DNA of 64,000 nucleotides from a virus. The stretch covers positions 32,876 to 96,875 of the IMG/VR virus record IMGVR_UViG_3300017605_001488, one strand, 5' to 3'. A program made the translations under genes and the position numbers. Of this stretch, positions 1-64,000 are shown piece by piece. The stretch's first letter is position 1, and the number at the start of each line of letters is the position of its first letter. Under the pieces are notes generated by a model, which worked only from the letters and a program-made list of their open reading frames with translations, searched no databases and was not told the DNA's origin.

Positions 1-172
1 CGTCGGTGGCCTTGACGATGACGCCGAGGATGGGTTCCCCGTCGTCCATCTTCGCCAACGCCACGGCGTTCCACTCGATGCGCGTGTCGGGCTGGCACGA
101 GCTGATGTCGATCATGTGCGACACGACCTTGCGGTCGGTCGGTGTCGGTTCCGTGGTGCGGTACGGGTTCAC
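1..172 (-). CDS. Unknown small protein, cut by left window edge
   Basis: Leftward gene whose 3' end lies outside the window; 57 codons are visible with no stop. The start is a GTG at 172 that overlaps the TGA of the upstream gene (GTGA), the same coupling used by many gene pairs here. The visible N-terminus begins VNPYRTTEPTPTDRKVV and continues through an acidic, mixed alpha/beta-like stretch ending ..ILGVIVKATD. I do not recognise the family. Codon use and frame continuity fit a real gene, but too little is present to suggest a function. Confidence 0.6.
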   Translation of the reverse strand, partial: MNPYRTTEPTPTDRKVVSHMIDISSCQPDTRIEWNAVALAKMDDGEPILGVIVKATD

Positions 173-546
173 GACGCGACCGCCTCAGCCTCACGACGTT
201 TCGCCTCGAGCTCCTTGCGCTTGCGCTCGACACACGGCGGGCAGCCCTTCCCGGTGACGCACGTGGCGCATCCGAATGCGTTGCAGAAGATGCACCGCCC
301 CACCTCGGTCACCAGCTGCCGGCACATCGCGCACTCGTACGGCCAGTGATGCAAACCCACGAACACGCGCGGGTTCGCTGCCTTGAGCGCTTCCGCCACA
401 CGCGTCGCCCACAAGCTCGCCGGACGACCGAGGCCCGCGGACACGAGCTCGTCGACCGTGATGCTGGCCGCCGCCGCCGACTCGATCAGCAGCGTTCGCG
501 TTTCGTACGACCGGGTGCGCAGGATCTCGTGCTTGGTCTCGTGCAT
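169..546 (-). CDS. Small zinc-finger-like protein
   Basis: A 125-residue protein starting at the ATG at 546 (MHETKHEILRTRSYETR); the frame is open further upstream but without a sensible start. The C-terminal half holds a dense cysteine cluster, CAMC, then CIFC, CATC and CPPC, followed by a basic tail KRKELEAKRREAEA. This spacing is typical of two zinc knuckles or a B-box-like fold, so a nucleic-acid or protein-binding adaptor is plausible. It lies directly downstream of the QueE-like gene. Its stop overlaps the start of the next gene. No specific family is recognised. Confidence 0.65.
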   Translation of the reverse strand: MHETKHEILRTRSYETRTLLIESAAAASITVDELVSAGLGRPASLWATRVAEALKAANPRVFVGLHHWPYECAMCRQLVTEVGRCIFCNAFGCATCVTGKGCPPCVERKRKELEAKRREAEAVAS

Positions 547-565
547 GCCCACGAGGCTAGCAGCA

Positions 566-1348
566 TCACGGGAGCCCGACCAGCTTGCCCATCTGCGCGG
601 ACAACGACCAATCGGGGTGCGCGAGCACGAACCCGATGCACCGCTCGAGGTAGTGGTTGTAGAGCGTCCCACCAATCATCCGCGTCTCGTCGTCGACGGC
701 GTCGCCCGCACCAAGCCGTAGGTGCGTGAGCTGCACACTGTTGGGGTCGAGCAACGGGTCCTGCGGTGTGACGAACAACCGATCGTACTTGCCCGCACGC
801 GCCAGCGCGACGAGCTCGTCGTCGGTCCATCCGTCGGTCGGGCGGTCCGGCGATGCCCCCGGCAACACCACGCGGAGCTCGTGCGCGGTCGCGATGACGA
901 GCTTGGCACCGCGCTTCGGACTGACGACGACGTGGTCGAATACGTGGTACGCACCACCGCCGGCCCACGTCGTCGGGGTGCACCCGTTGGTCTCGACGGC
1001 GATGCGCCACCCATCCAACCGCAAGTCGTTGATGAGGTATCGATCGACCTGCAACAGCGGTTCGCCGCCGGTGAACAAGCACCACCGCGGGCGGTTGTCG
1101 CCGATTTCGGTGGACGCCGCCCACGCACCATTCATCACCGCGATGAGGTCGTCGTGCTCAACGATGGTGCCACGCTGGAAGTCGGCATCACACCACTGCG
1201 AGCACGGGCTCGGCCCATCATCACGATGCAATGGGTGCCCGTCCCACAGGTTGCACCCGGCGAAGTGCACCGACACCACACGCGAGCCGGCGCGGGCGCC
1301 CTCGCTCACGAGCGTGTTGTTGACCGCTTTGATTGCATACGACGACAT
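566..1348 (-). CDS. queE: 7-carboxy-7-deazaguanine synthase-like radical SAM enzyme (QueE)
   Basis: A 260-residue radical SAM protein. QueE converts 6-carboxytetrahydropterin to 7-carboxy-7-deazaguanine, a step toward preQ0, used for queuosine in tRNA or 7-deazaguanine bases in DNA. Visible hallmarks are the cluster cysteines C32, C49 and C53, GGEP at 94-97 (SAM binding), VETNG at 118-122 and SPKRG at 143-147. The ATG at 1348 has a very strong Shine-Dalgarno (AAGGAGGG) that overlaps the end of the upstream gene. The cysteine spacing is CX16CX3C, unlike the usual CX3CX2C or the CX14CX2C of insert-type QueEs. FolE, QueD, QueC or a transglycosylase are not in this window, so the end use (DNA modification or host pathway boost) is unresolved. 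Confidence 0.85.
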   Translation of the reverse strand: MSSYAIKAVNNTLVSEGARAGSRVVSVHFAGCNLWDGHPLHRDDGPSPCSQWCDADFQRGTIVEHDDLIAVMNGAWAASTEIGDNRPRWCLFTGGEPLLQVDRYLINDLRLDGWRIAVETNGCTPTTWAGGGAYHVFDHVVVSPKRGAKLVIATAHELRVVLPGASPDRPTDGWTDDELVALARAGKYDRLFVTPQDPLLDPNSVQLTHLRLGAGDAVDDETRMIGGTLYNHYLERCIGFVLAHPDWSLSAQMGKLVGLP

Positions 1349-1358
1349 CGATCCCTCC

Positions 1359-1904
1359 TTAGAACGCTGGTGCGTCCTGCAAGCGTCCGGCGGCCTCCTC
1401 GGCACGTCGCCGCGCGCACGTGTCGCACACACCGGCGAGCTCCACGCGGTGCGCCGTGTGTCGCATCGGTCCGATGGGCTTGCCCCACTTGGCGCCGAGT
1501 GCGTCGGGGGCAAGCGTGAAGTACTCGACGGGTCGGACCTCGTCGCACTCCGGGCACCACCGCGCGCCGCGGTGCATGCACAACGGTTCGTCGGCGTAGT
1601 CGCAATCGTCACACCGCCACACGATGGGGTCGCCGAACTTGTCCTTACCCGACCACCGCACGTTCGACCACGTGAGCTCAACGACCGCCGCATCCACCGT
1701 GTTCGACAAGAACATGTCGGTGCGGAACCGCCCGAACTCGACAAGGTGATCGGCTTCCTCGCGCGTCGTGAAGACGTACGGCTCCTGCCAACGATAGGTA
1801 CCACCGAACCGTGTGGATCGATTCGCCCGGAAGAACGTGCCATCGCTCAACGCGATCACGAACCCTGGATGTTCAACCTCCTCACGGCTTCGCGCAGTAG
1901 ACAT
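1359..1904 (-). CDS. Unknown cysteine-rich protein
   Basis: A 181-residue protein from the ATG at 1904. The N-terminal part is a compact beta-rich region ([18 protein letters not shown]). The middle and C-terminal parts carry paired cysteines: CDDC, a single C then CPEC, and CDTC, which look like two zinc ribbons. The stop lies inside the Shine-Dalgarno region of the queE-like gene, so the two are probably translated from one message. The start lies inside the end of the collagen-like gene (23-base overlap). I do not recognise the family; a nucleic-acid-binding role is only inferred from the zinc-ribbon pattern. Confidence 0.65.
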
Positions 1905-2472
1905 GTGCTCGCACCTGCAACATCGATCCGCTCACGTTCTTGAGCGTGCACCGCCAATCGATTTTCTTCGACGTGTCGGCGACGTTCTCGGCAAAGCTCT
2001 CGACGAGGATGCCCGGTGCGGAATTGCTGCCGAGCGTCTGATCGCAACTGCCCGCGACGAGCAGGTCGACCGCCGCATCGCACGACGCCGCCACAGAGAT
2101 GACCAACCCCGCGTCGACCGTGGCGAGCGCCACACGTTCGTACACGCGCGCACGATCGAGCCCAACGCCCGGGTCACCCTTCGCGCCGGGCGCACCAGGA
2201 GACCCCGACAGTCCCGGCGCACCGGGGGTTCCGGGGTCTCCCTTCGGTCCCGACGGTCCGGTGCCGCCAGTGAGACCGTCCGCACCCGCGGGTCCGGGAT
2301 CGCCTTTCGGTCCCGCTGGTCCCATCGGGCCGATGTCGCCCTTGGGTCCCTGCGCACCGACCGGTCCCGCCGGTCCACGATCGCCGGCCGCACCCACGGT
2401 ACCTTCGCCCGGCACCGCTGCCTGCCCACCGCACCCGACCACGAACATCAACGCAACGAGCAACTTCCGCAT
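1882..2472 (-). CDS. Collagen-like lipoprotein
   Basis: A 196-residue exported protein. The ATG at 2472 has a good GGAGGTG ribosome site. Residues 1-13 form a lipoprotein signal peptide ending in the lipobox VVGC, so Cys14 should be acylated. Then come 26 uninterrupted Gly-X-Y triplets rich in GPK, GDP, GPA and GAP, typical of a bacterial or phage collagen triple helix. A roughly 90-residue globular C-terminal domain with four cysteines follows. Collagen-like segments in phage are usually fibre trimerisation stalks; here the lipobox puts the protein on the host envelope instead, as a surface or periplasmic trimer. Superinfection exclusion or host surface change are possible roles, neither shown by sequence. 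Confidence 0.8.
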
Positions 2473-2503
2473 GACGGCACCTCCGCGCACCTCGATTGCA
2501 GTC

Positions 2504-2539
2504 CTTGAACCATCACCACCTTCCGCACAATGGTTCAAG
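2504..2539. promoter_or_regulatory. Inverted repeat between SbcC-like and collagen genes
   Basis: A perfect 10-base inverted repeat, CTTGAACCAT at 2504-2513 and ATGGTTCAAG at 2530-2539, separated by 16 bases. Outside it, TTGCA and TGCAA continue the symmetry after a two-base offset. It sits in the 96-base gap downstream of the SbcC-like gene and just before the lipoprotein ribosome site. No U-run follows, so it may be an operator or a message-stabilising hairpin rather than a classical terminator. Confidence 0.4.
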
Positions 2540-2568
2540 ATGCAAACGCCTAGCGTCCGCACGGATAC

Positions 2569-4215
2569 TCACCGAGTGTGAACCTTCCCACCCTCGACGT
2601 GCCAGTGCGCATTCGCCCGCAACAGCCCGACCAAGTCCTCGCGGTGCGAGATGACCATCACCGTGCGGTTCGCGGCGAGCTCGTGCAACGCATCAACGGC
2701 GCGCATGGTGCCGTCCCCGTCCAACGCATCGAACACCTCGTCGGCGAACATCGTACCGGGCACATGCCCGTGCGCCGCCGCCGACACCTCGCCGAGCGCC
2801 CACACCAACGCCACGTCGATCCGCCGCCGCTCACCGCCGGACGATGCGCGGTATCCGTACCCCGCACCCGCACCGTTGACGGTCAACGCGATGGCGTCGC
2901 TTGTGCCGCCGGTCTTCTTCTCGGTGTACGGGGACAACCCCAACGCGAGCTCCTTGCCCGCGATGCGCGACAACCACGCGTTCGCGACGGCCTCGAGCCC
3001 GGTGAGCGCGCGCCCGAGGATGTGCGCTCGTATCCCCTTCGTGCCGAGCACTTGCTCGACCACCTCGAGCAACGCCACCTCGCCCTCGGAGTGCTCGAGG
3101 TCGCGCGCGTTCTCCTGCACGGTGCGTTCGTACGTCGCGATAGCATCGGTCGCCGACGCAATGACGCGTTCGAGCTGTTCCCGCATGTCGGCGGACCGGC
3201 GCGCAGCGGCAACGGCATTCTCGAGGTCGCGCACACGCGCCGCCAACGTGTTGCGCTCCTCGGTCAGCTCCTCGAGCTCGACATCGATGCTCGACACGGA
3301 TGCGCGGGCCTTCGTCGCCTCGGCCTCGAGCTCCTTCTCCTCGACGACGATGCGCCCCTGCAAGTCATCGCGGAGCGTTTGCGGGATCGGTTGGGAGCAC
3401 GTCGGGCACGTCTCCGCACGCAACCGCGCGAGCATCTGCCGCATCGACGCCAACGTCCCGTCGTTGCGTGAACCGACCGCGGATGCCGCGCGCGACTTCA
3501 AGGTGAGCGCACGCATGTCGTTGTCGACCCCGGTGAGCATCGCCCGCAACCGCGTCGCCTGCGCCGCCTGGTCCGCATCGACGGGCACGACCTCGTGCAT
3601 CGACAGCGTCGCCCGCGTCTCCTCCAACCGGCGCGCTTCGGCGGTCAACGCCTGCATCGCATAGTCGTGCGCGGCGCGATGGTTGACCACCGCCGCGCGA
3701 GCCTTCTGCAAGTCACCACGACACCGATCGAGCGCCACATCGAACCGCCCGTCACCGATGACGATGGACTCGAGCAACCGTTTGCGCTCGGCATCGGTGG
3801 ACATCGTGAAGTGCGCCGCGTCCGACGACGAGAACACCGACGACCGCCGCCACACATCCCAATCACCCACGACCTCGCCGAGCGCTTCCTGTGCCTTGGT
3901 GGCGTTCTCGTACGTGGGCGATGCCCCACCCGTGTCCCATTGCAGGACCGTTTTCCCCTTCGTGTTCTCGCGGAGGATGTCCAACCCATCGTACGTCTCG
4001 ACGTGCACGCTGCTGTACCCACCCGGACGCCACACGGGCGTACCGCGCAACGTCTTCCCCCACGCGGCCACGGACAACGCCTCGACCAACGACGACTTCC
4101 CCACGCCGTTCTCGCCGGTGACGACGACCAACCCGCGCTCGGGGAACACGAGATCGAGCTCGTCGTACGACATGAAGTTGACGGCCTGCACACGCTTGAG
4201 GTTCAAGGCAATCAT
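2569..4215 (-). CDS. SbcC/Rad50-like (T4 gp46-like) recombination ATPase
   Basis: A 548-residue SMC-type ATPase, partner of the SbcD-like nuclease just upstream; together they resect or process DNA ends in recombination and replication. Visible features are the N-terminal Walker A TGENGVGKSS (about residues 33-42), long coiled-coil arms, a central zinc hook CPTC within AETCPTCSQPIPQ, the ABC signature SSGGERRR and Walker B FADEVFDALD near the C-terminus. It is far shorter than E. coli SbcC (over 1000 residues) and matches phage gp46 size. The ATG at 4215 overlaps the TGA of the preceding small gene (ATGA) and is preceded by GAGAGGA. Confidence 0.9.
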   Translation of the reverse strand: MIALNLKRVQAVNFMSYDELDLVFPERGLVVVTGENGVGKSSLVEALSVAAWGKTLRGTPVWRPGGYSSVHVETYDGLDILRENTKGKTVLQWDTGGASPTYENATKAQEALGEVVGDWDVWRRSSVFSSSDAAHFTMSTDAERKRLLESIVIGDGRFDVALDRCRGDLQKARAAVVNHRAAHDYAMQALTAEARRLEETRATLSMHEVVPVDADQAAQATRLRAMLTGVDNDMRALTLKSRAASAVGSRNDGTLASMRQMLARLRAETCPTCSQPIPQTLRDDLQGRIVVEEKELEAEATKARASVSSIDVELEELTEERNTLAARVRDLENAVAAARRSADMREQLERVIASATDAIATYERTVQENARDLEHSEGEVALLEVVEQVLGTKGIRAHILGRALTGLEAVANAWLSRIAGKELALGLSPYTEKKTGGTSDAIALTVNGAGAGYGYRASSGGERRRIDVALVWALGEVSAAAHGHVPGTMFADEVFDALDGDGTMRAVDALHELAANRTVMVISHREDLVGLLRANAHWHVEGGKVHTR

Positions 4216-4487
4216 TCGAAGTGTCCTCTCAGGTAAACGGGTAGCTTGCCGACGTTCGCGACGATGCACCGGTGCAACCGCGCACACGTGCCCAGCGCCG
4301 CACGCATGCGCATCTGCAACGCGATCTCCTCACGACACTCGAGCGCTTGAGCGACGGGGTCGAGCTCCGCGTACCGGGCCTTCGATCGATCGAGGATGCC
4401 GCGATACCACAGCGCTGTGTCCTTGATGGCCGCACGCGCGCGGTCGCGGTCGTCCCGGTCACGAACGATGTGCGTGCGGCTCGCCAC
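4212..4487 (-). CDS. Small helical protein between the SbcC- and SbcD-like genes
   Basis: A 91-residue protein. The start is a GTG at 4487 overlapping the TAG of the SbcD-like gene (TAGTG), with GGGGAAG upstream; the stop overlaps the ATG of the SbcC-like gene. The sequence (VASRTHIVRDRDDRDRAR...) is charged and mostly helical with two cysteines. I do not recognise it. Its position, coupled on both sides to the two nuclease subunits, suggests it is made in fixed ratio with them and may act in the same complex, but that is inference only. Confidence 0.65.
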   Translation of the reverse strand: MASRTHIVRDRDDRDRARAAIKDTALWYRGILDRSKARYAELDPVAQALECREEIALQMRMRAALGTCARLHRCIVANVGKLPVYLRGHFE

Positions 4488-5626
4488 TACTTCCCCATGA
4501 ACGCACACACGCGTGCGGCGACCGCGACGCGCTCGATCTTTTCGGGGATGGGCATCGTACGCAGGAACGCATCCAACGCCTCGGTGAACGTCTCCGCGGA
4601 CCGCGCGACGTGGGCGGCCGTCTTCGCCATCGCGGTCGCCGCGGTGTGGTCGATGTCGATGTCGTACGCGGCGATCTTCTTCTTCTCGACCATGTCCCGC
4701 AACACGGCCTCGTGCGCAGGCACGTGCTCGTGCGGCACCTCGACGCGCACGTACATCGCCGGCTGCGGTCGCGGATCGCTCGGCAGCGGCTCGTGCGCCT
4801 TGAGCTTGAGGAATCGCGGGCCGGGCACCTCGTGCTTGTGCCACGTGAGGTCTCGCGTGTTGTAGATCAGCACGCCGCCGTACCCCGCGAGCCCGGGGTT
4901 GTCCCACCCGGTCGGCACCAACGCGCCGAGCTGGAATATCTCCGGCTCCTCGGCCCACGTACACCCGTCGTGCCAATTGCCCGCCATCGCCGCCGCGATG
5001 CCGTGGGTGTCCATGATGCGCGCGAGGTCATCCACCACGATCGAGTCGGGCGCGTTGGCCAACCATGTGGGCGTATCGGCGTCGGCGATGCCCATGTGAA
5101 CAGCGAGCAGCCGCTTCGACGCCGTGGCGTCACCTGCGGCCTGCTCGGTGTTCTCGGCAATCATACGCGCGACGGTGTCGGGTAGCCAATCCTTCGCCGG
5201 TTCGCCCGGGCGGAACGGTACACACAGCAGGTCCGTCTCGGGATCGATCGACACGACGGTCGGTGCGGTGATGACCAATGCGTGGTCGGTCAAGCACCCG
5301 AGCGCGTGGTCACCCGGCGTCGTCGAGTGCATGTCGTGGTTGCCGAGAAGGATGATGACGTGCGTGCTGTGGTACGCACCCGAATCGGTGTTACTGCGCA
5401 GGATGTCGAGCACCGCCGCGAGCAACTGCGGCTCGGGTTTCGACGTGTCGAACAGGTCGCCGCACACCACGAACCATTCGCACTTCTCGGATTGCGCCAA
5501 CCGCAACGCGGCGGCGAACGCGCCGAGCGCCTGCCCGCACCGCGTGTTCATCCCCGCGACGGTCGGGCCTCCGAACCGCTTGTGGTTGCCGATGTGGATG
5601 TCCGCGCAGAAAGCCAACCGCGTCAT
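4487..5626 (-). CDS. SbcD/Mre11-like (T4 gp47-like) nuclease
   Basis: A 379-residue calcineurin-like metallophosphoesterase, the nuclease partner of the SbcC-like ATPase. Metal-binding motifs are visible in order: D9-x-H11 in FCADIHIG, GDLFD at 56-60, GNHD at 95-98, an H in LAVHMG and the final GNWH, a variant of GHxH. This indicates an intact two-metal site. Mre11-type enzymes open hairpin or protein-blocked ends and produce resected ends for recombination. The ATG at 5626 overlaps the preceding stop (ATGA). Confidence 0.9.
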   Translation of the reverse strand: MTRLAFCADIHIGNHKRFGGPTVAGMNTRCGQALGAFAAALRLAQSEKCEWFVVCGDLFDTSKPEPQLLAAVLDILRSNTDSGAYHSTHVIILLGNHDMHSTTPGDHALGCLTDHALVITAPTVVSIDPETDLLCVPFRPGEPAKDWLPDTVARMIAENTEQAAGDATASKRLLAVHMGIADADTPTWLANAPDSIVVDDLARIMDTHGIAAAMAGNWHDGCTWAEEPEIFQLGALVPTGWDNPGLAGYGGVLIYNTRDLTWHKHEVPGPRFLKLKAHEPLPSDPRPQPAMYVRVEVPHEHVPAHEAVLRDMVEKKKIAAYDIDIDHTAATAMAKTAAHVARSAETFTEALDAFLRTMPIPEKIERVAVAARVCAFMGK

Positions 5627-6048
5627 GGTGTCTCCTCGGGCGTGTTCGCCGCCAAGCGTTCCGCCGAATCCTTTGCCTTCATCAGCTCCACGCACCGCGG
5701 GCACCGCGTCGACTCCCCGAACACCGGCATGTCACGCACGATCGGCGGTTGCCCAACGTCGACGCCCGCTGCGTCCGAGTAGTACCCGTGATCGGGGCAC
5801 ACCTTGCGCTCGTCGTGCATCGGTGGCCCGCGACGGATGATCGCGACGGCGGTGGCAACACGCTCGAGGACGGCCACGGGAATCTCGACCTCGTCATACG
5901 TGTGGTGATCGGGATGGCCAAGCCACGATCGAATCGTCGCGCTCGTTAGCTCACCGCCGCCGTACGCAAGCACCACCTCGATGCGCGCCCCACGTTCCTC
6001 GTGACCACCGAGCACCAACTCGACGTGATGCTCCTCGCGCACGTCCAT
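5623..6048 (-). CDS. Unknown protein with C-terminal zinc-binding motif
   Basis: A 141-residue protein whose TGA overlaps the ATG of the SbcD-like gene, so it leads this small operon after a 262-base gap. The N-terminal half is beta-rich and acidic (MDVREEHHVELVLGG). The C-terminal half has C-x2-H (CPDHGYY) and a later CPRC, consistent with one zinc site. No family is recognised. Confidence 0.65.
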   Translation of the reverse strand: MDVREEHHVELVLGGHEERGARIEVVLAYGGGELTSATIRSWLGHPDHHTYDEVEIPVAVLERVATAVAIIRRGPPMHDERKVCPDHGYYSDAAGVDVGQPPIVRDMPVFGESTRCPRCVELMKAKDSAERLAANTPEETP

Positions 6049-6110
6049 GCGTTCACCCCGTGAAAAATAGGTGCGGTCTCTCCCGCCGTCACGCCCTCAC
6101 CACGGTGGCC

Positions 6111-6126
6111 GCGGGGCATGCCCCGC
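6111..6126. repeat. Perfect 16-base palindrome
   Basis: GCGGGGCATGCCCCGC is a perfect palindrome in the 262-base gap (6049-6310) between the SSB gene and the small zinc protein gene. It could be a protein-binding operator or fold as a short hairpin. The rest of the gap holds the hairpin at 6250-6287 and no supported gene. Confidence 0.45.
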
Positions 6127-6249
6127 AACCGTTGTGGATCTGCCCGGTATCCCGAGCTCCGTCTTTCTCGCGCAGCGTTCGCACGGTCTACGTCTGACGG
6201 CTTGACGTGGTTTCCTAGCCGGTGGCACTTCAGAAACCAGAGAACCTAA

Positions 6250-6287
6250 CGTGCGGTGAACCTGCTCGCTTGCGCGAGCCCCGCACG
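6250..6287 (-). terminator. Two-tier hairpin downstream of SSB gene
   Basis: An outer 7-bp stem (CGTGCGG at 6250-6256 with CCGCACG at 6281-6287) encloses an inner perfect stem GCTCGC/GCGAGC (6264-6269, 6274-6279) with a four-base loop. It begins 24 bases after the SSB stop. On the minus strand it is followed by a U-biased stretch (TTAGGTTCTCTGGTTTCT), compatible with a weak intrinsic terminator or an RNA-stabilising 3' end for a highly expressed message. Confidence 0.5.
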
Positions 6288-6310
6288 GTCCCGGCGGTTC
6301 GAGTCTTGAA

Positions 6311-7111
6311 TTACTCCTTCTTCGGGTCCTTGCTCATGTCGGCGGCGGCCGTGCGCGTGCGGGGCGAACCCTCGACGCGCGTGGAACCGGGCGCCTGGTA
6401 CGGCGCGCGTGCCGCGGCCTGCGGTCGTGCGAGACCCATTCCCGCCTCGGCCAGCTTCTGGAGGATGTCCTCGTACGAATCGACACGCGCGTACGACAGC
6501 AGGTTCCCCTGCATCTCGATCCACGCCATGTCACCGAGCGGTGACGACGCACGGGCCGCCGACACTTGGTACACCGTCTTGAGGCCCTGTCCCGTGCGGT
6601 TGACGACGATGTCGAACCCGTCTTCGGTCGGGTCGGTGAAGTCACCACCGGCAACCTTGTCGGCCCGAATGGTGTTCAGCTGCTCGAGCACCTTCTTGCC
6701 GAACGCGTACTTCTGCGGACCGAGCTCGGGTGCGTCCCGGTCGATCACGAACGCGTACACGCGCAACGACGGGAACAGCTTGCCGGCCACGTCGTAGTCG
6801 GCCTTGTTCCCGGTGCCGCGCAGCTGCTCCATCTTCTGACAGGCGGGGCACGGCTGTTGCGACATGACGCGCGGGCAATTGAACGACACCGCGTTCTTCA
6901 TCCCGGGTAGCTCGATGTAGTGCTGATGGGCCAGGACGAACGGGCTGCGCATCGCACCGATGGGGGGAAGGAACCGATAGACGTTCTGGCCCTCCTTGAC
7001 CTTGATGAACTCGCCGCCGGTTTTCGTGGCCTCCTCGCGCTCTTGATCGACCGCCTCGAGATCGTAGGAGTTGTACTTGACCATGTTGGTCTGGGGCTTG
7101 TCGTTGGACAT
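6311..7111 (-). CDS. Single-stranded DNA-binding protein, T4 gp32-like
   Basis: A 266-residue protein that would coat ssDNA at replication forks and recombination ends. The core has the gp32-type layout: an N-terminal basic region, YRFLPP at about 45-50, and a zinc site from H62/H64, C79, C88 and C91 (PCPAC). A long low-complexity, Pro/Ala/Arg-rich C-terminus then ends in an acidic-basic tail, where gp32-type proteins contact partners. The start is the ATG at 7111 with AAAAGAGAA upstream. It lies just before (in transcription, after) the UvsY-like and polymerase genes, the usual recombination-replication cluster. Confidence 0.8.
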   Translation of the reverse strand: MSNDKPQTNMVKYNSYDLEAVDQEREEATKTGGEFIKVKEGQNVYRFLPPIGAMRSPFVLAHQHYIELPGMKNAVSFNCPRVMSQQPCPACQKMEQLRGTGNKADYDVAGKLFPSLRVYAFVIDRDAPELGPQKYAFGKKVLEQLNTIRADKVAGGDFTDPTEDGFDIVVNRTGQGLKTVYQVSAARASSPLGDMAWIEMQGNLLSYARVDSYEDILQKLAEAGMGLARPQAAARAPYQAPGSTRVEGSPRTRTAAADMSKDPKKE

Positions 7112-7162
7112 CGGGAATTCTCTTTTCTGGACTGGACTGTTAGTAAGCAAGCGGACCGTGAC

Positions 7163-7708
7163 CTAAGCCTTCTTGTGGTAGCTCGCGCCTTGGTGCTGTG
7201 CACGGATGGCGGGATCGCCCTGCATCTCCGCGCGGATGTGCGCGCCGATGGACACCACCGCATCGCGTTTGCTGCGCACGGCATCGAGCACACCGGCGAG
7301 GTGGTTCTTCTCGGCCTCGGCGGCGATGTATGCCACTCGCGCAGCGTACACCGCATCGTCGAGCAGCAACCGCGCGGCCACCGCCGCCTCGGTCAACCCG
7401 CCCCCACGCGCGCGACCCTTCGCCGGTTTCGGCTTCGCATCGTCGGGTGTGGTCTCCGCCTCGACGGCCATCGCGTCCTCGTTGACGGCGCGGATGCGCA
7501 ACTCGGCGGTCGCCTTCGTGCGCTCCCATTCGTGCTTCGCGGTCAACAACCGCTCGTACGCGTCCGAATAGCGCTGATTCCAGTACGCGAGGTCGCGCGG
7601 CACGCGCACGAACTCCTCCTGAATCATCAACGGTTCGATCGTGACGCAGTCGAGCAGGTACGGTTCGACCTCGATGCCCTCGATGTTGGTGTTGCCGGTG
7701 TTGTCCAC
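7163..7708 (-). CDS. UvsY-like recombination mediator (putative)
   Basis: A 181-residue helical protein starting at a GTG at 7708 with a perfect AAGGAG seven bases upstream, a better start than the open frame further out. The first half (DLAYWNQRYSDAYERLL) and the last half (LLLDDAVYAARVAYIAAEAE, then ..KRDAVVSIGAHIRAEM) form two long helices separated by a Lys/Pro/Gly-rich linker. The closing SIGAHIRAEM pattern is shared by UvsY-like phage proteins that load recombinase onto gp32-covered DNA. Its place beside a gp32-like SSB supports this. Similarity is by pattern only, and no UvsX/RecA gene is in the window. Confidence 0.5.
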   Translation of the reverse strand: MDNTGNTNIEGIEVEPYLLDCVTIEPLMIQEEFVRVPRDLAYWNQRYSDAYERLLTAKHEWERTKATAELRIRAVNEDAMAVEAETTPDDAKPKPAKGRARGGGLTEAAVAARLLLDDAVYAARVAYIAAEAEKNHLAGVLDAVRSKRDAVVSIGAHIRAEMQGDPAIRAQHQGASYHKKA

Positions 7709-7719
7709 GTGAATGCTCC

Positions 7720-10407
7720 TTACGCGGCTTCCTTGTATTTTTCGAGCGAGCCCCACGCACGCCCGACCTCAATGTCGACCTTGAGCTCCACGTCACCGGA
7801 CGGGTACGACTCCATGATGCGCTTGACCTGATACGCGACCTCGGGCACGGCGTCCTCGCGCACCTCGAGCAGCAGCGAGTCGTGCACCGGCAAGCACAAC
7901 ATCGCCGGCACGGCGTCCTCGCGTAGCCAATCCACCACGTCGACGATCGACCGCACGCAGTAGTCCGATGCCGTCCCCTGGATCGGGGTGTTCACGGCAC
8001 CGTTCTCGGCGGTGATGCGCTGCCCGTCGTCCTCGTCCGCGATGCGATGCAACGACCGGCGGCGCGCACGTTCGCCGTCCCACATCGTCCACGACTCGCC
8101 GGTGCGTCGCGATTCGGACAACCGCTCCTTGCACCACGCGGCCAGCCGCACGAACTTCCCTAGGATGGCGTCCATCACGCGTTGAGCCTCGGCAACGGTG
8201 CACCCGAGGTTCGCGGCCAACGTGCGCGCCGTCATGCCGTACAGCACGCCAAAGTTCACGGCCTTCGCCTGCGCACGGTGCTCCTTACCGACCTGCTCCG
8301 CGGTGATGTGCCACAGCATCGGCGCGACCATCTGCGCGGTGCGCTTGTGAAAGTCGACGCCCGACCTGAAAATCTCCTTCATCACCGGGTCGTTCGACAA
8401 CATCGCCGCGATGCGCAACTCCAGCTGCGAATAGTCCGCCGACAGCAGCAAGTACCCCGGACGCGCACAGAAGCAGTCGCGCGCCATCTTGCCCTCGGGT
8501 CCCTTGTACGTGGGCGATTCCGGGTCATCGACGCGGGGGATGTTCTGTAGGTTAGGGTCCTTGCACGACGTGCGACCGGACCGCGCGCCGTCGAGCAGAA
8601 TCGACGGGTGGATGCGCCCGTCTGGGCGCACGTGCGGCAACATCCCGATCGCGTACGTCGACCGCATCTTGGTGATTCGCCGGTACTCGAGCAACGCCGG
8701 GATGAGCTCGTGCTCGCCCTCCAGCTCCTCGAGCGTGTCCTTGTCCGTGCTCTCGTTGTCGTTGTCGGTGATTCGGATGACACGCAACCCGAGGTCCTTG
8801 AACAGGATCTTGCGCAGCTGCGGTGCCGAGTTCCAGTTCACGTTCGGGAAGTACGAGTCGAGGCGGCGCTTCGCGTCGAGCTCCTTCCCCTCCAAGTGCT
8901 TGTCGAACATGATGATGGCACCGCGGTCGGTCGGGATTCCCCACCGTTCGACCTGCGCGATGGCCGTGCTCGCACCGGCCACGATGCGATCCCACACCCG
9001 CTGCAACGGCGGCACCGCCGCGAGCGCCGGCTCGAACACCTCGCACAACGCCGTCGTCGCGACCGCGTCGCGCGCGTTGTATCGATACACCACGTCGCGG
9101 TTGGTGTGGTCCAGCACCGCGTACACCCACGAGTCGGAGTCGTGCGCCCAATTCTTGTTCTTCGACGTGCCGTGCGACTTCTCACGCACGACGGGCTCGA
9201 GCTCCGCGTCGATACCCAACGTCGACAACGGCGGCGGCGGCACCGGTGGCACGGGCGGCTTGCGCGTCTTGCTGTTGGCCAGCTTCGCCGGGTACTCGGC
9301 CAACGCCTTCTCGTACCGCTTCTCGGCGGCCATGATGCCGCGCACCTTCTTCACGGCCTCGACGGAGTACCGATCCTTTTCTTCCTTCATGCCGCCCATC
9401 CCGACGAGCTCGCACATGCGCGCGAGGTCGGCGGCAGCCTCGGGGTCGAGCAGCTTGCGCCACAAGCGCGTGTCGCCATCGAGACCACGCACGCGGGCAT
9501 CCCACTCGAAGTCCGCCGAGTTCTCGTCGTACTTCACGTTCTGCCCACGCTTGCGCGCGCCAACGTCGCGCAGGTACTCCAGCATGATGTCGACGGCTTG
9601 CGGGTCGGCAAACGCCTCGCCACCCCACAGGAATGCATCGCGCTCGCCCTGTGGACAGAACGAGATGCACACGATGCGGAACGACGGATCGTACATGAGC
9701 CCGGCGGTTTCCACGTCGAACGACGACCACGGGAACGAACGCAGGTACTTGACCGCGAGGCGCGCGTCGTCGGCGTTCTCGACGACGTGCACGACCCCGT
9801 CCCATGGTGGCGTCGACACGTTCGCTTTGAGCGCCCACGCCATGTCATCCTCGAACCACTGGCGCACGAATCGGTTTCGTAGCGCCGCCGACGGATGGAT
9901 GACCAGGAACACCGGCACCGGTTGGCGCGTGCGCGCGAGGAATGAATACCCGCGCCGGGTCGAGAACGGCGCCACCGCCCGACCCAACACGGAATACGCC
10001 GCCCATCCACCCACGCACACGATGCGTGTGGGCTCCGCCTCGATGGCGGTCTTGGTCAGGTACCCGCGGCACGCCTCGATGTGCGGATCGTCGGGACCAT
10101 CACGCCCGGGAAAGCACCGCACCGCGTTGTCGTACGCAACGGGACCCTTCCAATGCTTCGCGATCGTCTCGCGTAGCAACTTCCCCGACTTGCCGATGAA
10201 CGGTCGACCGATGGCGTCTTCGTTTCGGCCGGGCGCTTCCCCCACGACGAGCAAACCACCCGCCTCACCCTCGGCGTTGATGCACACCGTCTTTGGCCGC
10301 CCAATCTCCGGGAGGTTGCACCGACGGCATGCGTGGTCGACGTTGAGGGGTTCGGCGAGTTCCAACGCCACGGCGGGTGGCGACTCGTACAGGGAAAGGC
10401 GGCGCAC
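7720..10407 (-). CDS. DNA polymerase I with N-terminal family-4 uracil-DNA glycosylase domain
   Basis: An 895-residue fusion. Residues 1-200 match type-4 [4Fe-4S] uracil-DNA glycosylase: C27, C30, C98 and C113 as cluster ligands, motif A GEAPG at 56-60, and motif B HPSAAL at 171-176. Residues 225-460 are a proofreading exonuclease with DVE at 231-233, an NxxYD motif and a YNARD motif, apparently active. The rest is a family A polymerase: motif A DYSQLELR from 658, O-helix K715 to F719 (F is the residue equivalent to E. coli Phe762), and VHDSL from 841. The start is a GTG immediately after the upstream TGA. It is the replicative polymerase; the fused domain could remove or sense template uracil. 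Confidence 0.92.
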   Translation of the reverse strand: MRRLSLYESPPAVALELAEPLNVDHACRRCNLPEIGRPKTVCINAEGEAGGLLVVGEAPGRNEDAIGRPFIGKSGKLLRETIAKHWKGPVAYDNAVRCFPGRDGPDDPHIEACRGYLTKTAIEAEPTRIVCVGGWAAYSVLGRAVAPFSTRRGYSFLARTRQPVPVFLVIHPSAALRNRFVRQWFEDDMAWALKANVSTPPWDGVVHVVENADDARLAVKYLRSFPWSSFDVETAGLMYDPSFRIVCISFCPQGERDAFLWGGEAFADPQAVDIMLEYLRDVGARKRGQNVKYDENSADFEWDARVRGLDGDTRLWRKLLDPEAAADLARMCELVGMGGMKEEKDRYSVEAVKKVRGIMAAEKRYEKALAEYPAKLANSKTRKPPVPPVPPPPLSTLGIDAELEPVVREKSHGTSKNKNWAHDSDSWVYAVLDHTNRDVVYRYNARDAVATTALCEVFEPALAAVPPLQRVWDRIVAGASTAIAQVERWGIPTDRGAIIMFDKHLEGKELDAKRRLDSYFPNVNWNSAPQLRKILFKDLGLRVIRITDNDNESTDKDTLEELEGEHELIPALLEYRRITKMRSTYAIGMLPHVRPDGRIHPSILLDGARSGRTSCKDPNLQNIPRVDDPESPTYKGPEGKMARDCFCARPGYLLLSADYSQLELRIAAMLSNDPVMKEIFRSGVDFHKRTAQMVAPMLWHITAEQVGKEHRAQAKAVNFGVLYGMTARTLAANLGCTVAEAQRVMDAILGKFVRLAAWCKERLSESRRTGESWTMWDGERARRRSLHRIADEDDGQRITAENGAVNTPIQGTASDYCVRSIVDVVDWLREDAVPAMLCLPVHDSLLLEVREDAVPEVAYQVKRIMESYPSGDVELKVDIEVGRAWGSLEKYKEAA

Positions 10408-11088
10408 TCATCCACCCATGACTTCGAGCGTGCGCTCGATGCGTTCGGCGAGGTTCGGGATGCGTGAGATGATGGCGACCTCGCTCTTGAGCGCGGTGCA
10501 CCGTTCGACCAGCTTGTCGTTCGGCACGCCCCGCTGGCGCATGTGCTCGATGATGTCTTTGAGCTTCGTCGTCGACCGGATGTAGTCCATGTCGAGGTCA
10601 CCCGCGACGGCGGGCGGCGCGGTTTCGACCTTGGTGGGCAAGATCGGATCGTCGTTGCTCACGCCAGGCGGTGCGAGCTGCAACGGTGCGCCCGGCTTCT
10701 CACCGGTCGCCGTGACGGGCGGCGCCTCGACAACCGGTGTGGCAACCGCGGGCGGCGGCGCAGCGGGGGCGGCGTCGGCCTTCTTCTCCGCGGGCGGCGG
10801 CGTGGCGATCGTCTTGTTCGATGCACGCGTGCGCGTTGCGGGCGGCGTCGCGGCCGGGGGTGCGGCGGCGGTCGCCGGTGCGGTCGCACCGTTGGTGCCG
10901 TTCGGTTTGGGCATCTCGACGACGGGCGACAGCTGCACGTCGAGCGGCTTCGCGGTCTCGAGCAGCGCCAACACCCAGCTCACCTCACCGAATGCCAACG
11001 GCTCCACCGTGAGCTTCGCCCCATCGAAGCGCACCTTTCGCACCGAACCGTATAGGGTGACATTCGCCTCAAACGCTGTGATCTCCAT
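10408..11088 (-). CDS. Unknown protein with Pro/Ala-rich linker
   Basis: A 226-residue protein with an N-terminal folded segment (about 55 residues), a long Pro/Ala/Thr-rich disordered linker, and a C-terminal helical segment of about 70 residues (IRSTTKLKDIIEHMRQRG). The ATG at 11088 has a strong GGAGGA site. Its TGA abuts the GTG of the polymerase gene, so the two are coupled. The two-domain-plus-tether layout suits a replisome accessory that bridges partners. I do not recognise the family. Confidence 0.7.
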   Translation of the reverse strand: MEITAFEANVTLYGSVRKVRFDGAKLTVEPLAFGEVSWVLALLETAKPLDVQLSPVVEMPKPNGTNGATAPATAAAPPAATPPATRTRASNKTIATPPPAEKKADAAPAAPPPAVATPVVEAPPVTATGEKPGAPLQLAPPGVSNDDPILPTKVETAPPAVAGDLDMDYIRSTTKLKDIIEHMRQRGVPNDKLVERCTALKSEVAIISRIPNLAERIERTLEVMGG

Positions 11089-11129
11089 GATGGTCCTCCT
11101 TGGGCACCGAACCCACTTACGCGAACGCC

Positions 11130-12020
11130 CTACGGTTCAATACGTACAGCGTCCCAACAATCCAACGACGCCATGGCTGCCGCACGAACCGCGGCCTGGC
11201 TTACTTCATCGGGGTCGACCTTGGGCGGGAATCGAATCGCTCCGGCTCGATGCCCATCGAGACGCAACCGCAATGCGGCGGCGTACCCTGCCTCCCATTC
11301 ATCGCCGTCGGGCACGAACACCTTGGGGCGCGGTGCCTTTGCGACGGCGTCCATCACGCGATCGTCCGTTACTTTGCCGAGCGCTCCGACCGCGTTGGGC
11401 AAGTGCGCCATCGCATCGAACCCACCCTCCATCACGAGCAGCGGCTCATCGGTCGTGACGGACAACGCGCGACCGTTGAACATCACACCGTGCCGATCGC
11501 CGACGGGGTACAGGTACGGCACGTCGCACTTCTTCACCCACGCGCGCGCGATGAACCACGCCCACTTGTTGGGGTCGTCGTACTCGAAGATTGGAATGAT
11601 GACGCGACCGGCGAACCGCCCGATGACGCACGCGCCGAGGCGATGCTCGATGATCTGCTCGTCTGTGATTCCGCGGGCGTTCAGGAAGTCCCACGCCGGC
11701 TGCAACGATTCGGCGTCGTGCGTGCCGTCCTCGCCGAGGAAGTAGAACCCCTCGGGTTGCTCGATCGGCTTCGGCGGCGGCTTGTCGCCCTGCTCGACGG
11801 GGTCGTACTCCTCCGGCGGATGCGCCAACCGACCACGCGCCTCGCATCGATAGCACTCATAGCGCAACGACAGCACCGAGAACCCGAAGCTGCGTTTGCG
11901 ATCGGACTTGCCCACACGGTACTCGCACAACGGGCAGTCGATGCGGATCCACCCGGTATCCGACACGCGCCGCCCAATGACGGCACTGGCAATCAAGTCG
12001 TCGAAGAACGCATCACTCAC
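11130..12020 (-). CDS. DNA primase, DnaG/gp4-type zinc finger plus Toprim
   Basis: A 296-residue primase that would make RNA primers for lagging-strand synthesis. The N-terminal zinc finger is C29-x2-C32 with C56-x2-C59 (CPLC and CYRC). A catalytic core follows, with a Toprim segment LLVMEGGFDAMA and a second acidic motif FVPDGDEWEAG. The start is the GTG at 12020, overlapping the helicase TGA (GTGA), with AAGGGG upstream; the frame is open further but the residues there look non-coding. Primase and helicase are adjacent separate genes rather than a T7 gp4-like fusion. Confidence 0.85.
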   Translation of the reverse strand: MSDAFFDDLIASAVIGRRVSDTGWIRIDCPLCEYRVGKSDRKRSFGFSVLSLRYECYRCEARGRLAHPPEEYDPVEQGDKPPPKPIEQPEGFYFLGEDGTHDAESLQPAWDFLNARGITDEQIIEHRLGACVIGRFAGRVIIPIFEYDDPNKWAWFIARAWVKKCDVPYLYPVGDRHGVMFNGRALSVTTDEPLLVMEGGFDAMAHLPNAVGALGKVTDDRVMDAVAKAPRPKVFVPDGDEWEAGYAAALRLRLDGHRAGAIRFPPKVDPDEVSQAAVRAAAMASLDCWDAVRIEP

Positions 12021-13417
12021 GGCTTGAGCCCCTTGAGCGCCACAGCACTGTCGTACGCGGTGGCGTACGGGTCGTTGTCGTAGAACCCAAACGGCGCGAT
12101 GCGCGCACACGCGAAGTCGGTGGGCAACGGTCCGATGGTTTGCCCGTTGCGACCGAGGCGGTTCTTGAACACGTGCAGCTCGACTTGCTCCTGGTCGCGG
12201 AGGTTGATGGACACCCCGTAGTCAGCGGTGCGCGGCTTGCCCATCGAGTCCGCGGTGTCATCGATGTCGAGCTTCTTCGTCGCCTTGTTCTTCCCGTCGC
12301 CGCGTCGGGACTGCGATGCGGTCGCCGCCCATCGCTTCCCGTCGCGTGCCCACACGAACATGTCCTCGTACACCGACCCGCTGGCCGTGTAGCTGTTGTC
12401 CTGCGCGCGTTCGCTGATTCCTTGGGCGCGCATCTTGTCCGCGTAGTCGACGACCAGGACATCCATCTGCGCGCCCCACGCCTGCTCCGTGTCGCGAATC
12501 CATCCGCGCAACGTGCCCATCGTGGTCGCCTTCGGAGTGAACGACTTGACGGTGATGGCGCCCATCCCCGGCCGCCCGAAGATTTCATCGAGCCGTTCGA
12601 TGGCACCGCACGCGTAGGGCTCCTCGATGATGGCGTCGATCGGGATCCCGGTGAGGCATGCCTTGACGCGTGCAAGCCAGATCGGCACCGGGAGCTCGAG
12701 CGTCGCCACGCCAACGCGGAACCCTTGCAGGCACGACGCTGCCGCGTGTTGCGTGAGCGACACGGACTTGCCGCCACCGGACGGCGCGAGATAGTACAGC
12801 AACGTCCCGCGCATCCACCCACCGCCGAGCGAATCATCGAGCTCGAGGATTCCCGACTTCAGACGTTGGATGGTCTTGAGCCGTTCGAGGTGTTCAAAGC
12901 TACCCGGCCCGATGGCGACACCGACCGTGTCCTCGTACTCGCCGAGGTGCTTGGCCTTCTCCAACCGTTGCATCGCACCGTGCACGTCACCGCGCCGCTG
13001 GTATTCCGACAGCCCGGTCTCGATCGCTTCGCGCTCCATGCGCCGCTTGAGGATGGGCACGACCTCGGCGAGCAGCGCCTCGTCGGATACCATCGCACCG
13101 GCATCCTCGGCGGCATCGAAGTAGTCCGCGACCGCGACGATCTGATCGTGCGTCACCTTCCCTTCGGACATCCACCGCCGCAACCGTTGCATCACCACGA
13201 CGGTGCTCTCGGGACCGGTGCCGCGTTCGCGCGCGACGATGGCCGCCGCTTGGATCGCGAGCTTCGCCGACGGTGCTGCCAAGCAATCGGCCTCGACCTC
13301 GACACCGATGAGCGACCACGTCCGCGGGTGGCTGCACAGCACATACACGAGAGCGCGCTCGAACGTCGGGTCGAAGTTGAACGGCTCGCGACTACGTTTG
13401 ATTGGAGCAACGTTCAT
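12017..13417 (-). CDS. Replicative DNA helicase, DnaB-like
   Basis: A 466-residue RecA-fold helicase expected to unwind the fork as a hexamer. An N-terminal DnaB-like helical domain precedes the motor. The Walker A is APSGGGKS (near residue 210), followed by VATLELP, Walker B DVLVVDYADK, and ATASQSRRG as the motif-3 glutamine region. The ATG at 13417 shares one base with the upstream TGA (TGATG). GGGGGAG lies upstream. It is coupled to the primase gene downstream. Confidence 0.88.
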   Translation of the reverse strand: MNVAPIKRSREPFNFDPTFERALVYVLCSHPRTWSLIGVEVEADCLAAPSAKLAIQAAAIVARERGTGPESTVVVMQRLRRWMSEGKVTHDQIVAVADYFDAAEDAGAMVSDEALLAEVVPILKRRMEREAIETGLSEYQRRGDVHGAMQRLEKAKHLGEYEDTVGVAIGPGSFEHLERLKTIQRLKSGILELDDSLGGGWMRGTLLYYLAPSGGGKSVSLTQHAAASCLQGFRVGVATLELPVPIWLARVKACLTGIPIDAIIEEPYACGAIERLDEIFGRPGMGAITVKSFTPKATTMGTLRGWIRDTEQAWGAQMDVLVVDYADKMRAQGISERAQDNSYTASGSVYEDMFVWARDGKRWAATASQSRRGDGKNKATKKLDIDDTADSMGKPRTADYGVSINLRDQEQVELHVFKNRLGRNGQTIGPLPTDFACARIAPFGFYDNDPYATAYDSAVALKGLKP

Positions 13418-14871
13418 CACCAGACCCACTCCCCCGCGTACACCTTGTTGGCCAGATCGTCGTTCATCAGCTTGGCGGCTTCCTGCACCGACGCGATGAG
13501 TCGCGCCTGGTGCTCGATGGTCAACACCCCGGACACGCACGCACTGATCTGCTCGTCGGTCGCGTCACCCGGCAACGTGCGCAACGCGCGGTCGAGACGC
13601 GCCTGTCGTTGCATCAGCTCCCGCCCCGCGTCCGAATGCAACACACGCCCACCGCTGTAGTCGCTCGACACGGAACGAAACCACCCGCGCCGCTCCTCGA
13701 TGCGCTTCGGCGAGAACGCCCACGGGATGGGCATGGCTCCCTTGTTCTCGTGCTCGAGCCACACGTCCATCGAGAACGCACACCACGCCGCCGGCGCGAT
13801 GTCGTGCGCGATGAACACCTCGGCGGCCTTCACCAACAACCCGAAGTGCTTGCTTTGGGTGATGTGCCCGGCACGTTCCGACCGGAACGACCAACACCGC
13901 TTCTTCGTACGAGCCTCGACGGCACCTTCGAACCACCGTTGGAGCAAGTACGCCTTGCGTCCGGGGATGTCGGCGGGGTCGAGCAACGGTGGGTTTGGGA
14001 TCATCACGGGGGCAAGGTTCAGCACGGACACGGGACGCGGCACGAGCGGGTGCCGTTCACCCAACGCGACGGGATGCAACCGAATCGGGGCAACGTTCCC
14101 GCCGAGCGAAGCCTCGACGGTGTCGTCCTTACGCGCGAGCTCGGTAGCTTGCCGGATGACGGCCGCATGGTCGCGACGAGCCGGACGGTCGGGGGGTCGG
14201 GGCATCGATGTCGTCCTCTCCCCCGAAGGGGGAAAACGCGGCGCGCAGTCGCCGCCTTCATTCTCCGAAGGAGAATGAACGAGACCAAGAGACTGAGAAT
14301 GTAAGAAAGCTGGGGGTGCGTTTGATTTCCGGTCGGGGGTGTCTTTGAATTCCCCCGGGGGTGCCTTTGATTTCGACCCCACGGGCCGTCCGGCACCCGC
14401 GCGGGCACCGCCGCGCTTCTCCGCGTTGAGCCACACCAACGTCGTCCGTGGGATGGCACACCGTCCGCTCGCGACGACGTACGGCGGGCACCCGAGCACG
14501 CGTCGCACGTACATGAGTTCTTCCCCGTGCCGCGTCGACACCCGCCGCCATCCAACGGGCACGACCAACCCCGCCCGCACGAGCCGGTCGATGGCGTCCT
14601 TCGCCATCGCGTACTTGATGCCGTTCCGCTCGAGGTCAGACCGTTGCATGAGCAGTACGCCAGTGCGCGGTTCGCGTCGGGCGCACATCAACGTCCACAC
14701 GAGGTAGGTCGTGTTCCCCAACCGGCGCATCAACCGCGCCCGATCGACGCTCATGCTGCCGGCGACCACGCGCGCCAACGACGGCGGGATTGCTGCCGAT
14801 CGCGCGTCGGGGGGCACTCCGCCCTGCGGCTGCCGAGTCGGCGCCGCTTGTGACTTCGCCGGTGCGTTCAC
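13417..14871 (-). CDS. Winged-helix protein, possible replication initiator or helicase loader
   Basis: A 484-residue protein in three parts. The N-terminal region has a winged-helix-like segment (LGNTTYLVWTLM... DAIDRLVRAGLVVPVGWR). A middle linker has an AT-hook-like stretch (GARAGAGRPVGSKSKAP) and low-complexity sequence. The C-terminal domain of about 210 residues is of unknown fold, with several tryptophans. Position directly upstream of the helicase, and coupled to it by TGATG, suggests a role in origin binding or helicase loading. The start is uncertain: a GTG at 14871 is given, an ATG at 14754 is an alternative, and neither has a clear ribosome site. Two hairpins lie in the linker coding sequence. 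Confidence 0.6.
   Translation of the reverse strand: MNAPAKSQAAPTRQPQGGVPPDARSAAIPPSLARVVAGSMSVDRARLMRRLGNTTYLVWTLMCARREPRTGVLLMQRSDLERNGIKYAMAKDAIDRLVRAGLVVPVGWRRVSTRHGEELMYVRRVLGCPPYVVASGRCAIPRTTLVWLNAEKRGGARAGAGRPVGSKSKAPPGEFKDTPDRKSNAPPAFLHSQSLGLVHSPSENEGGDCAPRFPPSGERTTSMPRPPDRPARRDHAAVIRQATELARKDDTVEASLGGNVAPIRLHPVALGERHPLVPRPVSVLNLAPVMIPNPPLLDPADIPGRKAYLLQRWFEGAVEARTKKRCWSFRSERAGHITQSKHFGLLVKAAEVFIAHDIAPAAWCAFSMDVWLEHENKGAMPIPWAFSPKRIEERRGWFRSVSSDYSGGRVLHSDAGRELMQRQARLDRALRTLPGDATDEQISACVSGVLTIEHQARLIASVQEAAKLMNDDLANKVYAGEWVW
14219..14279. repeat. Pair of perfect hairpins inside a coding region
   Basis: Two perfect inverted repeats with the same three-base loop (GAA on plus, TTC on the message strand). 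One has 6-bp arms at 14219-14224 and 14228-14233 (TCCCCC/GGGGGA). The other has 10-bp arms at 14257-14266 and 14270-14279 (TTCATTCTCC/GGAGAATGAA). Both fall in the low-complexity linker of the winged-helix gene. No U-run follows either. Confidence 0.6.
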
Positions 14872-15192
14872 CGGGGACTCGTGTGCTGAAGAAGCGCTCG
14901 CAGGGTGCGCTGGAACGCCGGGTGGTGAGTTCGACTAACGTGCGGTTCGGACGAACACCGCACCGTCACTCGCCCACGCCGTCCCGGCGAACGCTTCCTC
15001 AGTACACGAACATGTCCGGATGATTGCACGGGGCGGTCCGATCTGCCAAGCGGGCGGTGCGGCGGGTTTCCAGTCCCGTCGCGGTGCTCGACATGGGGCA
15101 CTATGCATCAGCCTAACCCCGCAGCGCAACCGTCGCGAAACCAGCGGCTTTTCCCGATGAACGTGCGTGCACGCATGAACACGCGCCCGGTG
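14872..15192. other. 321-base gap between SF2 helicase and winged-helix genes
   Basis: No strong gene is seen here. It contains an inverted repeat GTGCGGT/ACCGCAC (14940-14946 and 14957-14963), a palindrome GCGTGCACGC near 15165, and a doubtful 57-codon reading frame listed separately. A short match to the conserved promoter core (GCAATCAT on the minus strand near 15021) lacks a recognisable -10. The gap separates two replication operons and is the most likely place in this block for a leftward promoter or an origin, but nothing decisive is visible. Confidence 0.4.
14935..15108 (-). CDS. Doubtful 57-residue reading frame
   Basis: A 57-codon frame from the ATG at 15108 (MHSAPCRAPRRDWKPAAPPA) to a TAG at 14935, with three cysteines. 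A weak GGGGTTAGG precedes the start. It is the best leftward candidate in an otherwise gene-free gap, but its composition is equally compatible with chance in GC-rich DNA. Confidence 0.25.
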   Translation of the reverse strand: MHSAPCRAPRRDWKPAAPPAWQIGPPRAIIRTCSCTEEAFAGTAWASDGAVFVRTAR

Positions 15193-16683
15193 TCAAGGCC
15201 ACTTTTCGATCGTGGTCGTATGCCCCTCGCCGAGGTAGGCATCGCGCCGCTCCTTCGTGTGGTGCTCGAGCCACTTGCACCCCGGGTGGATTCCGAACCC
15301 TTCGTGGCCCATGAGCTTCGCGGCCTCGCGGCAACCGCACCCGGTGTCGGCGATGTCGAACACCTCGAACGTGTTCTTGATGACGTTCCCCGCGGCGTCC
15401 TTCTCGACACGCATGCCGCGACCGATTCGCTGCAACGTGGCGATGACGGACTTGCCGCCGCTCGCAACGACCACCGATCGCAGCTCGGGCACGTCCATGC
15501 CTTCTTGAAACACGACCGAGCACACGATCACATCGAGTCGCCCGGCGACGAGGTCGCGCACCTGGCGCTGCCGCTGCTCGGTGTTGTGCGTGCCCCACAC
15601 GAACGCCGCGCGCAGCCCGGCATTCCACAACGCGCGCTCGATGGCCTTGCCGTGCTTGACTTCCTTGACGAACACGAACGCCGGCTTCTCGGCCTTGAGC
15701 GCCGCCTGGACCACGACCTTGTTGCGGTGCGCACTGCCGACGATGGCCTCGCGGTATACCGCGGCCCACGTACGCGCGTCGCTGCGTTGCGGGACTTCGA
15801 CCATGCGAATGTGTGGCTTCGCGAGCACACCGCCATCAATGAGCTCCGACGTGCGGGTACGGTGAATGATCGGGCCGAGCGTCGCGATGGCCAACATCGA
15901 TCGGCGGTCACCGCGCGCGAGCGGCGTGCCCGACAACCCCACGCGGTAGTACGCCCGCTGAAGGTTGTGCACGACCGACCAGAACGAATCTGCTGGCAAT
16001 ACGTGGCACTCGTCGACGATGACGGCCTCGACCTCGTTGAGCAGGTTGAACGCGCGCTGGTCACCGCGCTTGAGGGCGGCGGCGATGGTTTGGAACGTTG
16101 CGCACGTGAACCGGTCACCGACGGACCATTCGCCCTCGCCGATGCGCCCGACCATCTTGCCGGTCAACCGGTGCATCGCCTCCTCGGCCGCGGTGAACAT
16201 CGACCCGTCGAGCGCGCGCTGCTCGTAGCGCCGCGCCGCCTGGTCCATCAACGTCGACCGGTGCACAACGAACAACGTCTTGCACCCCCACACGCGCACG
16301 CATCCGACGGCGAGCTCCGTTTTCCCCGCGCCGGTCGGCTCCCACAAGATGCCCACGTCGTGCTTCACCACGGTACGCACGGCGCCGTCCTGGTAGTCGC
16401 GCAGCCACGCAAGGTCCGCGTTCGGATCGAACCCCGGCGGGCGCACGCGCTTGTCGACGATCTCGACCTGCATGCCCTCCTCGCGTGCGGCATCCACGAC
16501 CATCGGCACGAACCCCGACGGGAACGCGTCCGTCAGGATGTTGTACATTTGGATCTGCTTGCGGGATGACCGCCGGTGGTGCGCGGTCGGATCGGGGAAC
16601 GCTAGGTACTCGCGCACGAACCGCCGTTCGTCGTCGGTGCCCCGAATCACGCGGCTGTTGAGGATGTGCCGTTCGATCCACAT
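15193..16683 (-). CDS. SF2 DEAD/DEAH-box helicase, UvsW-like
   Basis: A 496-residue superfamily 2 helicase. Visible motifs are I (EPTGAGKTELA), II (IVDECHVL, a DECH box), III (GLSGTPLA), a C-terminal domain with FVFVKEVKHG, motif V (CSVVFQEGMDVP) and VI (QRIGRGMR). The N-terminal extension before motif I resembles phage UvsW/RecG-type branch-migration helicases that process stalled forks and recombination intermediates. The ATG at 16683 shares a base with the preceding TGA (TGATG). It ends a small operon with the HTH and ParB-like genes. Confidence 0.85.
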   Translation of the reverse strand: MWIERHILNSRVIRGTDDERRFVREYLAFPDPTAHHRRSSRKQIQMYNILTDAFPSGFVPMVVDAAREEGMQVEIVDKRVRPPGFDPNADLAWLRDYQDGAVRTVVKHDVGILWEPTGAGKTELAVGCVRVWGCKTLFVVHRSTLMDQAARRYEQRALDGSMFTAAEEAMHRLTGKMVGRIGEGEWSVGDRFTCATFQTIAAALKRGDQRAFNLLNEVEAVIVDECHVLPADSFWSVVHNLQRAYYRVGLSGTPLARGDRRSMLAIATLGPIIHRTRTSELIDGGVLAKPHIRMVEVPQRSDARTWAAVYREAIVGSAHRNKVVVQAALKAEKPAFVFVKEVKHGKAIERALWNAGLRAAFVWGTHNTEQRQRQVRDLVAGRLDVIVCSVVFQEGMDVPELRSVVVASGGKSVIATLQRIGRGMRVEKDAAGNVIKNTFEVFDIADTGCGCREAAKLMGHEGFGIHPGCKWLEHHTKERRDAYLGEGHTTTIEKWP

Positions 16684-16964
16684 CACCGCCCCGCGGCGCT
16701 TTCCTTCATCAGCTTCTTACCTTCGGCAATGAACGCCTCGCGCTTCTTCTCGCACAGCGCAGCCATGGTCTCGTTCCCGTCGTTGCGGAAGTACGCGGCG
16801 GCGGACTTCATGTCGACATACAGTGCGCGCCCGTCGCGCGTGCCGTCGATGTGCCCGTCGTTGACGAGCCGGTGGATGGTGGACAGGGACTTGATGAGCA
16901 CCTTCGCCACCTCGGCCGCCGGGCCAAATCCCTTCTCCAACATCATCGGGTTCCGTGCGTACAT
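16683..16964 (-). CDS. Excisionase/MerR-like small HTH protein
   Basis: A 93-residue protein. The start at the ATG at 16964 is set by a perfect AGGAGGT seven bases upstream. The central segment (AEVAKVLIKSLSTIHRLV, then GRALYVDMKSAAAYF) follows the pattern of excisionase-type winged HTH domains that bind DNA as small regulators. A helical, lysine-rich tail follows. Its stop is coupled to the SF2 helicase start. No integrase is present, so a regulatory rather than excision role is more likely. Confidence 0.6.
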   Translation of the reverse strand: MYARNPMMLEKGFGPAAEVAKVLIKSLSTIHRLVNDGHIDGTRDGRALYVDMKSAAAYFRNDGNETMAALCEKKREAFIAEGKKLMKESAAGR

Positions 16965-16974
16965 CGCTAACCTC

Positions 16975-17694
16975 CTACGCGCCATCGATCAGCCGCATCA
17001 ATCCCACGGCGAGGTCGGCCCCTTTGCCGCCGCCCGCCTTGCGCAACGCCCGCTTCACCCGTGCGAGGTCTGCTCGTGTCCCGAACGTGAGTTCGAGCAC
17101 GAACGGCTTGATGGGTGCATCGGAGTCGTCGGGCACCGCGCCCATCTCGGGCGTGATGTCCAACGACGCGTCGACGGTGGTCTTGACGAGGTCGGCGATC
17201 TCGCTCGGGGAAAACCCGGTCAAGCTCAGGTCCTCGATCGACCACCCATCCGCGTGCATGTCCGCCAACGTCGACGCCACCGCCGACAGGTCGAGCTCGC
17301 CGCGTAGTCGGTTCATTCCGATTTGGGCGATGCGTGCCTGTTCGGCATCCATGCCCACGACGACGCACGGCAACTCCGTCATCCCGTTGGCCTCGGCCGC
17401 ACGCACGCGGTGCCATCCGTCGACGATGACGAACTTGCTGGCGAGCCGCATCGTCGCCTCGACGGCGGCACGGAACTCCTCGATGGTGCACGACCCCTGC
17501 TCGGGGAGCTCGATCGTCTCCTCGCCCTCGTCGATGGGTCGGACGAGCACCGGTTGCACGAACCCGATGCGCAACATCGCCGCTTGCAGCGTGTCGCGCT
17601 TCTCCTGGTCCATGCGATTCGGGTTCTCGGGCGGGTCCGCCAGCCGCGAGATCGGAATGCTGATGATTCGGGCGCTTTCGTAGCTATCGAACAT
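16975..17694 (-). CDS. ParB/Srx-fold domain protein
   Basis: A 239-residue protein with an N-terminal ParB/sulfiredoxin-like domain. Visible features are IPISRLADPPENPNRM, a central VDGWHRVRAAEANG motif (the conserved box that binds nucleotide in ParB-fold proteins), and MNRLRGELD. The C-terminal part is helical and unrecognised. Phage proteins with this fold act as DNA-binding regulators, CTPases or nucleases; the residues seen do not decide which. The start is the ATG at 17694, just after the sigma-like gene. Confidence 0.75.
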   Translation of the reverse strand: MFDSYESARIISIPISRLADPPENPNRMDQEKRDTLQAAMLRIGFVQPVLVRPIDEGEETIELPEQGSCTIEEFRAAVEATMRLASKFVIVDGWHRVRAAEANGMTELPCVVVGMDAEQARIAQIGMNRLRGELDLSAVASTLADMHADGWSIEDLSLTGFSPSEIADLVKTTVDASLDITPEMGAVPDDSDAPIKPFVLELTFGTRADLARVKRALRKAGGGKGADLAVGLMRLIDGA

Positions 17695-17704
17695 GGCGGT
17701 GATA

Positions 17705-18301
17705 CTAGCCCCTTCTCGCCCGGGCGAGATCCCAAAGCGTCCCGTCCTGCACCACACGTGATCGGAGCCGTGCCGTCATCGCGTGCACCGCCGGCGGTGC
17801 GATGCCGAGCAACGTGGCGACCTCGCGCGGCGTCGTCTCCTCGAGCAGCACCGGCACGACGGGAATCAACCCCTCGACGCGGGCGACATCGATCAACCGT
17901 GCGCGCACACGTTCGCGCCATTGCTTCTCCTCGACCGCCGCGAATTGCCCCGGACCCTGGTCGACGAGGTGCACCGACCGCTGCTCCGTTTCGTCGCACC
18001 CGTCATCGCCTGCGATGCCGGTACGGTGCAACCCTCGGTACGACTTTTCGGGGCGGTGCTTGCCGCCGCTGACGGGCGCGGACATCGACCAGAGGAACCG
18101 CCGCACGGCCAACACCACCGCCGTCCAGAAGTAGCCTTCGGGCTCGTCACCCGCGCCGGCCACGTACGTGTGTCGCGCCTCGGCGCACGCGACGTGTCCG
18201 ACCTGGCGCAGCTCCGCCGGCTCCGCCCACCAACACCGTCGGGAGTAGCGGCTCGTGACCTTGCGCACGATCTCGATTTCGGCTTCTACGCTAATCGGCA
18301 T
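17705..18301 (-). CDS. Sigma-70-family-like factor (putative)
   Basis: A 198-residue protein. The N-terminal helical region with aromatic residues (SRYSRRCWWAEPAELRQVG, then GYFWTAVVLAVRRFLW) resembles sigma region 2. The C-terminal segment (TTPREVATLLGIAPPAVHAM) is a clear helix-turn-helix of the region-4 type. It would redirect host RNA polymerase to phage promoters. Neighbouring HTH and ParB-like genes fit a regulatory cluster. The start is the ATG at 18301, within the end of the YkgJ-like gene. Assignment rests on layout and the HTH pattern, so it could be another DNA-binding regulator. Confidence 0.5.
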   Translation of the reverse strand: MPISVEAEIEIVRKVTSRYSRRCWWAEPAELRQVGHVACAEARHTYVAGAGDEPEGYFWTAVVLAVRRFLWSMSAPVSGGKHRPEKSYRGLHRTGIAGDDGCDETEQRSVHLVDQGPGQFAAVEEKQWRERVRARLIDVARVEGLIPVVPVLLEETTPREVATLLGIAPPAVHAMTARLRSRVVQDGTLWDLARARRG

Positions 18302-18782
18302 GGGATGCTCCCTCGTTTTTCTTCAACAACATGGCGCGCTGTGCTTGAGCGACGACGGCGGGCGGTCCGTACAGGACCATGCCATCGGGCCTTCGCAAGA
18401 TGACGAGCACGCGTTTCGACAGCATCTGAATCAGGTGGAACCCGTCGCCGGTCGTGGCGGCACCGGGCCACACCTCGTAGGCAACCGCCGCCTGACGGAC
18501 GCCCTGCCCATCGGCAACGAACACGTCGCTTGCTGCGGTCGCCGAGAACATCAACCCACATCGGTCGGGGCGGTGCATCGCATCGATGAGCCCCTGCAAC
18601 CACAAGCACTCAAAGTCGCGGCACCCCTTCGGGCGCTCGTCGTAGATGCCGCACAGCCGCTTGTGTCCGACATCGATGAGGTGATCGCACGTGCCCCATC
18701 GCTCCTTCCGGACGGGTTCGACCGCGAGTCCGGTGCCTTGACAGCACGCCGTACACGTTCCGCACTTCCTAGGCTTCGGCAT
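18291..18782 (-). CDS. YkgJ-type cysteine cluster protein
   Basis: A 163-residue protein with an N-terminal C-x2-C-x2-CC cluster (CGTCTACC) followed by further cysteines at CDHL, CGIYDERPKGC and FECLW. This matches the YkgJ/UPF0153 family thought to bind iron or zinc. The C-terminal half is a beta-rich domain without a known match. The ATG at 18782 is chosen over the one at 18788 because GGAGG then lies six bases away instead of abutting. The role in phage is unknown. Confidence 0.7.
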   Translation of the reverse strand: MPKPRKCGTCTACCQGTGLAVEPVRKERWGTCDHLIDVGHKRLCGIYDERPKGCRDFECLWLQGLIDAMHRPDRCGLMFSATAASDVFVADGQGVRQAAVAYEVWPGAATTGDGFHLIQMLSKRVLVILRRPDGMVLYGPPAVVAQAQRAMLLKKNEGASHAD

Positions 18783-19596
18783 CGTCATCCTCCGCGAGTG
18801 GTGACTCCACGCCGCCGGTCCACCACGCGAGCGCGCGGTCGAACTCCGATTCGGCTTCTATCTGCTGCTTTTCTACTCGTCGCGGGTTCTCGATGATGCC
18901 CGCGGCCTTGATGTCATCGTTGACGGTCTCGCGGTCGGTGCGGATGCCGTCGGCTTTCTGGGCATCGCGCTCCGGCTTCTTTCCGTCGTAGTACTTCACG
19001 CGCGAGCCCAACTTCTTGAGCTCCTTGTCGAGCGCCTTCTTCTGCTTGAGCAGGTCCCGGTACGCCGTGCGCGCCTCGCGTTCGTCCTTGTCGGCACGTT
19101 CGCGCGCCAACCGCTTGCGGCGTTCGCCGGCGGTCTCGATGAGCAACGCGATGGGGAGTTCCCCGTCACCGAGCCGACCGGTCGCCTCGACGGTGTTGCG
19201 GAAGTCGGCATCGTTCGCCGCGCGTCGGATGGCGTCGTGCATGCGGTACAGCGGCGCGTAGTTCGCGAGCAGGTAGATCCAGCTCGTCGGCGCCCACACA
19301 CCGCCCGACGGCGCACGCGTGGTGCGCATGCCGGGGATGGCCACTCCCTGCGCTTCCGCCCAATCGAGCAAGCACGACCGTCCGCGCATGTGTCGGGGCA
19401 TCGCATGCAACACGATGGACCGCGAACAGTGCGGGCACGTCGTGCGGTGAAGCGGTCGCGTCTTGTTACGCTCCTTCAGCGTCTTACTGATCTGCGCGTT
19501 GCGCACGTTGAGGCGCGACAACGACGACACGACGGTCGGCGTGGGTGCCGGCGCGGGACCCGCGTGGATTTGGATCGGTCCCGTGGTCGATTGCAT
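18769..19596 (-). CDS. Unknown protein with zinc motif and coiled coil
   Basis: A 275-residue protein. Near residue 55 is C-P-H-C followed by H-x3-H and C (CPHCSRSIVLHAMPRHMRG), a classical CCHH/C zinc site. After a short middle domain comes a long, highly charged coiled coil (about residues 155-255), then an acidic tail. The ATG at 19596 forms a TGATG overlap with the upstream gene; a GTG at 19605 has a better-spaced GAGGT and is a real alternative. Function is unknown. Confidence 0.65.
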   Translation of the reverse strand: MQSTTGPIQIHAGPAPAPTPTVVSSLSRLNVRNAQISKTLKERNKTRPLHRTTCPHCSRSIVLHAMPRHMRGRSCLLDWAEAQGVAIPGMRTTRAPSGGVWAPTSWIYLLANYAPLYRMHDAIRRAANDADFRNTVEATGRLGDGELPIALLIETAGERRKRLARERADKDEREARTAYRDLLKQKKALDKELKKLGSRVKYYDGKKPERDAQKADGIRTDRETVNDDIKAAGIIENPRRVEKQQIEAESEFDRALAWWTGGVESPLAEDDDAEA

Positions 19597-19814
19597 CACG
19601 GGCACGGCGGGACCTCGTCGCGCTCGATGCCCATGGTGCCGTCACACGTCGGACAGTTGCGCATCTCGACGGTGTCGATGTGACCGAGGATGGGCAACGC
19701 GTGCCATTGGGCGAGCGTGAACACACGCCCGCAACACGTGCACTTCTTGAATGCACCGCCCGCCCGGGCGAGCTCGAGCTCGCCCGGGATGGAACGAAGG
19801 CGGAGTGCAACCAT
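19596..19814 (-). CDS. Small zinc-ribbon protein
   Basis: A 72-residue protein from the ATG at 19814, coupled to its neighbours by one-base overlaps at both ends. It contains C-T-C-C then CPTC spaced about 30 residues apart (KKCTCCGRVFTLAQWH... NCPTCDGTMG), a typical single zinc ribbon. Such proteins are common in phage early operons as nucleic-acid-binding accessories; no specific role can be assigned. Confidence 0.7.
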   Translation of the reverse strand: MVALRLRSIPGELELARAGGAFKKCTCCGRVFTLAQWHALPILGHIDTVEMRNCPTCDGTMGIERDEVPPCP

Positions 19815-20686
19815 CACAGCACCAACCCGGGTGCGGCGGACATGTCGATCGGATTGAGCTTGAGGATCGCGGTGGTGAGCTGGGCGCGCAGGTCGTCGAT
19901 GCCCGCGTGCAGGGTCTCGAGCTTCCGTCCCATCAGGTCCTCGTACGCTTCGACCTTCGCCTTGATGTCGTCCATCGTCTCGACGCGGTGTTCGAGCGCG
20001 CGTTTGCCGAGCGACGCGTCCGTGAGCTCTCGTTCGAGCACGTCGGCGGCGCGCTTCGCTTCTTGCGTGATGGCCTCGGTGAGCGCGTCCATCGCTTCGC
20101 CCGACCGCATCGCGGGCACACACGAGATCACGTGCGGTGATGCTTCACGCAACGCCTTGAGCATGCGATCCCACATCGGGACGGCGAACCGCGGCACGAA
20201 GTAGATGCCGCCCGTGTCACGCAACCCGACCGCCGAGCACTTCGGCATCATCTCGACGAGCCACGCGGACACGTCGGCCTGAATGATGTTCGACAGGTAG
20301 TGCGTGAACCGCGCGCGCAGCGTCTCCGCCTGTTCGTGGTCGTCGGGTTCGATGCCCAACCGACCCACCTCGTTGATGGAGACCTTGATGTCGGTCTCGT
20401 ACACGAGGTCGTCCCCATCGATCGATTCGTGTTCGTTCACGACGAGCCACGTGCCCGTCTTCAACCGACGGGTGAGCCGGTGCGCGCCGCGCTGTTCCGC
20501 GACCGCGCGTTGCATCGCGACCGTCGGGGTCGGGTCGTTCGGCAGCCACTCCTCGTCGAGGTTGTTGTTGGCCCACGCCGTGCGCAGCCGGCCGATGTCC
20601 ATGCCGCCCACAAGCCTCCACCACACAATCACGCCTGCGGTGTCGACGTTTTCCATCACCGCAATCAAACCGTGGTCGTTCGCCAT
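19814..20686 (-). CDS. Unknown protein of the MoxR/VWA cassette (DUF6744-like?)
   Basis: A 290-residue protein with an excellent AAGGAGG ribosome site before the ATG at 20686. The first two thirds form a mixed alpha/beta domain (VIVWWRLVGGMDIGRLRTAW, GGIYFVPRFAVP). The last third is a coiled coil (ITQEAKRAADVLERELTDAS). From memory this layout resembles the DUF6744 family, found next to MoxR and VWA genes in phages and bacteria; that needs a profile search. It has its own promoter, near-identical to the one before MoxR, supporting a shared task. Confidence 0.6.
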   Translation of the reverse strand: MANDHGLIAVMENVDTAGVIVWWRLVGGMDIGRLRTAWANNNLDEEWLPNDPTPTVAMQRAVAEQRGAHRLTRRLKTGTWLVVNEHESIDGDDLVYETDIKVSINEVGRLGIEPDDHEQAETLRARFTHYLSNIIQADVSAWLVEMMPKCSAVGLRDTGGIYFVPRFAVPMWDRMLKALREASPHVISCVPAMRSGEAMDALTEAITQEAKRAADVLERELTDASLGKRALEHRVETMDDIKAKVEAYEDLMGRKLETLHAGIDDLRAQLTTAILKLNPIDMSAAPGLVL

Positions 20687-20745
20687 GTCGCGCCTCCTTG
20701 GCAGTCGACACCACGCGCGCACGAGCGTCGGGTGTCGACCTGCCC

Positions 20746-20773
20746 ATCATACGCATGATTGCACTGATTGCAA
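20746..20773 (-). promoter_or_regulatory. Conserved promoter P3
   Basis: Minus-strand TTGCAA (20768-20773), 16-bp spacer, TATGAT (20746-20751). The spacer and -10 region are almost identical to the copy at 23382-23409: a core of 18 identical bases, two changes, then ten identical bases. Start of transcription would be about 50 bases before the ATG at 20686. The spacer carries GCAATCA twice in tandem, a possible activator or repressor site. Confidence 0.75.
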
Positions 20774-20796
20774 GCATGCCGGTGCTATCGTTCGTA

Positions 20797-22188
20797 TCAG
20801 GACGCTTCGCGGTCGGCGCCTTCGTTCTCGTACACGATGGTCTCGTGCACCCACGACGGCACGCACTCACGGCGCATGTACCGACCAACCAGCAGCACGA
20901 TGACGCGCATGCCTCGCGGGCACTGGTCCGGCCACGGGCCGTCTGCGTCGGTGACGAACACGACGACCTCGGGGCGCGGTTTCATCGCCGACAGCGCCGC
21001 GAACCCCGGGCGGAAGTCCGTGCCGCCGCCGCCCTTGAGCATGCGTGCGACCTCGTGAATCGATCGGACCTTCGCCTTTTCCCCGTGCACGGCCGCGTCG
21101 GCGGTGACACACGCGATGTCGGCGCCGATGGCCTTCATCACGCCTTGCGTTTCGTTGAGCGCGTCCTGCAACGCTTCGGGACCCATCGACCCCGACGTGT
21201 CGACCATCACCGCGACGTTCGGCACCGGTTGACGTAGTCGCGCGAGGATCGGGTGCCCACCGCCGAACCCGATGCCCGCCTGACGACGTGACGGGCCGTC
21301 GTATCGGTGCGTGAACGCGCCCGGACGAAACGACACCGCCGTGCGGCACGCGTTCGACAACCGTTGACGCCACGGCACCTTCGGGGGTTCGAGGTTCGCT
21401 TCGGCCATGCGCGCCCACGCCTCGGGGATTTTCCCGCGTCCGGGACCGGATGCCGCTGCACGCACCGCTTCGCTCGCGGCACGCACCACGCGTTCGACCT
21501 GAGCGTCGCTGCGTCCATCGGGATCGTCCGCGCCGGGTTCGTCCTTGCCCGGGTTCGATGCGCATCCACCGCACGCACCGTGACACACCGAACCCTTGCC
21601 CTTGCCCGGTTCGCCGCCTTCGCCATCGGCGTCGCCGTCCGATTGGCCCGGCCTCTTTCCGCCCGCACCCGGTTGGCCCTTCCCCTTCGCGCCGCCCTTC
21701 TGCTTCTGCTGCTTCATCGCGGCGCGGTAGTACTCGTCGGCGGTGAGCCCGTCGGGCATGCCCAAGTCCTTCGGCCACACACCGCCGTCGTCACCGTCGG
21801 GGAGCTCGAGCCCCATTTGCAGAATGGGCGGGTTGATGGCGCGGTCACCGGCACGGTTCCACTCGCCGGGGTCGCGACCGTTCAGGCGTTTGCCGTGCTT
21901 GTTCCACAGGTGCTGCACTTCGTGGATGACGAGCCCGGCCATCTTCCGCGGGGTCTGCCGCACGACGAAGTCCGGGTCGTAGATGAAGATCGCGCGCTCG
22001 GTGACGCCGACCGTGCCGAGTCCCCACACCTCGCGCATCACGAATGCCATGATGATCGGGCGGAAGTACGGGCACGTCTGCTGCGCGATGATGCGCCCCG
22101 CCGCGATGAGCTGGTTGGCCTTCTTCAAGACCTCCGCAGCATCCTTGCGCGGTTTCGCGTTCTGGTCGATGGTGATCGACACGGACAT
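20797..22188 (-). CDS. VWA protein with N-terminal HExxH metallopeptidase-like domain (DUF2201 type)
   Basis: A 463-residue protein. The N-terminal domain has the zinc motif HEVQH at 89-93 within a peptidase-like helix. A Gly/Lys/Asp-rich linker contains a cysteine patch (CHGACGGC). The C-terminal von Willebrand A domain has a complete MIDAS: DTSGS at 330-334, T390 and TDADG near 412. This is the layout of the DUF2201 pair of domains, whose VWA proteins work with MoxR ATPases as ATP-driven chaperones or metal-insertion machines. The ATG at 22188 overlaps the MoxR TGA (TGATG), so both are made together. Confidence 0.85.
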   Translation of the reverse strand: MSVSITIDQNAKPRKDAAEVLKKANQLIAAGRIIAQQTCPYFRPIIMAFVMREVWGLGTVGVTERAIFIYDPDFVVRQTPRKMAGLVIHEVQHLWNKHGKRLNGRDPGEWNRAGDRAINPPILQMGLELPDGDDGGVWPKDLGMPDGLTADEYYRAAMKQQKQKGGAKGKGQPGAGGKRPGQSDGDADGEGGEPGKGKGSVCHGACGGCASNPGKDEPGADDPDGRSDAQVERVVRAASEAVRAAASGPGRGKIPEAWARMAEANLEPPKVPWRQRLSNACRTAVSFRPGAFTHRYDGPSRRQAGIGFGGGHPILARLRQPVPNVAVMVDTSGSMGPEALQDALNETQGVMKAIGADIACVTADAAVHGEKAKVRSIHEVARMLKGGGGTDFRPGFAALSAMKPRPEVVVFVTDADGPWPDQCPRGMRVIVLLVGRYMRRECVPSWVHETIVYENEGADREAS

Positions 22189-23336
22189 CACCGACCCCCA
22201 CGCGCGGTCACGCCCGCGGCGGCCAACACCGGGTTCATGCGTGCGAGCATCGCGGTCGATGCGCCCTTGCCATGCAGGCCGGCGTTCACGAGCGCGGTGG
22301 CCGCGGGCACGATGATGTCCATCGCGTTGTCACCGACACCGGCCAACAGCTTCCACAACGCGTTCGACCGGTCCTCGCGCTTCTCCGCATGTTGGGGCGT
22401 GACGAGCGCGACCGCGGAGTTGATGACGACGGCCGATCGATCGAGCCGTCGGTTGTCGTGCTTGAATTCCTCCTTGCCGTCGAGCACGTGCGCGACGTTC
22501 GGGAGGTCCTGCTCGGCGCAGAACGTCGCGAACGCGGCATAGGCTTCCTGTCCGATGAACGACGACACGAACTCGTCCCTGTCCGCTTCGCCGAGCCCGT
22601 GCACGAACGACGACGCGAGTGCGCGGGTCGCCATCTCCCACGTGCGATCGGACGGCCACGCGGCGGACTGCTGCACGGCGGACTTCGGAAACTTGTTTTT
22701 CCAATCGGCCTGCGCACGGAGGAACCCCGTCTCGAGACCGACCGCCTTGGCGTAGGCACCGTCCCATTCCTTGACCACACGCGCTTCTTCGGCATCGCAG
22801 TCGACGGCGTTGTCGGTCGTGTCCGCAGCCATGCCGAGCATGTACGCGATGTGCTCCTCGATGGTCGGCGGGTGCCACCGGAGCCACCCGCCGCGGTTCG
22901 CGAGCGGCGGTGCGATCTCGTACCCGTTCGCGGCCATCTCGGGCGGGTTGCACGCCGCCCACACACGCACGCCGCCGGGGAGTTGATGCGAGCCGATGCG
23001 CTTGTCGAGCAACAGGCCCATGCACGGGGCTTGGATGATGGGCGGGTTGCTCGTGATCTCGTCGAGGAACACCAGGCCACGCTTGCTAAACGCCGCGGTC
23101 CAGTCCGGCGCGGGGTACGTCAGCGATCCCTTGACCGGGACCGGGACGACACCGAACGCGCCTTCGCCACGTTCCGCACCCGACAACACCTCGCACGGCA
23201 CGCCGACGCGTTTGGCGAAGTCGCGGATGAACGTGGACTTGGCAACACCGGGCTCCCCGATGAAGTACAGCGGCAACCCCCATCCCTGGGCGGTGCGGGT
23301 GAAGAATGCGGCGTGGATGATGCGGGCGAGATGCAT
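22188..23336 (-). CDS. MoxR-type AAA+ ATPase
   Basis: A 382-residue AAA+ ATPase. Walker A is GEPGVAKST at 27-35 and Walker B is LVFLDEITSNPP near 90. A sensor-1 asparagine is seen in AACNPPEMAANGYE, with an arginine-finger region nearby. MoxR ATPases use ATP to remodel target proteins or insert metal with VWA-domain partners. The ATG at 23336 has GAAGGAG upstream. It is the first gene from the conserved promoter at 23382-23409 and is translationally coupled to the VWA gene. Confidence 0.88.
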   Translation of the reverse strand: MHLARIIHAAFFTRTAQGWGLPLYFIGEPGVAKSTFIRDFAKRVGVPCEVLSGAERGEGAFGVVPVPVKGSLTYPAPDWTAAFSKRGLVFLDEITSNPPIIQAPCMGLLLDKRIGSHQLPGGVRVWAACNPPEMAANGYEIAPPLANRGGWLRWHPPTIEEHIAYMLGMAADTTDNAVDCDAEEARVVKEWDGAYAKAVGLETGFLRAQADWKNKFPKSAVQQSAAWPSDRTWEMATRALASSFVHGLGEADRDEFVSSFIGQEAYAAFATFCAEQDLPNVAHVLDGKEEFKHDNRRLDRSAVVINSAVALVTPQHAEKREDRSNALWKLLAGVGDNAMDIIVPAATALVNAGLHGKGASTAMLARMNPVLAAAGVTARGGR

Positions 23337-23381
23337 GGTGGTTCTCCTTCGGGTCGATGTGGTGGGGGCAACCCCCGACAC

Positions 23382-23409
23382 ATCATACGCATGATTGCGG
23401 TGATTGCAA
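23382..23409 (-). promoter_or_regulatory. Conserved promoter P2
   Basis: Minus-strand TTGCAA (23404-23409), 16-bp spacer, TATGAT (23382-23387). It carries the same tandem GCAATCA and GCATGCG-like core as the copies at 20746 and 24213, plus an additional ATTGCAA-type repeat upstream. The predicted start is about 40 bases before the MoxR ATG at 23336. ATCAT-ACGC-ATGAT around the -10 is a hyphenated palindrome that could be an operator. Confidence 0.75.
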
Positions 23410-23491
23410 GTATTGCAATGATGGCGATGCAACGAAAACAGGCCGACGAGCGCGAACCCGCCGACCTGCTTGGACTACTTCGATGTGCGAA

Positions 23492-24160
23492 TCACTCCGC
23501 GGCGGCGGCAGCGGTCGCCGCCGGCACGACGTGGCCGCGCTTGAAGAACAGGATTTCGCCCTTCGCGGTTTTCACCTTCACCTGGCCGTTGGCCATGGCG
23601 ATGACCTCGAGATTGACGAGGTCGGCGGCATCGAGCATGCCGTCGTACCCCTTGCGGAGGTTGTCTCGGATCTCGACCTTCGAGCCGACCTTCACCGCGG
23701 CGGACGCCGCCGCGACGGCACCGCGCACGGACGGACGCCACGCGCGGGGCACGGACGTGATGAGGTCCGCCGCCACGCGGAGCTTCGCGCCGGCGACCAC
23801 GAGCTCGGTGCGCGCCCCGGGGAACGGATCGGACGACGCGACGCCTTCGACCGGGGTGGTCGGGGGCTCGAACTTGTACTTGGCGATCGACTTGAGCGTC
23901 GCCTCGACGCGGGCGGCCATGCGGCTGAGCAACACGCCCTTCATGTGGATCGGGCCGAGCTCGCGCGCCTGCTTGTCCCACTCGGTGAGCGGCTTCGGGC
24001 CGGTCGCGGCCGTGGTGGCAGTCGTGCCGGGCGTCGTCACCGTCGCCGGCTTGCCCGAGCGCTCCGCATCCTGACGCGCGATCTCCTCGGGCGTCTTGTC
24101 GCTGTGGTCGATGGCGGGCGTGCGGGGAGCGGTGCGAGTGACGGTGTTCTTCTTTGCCAT
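23492..24160 (-). CDS. Unknown protein of the MoxR/VWA cassette
   Basis: A 222-residue protein. The ATG at 24160 has GAGGAAA upstream. The first 55 residues are basic, Thr/Pro/Ala-rich and probably disordered. The rest has an alpha/beta domain and closes with a small beta-barrel-like stretch (VGSKVEIRDNLRKGYDGML, then NGQVKVKTAKGEILFFKRGH), which resembles a KOW/SH3-like fold, and an Ala-rich tail. No family is recognised. It is the sole gene served directly by the conserved promoter at 24213 and precedes the MoxR/VWA pair. Confidence 0.65.
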   Translation of the reverse strand: MAKKNTVTRTAPRTPAIDHSDKTPEEIARQDAERSGKPATVTTPGTTATTAATGPKPLTEWDKQARELGPIHMKGVLLSRMAARVEATLKSIAKYKFEPPTTPVEGVASSDPFPGARTELVVAGAKLRVAADLITSVPRAWRPSVRGAVAAASAAVKVGSKVEIRDNLRKGYDGMLDAADLVNLEVIAMANGQVKVKTAKGEILFFKRGHVVPAATAAAAAE

Positions 24161-24212
24161 GGTGATTTCCTCGATTCGGGTTTGGGCTCACGGGCTCGTG
24201 AGCGCAGACCCA

Positions 24213-24240
24213 TGTATACGCATGCTGCCGAAGATTGCAA
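24213..24240 (-). promoter_or_regulatory. Conserved promoter P1
   Basis: Minus-strand TTGCAA (24235-24240), 16-bp spacer, TATACA (24213-24218). It shares the GCATGCGTAT core with the other two copies, but the spacer is more diverged. It lies in the 164-base divergent gap between the leftward 222-residue gene and the rightward operon, about 45 bases before the leftward ATG. A rightward promoter for the plus-strand genes should also be here, but only weak matches are visible. Confidence 0.65.
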
Positions 24241-24324
24241 CTATTGCGATTGTTTTCTTGCTAGCGGGATCGCTACCATCCGACATCACGGGAGAATCCG
24301 AGGCAACCGCGCAAGTGCGGATCC

Positions 24325-24552
24325 ATGGCAGACAACCTTGACCGGGCGATCGATGTGGCGGCGGGCATATGCGAGCTCGTCGGCGCACGGTTCGCCCACG
24401 CCGCGACCGACAAGGTGTTGGCGCTGGCGGTGGGCATTGCGGCCGGACGGTTGGCCCGACAGGCGGGTGCCGAACGCGCGAGCATCGTGGCGGCGGTCGC
24501 CGCTGGATTCGATGGCACGCGCATCGAGGATGGTGGACCGTGGGAAAGCTGA
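24325..24552 (+). CDS. Small unknown helical protein
   Basis: A 75-residue, Ala-rich, mostly helical protein and the first rightward gene in the window. The ATG at 24325 has only a weak ribosome site, and a short CCGC/GCGG hairpin lies just before it. Its stop overlaps the start of the nuclease gene by 13 bases, so it may be a translational leader or a partner. No family is recognised. Confidence 0.5.
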   Translation: MADNLDRAIDVAAGICELVGARFAHAATDKVLALAVGIAAGRLARQAGAERASIVAAVAAGFDGTRIEDGGPWES

Positions 24553-25013
24553 GCCGAACCAAAGGTGCGGACTTCGAACGCGACATCGCCGTCGAGCTCC
24601 GCGTGTTGTACCCGAGCGCGCGACGGGGTGCGCAGATGCAGGCGCGGCTCGGACTCAAGGCCGCCGCCGAGGAGAAGTTCGCCGACGTGGAAGGAACGCC
24701 GTGGTGGGTCGAATGCAAGCACGGCAAGTCGATCTCGATTCACGGCGCCCTCGCGCAAGGGACGGCGGCGACCGATGGGCGGGCGGTCATCGCCATCACG
24801 CGCATCGACCGCCATGCCGCGGTCGCATCGATGTACTTGCAGGACTTCATGCACCTGCTGCGCGATGTCGAGGACGCGCGGAAGCTGCGACTTGCGATCG
24901 ACGAGCTCCGCGAGGCCGCCGCCCGCGAGCTCGAGGCCGAACGAAAGAAGCACCAAACCGCCCTCGTCGAAGCAGTCGAGGACGCGCTGCGCAACGCCAC
25001 CGACCGGCATTAG
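24540..25013 (+). CDS. PDDEXK-type nuclease, Holliday-junction-resolvase-like
   Basis: A 157-residue protein from a GTG at 24540, with GAGG upstream inside the previous gene. The N-terminal half has the order expected of the PD-(D/E)XK fold: E13 in GADFERD, an RRG loop, D49 in FADVEG, then E58-x-K60 in WWVECKHGKS. A glutamine-rich helical tail follows. Phage enzymes of this size cut branched DNA or act in recombination and packaging. It is separated from the replication genes and on the opposite strand, which is unusual. The exact substrate cannot be told from sequence. Confidence 0.75.
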   Translation: MGKLSRTKGADFERDIAVELRVLYPSARRGAQMQARLGLKAAAEEKFADVEGTPWWVECKHGKSISIHGALAQGTAATDGRAVIAITRIDRHAAVASMYLQDFMHLLRDVEDARKLRLAIDELREAAARELEAERKKHQTALVEAVEDALRNATDRH

Positions 25014-25150
25014 TGCGGGGGGCGGTTCCACGGGGTCACGCCTGCCCGGTTCCCGCACCGGCCAACCGGGTCAGCCCTGCGAGGCCGCCCCCCGCACCCG
25101 CACCGTAGCTGAGTCGACCCCCCGACGAAACCGACCTATGGACCTCAACC

Positions 25151-25702
25151 ATGCGAAACATCCTCCGGCTGCTGGTCCTGGTGGTGACGATGCTGGTCGT
25201 GCGACCGGCGAACGCGGCGGATGTGCCCGACCGCGCCGTCCTGCTGGCGCTGGCGGCGAAGTTCCCGCGAGCCTCGACGTTCGACATCGGCCACGTCGTC
25301 GACGACATCCTGGCGGCGAAACCGACCGGCACCGAGGCGCGGGTGATGTTGGCGTGGGGGTACTTCGAGTCGCTGTGGGGCACGTACAACTTGGGCGATT
25401 GCACGTGCTGGAAGGCCGGCGTGCGCACGCGATGCCCCAACCTTGCCGACCGCACGGTCGCGAACTGCACGAGCTTCGGCGTGATGCAAACCAAGAAGCC
25501 GGGACAATACGTACCCGGTGCTGACCCGGCCAAGGTTGCCGCCGATCGACGGCTCGGGTTCCGGGTCGGTCTCGAGGTATTCCGCGCATGGATGAAAGCC
25601 AGCGGCGGCAACGTGCGGGGTGCGCTGCGCGGGTTTTCGTCGGGGCACATCGACCGCGCGTACGAGAAGGTGTCGAGTCGATGCGTGTGGGTCGGCTGTT
25701 AG
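25151..25702 (+). CDS. Exported lysozyme/transglycosylase-like protein, possible endolysin
   Basis: A 183-residue protein with a signal peptide (residues 1-22, hydrophobic core LLVLVVTMLVV, cleavage after ANA). The mature part has E73 in WGYFESLWG and SFGVMQ at 108-113, an arrangement like the catalytic Glu and the S-x-G-x-x-Q motif of SLT-type lytic transglycosylases. Six cysteines could form disulfides in the periplasm. A secreted muralytic enzyme would be the endolysin, released or activated after export. It is followed by a one-TM protein. There is no clear ribosome site before the ATG at 25151. Confidence 0.6.
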   Translation: MRNILRLLVLVVTMLVVRPANAADVPDRAVLLALAAKFPRASTFDIGHVVDDILAAKPTGTEARVMLAWGYFESLWGTYNLGDCTCWKAGVRTRCPNLADRTVANCTSFGVMQTKKPGQYVPGADPAKVAADRRLGFRVGLEVFRAWMKASGGNVRGALRGFSSGHIDRAYEKVSSRCVWVGC

Positions 25703-25710
25703 GAGGCAAC

Positions 25711-25890
25711 ATGACCGGATGGCAGATCGCGTTCCTGGTTGGCGTAGCTGTGCTCGTGATGCTGTGGGCGGACCGCGTCCACACGCGCCGCAAGCAGCGC
25801 GCCCTTATCACCGAGACCGTGAACCGTCGGTGGTACCCGACGATGCAGCAGATCGCCAAGAACACCCGCGGTCGGTGGGACCTGCACTAG
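25711..25890 (+). CDS. Single-TM small membrane protein, holin/pinholin-like candidate
   Basis: A 59-residue protein from an ATG at 25711 with a perfect AGGAGG. One transmembrane helix (about residues 5-19, WQIAFLVGVAVLVML) is followed by a strongly basic segment and a short tail. Position directly after the lysozyme-like gene suggests a lysis role, but a single-TM protein with a basic C-terminus could also be another inner-membrane factor. Its stop overlaps the stop of the convergent lipoprotein gene. Confidence 0.5.
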   Translation: MTGWQIAFLVGVAVLVMLWADRVHTRRKQRALITETVNRRWYPTMQQIAKNTRGRWDLH

Positions 25891-26219
25891 GGCGTGAGCG
25901 TTTCGCACCCCGCGCCGGCGCACGCGCGCAACGCGGTGAGCGACTTCGCCCCGACGATGCACGTCGTGTCGAGCGGGAATTGATTCTTGGTGATGACCTT
26001 GTTGATGGCCTGCTCGCACTTCGGTCCGCCTTCGAGGCACATGAACCGGCGATACGCCGCACACACATCGGTGACGATCGGGCCGGCGTCGCCGATGACG
26101 GGCGGGGTGGCGTCGGTGGGCAACGGTGCCGCATCGGCATCCGGGGTCGGGGGCACGGGTGCGGGAGTCGGGCATCCGGCGAGAAGCGCGACGACGGAAA
26201 CGATCAAGCACAGCTTCAC
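25887..26219 (-). CDS. Lipoprotein with Pro/Asp/Ala-rich spacer
   Basis: A 110-residue lipoprotein. The start is a GTG at 26219 with GGAGGA upstream, overlapping the protease TGA (GTGA). The signal peptide ends in the lipobox LLAGC, so Cys18 is the lipidated residue. A Pro/Asp/Ala/Thr-rich spacer follows, then a cysteine-rich C-terminal domain with five cysteines. It could be an outer-membrane spanin-like subunit (Rz1 is a proline-rich lipoprotein) or a surface exclusion protein. It is coupled to the papain-like protease, and its 3' end is convergent with the rightward operon. Confidence 0.65.
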   Translation of the reverse strand: MKLCLIVSVVALLAGCPTPAPVPPTPDADAAPLPTDATPPVIGDAGPIVTDVCAAYRRFMCLEGGPKCEQAINKVITKNQFPLDTTCIVGAKSLTALRACAGAGCETLTP

Positions 26220-27052
26220 GACATCCTCCGAACGGCGAGTGCGTACAAGCAATCGCATTGCCGGAGGAATGCCTCCGTGACCCACACGCGGCCGTAGGCA
26301 CCCCACAACAGACCCCACGAGTTCTGCAACCGGTACTGATACGAACCATCGGGCATCTTGCGGTACCCGACGATGAGCGTGTCGTGATTGCTGCCCGCGG
26401 CGCGGTCGGGGTGTGCATCGAGCACGGTGTCGGGTCCGGCGGATTCGTCGGCATCGATCACGCACCACGCGTTCGTCACGAGCACCTTCGAGGCGAGCGC
26501 GCGGCGCACCCCGAGACCCGGATCGGACGGGTCGATCTCGACGATGCCGAGCAGCAGCGTTTCCGCGTTGCGCTCCTCCTCAAGCACGGTGGGGTTGGCG
26601 TTCAACCGTGCATCGGGGGAGCAGTCGCACTTGCGCTGCTTCTCGTCCTCGGTGCGGCAATCGATCGCGCACACGCCCCACACCGAAACGGCGGTCACCA
26701 CGTCGGCGGGGTCGCCACCGGTGTCGGTGAGCGGGTCGTTGATGTTCAGGCTACCCCACGCGGCGCGCTCGATGCACCGCACCTGCTTCGACAGGTCGAG
26801 CATCGAGATCGGCCACGGCAACGGCGTCCCGGCAAGGTGCAACGTCTCGGCGATGCCGACCGCGGGGGCGCACGCGAAACACGTGCTCGTTTGCGCCTGG
26901 TCGACGACCTCGGGTTCGTACGACACGGCATCGGGCAACGCGTCGGCGCCGACGAGATGCGGATGCAATCGCGCGAACGGCAGCGGGACGGCGGAGCCGG
27001 CGCGCTTCTTGTGCCCGCGACCGAATCGCTGGACGGGTGCGGCGTCGGTCAC
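26216..27052 (-). CDS. Papain-like (C1 family) cysteine protease
   Basis: A 278-residue protease. The active site is complete by pattern: oxyanion Q52 and nucleophile C58 (QAQTSTCFAC), general-base H223 in NHDTLIVGY, and N244 in LQNSWG. These are the diagnostic blocks of peptidase family C1. The domain fills most of the protein and has no evident propeptide or signal sequence. The GTG start at 27052 overlaps the upstream TGA (GTGA). Neighbours are membrane proteins and a lipoprotein. Possible roles are virion maturation or cleavage of host surface proteins. C1 proteases are uncommon in phages. Confidence 0.8.
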   Translation of the reverse strand: MTDAAPVQRFGRGHKKRAGSAVPLPFARLHPHLVGADALPDAVSYEPEVVDQAQTSTCFACAPAVGIAETLHLAGTPLPWPISMLDLSKQVRCIERAAWGSLNINDPLTDTGGDPADVVTAVSVWGVCAIDCRTEDEKQRKCDCSPDARLNANPTVLEEERNAETLLLGIVEIDPSDPGLGVRRALASKVLVTNAWCVIDADESAGPDTVLDAHPDRAAGSNHDTLIVGYRKMPDGSYQYRLQNSWGLLWGAYGRVWVTEAFLRQCDCLYALAVRRMS

Positions 27053-27627
27053 TTGCTCGAGCTCCCACACGGCGGCGGTGCCGCGAGCGTCTTGCCCTTC
27101 TTGTGGGCGACGATGACCTTGAGCCCGTCCTCGACGACGATGCCGACGCATTCGACAGCGAGCTGTTCCGGGGTGATGGCTGGGTTCTTCTCGTACGCGT
27201 TGATGGCGCACACGGCAGTGTCCACGCCCATCTTCTCGGCGGCGGCGGTGCGCGCGGGCGTGCACGACATCACGCCGAACCACGCCACGACGAGCACGAG
27301 GCTCGCACCCATGATGAATGCCGGCAACGTGGGCGTTTTCGGCTTCGGCTTGAGGCCGTATTTCGCGAGGTACGCCGCGGGCGGGTTACCCGTGATGACC
27401 ACGACGAGCCACACGATTCCGGTGACCGGGTCGAGCCCGAACGCTTTGAGGACCTTGAATACCGCGGCCACGCGGGGGTACTTCGCGAGCAGGGCGTCCC
27501 ATCCCCCGGTCGTCATCCACTTGATGAGCGGGTTGGCCACGATCGTCACCAACGGGACGATGACGAACAACCAAATGGAGGGGTGCGCAGCAGCGAAGGC
27601 TTTCAGCCAGGCGGTGATCTGGTCCAT
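27049..27627 (-). CDS. Membrane protein with about three TM segments
   Basis: A 192-residue protein with hydrophobic segments near residues 17-36 (IWLFVIVPLVTIVANPLIKW), 68-80 and 103-120. The C-terminal soluble part has four cysteines, so it probably faces the periplasm. It starts at the ATG at 27627 and is coupled to the protease by GTGA. The layout would suit a holin or an envelope anchor. No family is recognised, and the cysteine-rich tail is unlike standard holins. Confidence 0.6.
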   Translation of the reverse strand: MDQITAWLKAFAAAHPSIWLFVIVPLVTIVANPLIKWMTTGGWDALLAKYPRVAAVFKVLKAFGLDPVTGIVWLVVVITGNPPAAYLAKYGLKPKPKTPTLPAFIMGASLVLVVAWFGVMSCTPARTAAAEKMGVDTAVCAINAYEKNPAITPEQLAVECVGIVVEDGLKVIVAHKKGKTLAAPPPCGSSSK

Positions 27628-27658
27628 CCGCGCAGCCTAGGCCCGGACCGCCGCACGG

Positions 27659-27925
27659 TCAACGCTTGATGACGGGGTGGGGTCCGGTGTTCCCCGTCGC
27701 CACCCGATCCAACGCCTCGCGGGCACCGGCCTCACGCTCCCGAGCGAGCATCAACGTCTTGACCTCGCCCTCGGCAGCGGACACGCGCGCTTCCAGGTCC
27801 TCGACCTGTTTGGCGAGCGCCTTGTGGTTAGCCGAGCCGGTCGTGATTCGACCCACGAGGTAGGCTGTCGCGGACACCGCGGCGACCACTACCCCGGTTC
27901 CGATCTTCACGAGGCTGTCGTCCAT
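27659..27925 (-). CDS. One-TM protein with coiled coil, i-spanin-like candidate
   Basis: An 88-residue protein starting at the ATG at 27925 with GGAGGAG upstream. An N-terminal TM segment (VKIGTGVVVAAVSATAYLVG) is followed by a coiled coil of about 40 residues (KALAKQVEDLEARVSAAEGE). N-in topology with a periplasmic coiled coil is the layout of Rz-type inner-membrane spanins, which pair with an outer-membrane lipoprotein like the one at 25887-26219. Its 5' part lies inside the overlapping small membrane gene. Confidence 0.5.
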   Translation of the reverse strand: MDDSLVKIGTGVVVAAVSATAYLVGRITTGSANHKALAKQVEDLEARVSAAEGEVKTLMLAREREAGAREALDRVATGNTGPHPVIKR

Positions 27926-28088
27926 CGTCGCTGCTCCTCCCGGGCGGGTGATCCGACCGTCGCGCAGCGGCAACCTGTAGGCGTTGCACGGATACGACGG
28001 CTTGGTGGTTGTTGATGTAGGGCCGAATCAGCCCGGCCGCGCATGCGACCAGGACGATGATGCACGTCACGATTGCTGCCTCGACCAT
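27828..28088 (-). CDS. Small membrane protein overlapping the spanin-like gene
   Basis: An 86-residue frame from the ATG at 28088, with AAGG-rich GGGGGAAAGGGTG upstream. Residues 3-24 are a strong TM helix (EAAIVTCIIVLVACAAGLIR); the rest is polar and basic. The last 98 bases overlap the next gene in another frame. The TM start fills the only gap here, which argues that at least the N-terminal part is real. It could be a holin or an accessory lysis protein. Confidence 0.45.
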   Translation of the reverse strand: MVEAAIVTCIIVLVACAAGLIRPYINNHQAVVSVQRLQVAAARRSDHPPGRSSDDGRQPREDRNRGSGRRGVRDSLPRGSNHDRLG

Positions 28089-28145
28089 GGTGTCACCCTT
28101 TCCCCCTAAGAGCTAGCAACACGAAAAGCGCAAGAATCGTAACCG

Positions 28146-29414
28146 CTATGCCTTGACCCAAACGACCACGAGCTGGATGGGTCCGATCGACTGCGGATTG
28201 CCGGCACCGGCGCTGCGGAAGAACTGGAGACGGACGTGGTGCGTGCCGGCAGCGACGGCGGTGTAGATGCCGACCGGCGTGGCGTGGAATTCGAGCGCAC
28301 CCGTCACGACCTCCTCGGTGTTGCCGAGGTCGTGTTCTGACGCGTCGGGGTGCACGACACACACGCGGCCCTTGAGCGTGTCGCCGCCGGCGGCGAACCA
28401 ATGCGTGTTCGCCATCACGATCAGCTTGTCGCCGTTGGCCACGCTGGCGATCGAAATGTCCATCGTGCCGACGGTCTCGTACGCGGCGGCCGTGGTCACG
28501 TGCGACCCCGCATCCGTCACGGTGTAGACGTTCACCACCTTCAGCGTGCCGATGAACGGCGCCACCTGATTGATGAAGTCGCTGACGAATCCGCCCGCGA
28601 AGTTGCCGTCGGCGTTCGCGTGAATCTTGGCTGCACCGGCACCCGCGCCGAGGTCGCTGATGATCTTATCGAGCTGCGCCTCGACGGTCGCCGCGGGGTT
28701 GGTCGTGCCGTCGGCCCACGCCGGACCACCCGCATAGTTGATGTCGGCGGCCGGGTGCTTGTCGGCGGCACCGGTCACGTGGTTGTTGTAGTAGGACAGC
28801 AGGTTCGACAGCGCGGTGTTCACCTGCCCTTGCGTGATGGCGCGCGGTGACCCGGAGATCACGATCGAGCTCTCGCGACGGGTCGTGCTGATGTCGGCGT
28901 TGAAGATTTGCGTGGTGCCGAAGACGAGCTTGGCGTCGGCCAACAGCACGTTCGTGCCATCGAGCGCCGGACGCACGCCGAGGCCCGCACCCGCTTCCGC
29001 ACCGGCCACGACTTTGAATTTGAACGACTCCGCGCGTTGGAAGTACACGGTGAGCCCGTTGCCGTCGGTGCGCGGGTCGGTGAGCACCCGATCCGTCTGT
29101 GCGAAGATGGACAACCACCGCTCGTTCCCGGGGGCGGCCACCGCGGTCGATACGAGGTTGTAGTCCTTCGAGCAATCGACGTTCTGTGTGCTCGGGATGT
29201 TGATGCGTTGTCCGGACTTGTCGTAGACGACGCCGCCCGCCACCTGCACGGTGAGGTCGGGCACGCCCTGCTCGGCAACGGTCGACCCGGTGATGATGCC
29301 GATGCGCCCGTGGTCCGTGACCAACGCCTTGTCGGCGGTCTCGCAATACGTGAATCCCTGATCGAGCTCGGCCTCGGTGACCTTCTGCCGGAAGTAGTAG
29401 TCCAATCGGTTCAT
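28146..29414 (-). CDS. Putative tail fibre or receptor-contact protein
   Basis: A 422-residue protein with AAGGAG before the ATG at 29414. The N-terminal region (MNRLDYYFRQKVTEAELDQG) looks like the attachment domain seen in phage fibre proteins. The middle is beta-rich and carries helical segments such as TQGQVNTALSNLLSYYNNHV. The C-terminus (about 120 residues) is a beta-sandwich-like domain. It is transcribed last in the baseplate/tail module, where fibres usually sit. No enzymatic motif is seen. Confidence 0.6.
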   Translation of the reverse strand: MNRLDYYFRQKVTEAELDQGFTYCETADKALVTDHGRIGIITGSTVAEQGVPDLTVQVAGGVVYDKSGQRINIPSTQNVDCSKDYNLVSTAVAAPGNERWLSIFAQTDRVLTDPRTDGNGLTVYFQRAESFKFKVVAGAEAGAGLGVRPALDGTNVLLADAKLVFGTTQIFNADISTTRRESSIVISGSPRAITQGQVNTALSNLLSYYNNHVTGAADKHPAADINYAGGPAWADGTTNPAATVEAQLDKIISDLGAGAGAAKIHANADGNFAGGFVSDFINQVAPFIGTLKVVNVYTVTDAGSHVTTAAAYETVGTMDISIASVANGDKLIVMANTHWFAAGGDTLKGRVCVVHPDASEHDLGNTEEVVTGALEFHATPVGIYTAVAAGTHHVRLQFFRSAGAGNPQSIGPIQLVVVWVKA

Positions 29415-29440
29415 GGGTCGAGCTCCTTCGCGAGACTACC

Positions 29441-30850
29441 TTAGTGCAGGTCCCACGTCACGCCGAGTTCAGACAGGCCGAGCTCGATGTGGTCGATGAC
29501 GGTCGGCGGCGTCGGCTCGATGAGGAACACGAAGTGCGTGTGCGCCGGCTTCATGTAGACGACAATCCCGCGGATTTTCGCCCGTTGGTCATCCGTCAGA
29601 AGCACCCCCACGGTCACGTTGAACGCGTACTTGGCGAACGACCCCGACGGGCCGAGCTCCCACGTCCCGGAGTCGAATAGCCCGATGTCACCGAGCTCGC
29701 TCTCCCCGAGGATCATCCCGCCGAGCACGTACGGTACGATCGTGATCTCGATGCCGGTGAAGAACCGCACCGCATTGACGATGCCGATGTTGGTGCCCTT
29801 CGACTTGTAGATAGGCACGAGCAACGGGACGAGTCGACGCTTATCCGCAAGCGTGAGCTCGAACGCGAACGGGTTGCCGAGGTCGGCGAGCATCGCGTCG
29901 ACGAATTGCTCGGGGGCGGTATCCGGGTCGAGAATGTCCGTCCACGAATCGATCTCGCACAGCTGGAGATCGGTCACGTCCTGCAAACACGCGATGAACT
30001 TCTCGAGGTCCTTCGTGCCGGCTTGGTCCTCGCGGCGGTTCATCGCGGGGAGCATCTTGTACAGGTCGAAGTCCCGATCCGCTGGCGACGGGCACGCGAA
30101 CGCCGTGAACAACGCCGTGTTGAACGGTGCGACGACGGCGTTGCCGGTCACGTCCGATGCACCGGTGACGGTGACGCGGTAGGTGATTCGCTGTGATAGG
30201 TCGATGTCGACGGTGAGTTCGACGAGCGTGGTCGTGATGGCGCGCACGCTCACGACGTTGGGCGTGACCGCGGGGAACACCTGCGGCACGATCGTCCAGT
30301 TGCCCGGCGTGAGCGCGTCCGCCGTTGCACCGTCGCCGAGCTCGCGCATCGGCTCGTTGAACGCGACGGTGATGGTGCGATGCGCGGTCGACTGTGCGCC
30401 GGTCACCTGCGGTGCGGTCGAATCGACGATCGTGAACGAGTACGTCTCGTCGATGACGCCCATGGCGGCGGCGATGGCATCGGTCGCCGACACGACACGC
30501 ACGGTGACCAGCTGCTCGGACGCGAACGGGGACACGACATCGAGCACGATCGACAGCTGATTGCCGACCACGGTGGCGGCGCTGGACGGGCCATCGAACC
30601 CCACCGCGAAGGTGCCCGTCGATCCGTTGTACACCAACACGCCGTTCACATAGACGCGCGTGGCCGCGACGGTGACCGTGCCGCCGACGGCGGTGTCGAC
30701 CAACCACAACACGATGTCGGTGTCGGCGGGCACGTCCGTCTCGTTCGGTTCGGGAACGCGGTTCACCAAGCGCAACCGCGCCCCCGACGTGTCGAGGATG
30801 ACGGGGTCAACCCAGACGGCGGGGAGTTCGGCGGGTGCGACTTTGGCCAT
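29441..30850 (-). CDS. Baseplate/tail protein: Ig-like domains plus P2 gpI-like C-terminus
   Basis: A 469-residue protein. The first roughly 250 residues form two bacterial Ig-like (SbsA-type) beta domains, recognisable by NEPNETDVPADTDIVLW and VAFNEPMREL. The C-terminal 210 residues match the tail protein I pattern (FACLQ-like helices, EQFVDAMLADLGNPF, LVPIYKSKGTNIGIVNAVRF). P2 gpI is a baseplate wedge component that connects fibres. The fusion would place the Ig domains outside the baseplate. The ATG at 30850 shares one base with the upstream TGA. Confidence 0.75.
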   Translation of the reverse strand: MAKVAPAELPAVWVDPVILDTSGARLRLVNRVPEPNETDVPADTDIVLWLVDTAVGGTVTVAATRVYVNGVLVYNGSTGTFAVGFDGPSSAATVVGNQLSIVLDVVSPFASEQLVTVRVVSATDAIAAAMGVIDETYSFTIVDSTAPQVTGAQSTAHRTITVAFNEPMRELGDGATADALTPGNWTIVPQVFPAVTPNVVSVRAITTTLVELTVDIDLSQRITYRVTVTGASDVTGNAVVAPFNTALFTAFACPSPADRDFDLYKMLPAMNRREDQAGTKDLEKFIACLQDVTDLQLCEIDSWTDILDPDTAPEQFVDAMLADLGNPFAFELTLADKRRLVPLLVPIYKSKGTNIGIVNAVRFFTGIEITIVPYVLGGMILGESELGDIGLFDSGTWELGPSGSFAKYAFNVTVGVLLTDDQRAKIRGIVVYMKPAHTHFVFLIEPTPPTVIDHIELGLSELGVTWDLH

Positions 30851-31314
30851 CACACCACCGCCGTTTCGAGTCGATACTTGATCGTCTGGTTGCCTACGAG
30901 CTGCGACACATCGACCGCGCCGTCACGGATGATGAGCGTGCGCCCCGGGTACAACGTGCGCCGGTATCGAACCGCGTTGATGGCCCACGAAAACACCCAA
31001 TAGACGACGCCCGACACCATGTTGCCGTCGGCGGTGTCGCGACACGCGCGCACGATTCCACCGTCGGGTTGGACCGTGTCGCCCGTGAGCAGCGCCGGCG
31101 GACGCACGTGCGCCGTGAACCGCACGAGCTTGATGCCGGTGACATCGGCGGTTTGCGTGACCTCGATGCTGTCCGCATCGACGATCTGCTGCACGTCGCC
31201 CGCGAGGTCGGAGCCGAGACAGAAAACGAACGCACCGAGCTCCGGCGTGACGCCCGTGGGCGCAATGCGCCCTTGGGTGACGCCGAATCGTCGAGTGAGG
31301 ACGCCGAGGGCCAT
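30850..31314 (-). CDS. Unknown tail-module protein
   Basis: A 154-residue protein from the ATG at 31314. It is beta-rich with little helix (GAFVFCLGSDLAGDVQQIVD) and has no cysteine pair, TM segment or enzyme motif. It sits between two structural genes and is coupled to the gpI-like gene by a TGATG overlap. A small structural or fibre-attachment protein is likely from context only. Confidence 0.6.
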   Translation of the reverse strand: MALGVLTRRFGVTQGRIAPTGVTPELGAFVFCLGSDLAGDVQQIVDADSIEVTQTADVTGIKLVRFTAHVRPPALLTGDTVQPDGGIVRACRDTADGNMVSGVVYWVFSWAINAVRYRRTLYPGRTLIIRDGAVDVSQLVGNQTIKYRLETAVV

Positions 31315-31317
31315 GGC

Positions 31318-32013
31318 CTACAGCTGCCGATAGCATTCGACCTGATCGACGAAGCCGCGACGGGTGACATCCTTGGTCGCGAACGCGAACCCGATGCGTC
31401 CTGACGTGTATGGCGCGCTGCCGGAGTTGATGCCGAGCGCGTCGTCCCGGAACTCGGTAAGACCCGGCACGTTCGTCCACACCGGTGCGGTGACGACATG
31501 CGCGCCGAGGTCGCTTTGAAACGCCTGGAGAATCACGTCGCCGTTCGTGTTGACGATCATGTCGAGACGAAGGTGGAGCCACGTGCCCGGCGCATATGCG
31601 GCCGTGCTGCGTCGGAGGATGCCGTTACCCGTCGCGCCGGCGGGGATGCCACCGTTGATGGCTCCTTTGCGGAGCGCGATGCGGTGCGGGTCGTCGTCTT
31701 GCAGTCCGAGGATGTACGCGAGGTCGCCGACGGCTCCGCCCTGTGCACCGATGAACAACAGCGGCGTGAAGTTGAGCGGGCCGCCCGAGATGCCGCGTTG
31801 AATGGCAGCACGGATCGAACCGCCCTTCGCCATCGGCGCGAAGCTACCGAGGTTGCAGTACAACCCATGCGCGCCCGCCGACGCCGCCAAGCTGTTCCAA
31901 CCGTAGAGGAAGCTCCCCCCACCGGACGGGACGGCGATGCCTGCGGTCACGCCACGTGCGACCGAACCCGCAATCAGGCTCCCGGTCAATTCCGTCCAGT
32001 CCGCGCTCGCCAT
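31318..32013 (-). CDS. Unknown structural protein, jelly-roll-like
   Basis: A 231-residue protein starting at the ATG at 32013 with a strong AGGAGG. It is beta-rich and glycine-rich with a final segment (GRIGFAFATKDVTRRGFVDQ) like those of concanavalin/LamG-type carbohydrate-binding sandwiches (also APGTWLHLRLDMIVNTNGDV). Such domains are typical at phage tail tips. It lies among fibre-type genes. Assignment is by pattern; no catalytic residues are evident. Confidence 0.55.
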   Translation of the reverse strand: MASADWTELTGSLIAGSVARGVTAGIAVPSGGGSFLYGWNSLAASAGAHGLYCNLGSFAPMAKGGSIRAAIQRGISGGPLNFTPLLFIGAQGGAVGDLAYILGLQDDDPHRIALRKGAINGGIPAGATGNGILRRSTAAYAPGTWLHLRLDMIVNTNGDVILQAFQSDLGAHVVTAPVWTNVPGLTEFRDDALGINSGSAPYTSGRIGFAFATKDVTRRGFVDQVECYRQL

Positions 32014-32021
32014 GGTGCCTC

Positions 32022-32861
32022 CTACAGTAGCAGATTCTCGGTCCAGTAGAGCGTTTCGTCCCCGTGCAGGACAACCGCGCCACCGCCCGAGGTCGTGATG
32101 TTGATGGCGGCACCGCCCGGCGTGAGCGAGAGCTGCAACGACACGCCGGGCACGACTCCCACGGCGTAGTACGTGACCTGCTCCTCGAGCGGTTGGGGCA
32201 ACACACCGCCGTCGTTCTTCAACGTGATGGCGTCGTTGAGCACGAACCCGTGCCCCGGGGCGTTGAACACGTCGGTGACGGGGTCGGCGCTGTACACGGC
32301 GTCGAGCCGGACCTCCTCGAAGTCCTCGAAGTTCTGCGGAACGGCACCATCGAAAATGCCGGCGATCACATCGCCACCGCCGAAGATGAACAACGGCGCG
32401 GCAACCCACGTCTCGAAGTTGTCGAAGTTGGCCGGACCGGTGAACACGGCAACCGACACGTCGCCCGGCGCGAACACCCCGAGGTACGGCACGTTCGCCC
32501 AGCCCGTCTCGAAGTCGTCGAAGTCCTGCGGACCGGTGAACACCGCCACCGCTTCCGGACCCATCTCGAACAGGTAGTCCTGATTTCCGGACCACAGCTC
32601 CTCGAACGTCTCGGCATGTTGGGGGACAACCGACAACGTCGTGAAGTTCGGCACCGCGAGGTCGGTGGGCACGCCGACGAATGCGAAGAACGCACCGTCG
32701 TTGGTCCAACCCTTCTCGAAGTCCTCCCACGGGCGCGGACTCGTCCCGGGGTAGAACACGGCAATGTCTTGGAACGCGTCGACACCCGTGGCGGTCCACG
32801 ACGCGGCCGTGCCCGGCGTTGCACCGGCCGTCTCGAACGAGAGGTTGGTGGGCGCGGGCAT
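32022..32861 (-). CDS. Repeat-containing tail-module protein
   Basis: A 279-residue protein from the ATG at 32861. Residues about 45-180 carry at least five degenerate copies of a short unit with an F-(D/E)-x-F-E core (WEDFEKGW, ETFEELW, FDDFETGW, FDNFETW, FEDFEEV), about 30-40 residues apart and joined by VAVFTGP- or FFAFV-like strands. The C-terminus is a beta-rich domain. Tandem aromatic repeats like this suggest a surface-exposed adhesive or fibre element. No known family is recognised. Confidence 0.6.
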   Translation of the reverse strand: MPAPTNLSFETAGATPGTAASWTATGVDAFQDIAVFYPGTSPRPWEDFEKGWTNDGAFFAFVGVPTDLAVPNFTTLSVVPQHAETFEELWSGNQDYLFEMGPEAVAVFTGPQDFDDFETGWANVPYLGVFAPGDVSVAVFTGPANFDNFETWVAAPLFIFGGGDVIAGIFDGAVPQNFEDFEEVRLDAVYSADPVTDVFNAPGHGFVLNDAITLKNDGGVLPQPLEEQVTYYAVGVVPGVSLQLSLTPGGAAINITTSGGGAVVLHGDETLYWTENLLL

Positions 32862-32864
32862 GGG

Positions 32865-34370
32865 CTACAACGGCAGGCCGGTGTCACCGTCAAGGACTGT
32901 GACGGTGCCGAGCTCGGGGAATTCGTTGGTGGCGATCGACACATCCGACGCCACGCCGTTCAACAACAACCCGGACGAGCCGGGATCGATCTTGCGCACG
33001 CCGGGCAGGTCGCGAATGGCATCGAAAATGTCGGACCACGCGAGCGCACCCGCTGCGATGCCGTTGGCGTTGACGTAGTTGGCACCGAAGTCGATGAGCT
33101 CGTTCGGCGTGCCGTCGACGTTGGTGATGGCGAAGAACCCCGCCAGTGCTGCAAGCACGGCCGCCTTGACCGCCGCGCCGGTGTATCCCTGGCGTTTGAA
33201 CACCGTGACGGTGACCGCGACCGCCTTGTAGATTGGATCGTGCACTTCGGGCGTGAACGTCAGCGTGCACGGATACACGGTCGTGACTTGAGCGAGCACC
33301 GACGCCTTGAGCTCCGACGACGGCACACCGCCCCCTTGCGGGACGATGTACAGGTGGCCGGTGTTCTCCGGCACGCCGGGGTCCTCGTTGCTCGTGAGCA
33401 TCAACGCGCGCGCGACCGCGGGCAGCCGCTTCGCGTTGATGACGAAGTCCTCGCGCGCCACCGAGTTCGTCGGCGCGCGAATGCTTTGCGGGGCGGCGAT
33501 CTTGATCTGCGCATTCGACATGCGCGGAGCGCCGCCCGACGCTTTGAGTGGGTTGGTGACCGACACCTCGACGGGCGTGCCGAACGCATCGGTGTACGTG
33601 CGTTCGAGCTCGGAGATGGTGCCCGGTTCGACGTTGCCGTCGGAGCCGCCGCCGGTCTTGTAGCTATCGGTGATGGTACCCGACGGGATGGCGCCGTTGA
33701 TGCCGTTCCCAAATCGCAACCGCGCACGGTCGTTCTGGTCGACCACGACGGTGAAGTGCTTATCGGTCGACGTGGAATTGAGGAAGTTCGTGACCTGCAC
33801 GTACGCGCCATCGGCCGCGACGACTTGCGAGCTGTCGTCGAGGTACGGCGTCGCCGACAACACGAACTCCTGATTGGCCAGGCCGGTGCTCGTGAATACG
33901 TCCTGTGCGTTGACGGAGTTTTCGACATCGACGGCGATGCTAGTCGACCCCGCCGGAATGACCGCCGCCGCGAGCAGTTGGAACCGCACCGCACCGGTCA
34001 CGTCGCGCGTGCGCACGAAGTCCCCGAGCGGGATGGTCACCGCACCGGCAACCGGTGCCGGGATCGACAACGTCACGCTCACCGTCGCCGCCGACGCACC
34101 CGGGGGCACGAACCCGAGCAGCTTCACCAGGCCGAGCAGGCTCTTGCGCTGTGATGCCGTGACGATGCGTGACTCGATCGCGTTGTTGTCCTGATAGAAC
34201 CCGAGCACGTCGCCCACGAAGCAATAAAGCTCGACCAACAAGTTGCCGAAGTTCGAGACGTTCTCGTCGGTCCACGCCGGGAACACGCTTCGAATGAGCT
34301 TGAACAACCGAACTCGCAACGAGTCGAAGTCCGTGTCGGTGTAGTCCACGCTGCGGGGGAGGATGGCCAT
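32865..34370 (-). CDS. Baseplate assembly protein J-like
   Basis: A 501-residue baseplate wedge protein of the P2 gpJ/Mu gp47/T4 gp6 family, which builds the ring joining tail tube and fibres. The N-terminus (DYTDTDFDSLRVRLFKLI) and the helical segment NFGNLLVELYCFVGDVLGFY are characteristic, as are the central beta domain with the FGNGINGAIPSGT motif (the gpJ FGDG-like turn) and REDFVINAKRLPAVARA. The ATG at 34370 follows the gp25-like gene stop by two bases. Confidence 0.9.
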   Translation of the reverse strand: MAILPRSVDYTDTDFDSLRVRLFKLIRSVFPAWTDENVSNFGNLLVELYCFVGDVLGFYQDNNAIESRIVTASQRKSLLGLVKLLGFVPPGASAATVSVTLSIPAPVAGAVTIPLGDFVRTRDVTGAVRFQLLAAAVIPAGSTSIAVDVENSVNAQDVFTSTGLANQEFVLSATPYLDDSSQVVAADGAYVQVTNFLNSTSTDKHFTVVVDQNDRARLRFGNGINGAIPSGTITDSYKTGGGSDGNVEPGTISELERTYTDAFGTPVEVSVTNPLKASGGAPRMSNAQIKIAAPQSIRAPTNSVAREDFVINAKRLPAVARALMLTSNEDPGVPENTGHLYIVPQGGGVPSSELKASVLAQVTTVYPCTLTFTPEVHDPIYKAVAVTVTVFKRQGYTGAAVKAAVLAALAGFFAITNVDGTPNELIDFGANYVNANGIAAGALAWSDIFDAIRDLPGVRKIDPGSSGLLLNGVASDVSIATNEFPELGTVTVLDGDTGLPL

Positions 34371-34372
34371 CG

Positions 34373-34897
34373 TCAGACCCTCACGTCCTGGGTCACGTCG
34401 GGGACGATGACCATGTTGCCCGGCACGTTGGCCGCGATGATGTCGTAAAGCAACCCGACGATGAGCGTGTCGAGGCTTTGCAGCGTTTTCGTCTTGGTGA
34501 ACGACACCTCGCGCAACGACACCCGCGGCTCCCACCGCGCGAGCGATTCGGCGATGTACACCCGCCCAAGCGCCTCGAGCACGGCGTCGTTGTTCCGGTG
34601 CTTGATGCGGTACAACACCGACCCGAACTCCGGACGCCACGGGATCTCACCCTGGACGAGCCCGTCCTCCGTCGATGCACACGTGCCGATGACTTGCGAG
34701 ACGCACGCACGCACGTTGGCTTCGTCGCTCCCGTTGGCGAAGTCAGCCTTCTGGTCACGTTGGAACGGGTGCAGAAGGCCCGCGCCGAGGAACGCCCGAC
34801 GCACCGCCGTCGACGACGCGCTCGGCGAGGTCGTGCCCGATCCGCCACCGATGGGGATGGTGTCGGGGAGCAACGGGAACGAAAAAGGCGTGGGCAT
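34373..34897 (-). CDS. gp25/gpW-like baseplate wedge protein
   Basis: A 174-residue protein with the gp25-like core: a conserved N-terminal FANGSDEANVRACVSQVI, then FGSVLYRIKHRNND and a helical region ending in beta strands. In P2 and T4 this protein starts the baseplate wedge and contacts the sheath. Position directly upstream of gpJ is the conserved gpW-gpJ-gpI order, here with extra genes after J. Lysozyme activity is not expected for this family. Confidence 0.8.
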   Translation of the reverse strand: MPTPFSFPLLPDTIPIGGGSGTTSPSASSTAVRRAFLGAGLLHPFQRDQKADFANGSDEANVRACVSQVIGTCASTEDGLVQGEIPWRPEFGSVLYRIKHRNNDAVLEALGRVYIAESLARWEPRVSLREVSFTKTKTLQSLDTLIVGLLYDIIAANVPGNMVIVPDVTQDVRV

Positions 34898-34900
34898 GGG

Positions 34901-36592
34901 TCAGGCGTTCTCGAGTCCGGTGATGTCCACAGCATACACCCGGAACGATGGGGAGCCGGTCCAACCGCCCGAACGGCGCACGGAATACCGCCAACCGTTC
35001 GCGATGAGGCTTCGACCCGACAACCCAGAGTAGAACCCGAGGAACGTGTCCCCGTTGTGGACCACTTCGGCGATGCCGGTGTCAGCGTTGGTGACCTCGA
35101 CGATGATGCGGCGGAACGCACTCACCGGGTCGGTGACATCGAACGTGATGGCCTGGTCGCGTGAGATGGGTGTGCCCGCCGACGGGGTGATGTTCCCGAT
35201 GACGGGGTGGGCAGACACGTCATCCGGCGTGACGAACGTGAGCTCGACGACGTTGGTGTCGAGCTGCCCGGCGAGGTCGCGGCACCGCACCTTGACGTAG
35301 TAGCGCGTCGACGGAAGCAATCCGGTGATGGTGGCGCTCGTCGCACCGGCGGCGCTCACCGCGCGCGTCACGAACGGCTGCAACGCCGCGGTCGCGTAGT
35401 GAATCTCGTACACCAACGAACCGGTCGGCGTGACATCGTCGGAGCCGGCAGCCCACGTGAGTGCGCCCGATCGCGGACCGGCCGGGACGGCGGTTTGCAC
35501 GCCGGCGAACGTCGGCGGATTGTCCGAACTCAGCGTGACGGACACCTCGACGCTGTTGGTGTCGCCGACGTTGCTCGTGTCGAACGCGCGGACCTTGAAG
35601 TAGTACGTGGTCCCTGGCGTGAGTCCGACGATGTCGAGATGCGTGGCGCCGACGACCTCGAACCCGGGAACGAACGGTTGCAACGCGCTGGTCGACATGT
35701 GCACGCGGTACGTGATGGACGCCGCGAGGTCGTGATCGTCCGTCGCGGCGGACCAGGACACGCGCGCGCTCGTGAGTCCGAGCGCCGCCACACCGGTCGC
35801 GCCGGCGAACGTCGGCGCCACATCGGGCGTGACACTGATCTCTGCACCCGCGTTCGCGTTGAAGTTTCCGGCCTCGTCACGGCATCGCGCACGGAAGTAG
35901 TACGTTTGCCCGGGCAATAGGTCGGTGATGACCAGGCTCGTCGCGCCCTTCACGGTGCCGCGCACGGCGAACGGTTGCGAGGCCGATGTCGAAACGTGCA
36001 CCTCGTACGTGAGGTTCGACGGCGAGCTCGTCGTGTCCGAACCTGCCGACCACGAACACGTCACCGAGCTCAAGCTCGAGACAACAACGCTGACAAGTCC
36101 GCCGAACGTCGGCGGCACGAGATCGCCAACGATGGCGCCGACGCCGAAGCGCGACAGGTCGAAGGGTAGGAGTGCGACGTTGCCGTGGTCGGCGCGCACG
36201 TCGTTACCGGCCTTCGTGAGCGTCGTACCTACCTGCACTTGATCGGCGCACTGCCCTCCGCGTGACTTCGTCGAATCGAAGGCGATATTTTCCCTGCCAC
36301 CCCGAATGAGGAATCGCGTCTGCTCGCCCGTGAGTCCGTTACGTGCACCCTCCGCGTTCAACAGCTCCAACGCCGGGTGATCGGCACGGATGTCGTTACC
36401 CGCCTTCGTCGTGGTGTTCGAGACCTGAACTTGGGAGAACGATTGCCCGCCTTCGACGAGGCTCCGCGTCGTGTCGACAACGAACTGCTCGTAGTTTGTG
36501 AGGACGAGACGGCCCGTCTGCTCGCCGACCAACGCGTGCGTCGCGCTCGGTCCCATGAGCGGCGCCACGGCTCCGCGCGCGGTCGAGGCCAT
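34901..36592 (-). CDS. Tail-module protein with four fibronectin type III repeats
   Basis: A 563-residue protein. Residues about 155-480 hold at least three clear and probably four FN3 domains, each starting PPTFAG- or similar and sharing SVSWSAGSDD/YRVHMSTSALQPF and TYYFKVRAFD-type strands. The N-terminal 150 residues are a two-copy segment (TNYEQFVVD..., LIRGGRENIAFD...). The C-terminal 90 residues look beta-rich. FN3 arrays in phage bind carbohydrate or host surface. The ATG at 36592 overlaps the upstream TAA (TAATG). Confidence 0.8.
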   Translation of the reverse strand: MASTARGAVAPLMGPSATHALVGEQTGRLVLTNYEQFVVDTTRSLVEGGQSFSQVQVSNTTTKAGNDIRADHPALELLNAEGARNGLTGEQTRFLIRGGRENIAFDSTKSRGGQCADQVQVGTTLTKAGNDVRADHGNVALLPFDLSRFGVGAIVGDLVPPTFGGLVSVVVSSLSSVTCSWSAGSDTTSSPSNLTYEVHVSTSASQPFAVRGTVKGATSLVITDLLPGQTYYFRARCRDEAGNFNANAGAEISVTPDVAPTFAGATGVAALGLTSARVSWSAATDDHDLAASITYRVHMSTSALQPFVPGFEVVGATHLDIVGLTPGTTYYFKVRAFDTSNVGDTNSVEVSVTLSSDNPPTFAGVQTAVPAGPRSGALTWAAGSDDVTPTGSLVYEIHYATAALQPFVTRAVSAAGATSATITGLLPSTRYYVKVRCRDLAGQLDTNVVELTFVTPDDVSAHPVIGNITPSAGTPISRDQAITFDVTDPVSAFRRIIVEVTNADTGIAEVVHNGDTFLGFYSGLSGRSLIANGWRYSVRRSGGWTGSPSFRVYAVDITGLENA

Positions 36593-38646
36593 TACTGCAC
36601 CGGCACCGTCGAACCATCCCAACGAACAGCACACGGGATGGATGCGACGGTCGCGCCCGGAGCGTCACCGGCTTGCAGCCATGTTTTCGACCCGAACGTG
36701 TCGTAGCCGACGTTTCCTTGAATGAGCGCAATGTGCCGAACGGCGCCCTTGCGGATCTTGAGCTGGTTCGTCGGATTGATCATGCGTGGGAATTCCAACA
36801 CGATCGGCGCCGTCGTGAGGCCCGTGGACATGACCTTCTCCTGGTCAGTCGTCGCGGCGGTCGCGATCATAAATCCGGCGGCAGCGTTCACGTCCGTGGC
36901 GTCGACAGCGCCAGCGACCTCGGCGAATCCCTCGGCAGCAGCACCGGCACCACCGAGACCGCGCTTCTTCCAAGTGAGTCCGCCGCAGTTCGTGTTCGCG
37001 TTCATCGAGAAGCAGCCGTTCGCCGCCCACCGTGAGTTCACGTGACCGGGGGCCGCGCCGTGTCCGGTGCGCGAACGTGTGTTGAAACCGGACGGCGTGC
37101 CGGAGGACGGAAAGCCCCCCAACCACACGTACGGCTCCACGTCGCCTTCCTCACCACCATCGCATCGCATGAAGCTCGGCGGACCCCCGGCGAACGTGAC
37201 GGAGACGACCGGCTCGCCGATGACTTGCGTGCCGGACCCATCCGCGGACACGTTCTGTCGCTCGATGCAATTCGCGACGAACGTTTGCAGGTTCCCGATG
37301 CCGTTGGTCGACACCTGCGCATCGTTCACCCACGGGTTCGTATCGTGCGCGACCGACCCGGCCGTGCCGAGCACACAGTAGCTTCCGGTCGTCGCGCCCG
37401 GGAATGCGTTGCCGGTGCCGCCCTGCCCCGGCGGGATCGTGTTCGTACAACCAGCTTCTTGCATGAGGCGCGCGAACGCCGAAGCGGCCTCGCCAGCGTC
37501 GTCGACACATTGGTACGTGATCGTGCCGGTGATGCCGGTTCCGCGCGCGATCATCACCTGGCGCACGTAGCGCTTGCAGATCGCGTTCGGAGTGACCGTC
37601 GCGCCGCTCGTGCTGCCGGTGATCTGGTTCGAGTGGTTCCATCCTTCTGGATCGATGCCGGTGCCTTGCACGCGGGGCATCACCACGAGGTAGCCGACTC
37701 CCGTGCTCGGCTCGTACGTCACGCCGAGGACTTCCCCTTCCGCGCCCGTGGTCGCCTGCACGATGTTCTCCCCGCGGAAGAACGTGCCGACCGGTGCTGC
37801 GCCGAACGGGATCTTGAGTGTCGGAGGACCCTCGATCAGAATCCACGCGCCGGATGCCATCGCCGCATAGACGGCGGTGAGCGGGTCGTACTCGGTCCAC
37901 GAGATCGCGCCGTTGTTCGCGTCGGTCGCAACCGCACCGGGTGCCTGCCAAACGTCGGCAGTGACGACCGTGCCCGCGGCGAAGTTGAGGTAGATGCCCG
38001 TGTGCACGCCGTTCTCGTCGATGATCTCGACGATGCCGGTCGCCGGGATGACGACGGCGGCAGCGAACGCACCGCCCGAGCCGGCGAGGCCGATCTGAAT
38101 CTGCGCGAGACCGGATGCGATCGTGTTGCCGTTGTTCGCGGCCTTCACGTAAATGTTGACACGCGTGGTACGCATCAGGTGACCCGAGATGGTCATCACC
38201 GGACCGGTACCGGCGGAGTGGTTCACCGCCGACGTGACGATCGGACGTGCGAGGCACGAGGTCGCCGAGATGACCTTCGTGATGAGCCACGCGACGTTGT
38301 TACCCGGGGATGCCGCACCGGTGACGACGAGGATGCGCCCCTCGGAGCCGCCTTGGTTCGTGTTCGTGGGTGCGACAAGTCCGGTGAGCCCCGTGAACGT
38401 GTAGTCCTTGCCGGTCATCGCGCCGATGGATGCGACGGCACCGGTCTGCCCACCGACCGCGACGGGCACGGACCACTTCTGATTCATCGGGTTGGCGTCG
38501 GTCGACTTAGTCGTCGCGTCGCTCGAACCCTTCAGAAGCCAACCGGCTTTCATCCGACACTTCACGTCCCACCACGCCGCGGAGAAGTAGTCGGTGGTGG
38601 CCGCGCCCGCGGGGGGCTGCTTGTTGCAGGAGTACAGGTCCGCCAT
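36592..38646 (-). CDS. Large beta-rich tail-module protein
   Basis: A 684-residue protein from the ATG at 38646. It is rich in Gly, Ala, Thr and Asn with many predicted beta strands and several cysteines in the middle and C-terminal parts (CKRYVRQVMI, CFSMNANTNCGG). It has no recognisable catalytic motif. Size, composition and position between the spike-side genes and the FN3 protein suggest a receptor-contacting baseplate or fibre protein. It is coupled to the FN3 gene by TAATG. Confidence 0.6.
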   Translation of the reverse strand: MADLYSCNKQPPAGAATTDYFSAAWWDVKCRMKAGWLLKGSSDATTKSTDANPMNQKWSVPVAVGGQTGAVASIGAMTGKDYTFTGLTGLVAPTNTNQGGSEGRILVVTGAASPGNNVAWLITKVISATSCLARPIVTSAVNHSAGTGPVMTISGHLMRTTRVNIYVKAANNGNTIASGLAQIQIGLAGSGGAFAAAVVIPATGIVEIIDENGVHTGIYLNFAAGTVVTADVWQAPGAVATDANNGAISWTEYDPLTAVYAAMASGAWILIEGPPTLKIPFGAAPVGTFFRGENIVQATTGAEGEVLGVTYEPSTGVGYLVVMPRVQGTGIDPEGWNHSNQITGSTSGATVTPNAICKRYVRQVMIARGTGITGTITYQCVDDAGEAASAFARLMQEAGCTNTIPPGQGGTGNAFPGATTGSYCVLGTAGSVAHDTNPWVNDAQVSTNGIGNLQTFVANCIERQNVSADGSGTQVIGEPVVSVTFAGGPPSFMRCDGGEEGDVEPYVWLGGFPSSGTPSGFNTRSRTGHGAAPGHVNSRWAANGCFSMNANTNCGGLTWKKRGLGGAGAAAEGFAEVAGAVDATDVNAAAGFMIATAATTDQEKVMSTGLTTAPIVLEFPRMINPTNQLKIRKGAVRHIALIQGNVGYDTFGSKTWLQAGDAPGATVASIPCAVRWDGSTVPVQ

Positions 38647-38656
38647 GCGGAGCAGT

Positions 38657-39394
38657 CTACACCGGAATCTTCGATCGTACTGTAGTCAGCGCCGCGACCA
38701 ATGAATCCAGGGCGTTCGTGGCCGGGGTGACCCCGCCGGACATCGAACCGAGCGCCGGGAGCTCCGGCAGACCGGCAATGCCGGCCAACGTGTTCAGCAG
38801 GTCGAGCAACCGATTGATGGGTGCCGCGACGGTGACCATCGCACTCAGTTGGGCATCGATTTGGGACTGCCCACATGCGGCGGCCAGCGTGAGCTGCGGG
38901 GCACCCAACGACACCGCGCGGGCGTTCGCCGTGTCGACGCGCAGCTGTGCATCAATCAGCGCGTGCAGCTGCACCTTCAACACGCCGAGGAACGCGATGA
39001 TGAGATCGATCGTGTTCACGATCATCAACGGGGCGGCGACCTGCGGGACCAGCGCCTTGAGCTTGTCGATCTTCGACAGCAACGGCGGAATGGTCTTCCC
39101 GAGCTTGACGAGGTTGAGCGTCTTGACCGCCTCCATCACCTTCGCCATCAACAACAGCACATCGAGGATGTCGAAGATGGGTTGGAACGGCATCAACGCC
39201 GCCGACAGCTCACCGAGCAGCACTTCGACGGTGTTCTGCGGCAATGCACCCGCCGCTTGAAGGAACGACCCGCCCGGCATGGTGATGCCCAAGCTCGCCG
39301 GGTCGAACGACACCGACGGCAGACCGCCCTCGAGCTTGAACCCCGTGGTGGGGTCGAGCTGGACGCAGAACTCGTCGATGGGTGCGAGCGGCAT
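38657..39394 (-). CDS. Unknown helical tail-module protein
   Basis: A 245-residue protein, unusual among its neighbours for being almost all helix and hydrophobic: segments such as PIFDILDVLLLMAKVMEAVK and PLMIVNTIDLIIAFLGVLKV could be amphipathic or membrane-active. A short beta N-terminus (EFCVQLDPTTGFKLEGGLPS) precedes them. It lies directly after the spike gene in transcription. A role in tail-tip or membrane interaction is a guess; no family is recognised. Confidence 0.6.
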   Translation of the reverse strand: MPLAPIDEFCVQLDPTTGFKLEGGLPSVSFDPASLGITMPGGSFLQAAGALPQNTVEVLLGELSAALMPFQPIFDILDVLLLMAKVMEAVKTLNLVKLGKTIPPLLSKIDKLKALVPQVAAPLMIVNTIDLIIAFLGVLKVQLHALIDAQLRVDTANARAVSLGAPQLTLAAACGQSQIDAQLSAMVTVAAPINRLLDLLNTLAGIAGLPELPALGSMSGGVTPATNALDSLVAALTTVRSKIPV

Positions 39395-39397
39395 GGG

Positions 39398-40027
39398 TTA
39401 CGCGATCGGCTTGCCCGATGGTAGCACCGCGCGCCCGTTGAGCGTGATGGTGGCCGCTTTGATGTCGACCGCACCGTCGGCAATGATGCGCACGGCGGTC
39501 GTCGCCTTGATGGTGATGCCGTACGCGGCACCATCGAACTCGATCTGGTCCTCGGACTTCTTGTCTCGGAGGATCAGCCGCTCCTTCCCCGGGCGGTCGT
39601 CAATGACGATGATGAATCGGTCCGTCTCGATCGCGCGAATGAGCGGCGCCTCGTCCGGCGTGATCGTGGTCGGGTCCTCGTCGCCGGTTGCATCCGACCC
39701 GCGGTAGCCGCCCACGGGTCCGGGCGTCTCGCGTGTGCCTGTCGATGGCGTGCCCCAATGCCCCGGCATGTAGCGCGGTTGGTCGATGTCGCCGGCGATG
39801 AACCGCACCGACACCGTGGCGTGGATCGGCGGCACGAAGAAAAACCCTCGGCGCATCCCACCACCGCCGGGCGATCCAATCGGGAACACCCAATCGGACG
39901 ACGGCTCGATGAGCCCGGGCACCGTGAGCTTCACCCGACCGAGCAACAACGGGTCGCGGTTGTCGAGGACGATGCCGTCGTACGGTGCGAGGTACTTGCG
40001 TCCGCCGAGATTGTCGTGCTCGCTCAT
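39398..40027 (-). CDS. Baseplate spike protein V-like (OB-fold)
   Basis: A 209-residue spike protein of the P2 gpV/T4 gp5 family. The OB-fold domain is visible (GIVLDNRDPLLLGRVKLTVP, then DWVFPIGSPGGGG and FFVPPIHATVSVRFIAGD). The C-terminal part has short repeats with ILRDKKSEDQIEFDG and IKATTAVRIIADGAVDIKAA, the triple-beta-helix pattern of the needle. It forms the cell-puncturing tip beneath the hub. The ATG at 40027 overlaps the hub gene end. Confidence 0.88.
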   Translation of the reverse strand: MSEHDNLGGRKYLAPYDGIVLDNRDPLLLGRVKLTVPGLIEPSSDWVFPIGSPGGGGMRRGFFFVPPIHATVSVRFIAGDIDQPRYMPGHWGTPSTGTRETPGPVGGYRGSDATGDEDPTTITPDEAPLIRAIETDRFIIVIDDRPGKERLILRDKKSEDQIEFDGAAYGITIKATTAVRIIADGAVDIKAATITLNGRAVLPSGKPIA

Positions 40028-40028
40028 G

Positions 40029-41840
40029 TCACACCTTCGTCGCCGGCAACGCGTCGCTGCGTCCGGCGGTGTTCACGTACACCGTCTTGGTTTCGCCGCT
40101 TGCGGGGTCGACGATCTTCTTGGGCGTCAACGCGCCATCGCCACCGGTCGGCGTGGTGCCGGTATTCGGCTGCGCAGCACTCGGCTGCACGCCGGCCGCA
40201 CCCGCGCGCAAATTGGTCCCGTCGGTCTTGCACTTCGCCGACTGCTTGAATCCACCGCTGTCGATCTTGTGTTTGAGCTCGCTAACGTAGTACCGGCCCG
40301 ACAACCGCTTGCCCAAACCCTGCACGTTCAGCACGCATTTGCACACGATGCCCGGGTCGCCCACGAGGTCGAGCGACAGCTCGATCGCGGTCTGTTGCGT
40401 GCGCGTGTACAACCCCGATGCTTCGACCTTGGCGGCGGCGGCGTTGGGCTCACTCGACGGCTTCACATCGGACGACGCCGCCCCGGAACCGGGCACGGTG
40501 CCCGCCTTGTAGCTGGTCGCACCGGTAACGGGGTCGACGACCTTGACGGTGTCTGGAAGCTCGGGAACCGTCGCGAGTGTCGGGCGCGGCGTGTTCGCGT
40601 CGTCCGCCGTGACGGCGAACGCTTTCTTGGTCAACGGGTCGACGCCCTTGACGGTGATGGCGGCCGGCTTCGCGGTGACATCGTTCTCGACATTGAAGTC
40701 GACGATGTCGCCGACACCCGGAGGTAGGATGTACGTCACCGTGCGCATCGGGCGTTGCTCGAACCGGCGCGGGTGCCAGTGCAATCCGTCGAAGTCGATG
40801 AAGAACTCAAACCCTTGCAGGTCGGCCAACCGCTTGAGGAATTGTGCGTCGGTCTGCCCCGCTTGCGTGATGGCGCCGTATCGTGGAACCGCACCGGGCG
40901 ACTTCGGTGCTTCCTTCTTCGCCTTCGCAGCGGATGCCGCAACGACGGACGCCTGCGCGGCATTCGCGGCGGCGAGGATCTGCTTGACCATCACCACCGG
41001 CTGGCCCGGGCTGTTGGCGATCGTCTTGATGGTCGCGAACGTGCCCGGTGCAACGCTCGTATCCCCTTTCGAGATGATCCCAACGATGGATCGCAGCGCG
41101 CGTTCGGCGTTGTCGCCCGCGTTGATGGTGGCCGCTTGAATGACCGCCGCGAGCAACGTGGACCCGCCGAACACGCCGGGCGGTTTCGCGACCGGCGGAC
41201 CGTCATCGATGAATTGCGCGTCAGGACCGAAACCGTTCTCCTCCGCGATGGTACGCACGACCTCGGCGCGCGTGACGTTGTTGAACGTCCGCGTGCGGGC
41301 CACCTTGTTCATCAGCTGGCCCTTGCCCGCGCATTCGACCGTGAGCGTGCGGTTGCCTTTGACGGTTTGCACCACGACCTCGCGCGGCGGAACGAGATGC
41401 CCGATGTACCCCCACACCACGATGAGGGTTGTGCCCTTCTCGAAGATGGGCGAATCGAACCACCGCAGATCGTTGTTCTCGATGGTGAGCTTGAGCAGGT
41501 CGGACTTTTTCTCGCTCTCCTCGTACTCGAACGAGAGGATGGCTTGTGACAGGTCGACCGACGGCGCGGGCGTGGGTTGCGGTTGCGCGGGCACCTTCGA
41601 CGCCGACTTCTCGAATGCGAGCTGCTTCTCGAGCGTCGACACCCCGGCATCGAGACCGGCAATTCGACGCGCGTCCTCGACGGTCGGCGGTCCCTTGTCG
41701 AGGATGGTTTGCTTGTCCTTCTTCGCCTGCGCGATGCGCGACATCAACACTTGAATGGGCACGGCGGCACCCGCGCCCGTGACGGCGATGGTGGCCGGTT
41801 TCACCCGGACGAAGAACGCGGGTTCGCTACGCCGGGCCAC
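40029..41840 (-). CDS. Baseplate hub protein D-like
   Basis: A 603-residue hub protein of the P2 gpD/T4 gp27 family, joining the tail tube to the spike. The GTG at 41840 overlaps the upstream TAG (TAGTG) and has GAGGAG upstream. The N-terminal beta domain, FEYEESEKKSDLLKLTIENN, the second domain from WGYIGHLVPPREVVVQTVKG and the FEFFIDFDGLHWHPRR segment are family features. It is longer than P2 gpD because of Ala/Lys/Pro-rich inserts (about residues 55-105 and 410-450). A C-terminal low-complexity region follows the core. Confidence 0.82.
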   Translation of the reverse strand: MARRSEPAFFVRVKPATIAVTGAGAAVPIQVLMSRIAQAKKDKQTILDKGPPTVEDARRIAGLDAGVSTLEKQLAFEKSASKVPAQPQPTPAPSVDLSQAILSFEYEESEKKSDLLKLTIENNDLRWFDSPIFEKGTTLIVVWGYIGHLVPPREVVVQTVKGNRTLTVECAGKGQLMNKVARTRTFNNVTRAEVVRTIAEENGFGPDAQFIDDGPPVAKPPGVFGGSTLLAAVIQAATINAGDNAERALRSIVGIISKGDTSVAPGTFATIKTIANSPGQPVVMVKQILAAANAAQASVVAASAAKAKKEAPKSPGAVPRYGAITQAGQTDAQFLKRLADLQGFEFFIDFDGLHWHPRRFEQRPMRTVTYILPPGVGDIVDFNVENDVTAKPAAITVKGVDPLTKKAFAVTADDANTPRPTLATVPELPDTVKVVDPVTGATSYKAGTVPGSGAASSDVKPSSEPNAAAAKVEASGLYTRTQQTAIELSLDLVGDPGIVCKCVLNVQGLGKRLSGRYYVSELKHKIDSGGFKQSAKCKTDGTNLRAGAAGVQPSAAQPNTGTTPTGGDGALTPKKIVDPASGETKTVYVNTAGRSDALPATKV

Positions 41841-42184
41841 TAGATCGGCTCCTCGGCACGCCGCTCCTCCGCGAACACCAACGTGAGCACGGTCTGCAAC
41901 GACGGCACGACCAGCACCGTACCGTCGGCGATGCGCAGCGTCGGGTCGAAGATGGGATCGGGTTGAAAGTCCGCGATGACCCACCACAACCCGGCCGGTC
42001 GATCGACCGCGGCGTAGTACCGCGCCGCGATGGTGAACAACGACTCGCCGGCGGCGACCGTGTGCATGATGTTGTCGGACAGGCTGCGATACAAGAAGCG
42101 CGATCGTTCGCTGAGGAACAACCGCCCCGATGCGTCGGCCTGCGCGGTGCAGAACATTTTCCGGGAGTTCACGCGGGGCGGCAT
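41840..42184 (-). CDS. LysM-domain tail protein (gpX/gp53-like)
   Basis: A 114-residue protein with one LysM domain in its C-terminal half (HTVAAGESLFTIAARYYAAV, then LWWVIADFQP and VLVVPSL). LysM-containing small proteins act in baseplate assembly, like P2 gpX. The start is the ATG at 42184. It is coupled to the hub gene. Confidence 0.8.
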   Translation of the reverse strand: MPPRVNSRKMFCTAQADASGRLFLSERSRFLYRSLSDNIMHTVAAGESLFTIAARYYAAVDRPAGLWWVIADFQPDPIFDPTLRIADGTVLVVPSLQTVLTLVFAEERRAEEPI

Positions 42185-42188
42185 CGGA

Positions 42189-42698
42189 TCAACCCTTCCC
42201 CTTGAACACGTCCTCGGACGTGATGAGCGTGTCGCGAATCTCCTCGAGCACGCATTCGGCCGAGTAGAACACCGACGCGCCGTTGAAGTTGAACCGCGAG
42301 TGCTTGAAGGTCGCGGTCTTGAGCACGCACGTCACCGACAGCAGATTGGGCCACACGAACAACGCGCGCGGGGCACCGGCGGTCTTGATGGTGCCGGCGG
42401 TCGATCGCGGCTTGACGAGCGAGCGCAGGAACCGCCGCGCGCGCTCGATGCCGCGTTGCCCAACCGGGCCACCGTTCGCGGAGGAGAACATCATCGTGAA
42501 CTTGAACGTGTCGTTGTTGCTCGCGATGAATTGCAGCAGCTTGTGCGACAGCCCGACGATGGTGAGGCTCGCGTACTCGGCACCGATGGACTCCTCAAGC
42601 TCCGTCGGGTTGAACTGCGCCTCGAGCTCGTCGCCCGATGCGAGGTTCACCACGGTCATGTGCTCGGGTGTGTGGTCGAGGGAGTCGGCGAGGGACAT
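42189..42698 (-). CDS. Contractile-tail tube/hub initiator-like protein
   Basis: A 169-residue protein with the start of the contractile-injection tube-initiator family (ASGDELEAQFNPTELEESIG), where FNP is a recognised motif. It also has a final segment FFSAECVLEEIRDT-like. Such proteins connect the tube to the baseplate hub and precede LysM and hub genes, as here. The ATG at 42698 lies just downstream of the tape-measure stop. Confidence 0.65.
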   Translation of the reverse strand: MSLADSLDHTPEHMTVVNLASGDELEAQFNPTELEESIGAEYASLTIVGLSHKLLQFIASNNDTFKFTMMFSSANGGPVGQRGIERARRFLRSLVKPRSTAGTIKTAGAPRALFVWPNLLSVTCVLKTATFKHSRFNFNGASVFYSAECVLEEIRDTLITSEDVFKGKG

Positions 42699-42702
42699 GG
42701 GT

Positions 42703-45369
42703 TCACTTCTGGGTCACGGTGGGGCCGAATGACCGGTTGCCCAACACGTCGGTTTTCTTAGCAATAATGGTGGCCAACGTCTCCCCATCGAGGATGAGGT
42801 TGACGTTGGTGGTCGAATCGACCTTCGGGGGCAATGCCGGTGCCGCCGCTGCGGGCGCAATTGCCGCCGCACCCGCCACCGCCGCCGCTGCGGGGTTGGT
42901 CGCCGGCGCGAGCGGTGGTGCGGTCGTTCCGACGATCGGCCCTCCTGCGCCACCCAGCGGGCCGGGCGCGGCGGTGCCGGGCGGTCCACCCATCGGCGTC
43001 GTGGCGGTGGGGGGCGGCTTGTCCAGGCCGAGCTTCGCCTCGAGCCCCTTGAGCGCGTCGTGCTTGAATCCCTCGACGGCCTTCTGCAACCCGAGGTCCT
43101 TGCCGAGCTTCTTGGCGATGCCATCGAACTGAGCGGCGATGGTCGAAATCATCGCGGTGATGCCGGCGACGATCTGTTGGATGACCCCGAACAGAATCTG
43201 CTTCGCGCCGTACCACGCGAGCGCCCAATTCCCCGTCAGCAAACCGCTGATGAGGTTGAACGCGCCCACGAACATGTTCTTGAGCCCGGACAGCCACGTC
43301 ATGATTCCGCCGATGTTCGCGGCGGCGGTGTTCAGCATCACCGCGAACCCCTGCACGGCGAGACCGACGACGTACCCGATGATGCCTCCGATGACGCCGA
43401 GGGTCTTGCCGAGGTCCTTCCACGAGTTGGATGTGCCGTCTGCACCGCCCATCGCTTGCGTGAACGCGGCGAAAATGTTCTTGAGCGCGCCCCACACCTG
43501 CATCATCGCGCCCCACACGAACGACAGCACGGGACCCATCGCCTTGAAGCCCTGAATCATCCCGGTCGTCACGTCGATGACGGCGGTGATGGCTTGCACG
43601 AGCAGCCCGACGCCCTTGGCGAGCAACGTGCCAATCGATGCGCCTGCCTCGCCGAACTTCTGGAACTTGCCACGCGCCTCGTCCGGTCCGTCCTTCGCGA
43701 ACCCGATCGCGGTGCCCAATTCCTTGAACGAATCGACCAGTGCTTTGAACACCGGGCCGAGCGTGTCCATCGTCTTCTCGAACCCGTCGATGAGCCCAAC
43801 GACGAAGTTCTTGACCCGGTTGAACCACAGGAAGACGGTGACGGCGAAGTCCTCGACGCCCTTGTTGCCGTTCTCGAGGTCACGCAACACCGTCCCAGAG
43901 AACCCACCGTCCTCGAACAGCTGTTGCACCGCCTCGACGGCGAGCTTGACCTTGTTGAACACATCGGTGACGAACGTGGCGAACCCGCCGAGGTTCTTGT
44001 CGAACGCGTGCTTGAAGCCGTAGAAAACGACCGCGGCGGCGGCGAACGCCGCGAGCATGTATTCGGTGATGGCCACCACCGCGGCGAACGCGATGGCAAT
44101 CACTTCGGCGGATGCGGCGGCGGCCATGACAGCGCCGACGATGCCGACCACGATGCCGACGAGGATGAGCAGCGCCGACCCGAGCGCGACACCGACCACC
44201 AACGCCTTCCGCACGGGTCCCGGGAGGTTGTTGAACGCGTCGACGAGATGCGTGATGAGCGCGGCGGCCTTGGTGATGAGCGGCAACAGCACGTCGCCGA
44301 CTTTGATAAGCGCCACTTGCAGCTTCGACTTCAGCAAGTTGGCCTGAAAGTCGTACGTGTCGCTCATCTTCTCGAACGCCAGGTCGGTCGCGCCCGTGGC
44401 CTTCGCCATCTCCGCGAGGTTGCCGTTGAACGCGGCGGCGTTGTTGTTCGCGAGCGCCGAGATGGTGTTGAACGCCTCGATCGACCCGAACAGCTTGGCG
44501 ATGGTGTCCTTATTGTACTTCGCGCTGCCGGTGATGGAGTCGAGCAGTCCCTTGAACCCCTTGGCGCGCAACGTCGCCGCATCGAACTTGATGCCGAGTC
44601 GCTGCGCTTCGGCGGTGGCGTCGCTCGTCGGCTTGACGACGTTGGCGAACGCGGCCTTGAGGCCGGTGACCGCTTCGTGGGTGTTGATGCCCTGAACGGT
44701 GACGGCGGCGAGCGCCGCGGAGAGCTCCGTGAACGACACGCCCAACGTCGCCGCGGTCGGTGCTACCTTTCCGAGCGTCGCACCGAGCTCGGCGGCCGTG
44801 GTCTTGCCCAACCGGACGGTGGTGAACAACACATCGGCGGCCTGTGCCGCTTGCAGGTTCGTTGCGGCATACGCGGCGGTGACGGACGTGAGCACGTCGA
44901 CGGACGTGAACACATCGGTGACACCGCCGATTGCCAGCTTGTTCGCGACGGCGAGGAGCTCGGATGCCTTCGCGGCATCGGTCACGCCGGCGGAGATCGT
45001 TTGGTACAACGCCTTGGCTTGCGTGTTCGCGTCACCACCGTACGTCTCGGCGAGCTTCGTGGTGATGTCCCACAGCTTGTCCGTCGGGAACGTCGCCTCG
45101 TCCACGAGGGTCGACACCTCCGAGATCGACTTCTGAAACTTGGCGGCTTCATTCGCCGCGAACCCCAAACCGACCAACCCCGCGGCACCGACGCCGATGA
45201 GCACCTTGCTCATCTTCTGCATCTCGCCGCCGACTTCCTGCATCGACACCTTGGACTTCTCGGCCTTGCCGCGCATCGTGTCCAAGTTGTTCCCGGCCTT
45301 GGCGAACACACCGCTGGCGGAGTCATCCGCGGTGAGCTGGAAACCAAGGCCGAGAGCGTTCAATGCCAC
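42703..45369 (-). CDS. Tape measure protein, TP901-type
   Basis: An 888-residue tape measure protein that sets tail length and is delivered with the DNA. The N-terminus (LGLGFQLTADDSASGVFAKA) and the region AKFQKSISEVSTLVDEATFP through TRAAELGATLGKVAPTAATL match the TP901 core. Hydrophobic segments occupy the centre (LILVGIVVGIVGAVMAAAAS and VGLAVQGFAVMLN). The C-terminus is Pro/Ala-rich. The GTG at 45369 has AGGA seven bases away. By the usual ratio of about 0.15 nm per residue the tail would be about 130 nm; that is an estimate. Confidence 0.9.
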   Translation of the reverse strand: MALNALGLGFQLTADDSASGVFAKAGNNLDTMRGKAEKSKVSMQEVGGEMQKMSKVLIGVGAAGLVGLGFAANEAAKFQKSISEVSTLVDEATFPTDKLWDITTKLAETYGGDANTQAKALYQTISAGVTDAAKASELLAVANKLAIGGVTDVFTSVDVLTSVTAAYAATNLQAAQAADVLFTTVRLGKTTAAELGATLGKVAPTAATLGVSFTELSAALAAVTVQGINTHEAVTGLKAAFANVVKPTSDATAEAQRLGIKFDAATLRAKGFKGLLDSITGSAKYNKDTIAKLFGSIEAFNTISALANNNAAAFNGNLAEMAKATGATDLAFEKMSDTYDFQANLLKSKLQVALIKVGDVLLPLITKAAALITHLVDAFNNLPGPVRKALVVGVALGSALLILVGIVVGIVGAVMAAAASAEVIAIAFAAVVAITEYMLAAFAAAAVVFYGFKHAFDKNLGGFATFVTDVFNKVKLAVEAVQQLFEDGGFSGTVLRDLENGNKGVEDFAVTVFLWFNRVKNFVVGLIDGFEKTMDTLGPVFKALVDSFKELGTAIGFAKDGPDEARGKFQKFGEAGASIGTLLAKGVGLLVQAITAVIDVTTGMIQGFKAMGPVLSFVWGAMMQVWGALKNIFAAFTQAMGGADGTSNSWKDLGKTLGVIGGIIGYVVGLAVQGFAVMLNTAAANIGGIMTWLSGLKNMFVGAFNLISGLLTGNWALAWYGAKQILFGVIQQIVAGITAMISTIAAQFDGIAKKLGKDLGLQKAVEGFKHDALKGLEAKLGLDKPPPTATTPMGGPPGTAAPGPLGGAGGPIVGTTAPPLAPATNPAAAAVAGAAAIAPAAAAPALPPKVDSTTNVNLILDGETLATIIAKKTDVLGNRSFGPTVTQK

Positions 45370-45378
45370 GGGGCGATC

Positions 45379-45663
45379 CTACTTTTTCGGTGACGAGTGC
45401 GCCTTCCGCATCGCGTCGGCTTCGGCACGGCGCTCCTCCTCAAGCCATTCGAGGTAGAGCTCCATGATATTCCAGTCTAGCTCGAGTACCTCCGTGCGGG
45501 TGAGGTTGGTGCCGCTCCCACCGTGCTGCTTGTAGATCAGGCGCCAGATGCGCCGCTCGATGTCGTCGGGGTCGATGATTGGGAGGAGGCCGGCGAGGCT
45601 TTGGGGTCCTCCTCTTTCTTCTTCGGCTTGCGCTGCTTCGAGGGTAGCCAGAAGCCCCGACCG
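45379..45663 (-). CDS. -1 frameshift extension of the tail assembly chaperone
   Basis: A 94-codon open stretch in the -1 frame relative to the 45537-46352 gene, helical and charged (LLATLEAAQAEEERGGPQS, IERRIWRLIYKQHGGSG, MELYLEWLEEERR). It overlaps the zero-frame gene by 127 bases and has no good start of its own. Joined by a -1 shift at CCCTTTC it gives a 324-residue product (230 zero-frame plus 94). A longer minor product from a frameshift just upstream of the tape measure is a hallmark of long-tailed phages. Confidence 0.75.
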   Translation of the reverse strand, partial: RSGLLATLEAAQAEEERGGPQSLAGLLPIIDPDDIERRIWRLIYKQHGGSGTNLTRTEVLELDWNIMELYLEWLEEERRAEADAMRKAHSSPKK

Positions 45664-46352
45664 AAAGGGATGGCCACCTGCTGCTGACTCCCGCACGCCG
45701 GGCATTCGATCTCGATGTCCGTTTCGACGCCGCCGTCGACGGCGTCCATGTCGGCGATGAGCCCCATCGCGTCATCGAGGTCGAGGTTGTCGAGGAACCG
45801 CAGCTTGTCGTTCGGATCGACGCCGACCACTTCGACGATGCGCGCCGTCAGCGCCAGCGTCATCACCTCGTCGCGGCGGTTGCGCGCGCGTTGGGCGGCG
45901 GTCGATTCGATCTCGCCCGTGACGAGCCGGAAGAAGCACTGACGCCCGGTCGATTGGATGGTCGTGGGGAACTTGTTGTCACGCACGAACACGTCGACGG
46001 ACTCCTTGGGCATCTTGCGGAACGGGAGCTTTTCGAGGTCGATGGACCACTCGATCTTCTCCCTGCACCCGAGGTTCGTGCACTGCACGTCGAAGTCGTA
46101 GTCGGGTCCGTACGTCGCGATGCGGGTCTGCATCAACGTGTAGAACCGGTCGCACACGAGCACGTCCGACCACTTGAATCCGCCCTTGTACGGGCCGGCG
46201 TCGTTCGTCCCGAGCCACACGGACTCGAGGATCGAATCGAACGTGGTGCCTTTCCGCACGCCCGCCATGTCGGCGAGGAGGTTGGCTTCCTTGACCTTGA
46301 GCTTGCGGACTTCGCCCGACAAGCCCGACGGGCATACGATGGTGCGCGACAT
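45537..46352 (-). CDS. Tail assembly chaperone, zero-frame product (T4 gp26-like fold)
   Basis: A 271-residue protein. It begins with SRTIVCPSGLSGEVRKLKVK and has two cysteine pairs, CTNLGC and CPAC, that look like a zinc site (FDVQCTNLGCREKIEWSIDL). This pattern recalls the T4 gp26-type baseplate family; the position between the tube and the tape measure also matches the tail assembly chaperone. The ATG at 46352 has AAGGAG upstream, inside a hairpin that may limit its translation. A Ser/Thr/Ala-rich tail (after 245) exists only in the unshifted product. Confidence 0.75.
   Translation of the reverse strand: MSRTIVCPSGLSGEVRKLKVKEANLLADMAGVRKGTTFDSILESVWLGTNDAGPYKGGFKWSDVLVCDRFYTLMQTRIATYGPDYDFDVQCTNLGCREKIEWSIDLEKLPFRKMPKESVDVFVRDNKFPTTIQSTGRQCFFRLVTGEIESTAAQRARNRRDEVMTLALTARIVEVVGVDPNDKLRFLDNLDLDDAMGLIADMDAVDGGVETDIEIECPACGSQQQVAIPFGRGFWLPSKQRKPKKKEEDPKASPASSQSSTPTTSSGASGA
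45663..45669 (-). promoter_or_regulatory. Predicted -1 slippery heptamer CCCTTTC
   Basis: In the zero frame the sequence reads C-CCT-TTC, a perfect X-XXY-YYZ heptamer, with P-site and A-site tRNAs able to re-pair on CCC and TTT. Eight bases later GCTTC (45651-45655 on plus as GAAGC) can pair with GAAGC (45635-45639) across 11 bases, a possible stimulatory stem. The -1 frame is then open to 45379. Confidence 0.7.
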
Positions 46353-46353
46353 G

Positions 46354-46404
46354 GGTAGCTCCTTTGCCCCGGACGGTGACGGCCCGGGTCACGAGGAGCC
46401 TACC
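46354..46404 (-). promoter_or_regulatory. Hairpin masking the chaperone ribosome-binding site
   Basis: On the message, GGTAGGCTCC (46395-46404) can pair with GGAGCTACC (46354-46362), which includes the AAGGAG ribosome site of the chaperone gene; one base bulges. Inside lies a second stem GTGAC/GTCAC (46376-46380, 46388-46392) around a GC-rich loop. The structure fills most of the 57-base gap after the tube gene, so it could lower chaperone output relative to the abundant tube protein or act as a partial terminator. Confidence 0.6.
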
Positions 46405-46409
46405 ACGGA

Positions 46410-46880
46410 TTAGGCGGGCGCCTTCACCCGATCGGGGTACTTGTACGTGAGGGTCACCGACTCGATGACGTTCTCGTCGCTGTCGTTGTCCCAATCGCCG
46501 CCCTTGAACTTCGTGGGCCACGCATCGAACAGGCGCCACCGCTTGAGCGTCGTGCCGTCGCGGTCTTGCTGGACGATGTCGACGTTTTTCTTGTAGTTCG
46601 GGGTGACCACGCCGGTGTTGGCCGCGATGTTCGCCACGAGCTGAAACCAGTTCCACAGGTCCTCGTCGTCGGTGGCACCGCGCTCGAGAACAACGTCGGT
46701 GACCTTCACACGCCCGGGCTCCTTCTCCGGGACGAGTGCGCCGCCTTCGTGTTGCTCCACGACCGCAACCTCGAGCTCGAGCGGTCCCGCCTTGGTGAAC
46801 TTCGCCACCGCGAACCCGTCGATCTCGACAACGAACTTGAACTTCTTATCGAACTTTCGCGGCGCACCTTGCACGGCCAT
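46410..46880 (-). CDS. Tail tube protein
   Basis: A 156-residue inner tube protein of the gp19/conserved phage tail protein family. Family marks are [21 protein letters not shown] near the start, [20 protein letters not shown], and the closing [13 protein letters not shown]. Hundreds of copies stack into the DNA conduit. Order sheath, tube, chaperone, tape measure is conserved in myoviruses. The ATG at 46880 is 28 bases after the sheath stop. Confidence 0.88.
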
Positions 46881-46907
46881 GTGATTGTTCTCCGGTTGAC
46901 GAGACTA

Positions 46908-49127
46908 TCAGGCAGCGAGCGACCGCGTGTCCTGGGTGAAGTTGAGGATGCCCCATTGCACCGGCTTCTGGGTGGCGAGGCCGATGCGTCCGATGAGCTT
47001 GCCAGCGAACGCGACCGCGGGCGGGTTGAGCCCGGCACCGAAGTCGACGAAGAACGCCGTCGACGGGTCCTTCGTGCGGAACGCGCCTTTCTTCATCTCG
47101 ACGGTCAGGAAGTTGGTGACCGTACGGGCCACCTCGGCGCGCAACGTTTCGTCGTTGTTGCGGTGCCGCGCGAATTGCAGGCCGTCCTTGACCGACTGCT
47201 CGATGAAGATGACACCGCGACGTTCCGACACCGACGGGAAGTTGCCCGTGGTCTTGAGCGTGTGGTGCCCGTCGATGTACCGCGGCTGCCCGCGGTCGGT
47301 GTGGATGACGTTGATGAGTTTCGGGTCGAGGATGTCGCGCACCGATTCGTCGTTGACCTCGTCGGTCTCGAATCCGAGACAACCGAGAATCTTGCCGAAC
47401 TCGATGCCGGCGGGCGCCTGATAGATACCGCCCTCCTTCGCATCGTTGCGCGCCATGACGCCGCACACGTACCCGCTCGGTGCGACGGTGATGGTCGACG
47501 CCGTGCCGAACACCGCGGTGGAGGGGTTGTTCACCTTGATTCGCGGATAGTAGATCGCCGCGAACTCCGACAGCTCCTTGATGGCAGCAGTCGATTCGAC
47601 GTACGTGACCATGCCGGTCGGCGACGTGGATGCGGGCGGATCGAGCACCGCGAACACCGCACCGTTCCGCGTGACCTCGCAGTACGAAATCATGGCGTTG
47701 TGCACGGCGCTGGTTGCACGACCCGGGATCGCGAGGAGCGAGAGCTCCTGCACGAGATCGAACGCACGCATCCCTGTGCGGCCGTTCGTACCGGTTGCAC
47801 CGATGTAGTCGGTGTCGACGATACCCGCGAGCCCGTCGTTGCCGCCAGTGAGTGCAGCGTTGGTGTTCGCCGGCCGGTCGCCCGGCGCGGGCACGGCCGC
47901 CGCCAGGTCGGTGACGGTGATGAGGTCCGAACCGTTGTTCGCGTCGTTGATGATCGTCGGGGCGTACCGCGTGTCGGTGTCGTCCATCGACAGGTTGGGC
48001 CACGTCTCGACGGTGATGCCGGACTTGACCACGCGGAGGTTGAACCGCGCGGCTTCGCCGCTGGTCGCCGCCTCGATGTACGCGGTGAGCGCGTTGCCGT
48101 ACGTGCCGTCGGTCTTGCCGTCGACCTTGAGCGTGTTGACCGGCGTACCGGCCAGGCCCAAGTGCGTCGCATTGTCGAACCCGACCGCGACGGCGGTGGA
48201 GGTGCCCTTCACGAGCACCGACGATGCCGCACCTGTCGTGCTCGACGTGATGCGCGGCTTCCCGCCGACGACGGTGGACGTGCCGCCGACGATCGGCACC
48301 GCCGTGATGACGGAGGCGACTTCGGTGGCGGTGACGGCGTCGATGTTGGCGACGTTGCCCGTGCCCGATCCGACACCGCCGGGGAACGACAGCGCCGCGT
48401 TCGCCGATCCGCCGGTCACTTCTACCGACGATGCGGTGCCGCGCTTGTCCGATTGGATGCGCACCTGGCCCGCGTTCACGTCGACGAGCGCGCCGACGAG
48501 CTGGCCCGCGATGACCGCGGCGACCTCGAGCGCGGTGGCGTTCGTGATGTCGACGAAGTTGCCGGTGTGGAACGTGACGGTCTGCACACCACCACCGTCG
48601 ATCTTGATGGTGAGCGTCTGCGCGTCGGCCAGCGTCTTCGGCCACGGGTCGCCACCGTCGGCGGAGCTCTTGGTGCCTCGCGTCGCGAGGAACGTGGCGG
48701 TGAGGTCGCCACCACCATCGATCGCGTACACGAGCGTCTGACCTGGCTCGAGGTCGTACGGGCCGACTGCACCTTCCGAATATCCGGAGGTCGCGGCGGC
48801 TGCGGAGGTCGCGAATGTGTGCGTGGCGGCGGCGCTCGTCTTCGTGGTCGGGTCCGTCGCGTCGGTGTAGTGCACCGTGCGGGACACGTACGCGAGCACG
48901 CCACCCTCGGAGAAGTAACCGTCGAGCGCTTGAATCAGCTCTCCGTTGACGGTGTAGCCGCCGTACAGCTTCCGGTACGTGTCGGCGGTGACGAGCGTGC
49001 CGCCGAACGGCCCGCGCTCCGTGATGCCGACGAAACCCGGGATCGCGGTGGGGACGCCCGTGATCTGTCGAACGGCGGGCGCCTCTTCCTGCACCACCAA
49101 CTTCGACGAAAGGAGCTGCTGCGTCAT
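46908..49127 (-). CDS. Contractile tail sheath protein
   Basis: A 739-residue sheath protein. The N-terminal GVPTAIPGFVGITERGPFGG and the C-terminal half (FEDGGI-like YQAPAGIEFGKILG, RDILDPKLINVIHTDRGQPR, SVSERRGVIFIEQSVKDGLQ and the closing GILNFTQDT) are conserved. A variable, Gly/Thr/Ala-rich region between about residues 85 and 370 makes it much longer than the usual 400-500 residues and probably forms exposed surface domains. The ATG at 49127 has GAGAGGT upstream. Confidence 0.9.
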   Translation of the reverse strand: MTQQLLSSKLVVQEEAPAVRQITGVPTAIPGFVGITERGPFGGTLVTADTYRKLYGGYTVNGELIQALDGYFSEGGVLAYVSRTVHYTDATDPTTKTSAAATHTFATSAAAATSGYSEGAVGPYDLEPGQTLVYAIDGGGDLTATFLATRGTKSSADGGDPWPKTLADAQTLTIKIDGGGVQTVTFHTGNFVDITNATALEVAAVIAGQLVGALVDVNAGQVRIQSDKRGTASSVEVTGGSANAALSFPGGVGSGTGNVANIDAVTATEVASVITAVPIVGGTSTVVGGKPRITSSTTGAASSVLVKGTSTAVAVGFDNATHLGLAGTPVNTLKVDGKTDGTYGNALTAYIEAATSGEAARFNLRVVKSGITVETWPNLSMDDTDTRYAPTIINDANNGSDLITVTDLAAAVPAPGDRPANTNAALTGGNDGLAGIVDTDYIGATGTNGRTGMRAFDLVQELSLLAIPGRATSAVHNAMISYCEVTRNGAVFAVLDPPASTSPTGMVTYVESTAAIKELSEFAAIYYPRIKVNNPSTAVFGTASTITVAPSGYVCGVMARNDAKEGGIYQAPAGIEFGKILGCLGFETDEVNDESVRDILDPKLINVIHTDRGQPRYIDGHHTLKTTGNFPSVSERRGVIFIEQSVKDGLQFARHRNNDETLRAEVARTVTNFLTVEMKKGAFRTKDPSTAFFVDFGAGLNPPAVAFAGKLIGRIGLATQKPVQWGILNFTQDTRSLAA

Positions 49128-49147
49128 GGTCTGCTACCTCTCCAGGT

Positions 49148-49162
49148 GCCGGACGTTCCGGC
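49148..49162 (-). promoter_or_regulatory. Hairpin before the sheath ribosome site
   Basis: A perfect 6-bp hairpin GCCGGA/TCCGGC with a three-base loop, located between the upstream stop and the sheath ribosome-binding site. It may protect the 5' end of a processed sheath message or space translation. No U-run follows. Confidence 0.4.
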
Positions 49163-49165
49163 TCG

Positions 49166-49489
49166 TTAGTCGATCTCGATCACGTGCTCGGCGGGTTCCT
49201 CGACCTTGCCGGGCAAACGTAGCACGGACATGAGCCCGTGCGCGACACGGAATCGAATCTGCGGGACATCGGCCACCGCGTCCGGGAGCGGTTCGCTCTC
49301 CGCGCCACCCAACCACGTGATGGACGTGGGCACACGCTTCTCGATGTGGCGGGTGCCGGCTTTGCCGTCGATTTCCGCCGGCAGCGTGAACTTCAGATCG
49401 ACCGGTTTGCACGCGGCGTGGTCACCGTAGTCCTTGTTTTCGAGGTTCAGGACGAAGATGGTGCGCTCGAGGTTCTTGATGATGACCAT
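49166..49489 (-). CDS. Unknown small tail-module protein
   Basis: A 107-residue beta-rich protein from the ATG at 49489 (MVIIKNLERTIFVLNLENKD). It has one obvious surface loop with GGAESEPLPDAVADVPQIR and a short acidic C-terminus. It precedes the sheath gene, a place where phages carry small connector or completion proteins. No family is recognised. Confidence 0.65.
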   Translation of the reverse strand: MVIIKNLERTIFVLNLENKDYGDHAACKPVDLKFTLPAEIDGKAGTRHIEKRVPTSITWLGGAESEPLPDAVADVPQIRFRVAHGLMSVLRLPGKVEEPAEHVIEID

Positions 49490-49501
49490 GCCGGTATTCT
49501 C

Positions 49502-50575
49502 CTACTCCAGCTGCTCAAAGTCGATGCCCCCGGCGGGTGGGGGTTGATCGAACGCGGTTTGGCCACCCTGCCCGATGGGCCCGGTGGGGGTACTGCCGAC
49601 GATGACCGCGGAGGGAACCACGGCCGCCAGGTCCGCGCCAGTCTGGACATAGTCGGCGAGCTTTTTCCCCTTGAGGATCGCCATGTCGGCATCGTCCAGG
49701 TCGACGCCGCGGATGATGAACGTGCCTGAGAATTGGCGCACGTTGTCCTCGTTCGGGCGGCTCGTGACGGCGGGCACGCCGGTGAACGGCATCTCCATCT
49801 CGTACGAAACGGTGCCCTTGGTCGCATCGTGTTCGTCGGCGGCCATCGTGAGCTCGATGTTGCGCGTGAAGTACCGCGTGGCCTCGCTCATCAACGCAAG
49901 GAGCTCGAACGTCGATTCGCTGCCGCCAAGAATCTCGAACTCGAGATCCACCGTCGTCGGCGGACGGAGCTCGAGGAATCCTTGCCCGCTCGCATCGGAC
50001 GTGTCGGGAACACGACGCGCCTCGTTCGTTGCGTAGATGCGGTTGGTGTTGAACTTCGGTCCGATGAGCACGAGCGCGGGCAGCTTCGCGAAGTCGATCC
50101 GATTGGTAGCATCCGCCGGTGTCTCGTCGAAGTCGGTGTGGATGGTCAACGACGTGTTCGCGAGCACTTGCCGCTTGAGGTCCTGCAACAACGTACGCAC
50201 CAACCGCACGAGCGTTCCTTCGATGGACAGGTCGGGCAGCTTGAACGTGTACGCGGTCGGCTTCGTCGCGGTTTCCGATCCGATGAGCACGCCGTTCTGA
50301 TCGATGTTTTCGACCTTGATGGCGACGACCTCGGGATCGGCCGCGGGCGCCTCGACGAACATGCGCGACGTGCTGACGACGTACACGCGCCGCGCAACGA
50401 CGGTGCGCACCGATCCGATGAACGACACACGCACGCTCGGATTTGGCGGCGTGGATGGCCCGGTTGCCGGCGGCACCGGCGGGAGTCGGAAGTTGGTGCC
50501 GACGATCGTGATGATGTACCGCCCACCCGACGCGCCGCTCGTCGGCGACACCGATGCAATGGTGGGGGTGGCCAT
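49502..50575 (-). CDS. Structural protein with N-terminal IPT/TIG domain
   Basis: A 357-residue protein. The first 95 residues form an IPT/TIG (Ig-like) domain (TIASVSPTSGASGGRYIITI, IVGTNF). The rest is an alpha/beta domain (DFAKLPALVLIGPKFNTNRI, ..TFIIRGVDLDDADMAILKG) resembling the sheath-associated or tail-terminator class by position. A Gly/Pro-rich tail closes the protein. The Ig domain would be displayed on the virion surface. Function is inferred from context only. Confidence 0.65.
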   Translation of the reverse strand: MATPTIASVSPTSGASGGRYIITIVGTNFRLPPVPPATGPSTPPNPSVRVSFIGSVRTVVARRVYVVSTSRMFVEAPAADPEVVAIKVENIDQNGVLIGSETATKPTAYTFKLPDLSIEGTLVRLVRTLLQDLKRQVLANTSLTIHTDFDETPADATNRIDFAKLPALVLIGPKFNTNRIYATNEARRVPDTSDASGQGFLELRPPTTVDLEFEILGGSESTFELLALMSEATRYFTRNIELTMAADEHDATKGTVSYEMEMPFTGVPAVTSRPNEDNVRQFSGTFIIRGVDLDDADMAILKGKKLADYVQTGADLAAVVPSAVIVGSTPTGPIGQGGQTAFDQPPPAGGIDFEQLE

Positions 50576-50589
50576 GTTCGGAGACTACC

Positions 50590-51249
50590 TCACGTCGAGC
50601 CCAGCTGCCCATGGAGCAGGCGCCCGACATCCGCCATGATCCGTTCGGGCGTCGTCGGGGTCCATTGACGGAACACCGGGCCAACGAACGGGCGCGGCGG
50701 GATGTGCACGGTGATGTACCCGGTGCTGTGACTGCCGCCGCCGCCATGCGTGTCGATGCCCGCGGCGGGAAACAACACGCCGAACAGGTACTTCCTCATC
50801 TTGTCGGTCATCTTCACGATGAAGTCGCGGCCGTTCTCGTGGATGTCGCCGAGGTTCGCGAGGTTCGATCCCGCACCCGCGGTGAATCGTCCACCGGCTC
50901 CGCGGCCCTGTCCGCCCTTCCGACGCGCAGTTCGCAGGATGCCGATGAACTTGGTGAGCGACGTGGGGGAGTTCGGGTGCACGGTGACGGCACCGGCCAG
51001 CGCGCCCGACACGTTGAGCGGTTTCGATCCACCGAATCCCGCGAGCGCGCGTGCGGCCATCGTCAGACGGGAGAGCGGTTGGAAGTCACCGCTGTGCAGC
51101 TTCTCCACAATCTTGCCCGCGAGGAACAGCCCCTCGCGATGCAACGCGACCCCGAGCGCGCGCTTGAATGCGCCGCGGCTGACGTTGTTGAACACGGCCC
51201 GCGCCTTGTCCCAATCGCCGGTTAGCTTCACACCAGGGGGCGCGCTCAT
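50590..51249 (-). CDS. Virion morphogenesis / tail completion protein (Mu gpG or HK97 gp10-like)
   Basis: A 219-residue protein. The N-terminal helix (GDWDKARAVFNNVSRGAFKR) followed by a short beta domain, a basic insert (RTARRKGGQGRGAGGRF) and the C-terminal PPRPFVGPVFRQW are the marks of the tail-completion/gpG-like family, in which a closing (R)PFxxP motif is common. It acts in joining head and tail. The ATG overlaps the upstream stop by four bases (ATGA). Confidence 0.7.
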   Translation of the reverse strand: MSAPPGVKLTGDWDKARAVFNNVSRGAFKRALGVALHREGLFLAGKIVEKLHSGDFQPLSRLTMAARALAGFGGSKPLNVSGALAGAVTVHPNSPTSLTKFIGILRTARRKGGQGRGAGGRFTAGAGSNLANLGDIHENGRDFIVKMTDKMRKYLFGVLFPAAGIDTHGGGGSHSTGYITVHIPPRPFVGPVFRQWTPTTPERIMADVGRLLHGQLGST

Positions 51250-51758
51250 GCGGGGAGTCCCGCGCTGCGGCAGTCGAAGTACACGAACAGCAGGTTGCGT
51301 TTGCGCCCGATGCCGAACGCGCCCGGCTGCACTTGCGTGACGAACACCGGGTCTTGGATCGTGGCTTGGACGCCGCCGTCTTGGTCGTAGATGGCCGTCA
51401 TGCGGTCACCGATGCGGATCGTGGCATCGCCTTCGGAGTCGACGTATCCGTTGTCCTCGAGCCACGGGAAGTGCATCACCGTGACGATCTTGGTGTCGGG
51501 CGAATCGCCGTTGAAGAACGCCTTGAGCTTGAGCCATTCGCCTTGCTCGATTTGCGCCGGGATGCGAACGGGGTCCTTGTACTTGAGCGCGCTCGTTCCC
51601 GGTCCCGCGCCACTGCCGGGCGGCAGACGCACCGGCTCCTTGAAGTCGACATCGTATCCGCTCGTCAACGGTCCGGCGGCGTCTGGGTCCGCAGACGTGG
51701 CCAGCGTATCGAGCTGTGCGATCTCGACCATGAACGGGAAGATGAGACGGCCACGCAT
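51246..51758 (-). CDS. Unknown head-tail connector-region protein
   Basis: A 170-residue beta-rich protein from the ATG at 51758 (MRGRLIFPFMVEIAQLDTLA). It has a Pro/Gly-rich loop followed by strands (IVTVMHFPWLEDNGYVDSEG) and a single C-terminal cysteine. Position between the connector-like gene and gpG-like gene fits a head-closure or stopper protein, but no family match is certain. Confidence 0.6.
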   Translation of the reverse strand: MRGRLIFPFMVEIAQLDTLATSADPDAAGPLTSGYDVDFKEPVRLPPGSGAGPGTSALKYKDPVRIPAQIEQGEWLKLKAFFNGDSPDTKIVTVMHFPWLEDNGYVDSEGDATIRIGDRMTAIYDQDGGVQATIQDPVFVTQVQPGAFGIGRKRNLLFVYFDCRSAGLPA

Positions 51759-51759
51759 G

Positions 51760-52863
51760 TCACGCCGCCCCCATCGCCGGCGGGCGCACGTACGACTCGA
51801 GGATGGTGTCGATTTCCGGGTCGCCGGTGAATGCGCCGTGCAGCTTCAACGGCTCGAGGTTGTACTGCTGGTCGCGCGTGCGCTCGCTCGTCAACCGCCA
51901 ACGCTTCGTCGCGTCTTCGCGCTTGTCCCATTGCGAGAACTTCGGGAGCTCGCGCAACGTGAGCAGTTGCACCGCCCGACGCAACATGCCGGGCGTCGTG
52001 CCGAACGGTGACCCGTCGAACTCGGTGTACCCCCACACACCGGTCACCGTGACGTTCTGCTGCCCGCGCGGGAAGATGAGCCGCGAGAACGAGAACGGCC
52101 GCACGCCGGCCAGGTCCTCGCTCGCGCTGAACAATTCGATCTTCGGGTCGTTGCGATCGTCGGGGTGAATCTGCCCTTGCAGGTGGCGGTTGTACACGCG
52201 ATAGAAGTCCGGCTCGACGGCGAGGTCGGACGGGAACAGCGGCGACGTTTGGAAGCGCAACGTTTGGACGCCGATGATGGGCATGTCGAACAACGTGACG
52301 CTCGACCCGCGGCCATTCTGTCGAACCTGCATGAACCGCGGCTCGAAGAACCGCCCGGTCACACGTTCGACGAATTGGCTGGCGCGTTGAATGGCGAGCA
52401 TCACGCGCGCGTCGCTGAATTGCGCCGCCGTGATGCCCTCGTCGCGGATGTCGGCGAGCAGGCAGTAGTACGGCGCGATCGTCTGCCCGGCGGTGACGAC
52501 CTCGAATTGCTGGCGCACCTCGACGGTCGGCTGCGTTTGCAGGTCGCCGTTCTCGTCGGGCTGCGGGGGCATCTGATAGAACCATCGAATCTCGTACACG
52601 CCCGGCGGTGCCGAACCGCTCACGGTCCATCCGCTGGCGGTGTACCGACCGGTGCCGAGCTTGTCCGCGCCCGCGATGGCGACCGCTTGTGATGCACCGG
52701 ACGGGAACACCTTGACGGGGGTGAGCTTCTTCGTGTCGTCGCTCAGGTCGTAGATGGCGAACGACAACGCGACGAGGTCGACCATCGTGCCGCGTGCCTG
52801 CGCGTAGAACACGAGCGGCGAAGTGGCCGGGGCAAGCACCGTCGAACGCGCGATGGCGAGCAT
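51760..52863 (-). CDS. Head-tail connector-like protein with beta N-terminus
   Basis: A 367-residue protein. The N-terminal 125 residues form a beta-sandwich with GVYEIRWFYQMPPQP. The rest is helical and resembles HK97 gp6/SPP1 gp15 connectors in layout: TAAQFSDARVMLAIQRASQF, VERVTGRFFEPR, then a C-terminal helical pair (MLRRAVQLLTLRELPKFSQW). The VERVTGR motif is common in this connector family. The Ig-like extension is unusual. Confidence 0.72.
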   Translation of the reverse strand: MLAIARSTVLAPATSPLVFYAQARGTMVDLVALSFAIYDLSDDTKKLTPVKVFPSGASQAVAIAGADKLGTGRYTASGWTVSGSAPPGVYEIRWFYQMPPQPDENGDLQTQPTVEVRQQFEVVTAGQTIAPYYCLLADIRDEGITAAQFSDARVMLAIQRASQFVERVTGRFFEPRFMQVRQNGRGSSVTLFDMPIIGVQTLRFQTSPLFPSDLAVEPDFYRVYNRHLQGQIHPDDRNDPKIELFSASEDLAGVRPFSFSRLIFPRGQQNVTVTGVWGYTEFDGSPFGTTPGMLRRAVQLLTLRELPKFSQWDKREDATKRWRLTSERTRDQQYNLEPLKLHGAFTGDPEIDTILESYVRPPAMGAA

Positions 52864-52876
52864 GCCCCGGATTGTA

Positions 52877-53194
52877 TCACTTCTTCGTTAGCCGAGCGTG
52901 CTCCCCCGCGAGCACGTACCCGACCTCGTTGGCCTGTTCGACCAACGCGGACAGGACGCCTTGTGGGATCGCCACCTTCGCATCGTCGATCGCCGTGGTT
53001 GCGATCTCGAAGTTGCGCAACAGCGTTCCATCGCGTGCGCCGTCCACCGCGCGCACCACCATCGAATTGACGAGACGCACGCGGAGCTCGGCGACGTACG
53101 TGGCCACCGCGGCATCGATGCGCGCCTGCACATCGGCCTCACGCTTTTTCAGCAGCTCCGTGTCGACGGCGGGTGCCTTCGAACGTCGGCTCAT
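52877..53194 (-). CDS. Small helical head-module protein
   Basis: A 105-residue protein, nearly all helix (TELLKKREADVQARIDAAVA, SALVEQANEVGYVLAGEHAR), with no cysteine. The ATG at 53194 overlaps the upstream stop by four bases. It lies between the decoration-type and connector-like genes. It may be a head-assembly accessory; no family is recognised. Confidence 0.65.
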   Translation of the reverse strand: MSRRSKAPAVDTELLKKREADVQARIDAAVATYVAELRVRLVNSMVVRAVDGARDGTLLRNFEIATTAIDDAKVAIPQGVLSALVEQANEVGYVLAGEHARLTKK

Positions 53195-53877
53195 CCCTCG
53201 CCACCACCTTCACCCTTCGGGGGCTCGGGTGCTTTCGGGGCGGCGGGCGCCTTCGTGGCGGACGTTGCACCCGTGCGGCGGCGGCCGGGGATGCTGATCG
53301 GTGCGGTTGCGGTGGTGGGGGTCGGCGCCGTGGGCGGGGCGGGTTCGGCACCTTCGTCGGCGGCACCACCCTCGACGGCGGTGTCGGGGTCGTCCGGGCT
53401 GACCAACCGGGTCGGACGCTTCGGGGTGGCGCGCTCGACATCGGAGGCCAGGTCGGTCGACTCGAGGTCGTCCTCGCTGCCGGGGAGGTTGTCGGTCGTG
53501 TCCGCGCGGGGCAGGTCACGCGTGGTCAACGTCGATCGCTCGGCAGGGGAAATCGGCTCGCGGGGCGGGCGCACGTCGCCGCGGGCGGTCACGCGATGGA
53601 CGCGGTGGGGGTCGGTCGCTTCGGCGTGCTCACGCTGGCGGCGCTTCTCCGCGGCGTCGGCGGCCAACGCATCCTCGGCCTTGTCGTACACTTCGAATGC
53701 GAGCGGGGACTCGTCGTTCTCGGCGCTTTGGTGAATCGTTTTCAGCACCTTCGCGACCTCGTCGCTCACCTCATACCATCCGGCCTCGACCTTGAAGGTG
53801 ATTCCGAACACCGTGTAGGTGCGCAGCACGAGCCCTTTGCGGACGTTCAACGGACGGAGGCGAGCAATCTTCGACAT
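53191..53877 (-). CDS. Unknown protein with Pro/Thr-rich tail
   Basis: A 228-residue protein. The start is fixed at the ATG at 53877 by AAGGAG; the open frame upstream is noise. A small N-terminal folded domain of about 75 residues (RTYTVFGITFKVEAGWYEVS) is followed by a highly charged, then Pro/Ala/Thr-rich disordered tail of 150 residues. Its position among head genes suggests a structural accessory. Confidence 0.65.
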   Translation of the reverse strand: MSKIARLRPLNVRKGLVLRTYTVFGITFKVEAGWYEVSDEVAKVLKTIHQSAENDESPLAFEVYDKAEDALAADAAEKRRQREHAEATDPHRVHRVTARGDVRPPREPISPAERSTLTTRDLPRADTTDNLPGSEDDLESTDLASDVERATPKRPTRLVSPDDPDTAVEGGAADEGAEPAPPTAPTPTTATAPISIPGRRRTGATSATKAPAAPKAPEPPKGEGGGEG

Positions 53878-53898
53878 GGGATTCTCCTTCAAACGGAA

Positions 53899-53928
53899 AG
53901 GGCGCCGAGCTTGGATGCCCGACGCCCT
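53899..53928 (-). terminator. Strong hairpin with U-rich tail
   Basis: On the message strand, a 12-bp stem (two G-U pairs) is formed by GGGCGUCGGGC and GCUCGGCGCCC around a six-base loop, followed by UUUCCGUUU. It fills the 77-base gap between the decoration candidate at 53955 and the next gene. It is the best intrinsic-terminator match in the head module and would partly separate head-structural from connector transcription. Confidence 0.65.
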
Positions 53929-53954
53929 AGCCAGCTTACGCGCGAGAGGTCCGA

Positions 53955-54566
53955 CTATGCGCGACGGATGCCGCGCACGTACACGGTGCACGTGGTGTCG
54001 TGGCCGCCGCCGTTCACCATCGCGATGCGGAGCGTACCGCCCGCGGCGATGGTTGCCTGCGCGTCGTCGATCGTGGCCACACGCGTGATCGTCTTGTCGG
54101 CCTTGTTGATGTCCATCGCATCCGTGATCGCGGTCGCGCCGTTCTTCACGGTGATGGTGTCCGCCGCACCGCCCGCGCCGTTTTCCTTGCGCACCCACAC
54201 GTCGAGGACTTCGGTCTTGTCGGTGAGCACCACGTCGATGTCGGCGGAAACGCCGGTCGGGACGTGAACGGGGTGGATGACCTCGATGCCGCCCAGCACT
54301 TGGCCATCGGCGACGACGGCAAGGTGCCCGCCGTTCACCGACGCGGGTGCCGGGAATCCGGCAACGAGCGCATCAAGTGCGAGTCCCACCGACGCGTAGG
54401 CGCCGCTGTACCCCACGATGTGGGCACCGTTGCCGGCAGTGGTCGCCGACAGCGCATCGATCATCTGCTGGAGGAGCTGCGCGAGCGTCGGGGTGCCGCC
54501 GTTCACCGGCGCAAGGGCCGAGCCCCCGGTGCCGAGGTTCGCGGGGATGGTGGGAAAACCGGCCAT
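53955..54566 (-). CDS. Unknown head protein, decoration candidate
   Basis: A 203-residue protein from the ATG at 54566. The N-terminus is Pro/Gly/Ala-rich (MAGFPTIPANLGTGGSALAP), then a helical stretch with TLAQLLQQMIDALSATTA. The C-terminal half is a beta-sandwich (ADIDVVLTDKTEVLDVWVRK, TLRIAMVNGGGHDT). Position after the capsid and a neighbouring beta-rich protein makes a capsid-decoration role likely. Confidence 0.55.
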   Translation of the reverse strand: MAGFPTIPANLGTGGSALAPVNGGTPTLAQLLQQMIDALSATTAGNGAHIVGYSGAYASVGLALDALVAGFPAPASVNGGHLAVVADGQVLGGIEVIHPVHVPTGVSADIDVVLTDKTEVLDVWVRKENGAGGAADTITVKNGATAITDAMDINKADKTITRVATIDDAQATIAAGGTLRIAMVNGGGHDTTCTVYVRGIRRA

Positions 54567-54628
54567 GACCTTTAGCCCTCTCGAGATGAACGACTACGTG
54601 TGCGGACGACTAGGTGCGGGTGGTTGAC

Positions 54629-55195
54629 TCAGTGCGAATCGACGATGAGCTCGAAGTTCACGCCGGACAGGTCGGCGGTGCCGTTCTCGGCAGCCGACGA
54701 GATGACCTGCATGAACAGCGCGCCCTTGCGCTCGACGGTGACAGCGGTGCCGGCGGTCGTCTCGTCGACGGAGCCGCCGCCGACGGTCGCCGAGACCTCG
54801 AACACGGACTTGGTCATCCCGGTGGCGATGACGTAGTAACGCGTGCCCGCGACGAGCCCGGCCGGGACGGCGGTGCCGCCGAACTCGACCGCGTCACCGG
54901 CCTTGAAGCCGTGCGCGCTGCCGTCGGACATCGTGAACTTGTTGGTGGCCGGGTCGCAAACGACCGAGCGGGCGGGGAGCGGTGAATTCCACTTGGGCAG
55001 GAAGTCACCGACCTGGCCGGCGGCGCGCACGTCGTCGACCTTCTCGGCGCGACCGACTGCCGCCTGAAACGCCGCTTCGAAGCCGTAGCTCCCGCCGGCC
55101 GTGTAGGCGCTGTCTCCGAGCATGACGATGCGCGTCTTGGTGACGGGACCGACACTGGCGACGCGGTCGAGGACGGTGATTGCTCCGAGGGCCAT
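54629..55195 (-). CDS. Unknown head protein, capsid-associated
   Basis: A 188-residue, beta-rich, slightly acidic protein from the ATG at 55195 (MALGAITVLDRVASVGPVTK). Motifs such as RYYVIATGMTKSVFEVSATV and a GDAVEFGGTAVPAG loop recall phage structural sandwich folds. It follows the capsid gene across a gap with two hairpins. A decoration or head-stabilising role is plausible. Confidence 0.55.
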   Translation of the reverse strand: MALGAITVLDRVASVGPVTKTRIVMLGDSAYTAGGSYGFEAAFQAAVGRAEKVDDVRAAGQVGDFLPKWNSPLPARSVVCDPATNKFTMSDGSAHGFKAGDAVEFGGTAVPAGLVAGTRYYVIATGMTKSVFEVSATVGGGSVDETTAGTAVTVERKGALFMQVISSAAENGTADLSGVNFELIVDSH

Positions 55196-55213
55196 GGTCT
55201 TTCTCCAGCGGGT

Positions 55214-55228
55214 GCGAGCCGGGCTCGC
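55214..55228 (-). repeat. Second hairpin after the capsid gene
   Basis: GCGAGC/GCTCGC (6-bp arms, CGG loop) lies 34 bases beyond the UUCG-capped hairpin at 55261-55282, still ahead of the next gene. The tandem pair may act together to reduce readthrough or protect capsid messages. Confidence 0.45.
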
Positions 55229-55260
55229 GATAGTGACGGTGGTGGTTCCGATGCGAAGGA

Positions 55261-55282
55261 CGCGGGCGCCGAAGCGCCCGCG
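55261..55282 (-). terminator. UUCG-capped hairpin after the capsid gene
   Basis: A perfect 9-bp stem, CGCGGGCGC with GCGCCCGCG, closed on the message strand by a cUUCGg tetraloop, the most stable RNA loop known. It begins seven bases after the capsid stop. Only a poor U-run follows (TCCTTCG), so it may act as a terminator or as a 3' stabiliser for the abundant capsid message. Confidence 0.65.
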
Positions 55283-55288
55283 AATGAA

Positions 55289-56242
55289 TCAGGCGACCTT
55301 GACGTTGATGGCTTTGACGGTCGCGGTCTCCTCGGCGTACTTCATGTCCATACGCAGGGTCGCGACGATGAGGAGCACACCTTCCGAGACGAGCTTGTCC
55401 GTCTCGATGCGGATGTTGCGCCAAATGCCCACGTTGATGTTCTTCGGGTCCGTGAGGATGTGGTCGGTGCAATGCGACCCCGTCCCGATGGTCTCCGGGA
55501 ACAACGGCACGTCGATGATGGGCACGCCCGAGTACGCCGGCGTGGCGTCTTCCTCGAGATACTTGTCGGAGAGCGCGCCGATGCGGTCCGACAACGAATC
55601 GCGGTACTGAATCTCGGAGTTGACCGAGGTGAAGAACCGCAACGACTTCTTGTCGCGCAAGAACTCGTTCGGCATCGACTTGAGCATGTCGCGGAACTGC
55701 GTCTTGTTCGTCGTGGTGTCCGTGCAGTTGACCACGTGCGACGCGGACTGCTTGAGGATGCCGTCGAACTTCGCGAGGAACGGATCGACCGACGTGGTGT
55801 CACCCTGTACGACGACTTCCTCCGTGTCGCGCGCGATGGCTTCCGCCATGAGCTGCATCACGGTCTGCCGGAGCTCGCCGCGCTCGATCGAGTCCTCGAG
55901 CGTTTCGTTGTCCAGGCGGACTTCCGCTTTGAACAGCTGCGCGCTGAGTTGGACCTTCGACAGGTCGGGCTTGGAACGGTCGCCCACCGGCAACGCGGTC
56001 GCCTCGGTTCCGGCGCGGAGCACGCGCGAACCGAAACGAATCTTCTCGATCAGCTGGATCGGCGACCGCATCGGGACGACGGTGGACATGCCCAAGACCT
56101 TGCTGGCCTTGATCATGATCCTCATGAACTTCGCCGCTTGCGCCGGCTGAAGGAGACCGCCGCTGGTCGTGAGGTCCGACAGCGCGAGGTCCGCCTTTGC
56201 GAGGAGCGTGCGGTTGTCGGTGATTCCTGCTGCCTGGGACAT
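55289..56242 (-). CDS. Major capsid protein, HK97 fold
   Basis: A 317-residue capsid protein. The N-terminal region (DLALSDLTTSGGLLQPAQAA) includes a cleavage-type arm; the E-loop/P-domain segments are visible in GSRVLRAGTEATALPVGDRS and EVRLDNETLEDSIERGELRQ. The A-domain segment is PAYSGVPIIDVPLFPE, closing with WRNIRIETDKLVSEGVLLIV and VKAINVK. GAGAAGGAG precedes the ATG at 56242. It sits after the protease and scaffold genes, as expected. Confidence 0.88.
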   Translation of the reverse strand: MSQAAGITDNRTLLAKADLALSDLTTSGGLLQPAQAAKFMRIMIKASKVLGMSTVVPMRSPIQLIEKIRFGSRVLRAGTEATALPVGDRSKPDLSKVQLSAQLFKAEVRLDNETLEDSIERGELRQTVMQLMAEAIARDTEEVVVQGDTTSVDPFLAKFDGILKQSASHVVNCTDTTTNKTQFRDMLKSMPNEFLRDKKSLRFFTSVNSEIQYRDSLSDRIGALSDKYLEEDATPAYSGVPIIDVPLFPETIGTGSHCTDHILTDPKNINVGIWRNIRIETDKLVSEGVLLIVATLRMDMKYAEETATVKAINVKVA

Positions 56243-56291
56243 CGCTGGGTTCTCCTTCTCGCGGGAACGGTGAGCTACTGCTGATATAGCA

Positions 56292-57389
56292 TCAGCCGAA
56301 ACGGTTGGGGGACTTTTCGTCTTCGATCGAATCGTTCATGTCGAGGGGCCACGACACGTCCGACACCACACGCGGCGCACCCTCGACGGGCGCGGCATTG
56401 CTCGAGGCAACGGCATCCCGGGCGGCGGCGGTGGATTCCGCGTTCTTCTTGATCTGTTGGGTCAGCCCAGCGACCTGCGCTTGGAGGTCGGTGAGCTGCT
56501 TCGCCACCGCTGCGGGAATCTCCGCATCGTCGGCTTTGCCGGTCTTGCCCTTGTTCGGCGCCATCGCGCCGGGCGGCGTGTTGTCCGCGCTCGGTCCGGT
56601 GGGCGTAGCCGGAACCGGCTTCTTTTTCTTGGGGTCGTCGGCGGCAGCGGGCGCACCCTTCGCCTTCGAAGTGTCGACGGGCGCGGGGGGCACCACCTCG
56701 CCGAGCAACGACGAGAGGATGTCGATCGCCTGCTGGAAACGCACGAGGCGTTCCTTCTTCATCTTCGATCCGTACTTCGCGAGCGATTCGCGAAGCAGCG
56801 CGGCGTTCGCGGCCTTGTTGATGACGCGCTTGGCTTGGAGCACCGCGAGGCGCTTGCCGAAACCCATCGTCAACGGCGGTCCGGGTTGGTTCGGCTGCTG
56901 CGGCGGCGCGGCGGCACCTTCACCGGCTTCCTCGGCCGGCGGCTCCTGCTGTCCGGTCGTTGCGTAGCACGCGTCCTCGCACATTTCGGCCGCGCCCATC
57001 ATCGCCTCGACGATCGGGCCGGCGTCCATCTGCGTTTCGTCGTCCACGATCTTCGCACCGTCGATCAGCTTCTGCGCGTCCTCGAGCTGGGACAGCACTT
57101 CGTCCATGCAATCGGCGAGCGCCTTCTGCGCGTCCTTCGTGAGCGTCGCGCCGGCCTTCGTGGTCGGTTGCGCATCGGCCGCCGGCGTCGTCGTTGCACC
57201 CGCGCCACCCGCGGGCGTGGTCGTGAGTCCGTTCGGTCCAGCAGTCACGGCGGCTCCGGTGGGCATGGCGTCTCCCTCTCGCTTGACGATCAGAAACTTC
57301 CGACGGTTTGCCGCACGATCGACCATCGACACTTCCTCAGTGATCATCTCGTGGAGGCGATGGACTTGGTCGGTCTTTGCGGTGGTCAC
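56292..57389 (-). CDS. Scaffold-like head protein
   Basis: A 365-residue protein starting at the GTG at 57389, which has GAGGT upstream. Its first 40 residues (ITEEVSMVDRAANRRKFLIV) match the segment that normally follows the XkdF protease domain; here it begins a separate gene. The rest is Pro/Ala/Lys-rich with coiled-coil parts (AVAKQLTDLQAQVAGLTQQI), typical of a scaffold. Position between protease and capsid fits. It has no enzymatic motif. Confidence 0.7.
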   Translation of the reverse strand: MTTAKTDQVHRLHEMITEEVSMVDRAANRRKFLIVKREGDAMPTGAAVTAGPNGLTTTPAGGAGATTTPAADAQPTTKAGATLTKDAQKALADCMDEVLSQLEDAQKLIDGAKIVDDETQMDAGPIVEAMMGAAEMCEDACYATTGQQEPPAEEAGEGAAAPPQQPNQPGPPLTMGFGKRLAVLQAKRVINKAANAALLRESLAKYGSKMKKERLVRFQQAIDILSSLLGEVVPPAPVDTSKAKGAPAAADDPKKKKPVPATPTGPSADNTPPGAMAPNKGKTGKADDAEIPAAVAKQLTDLQAQVAGLTQQIKKNAESTAAARDAVASSNAAPVEGAPRVVSDVSWPLDMNDSIEDEKSPNRFG

Positions 57390-57436
57390 GGTTGACCTCA
57401 GTGTGCCTCGTAATGGCACCGTTCGTCAATCGACGT

Positions 57437-59551
57437 TCAGGCGGGCGGTGCGTCGGGCTTTCGGACTGCGGAACCGCCGATGCTGAACCCGGTTAGCTCG
57501 CCCGATTTGCAGGCTTTCCACAGGTCCTCATCCAACACCTTCACCGCCATCACCCACGTGCCAGCCTTGACGGGTTGGCCGTCCGCCTCGAAGTCGCACG
57601 GCGCGATGTAGCTCTCGAGGATCTTGACCTTGTCGTTGATGCCGCCCTTGTGCATCAGTCCGATGGTCCGATATTTCTGCATGAACTCGTGCGCGGTGTT
57701 CCGGATTTCATCCGCCGAGTAAATGTCGTTCTGGGCGTCGACGACTTCGGGTTCGAGCACGATGCCGAGCACGTAGTGCTCATCGCCCTTCTCGGTCTTC
57801 TTTCCGATGCGCACCACACGCTTCGATACCTCGGCAACGACCGCATCGTCGCCCGACTCGTCGTCGGCGATGGATGCGAATGCATCGGCCAACGCCTTTT
57901 CGAGATCGACTTCGGCGACATCGCCCTTGATCGACTTCGTGTGTGCCGCGTGGTGGGCTGCCTGCGCGGTGTGATGCGCAGCGATGGTCGGGTACTTCGC
58001 GTTCGCGTGCGCCGCCGCTTGGTGCATCGACGATGCAACCATGTGCTCGGTCTTGTTCCCCGACGCGTTCGCCCGTGCGCCGGCTGCATTCGCTGCCGCC
58101 GACACCTTCGACCCCGGACTGTTCTGCAACGTCGGTTTGCCTTTGCCACCGCCGCCACCGTGTCCACCACCGCCGCCGGTGTATTGATTCGCGCGGCCCT
58201 TCTGGGTGTCCTCGAGCATGCGACGTGCGTGCGCTTGCAGCGATTCCTTCTTGTCCGCACCGATGGACGATTGCGGAATGCGTGCGACGGCGTTGCGCAA
58301 GTGCGGCACGTCGATCTTGCCGTCCTTGTCCTTGTACGGGAAGTGACGCAACGACCGCGGCTTCGTCTTCCCCTCGCCGTCTTTCTCTCCGCCGCCTTCG
58401 ACGTACAGGAACGCGCCGTCGGGCAGGTCGTTGACGTACGCGGCGGACCACTCCGCCTTGTCGAGCGGCGTGTCGATGTACTCGATGCGCGTGTCGTGCT
58501 CGAGCGCGTGCGACGCCACGAACAACCGATTGGCTGCGTCGTCGGTGGCGACTTTGAACACCCGACCGAGCAACGCCATCGACGTGCGCGCGACGGGCGT
58601 GTCGTCGAATTCAACCACCCACGGTGCGACGGCTTCGCCTTTCGCGAGCTCGTCGACGACCTCGTCGAGCTGTTCGATCGTTGCCGCCGACAACACGAGA
58701 CAATCGGTTTCGCTCTTGAGCGTGTCGCGCCACGTCGGATCGACCAACGGCGTCGACAAGCGCTTCGCGGTCATCGCCGTGGGCAACGCCGTCATCAACA
58801 CGTCGCGAAACGACGTGATGCGTGGTTCGCCCTTGCCGACGGTGTTGTCGTCGGGCTCGTACAGGAACAGCTGCTCGATGCACAGGCGGATGTCCCCGTC
58901 CACGACCTTCACGAGTCGTTCGTCGAAGAAGTTGCTGTCCACCAACGCGTTGCGCACGGCGGCGGCCTCGTTCGGATCGGTGCGCTTCCAATACGCGTAC
59001 TTCTCCGGAACGACGCGCTCGAGTGACTTCGGCAACGCACTCGATCCCGCGGGCGGCATGATGCCGGCTTTGACGGCGGCCTTCGACAACACGTACGGCA
59101 CGAGTGCCTTGCTGACGCTCGCGCCCCACGAACCGTCCGGCTTCCGCTTGACGAGCAGAATGCCGTTCATGTCGACGCCCTTGGTCACGAAGTATTCGTG
59201 GATGTCGTCGGTGTGCAGCCCGTACTCGATGCGCGGGCCGGTCGGGTTCGCTGCCTTCGCGATGGGGGCTTCGACGGTGGCGACGCACTCCGATGCGAGC
59301 GCCGACGGCAACGGCAACGGCAACACCGCAGGCGAACGCACGAGCGCGAATGCCCACGTGGCTTTCGCGAGCGCGAGCCGCGCGAACCCCTTGCCCATCA
59401 CGACGGATGCGACCTCGGCGTCACCCGGCGCGAGGTCGGGTTGCGGTGCCGTGTCAAGCGGCAGCGCCATCTGTCGCGTGTCCGCGAGCGCGACCTTCGC
59501 CACCGGAATGATGCGGTGACGAACCCGCGCCCGTCGTTCGATCACGTGCAC
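57437..59551 (-). CDS. Prohead protease, XkdF-like C-terminus with long N-terminal region
   Basis: A 704-residue protein. The last 130 residues match the XkdF prohead protease: HYVLGIVLEPEVVDAQNDIY, then ADEIRNTAHEFMQK, GLMHKGGINDKVKILESYIA and the closing WKACKSGELTGFSIGGSA; H and S within these blocks would be catalytic. The first 560 residues are unusual for XkdF and include a mixed alpha/beta domain and a His/Gly-rich spacer (GGGGGHGGGGGKGKP). The GTG at 59551 has GGAGGT upstream. Confidence 0.78.
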   Translation of the reverse strand: MHVIERRARVRHRIIPVAKVALADTRQMALPLDTAPQPDLAPGDAEVASVVMGKGFARLALAKATWAFALVRSPAVLPLPLPSALASECVATVEAPIAKAANPTGPRIEYGLHTDDIHEYFVTKGVDMNGILLVKRKPDGSWGASVSKALVPYVLSKAAVKAGIMPPAGSSALPKSLERVVPEKYAYWKRTDPNEAAAVRNALVDSNFFDERLVKVVDGDIRLCIEQLFLYEPDDNTVGKGEPRITSFRDVLMTALPTAMTAKRLSTPLVDPTWRDTLKSETDCLVLSAATIEQLDEVVDELAKGEAVAPWVVEFDDTPVARTSMALLGRVFKVATDDAANRLFVASHALEHDTRIEYIDTPLDKAEWSAAYVNDLPDGAFLYVEGGGEKDGEGKTKPRSLRHFPYKDKDGKIDVPHLRNAVARIPQSSIGADKKESLQAHARRMLEDTQKGRANQYTGGGGGHGGGGGKGKPTLQNSPGSKVSAAANAAGARANASGNKTEHMVASSMHQAAAHANAKYPTIAAHHTAQAAHHAAHTKSIKGDVAEVDLEKALADAFASIADDESGDDAVVAEVSKRVVRIGKKTEKGDEHYVLGIVLEPEVVDAQNDIYSADEIRNTAHEFMQKYRTIGLMHKGGINDKVKILESYIAPCDFEADGQPVKAGTWVMAVKVLDEDLWKACKSGELTGFSIGGSAVRKPDAPPA

Positions 59552-59566
59552 GATGACCTCCGCGGA

Positions 59567-60757
59567 TTAGCGCTGCGCCCAGGGGTCCTTCCCCCACGAG
59601 TCGTCCTGTCCGCTGCCGACGGCCACGGACTTCGTGACCTTGGCGGGCGGCGGCGGGGCGTTGTCCATCTTCGTCGTGCGGATGCGTGCGCCATCGGCGT
59701 CACGCGGGAAGTCCGCCATGTCGCCGGGCCACTGGAACTCACCACCGGCCGGGGCGCGCTTCGACAACGCATCCGCGCCATCCGAACGTGCTGCCGACGG
59801 CGTGCCGGGTTGCGGCTTGTTGTTCGCGGTGAAGTCCCGCACGATCGCGGCGACCGCATCACCGAGCGTCTTCATCGTGTCTTGGTTCCCCTGGTTGAGG
59901 CCGTTCGACGCGATGTTCGTTCCGCCCGACGGGTTGCCGGTGTTGTCCTGCACCGCGCCGGCGGCGGCTTGCGTGGTTTCCTGATCCGTCTTCGTGGTCA
60001 GGTCCTCGGGCGTTCCGGGCAACCCCGCGAAGCACGACTCCATCTCCACGTCGATCGGCTTCGGCTCGGCACCGGTCTGCTCCCATGCGAGCTTCGCGAT
60101 GGCAACCGCCTTCTGCAAGTTCGCCAGCCGCTTCACGCACGCCTCGGGTGCATCGGACTTCGTGGCGGTCAGCTGCGCGAGCGACCACTGCGCGAACACC
60201 TCGGGATTCTCGAACTTCACGGACTTGGCGGCCATGTCTCCTCCTTCTGCTGCTGCCGGTTCGGGGCTGCCGACCGTGTTGAGAATTTCGAGCACCTTTC
60301 CGATCGACGCCTTCGCACCGGCGATGTCGCCTTTACGAAGGAGATCGTTGATGCCCCACATGCGGTCACACACGAAGTTCACCGTGGCCGACAATTCGAC
60401 CTCGGGAGCGAGTGCTTTGGTCACCCACATTTTCATCGTGCCTTGACCATCGGCCGCGCCGTCGAGGTTCATCTGCATGCCGCCCGGGGTGAGCGTGAGC
60501 AACATGCCGGCGATCGTCTTGAGCTCGGAGTCGGAACCGTCGGGCAATCCCGCATCGGTGACCTTCGACGACAACGCGGTCAGGCGTTCGAGCGCATCGC
60601 CGATGACTTGCGCGGGTCCACCCGACGCCTCGGCGGTCGGAGGCGGCGCACCTTCACCACCGGGGGGCGCACCCATGTCGCCGTCGGCGGTACCGGGTGC
60701 TTTGGCGATGGACGCGAGAGCAACGGCGAGCTTGAGGATGAGGGTGCGCGCGTCCAT
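59567..60757 (-). CDS. Unknown head protein, scaffold or internal
   Basis: A 396-residue protein from the ATG at 60757. It is helical with Gly/Pro/Ala-rich stretches (ADGDMGAPPGGEGAPPPTAE) and a central cysteine-poor domain (SATVNFVCDRMWGINDLLRK). The C-terminus is disordered with WGKDPWAQR at the end. Between the minor head and protease genes it could be an internal head or scaffold protein. No family is recognised. Confidence 0.62.
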   Translation of the reverse strand: MDARTLILKLAVALASIAKAPGTADGDMGAPPGGEGAPPPTAEASGGPAQVIGDALERLTALSSKVTDAGLPDGSDSELKTIAGMLLTLTPGGMQMNLDGAADGQGTMKMWVTKALAPEVELSATVNFVCDRMWGINDLLRKGDIAGAKASIGKVLEILNTVGSPEPAAAEGGDMAAKSVKFENPEVFAQWSLAQLTATKSDAPEACVKRLANLQKAVAIAKLAWEQTGAEPKPIDVEMESCFAGLPGTPEDLTTKTDQETTQAAAGAVQDNTGNPSGGTNIASNGLNQGNQDTMKTLGDAVAAIVRDFTANNKPQPGTPSAARSDGADALSKRAPAGGEFQWPGDMADFPRDADGARIRTTKMDNAPPPPAKVTKSVAVGSGQDDSWGKDPWAQR

Positions 60758-60800
60758 CGGTGCGGTGTCCTTTCGGTTGAGTGCTCTACGGATACCACAA

Positions 60801-61178
60801 TCAGGGCTTGATGATTAGTGGTACCTGTGCGGGGGTCGGAACATCGATGCGGAGGCCCTGATCGCGGTGCAACGGGTCGGCGATTTCCGCCCCCCACGTC
60901 GCCCGCTCGGCATCGCGCTCGGGGTTGTACGGTGCCCCGTCGAGCTTGCAGCGGAGGTAGATGGGCATCATGTCGAGGATGCGCGCCACCGGCCACTTCA
61001 AGTCCGACCGGAGCTCACAGAAGATTGCGACGCACATGTCGAACCGGCGCTTGATTTCGGCGCGCGTTTCGGGCGATCGATCCGCCACCATCGACGACGC
61101 GACGTGCTCCGCGATGGCGTTGGTCACGCGTCCGACATCACCGTCGACCACAAGTTGTGCGAGCGCTCCGGGCTTCAT
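60801..61178 (-). CDS. Unknown small head-module protein
   Basis: A 125-residue helical protein with AAGGAG before the ATG at 61178. It has two cysteines in the centre (MCVAIFCELRSDLKWP). The stop lies inside an imperfect inverted repeat (about 60791-60831, GGATACCAC with GTGGTACC). It may be a small assembly factor; no family is recognised. Confidence 0.6.
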   Translation of the reverse strand: MKPGALAQLVVDGDVGRVTNAIAEHVASSMVADRSPETRAEIKRRFDMCVAIFCELRSDLKWPVARILDMMPIYLRCKLDGAPYNPERDAERATWGAEIADPLHRDQGLRIDVPTPAQVPLIIKP

Positions 61179-61203
61179 GTCGTTTCTCCTTACGGTAGCA
61201 CAG

Positions 61204-62271
61204 CTAGAACACGGGGATGATGCGCGACCGGCAATTGCCGTGGACGGGCGGGACGGTCACGCCGCGTGAGGACAGCTCGCCGTCGCTCAGCACGGGTTTG
61301 AATCCGCCCTGCGCATTGAGCCGACCCATCGCGTTGTCGGTGACGTTCGCCACTCGCACGCGTTCGCCCTCCTTGTCCTTGTAGTACAAGTACGAGCTCC
61401 CATCGTCGTCGGTGCCTTCGCCCAACCACGGCGTGATGTGCGCCACCGATTCGGGGTCTTCCGCGGTGGCGACCGCGGCGGCCTTCGCCAACGCGACGGA
61501 TACGTCGAACGTGCGCCCGTGCAGGAACCGGCACTGCAACGTCGTCACCTCGTCGAGCACCGCCTCGAACTTGTACTGCTCGATGCCGACCTCGTTGAAC
61601 GAATCGAGCGACGCATAGTTGCGTGCGCGGTTGATGAACACGCCCGCGGCCATGCGGTAGTAGCTTTCCGACCGCGTGCCGAGCACACCCAACGCCGTTT
61701 TCAATTCGCCGGCGAGCTCGATGGGCCCCAACCCCTCGCGAATGCCGCGCGACACGACACCGCGGGCGAGCTCGCTGGCTTGTTCGCTGCGTCGTCCGTA
61801 CGCGTCCCGCACGTAGTGTTCCTGCTGCGATGCCACGCGTGCCGCGACCTTCTCATCCTTCTCGGTGAATGACGAGCCGAGCTTGAGGTCGTATTTGCCC
61901 GACACGCGCTCCTTCGTCGTGGTGATGATCGTTCGGGCGGCGCGCTCGAACACACGCACGACCTTCTTGCCGACGATGCGCCCGATGGCCGACATCGCAC
62001 CGACGGCGGTGGCGATGTGCTTGACGCGCTCCTCGGCCGCCATCGCCTTCCAGTCCTTGCGTGCGAGGTCGTCAATGATCGATTGGATGGCGCGGCGTTC
62101 GTCGTCGTCGGATGTCGAAGACAATTCGTCGGTCAACCGTCCGACGAGCACGAGGTAGTCACGGTCCTTCGTCGGGTCGAGCGCCTTGCGTACGTCGACG
62201 CCGTACACGCGCTTGATGATGTCCTCGGCGGCGAACGCACCACCACGCGCAACGCTACTTCGCGGTGTCAT
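61204..62271 (-). CDS. Minor head protein, Mu gpF/SPP1 gp7-like
   Basis: A 355-residue protein. The start at the ATG at 62271 overlaps the portal end by 17 bases. The C-terminal region has the head-morphogenesis marks: YKFEAVLDEVTTLQCRFLHG, then the closing VPPVHGNCRSRIIPVF (H-G-x-C-R). The N-terminal half is helical. Such proteins bind portal and DNA and enter the host with the genome. Location directly after portal is conserved. Confidence 0.8.
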   Translation of the reverse strand: MTPRSSVARGGAFAAEDIIKRVYGVDVRKALDPTKDRDYLVLVGRLTDELSSTSDDDERRAIQSIIDDLARKDWKAMAAEERVKHIATAVGAMSAIGRIVGKKVVRVFERAARTIITTTKERVSGKYDLKLGSSFTEKDEKVAARVASQQEHYVRDAYGRRSEQASELARGVVSRGIREGLGPIELAGELKTALGVLGTRSESYYRMAAGVFINRARNYASLDSFNEVGIEQYKFEAVLDEVTTLQCRFLHGRTFDVSVALAKAAAVATAEDPESVAHITPWLGEGTDDDGSSYLYYKDKEGERVRVANVTDNAMGRLNAQGGFKPVLSDGELSSRGVTVPPVHGNCRSRIIPVF

Positions 62272-64000
62272 CGGTGACGGTCTCCACCGGGACGGCGTCG
62301 GTGATGGCGGACTTGGGAATGCGCCCCTCGAGCTCGGCACGCTTCTCGCGATAGAACTCGTGCGCCGCTGCGGTGGCTTCGGCATCGAGCAACGCATCGC
62401 GAATTGCGAGCAACCGCTTCGCCGCACCCGCCGCCGTGTTGTCGGTGGCCGAACGCGGTGGCAATCGACGGAATCGTCGCGCGCCCGAATGCATCGCCAA
62501 CAACCCGCCCTGCGTTTGCAGGTCGTGCACGGTCAACGTGCCCTCGGCGCCCTGCGGCATCGGCGCACCGGCGATCGAATCGCCCATGTCGCCGCCGCCG
62601 ATGTCCTTCGATTGCGGGCCGTACTGCTGCAAGTGCTTCTGCTTCACGCGTTCGAGGTGTTCCCCGATTGTGAGGTCGCCCGCCGGGTCGGGCGAACCGT
62701 CCGGCAGCGTTTTCGGTTTGAGCCCGTACGCCGTGCGCGCCTCGTTGACGGTGACGACGTGACCCAACGCGGTCGCGGTGATGTGCGGCGGTTGTCCCGA
62801 CGCCTTCTCCTCCGCGAATGCACCGCGCGGGATGAGCGGATCGTCCTCGCCGGTCCACGGCGTGCTCGTCGGGTCGGTCGGCGAGATGCCCGCGAGCGTG
62901 AGTGGCACCGGTTGCTTGGTCCACGCGGCATCGATGGCCGGGAACTCCTTGTTGAAAATGTCGGCGCAGATTTCACGCGCCTCGGCCGGGGTGAGGATGT
63001 TCGCGAGCACGAGGTCCTTGACCATCGTGGCCAGGTCCTTCGGGTCGTTGACCGTCGGGGAGTTGCTGGCGAACCGCCAATACTTGCACCCGATGGCCGG
63101 GATGATTCGACGGTTGATGATGAAGTCGAACTCCTCACGTTCGGGTTGGAACACCTGCTGCTCAGCGAACTCGAGCGCCGCCTCGGCCGATGCACGATTG
63201 AAGTCGCGGATGTCCCCGCGCAGCATGCGCGGCAACCGGAACGACATGCCGACCTTGTCGATGTTGCGCTCGTCGTAGTTCTGGAACAACGCGTCCTTGT
63301 TCTGCGCGTCGGTCAATGGCTTGAGCTCGATCCGCATCTTGCCGGGGTTCTCAAGCGTCGACCCACCGTCACCGATGGCCTCGAGAATGAGAATCTTGTG
63401 GAAGTTCTTTTTCCCTTTGATCTCCGACCCGATGTAGTCCTCGATGCGTTTGACTGTGGCGTCGGACACGCGACCACCGTTCACGAGCAGCGCCAACGGC
63501 GGGACGGACTTGTTCTCGAAGTACAGGTAATTGACCTCCTCGGCTTGGCGCGAGCCGAGCACCGACAGGAGGTTGCCGATCCATCGCGGGACACCGTACG
63601 CGGTGCGGGACGAATGCACCTTGAAGTGCAGCACCTCGGTTGCCGGTGCATCGTTCGCGTTGGCCGTGCGCAGCTCCTCCTCGGTCTCGTACACCTTGCC
63701 GGTCATCCGACTGATGATGCGCGGGTCGCCGAACTCCTTGAAGTAGACGGTGAACGCCTCGAACACCTGCACGAACTTTCGCAGTTGCTTCTTCCGCTTG
63801 ACGGCCTTGAGTGCGATGGAGCTCACACGCTGTTGCACGACCACCTCGGTGAGCGCCTTGTCGAGCGGCAACAACCGCATCGTGAACCCGGGGATGTACA
63901 CGAACCCCGCCGGCTCGCCGGCACCGTTGCGCAACACCTCGACGTACCCGTTGCCGAGCACTTCAAGGTCCTGGCGCAGCTTTCGGCGCAACGAAACGAA
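62255..64000 (-). CDS. Portal protein (5' end outside window)
   Basis: A portal protein reading off the right edge; 581 codons are visible and the frame stays open to the last base. The portal forms the dodecameric DNA gate and docks the packaging terminase. Recognisable segments: LRQDLEVLGNGYVEVLRNGA, a conserved HFKVHSSRTAYGVPRWIGNL, GSEIKGKKNFHKILILEAIG and FRLPRMLRGDIRDFNRASAE. Pro/Gly/Lys-rich residues mark the C-terminus. The upstream terminase genes should lie just beyond 64000. Confidence 0.85.
   Translation of the reverse strand, partial: FVSLRRKLRQDLEVLGNGYVEVLRNGAGEPAGFVYIPGFTMRLLPLDKALTEVVVQQRVSSIALKAVKRKKQLRKFVQVFEAFTVYFKEFGDPRIISRMTGKVYETEEELRTANANDAPATEVLHFKVHSSRTAYGVPRWIGNLLSVLGSRQAEEVNYLYFENKSVPPLALLVNGGRVSDATVKRIEDYIGSEIKGKKNFHKILILEAIGDGGSTLENPGKMRIELKPLTDAQNKDALFQNYDERNIDKVGMSFRLPRMLRGDIRDFNRASAEAALEFAEQQVFQPEREEFDFIINRRIIPAIGCKYWRFASNSPTVNDPKDLATMVKDLVLANILTPAEAREICADIFNKEFPAIDAAWTKQPVPLTLAGISPTDPTSTPWTGEDDPLIPRGAFAEEKASGQPPHITATALGHVVTVNEARTAYGLKPKTLPDGSPDPAGDLTIGEHLERVKQKHLQQYGPQSKDIGGGDMGDSIAGAPMPQGAEGTLTVHDLQTQGGLLAMHSGARRFRRLPPRSATDNTAAGAAKRLLAIRDALLDAEATAAAHEFYREKRAELEGRIPKSAITDAVPVETVTDDTAK

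Follow-up and report, generated by a model that had tools for sequence, protein, structure and literature searches.

Introduction

Jumbo phages have paired genes for a MoxR ATPase and for a vWA protein whose N-terminal domain is a metallopeptidase, and the products were proposed to act in virion assembly with peptide processing (PMC7824862). The pair p618/p892 of the archaeal virus ATV, which has no peptidase domain, is an experimental precedent (PMC7824862). Viral AAA/VWA pairs were also read as CobST in haloarchaeal viruses and cyanophages (PMC8651126), and haloarchaeal pairs were noted alongside Hardycor1 (PMC7911831). In multicellular bacteria, MoxR and vWA proteins belong to ternary conflict systems, the third parts of which are VMAP, iSTAND, FtsH or beta-propeller proteins (PMC7159879). 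RavA-ViaA of E. coli and the pairs on mobile elements discussed below are alike in having a MoxR motor and a co-chaperone with a C-terminal VWA domain; those of the plasmids and phages described here come with a protein of the family DUF6744.

The locus analyzed here is a four-gene cassette in an uncultured phage. The sequence-only reading had presented all four genes as uncharacterized as a phage system. This is not the case for the MoxR and VWA genes, a pair that was already known (PMC7824862; PMC8651126), and what appears to be new is the partnership with DUF6744. The word DUF6744 was not found in the literature searched, and the association may have been described elsewhere or under another name.

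Results

The window, the whole stretch of 64,000 nucleotides that was analyzed, comprises bases 32,876-96,875 of a virus record of 96,875 bases. The contig encodes a Phage_capsid-family protein and a tail sheath that shares, across 55% of its length, about 30% identity with the one in Streptomyces phage BRock, which indicates a contractile-tailed phage with no close cultured relative. All four cassette genes lie on the minus strand. In order of transcription they are D (23492..24160, 222 amino acids), C (22188..23336, 382 amino acids), B (20797..22188, 463 amino acids) and A (19814..20686, 290 amino acids), and the stop codon of C overlaps the start codon of B in the sequence TGATG. The earlier observation of four genes was confirmed, including their coordinates, lengths, strand and the TGATG coupling. 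The cassette is located outside the structural block, on the replication side of the contig, and its neighbors in the window include a gene for a ResIII/SNF2-type helicase and a ParB_N gene. Beyond the DUF6744 gene, at 15196-18301 of the window, lie the helicase, a small gene, ParB_N and a further gene without assignment, an order that is similar in the related uncultured phages L024, L028, L029 and L030.

A 38-bp promoter-like element, consensus TTGCAATACTTGCAATCACYGCAATCATGCGTATGATG, is present in five near-identical copies in the 96.9 kb of the contig. Three of them, all on the minus strand, precede D (24212..24249, the most divergent copy), C-B (23381..23418) and A (20745..20782); B does not have its own copy. 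Scored with a matrix built from the same five copies, all five reach at least 49 bits and the next non-overlapping site reaches 8. The copies before C and A include a predicted promoter match, TTGCAA-16-TATGAT. The cassette is thus predicted to consist of three promoter-like units, D, C-B and A. It had been proposed that the unassigned genes and the pair each have the same promoter type. The likeness of the elements before D, C and A is sharper than that claim, and the cassette divides into three units. The other two copies precede small genes without assignment, upstream of the window at 5718-6134 and 11984-12373 of the contig (L011), with products of 138 and 129 amino acids. These genes may belong to the regulon of the cassette.

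Protein C has Walker A (GEPGVAKS) and Walker B (VFLDE) motifs of a MoxR/AAA_5-type AAA+ ATPase. Compared alone with Pfam, it gave matches under the cut-off to AAA (0.0024) and AAA_5 (0.0042). It matches phrog_1297, "ATPase", at 2e-33; a profile made from nine homologues matches midasin at 6.7e-21, and the alignment of C to a RavA-type MoxR profile covers 294 columns (6.6e-12). The conserved Walker motifs together with the similarity to the midasin and RavA-type profiles place C in the MoxR/AAA_5 group. The cassette differs from RavA-ViaA in that its motor belongs to a separate MoxR clade, its VWA protein carries an HExxH domain, and the window proteins have no NCBIfam RavA or ViaA match.

Protein B is a DUF2201-type HExxH-VWA co-chaperone with an HExxH domain, a Gly-rich linker and a C-terminal VWA domain. 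Its matches to the Pfam models DUF2201_N (9e-28) and DUF2201 VWA (7e-16) are both over the cut-off. Among ten phage proteins, H89 and H93 of the HExxH motif (H89/E90/H93) are invariant and E90 is present in 9; N111, A113 and D115 of an NxAxD motif (111-115) are invariant as well. The MIDAS is intact, with D330, S332, S334 and D414 invariant and T390 nearly so in the same ten proteins. B also matches phrog_1314, "HNH endonuclease", at 2.5e-44. Since the Pfam result consists of DUF2201 domains this label seems wrong, and its use for HExxH-VWA proteins in PHROGs and in many phage records looks like a propagated misannotation. The linker includes a CGxC sequence at about residues 203-210; C206-G207 is invariant in the ten proteins, the second cysteine is missing in some of them, and a metal or disulfide site is possible.

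Protein A matches DUF6744 at 4.9e-13 (49 bits, cut-off 27) and contains the GGxYFVP sequence, part of the invariant motif RxxGGxYFVP. AlphaFold2 models it with confidence (pLDDT 88.5, pTM 0.78). Among viral proteins the model has four matches, including one in the haloarchaeal virus HVTV-1; in the PDB it has none below E 0.02, for which reason no enzyme is proposed for A. Resemblances to NDM and Rad50 were rejected because the PDB alignments are partial and not significant. No recognized effector or enzyme domain was found in DUF6744 by family, profile and fold searches. All three family assignments of the earlier reading, MoxR for C, an HExxH domain with an intact-MIDAS VWA domain for B and DUF6744 for A, proved right.

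Protein D has no family match in Pfam, PHROGs or NCBIfam. Its model, of low confidence (pLDDT 63), has a helical N-terminal part and a small C-terminal beta barrel with a weak, only suggestive resemblance to SH3/Tudor/PWWP-like folds. A search of viral contigs with D gave no match. Homologues adjoin the pair in L020, L028, L029, L099 and L101, six loci with the window (L095 is the contig of L029); D would be an accessory restricted to part of this phage clade.

The association of DUF6744 with MoxR-VWA pairs was assessed on loci collected by DUF6744 alone, irrespective of their neighbors. Megablast of the cassette against phages, scans of viral contigs in which A, B and C served as single queries, and a first genome scan with a two-sequence DUF6744 profile gave no match. 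A DUF6744 alignment identified 18 loci in viral contigs and 20 plasmid records, 12 of which were examined; with the window and the Moorella phage MTATph1 these make 32 records. In 28 of them DUF6744 has a MoxR gene as well as a VWA gene no farther than about 6 kb away. Random gene positions would yield 6.4 of 31 (P about 5e-19, a rough guide because related records are treated as independent). Of these 28 pairs, 18 are of the RavA/ViaA type and 10 of the HExxH/DUF2201 type found in the window. Scanning the genomes of bacteria and archaea added 43 DUF6744 loci, mostly from Bacillota and Actinomycetota, 34 of them with both genes and 5 with one. When the pooled 75 loci were grouped at 70% identity, 46 of the 56 clusters had both genes, 4 had one and 6 had none. 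In the pooled sets the genes are co-directional in 59 of 62 cases, at a median distance of 1.7 kb. DUF6744 is the first gene of the set in Bacillota, Pseudanabaena and MTATph1, whereas in Actinomycetota and in the window it is the last. No adjacent pair was seen in HVTV-1, L022, L026, L032, L039 and L070-L073. Two scaffolds labeled "Bacteriophage sp." with MoxR/VWA pairs, L008 and L010, appear from their other genes to be pieces of bacterial chromosomes.

In a tree of the MoxR companions of DUF6744, 53 proteins form a RavA-type clade (support 1.0) and an HExxH/DUF2201-type clade (support 0.99) holds 19 of 20, the divergent L127 falling outside. The DUF6744 tree divides likewise (supports 0.94 and 0.99), and L127 joins with low support. 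This split is consistent with DUF6744 having long been the partner of each of the two kinds. DUF2201_N had no match among the RavA/ViaA-type sets that include DUF6744, and the HExxH domain is therefore dispensable for the link. A third kind of pair is found in HVTV-1, where gp59 is an AAA_5 ATPase and gp57 a VWA protein containing an HECGH motif. In this virus DUF6744 is gp25, which was matched at 3e-19 and, by a wider profile that includes gp25 itself, at 2.6e-64; it lies about 15 kb from gp59/gp57. Taken together, these comparisons suggest that DUF6744 serves MoxR-VWA pairs as a dedicated third partner.

The dependence runs one way. MoxR proteins of the kind of C were identified in at least 496 viral contigs. 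Among the best 80 of these loci, 74 have a VWA gene in the same locus and 10 have DUF6744; the 70 loci without DUF6744 include some on short contigs. Nine of the 10 DUF6744 loci are among the ten MoxR loci closest to the window, four of which are on contigs already in the DUF6744 set. The sequence-only reading was to be given up if the partner genes did not accompany the pair in related phages; they do so, DUF6744 in these nine loci and D in the six loci mentioned above. DUF6744 was not found in the records of HHTV-2 and P-SSM2, nor in those tested for the jumbo-phage pair (121Q, RM378, phiFa and SCTP-2). Since most phages with an HExxH-VWA pair do not have DUF6744, the pair can work in its absence. 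HHTV-2 gp2 was considered as a DUF6744 candidate and rejected, because it proved to be the HExxH-bearing part of a split VWA protein.

Large plasmids also carry DUF6744 sets. Those of Nocardia and Pseudanabaena were typed MOBP, the Nocardia plasmid has a conjugative DNA-transfer gene, and a TraM-recognition gene is present on one from Brevibacillus. Stretches of 50 kb from four plasmids, about a third to half of each and with many genes labeled "hypothetical", had no gene named as terminase, portal, capsid or tail. The plasmid pairs are of the RavA/ViaA type without HExxH. Although incomplete, this is good support for a module that can work without a virion.

Discussion

We propose that the cassette encodes a three-part AAA+ remodeling machine with DUF6744 as its dedicated third part, acting inside the host cell; we give this reading a probability of roughly 0.55. 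C would be the AAA+ motor. B, which has the metallopeptidase-like HExxH domain, would be the co-chaperone and would use the MIDAS of its VWA domain to grip the target. A would be either a client of the pair or an adaptor that aims it at a target, and D an accessory belonging to part of this phage clade only. The site of action would be the infected cell, on a host complex or one of replication or genome maintenance, and not primarily the virion. The carriage by plasmids and the position near the helicase and ParB_N genes, outside the structural block, favor a machine internal to the cell. We infer the formation of the complex, its direction of action and its intracellular target, and the case for an intracellular role in this phage is drawn from other elements.

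The jumbo-phage proposal is the closest alternative. The window has the same two genes, for a MoxR ATPase and, beside it, a vWA protein that begins with a metallopeptidase domain (PMC7824862); their products match phrog_1297 and phrog_1314. According to this explanation, the pair is an assembly chaperone with a maturation peptidase that folds or processes tail or head proteins. The equal architecture of the jumbo-phage pairs and the archaeal-virus precedent speak for it (PMC7824862), as do the 121Q pair, which adjoins genes annotated as structural, and the hundreds of phage contigs that carry the pair. The cassette differs from the jumbo-phage pair in the attached DUF6744 and D genes, the shared promoter-like element and a contig, possibly incomplete, of less than 100 kb in place of a jumbo genome. 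Its place on the replication side weighs against this explanation. So does the occurrence of MoxR-VWA-DUF6744 on plasmids that showed no virion genes in the parts examined, which makes virion maturation unlikely as the general role of the module and weakens the earlier suggestion that the cassette could mature a virion enzyme. However, the plasmid pairs, being of the RavA/ViaA type, have no HExxH and leave room for a virion function of the HExxH pair. On balance we consider a virion-assembly function of the cassette unlikely.

More doubtful still is a conflict system in which MoxR and VWA hold a DUF6744 sensor or effector off until a rival phage, a plasmid or a host defense sets it off, for superinfection exclusion or counter-defense. 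The trio resembles the published ternary systems in having MoxR, vWA and a conserved third protein in one cluster (PMC7159879), and its carriers are mutually unrelated mobile elements. However, the third protein here, found on phages and plasmids, is DUF6744, none of the four named classes (PMC7159879); it has no recognized effector or enzyme domain, and no variable effector domains were seen. No PADLOC model matches the four window proteins, the only match being a weak one of IetA to the Moorella ATPase. The remaining explanation, an auxiliary metabolic pair of CobS/CobT cobaltochelatase subunits raising B12 synthesis, is very improbable: AAA with MIDAS-VWA is indeed the pairing of viral CobST and of ATV p618/p892, and HVTV-1, of a family reported to have CobST (PMC8651126), also has DUF6744, but B matches the DUF2201 metallopeptidase/VWA models, NCBIfam gave no CobT or CobS match, CobN was found neither in this virus record nor in any of ten records searched, which also leaves the suggested metal insertion unsupported, and an association with DUF6744 is not a known B12 feature.

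The three-part remodeling machine proposed for this phage may be one case of something wider. Somewhat short of even odds, in our estimate, MoxR-VWA-DUF6744 is an undescribed ternary AAA+ class of tailed phages, an archaeal virus and plasmids, with a shared function in host takeover or genome maintenance, which would include some of the viral "CobST". If this were true, one third component would have been kept with different motor and co-chaperone lineages. The association gives DUF6744 a fixed set of partners and connects MoxR-VWA pairs of phages, an archaeal virus and plasmids whose current interpretations range from chaperones of virions to genes for B12 and "HNH endonucleases". What such pairs remodel becomes testable through a defined third protein, and plasmid members without virion genes would permit a direct separation of virion from non-virion roles.

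One phage seems to carry both types of pair. In MTATph1, a RavA/ViaA-type pair is located near DUF6744 (L004:9551-12129), and a DUF2201_N match lies beside an AAA_5 match at 149583-151339 of the record, about 35 kb from that pair.
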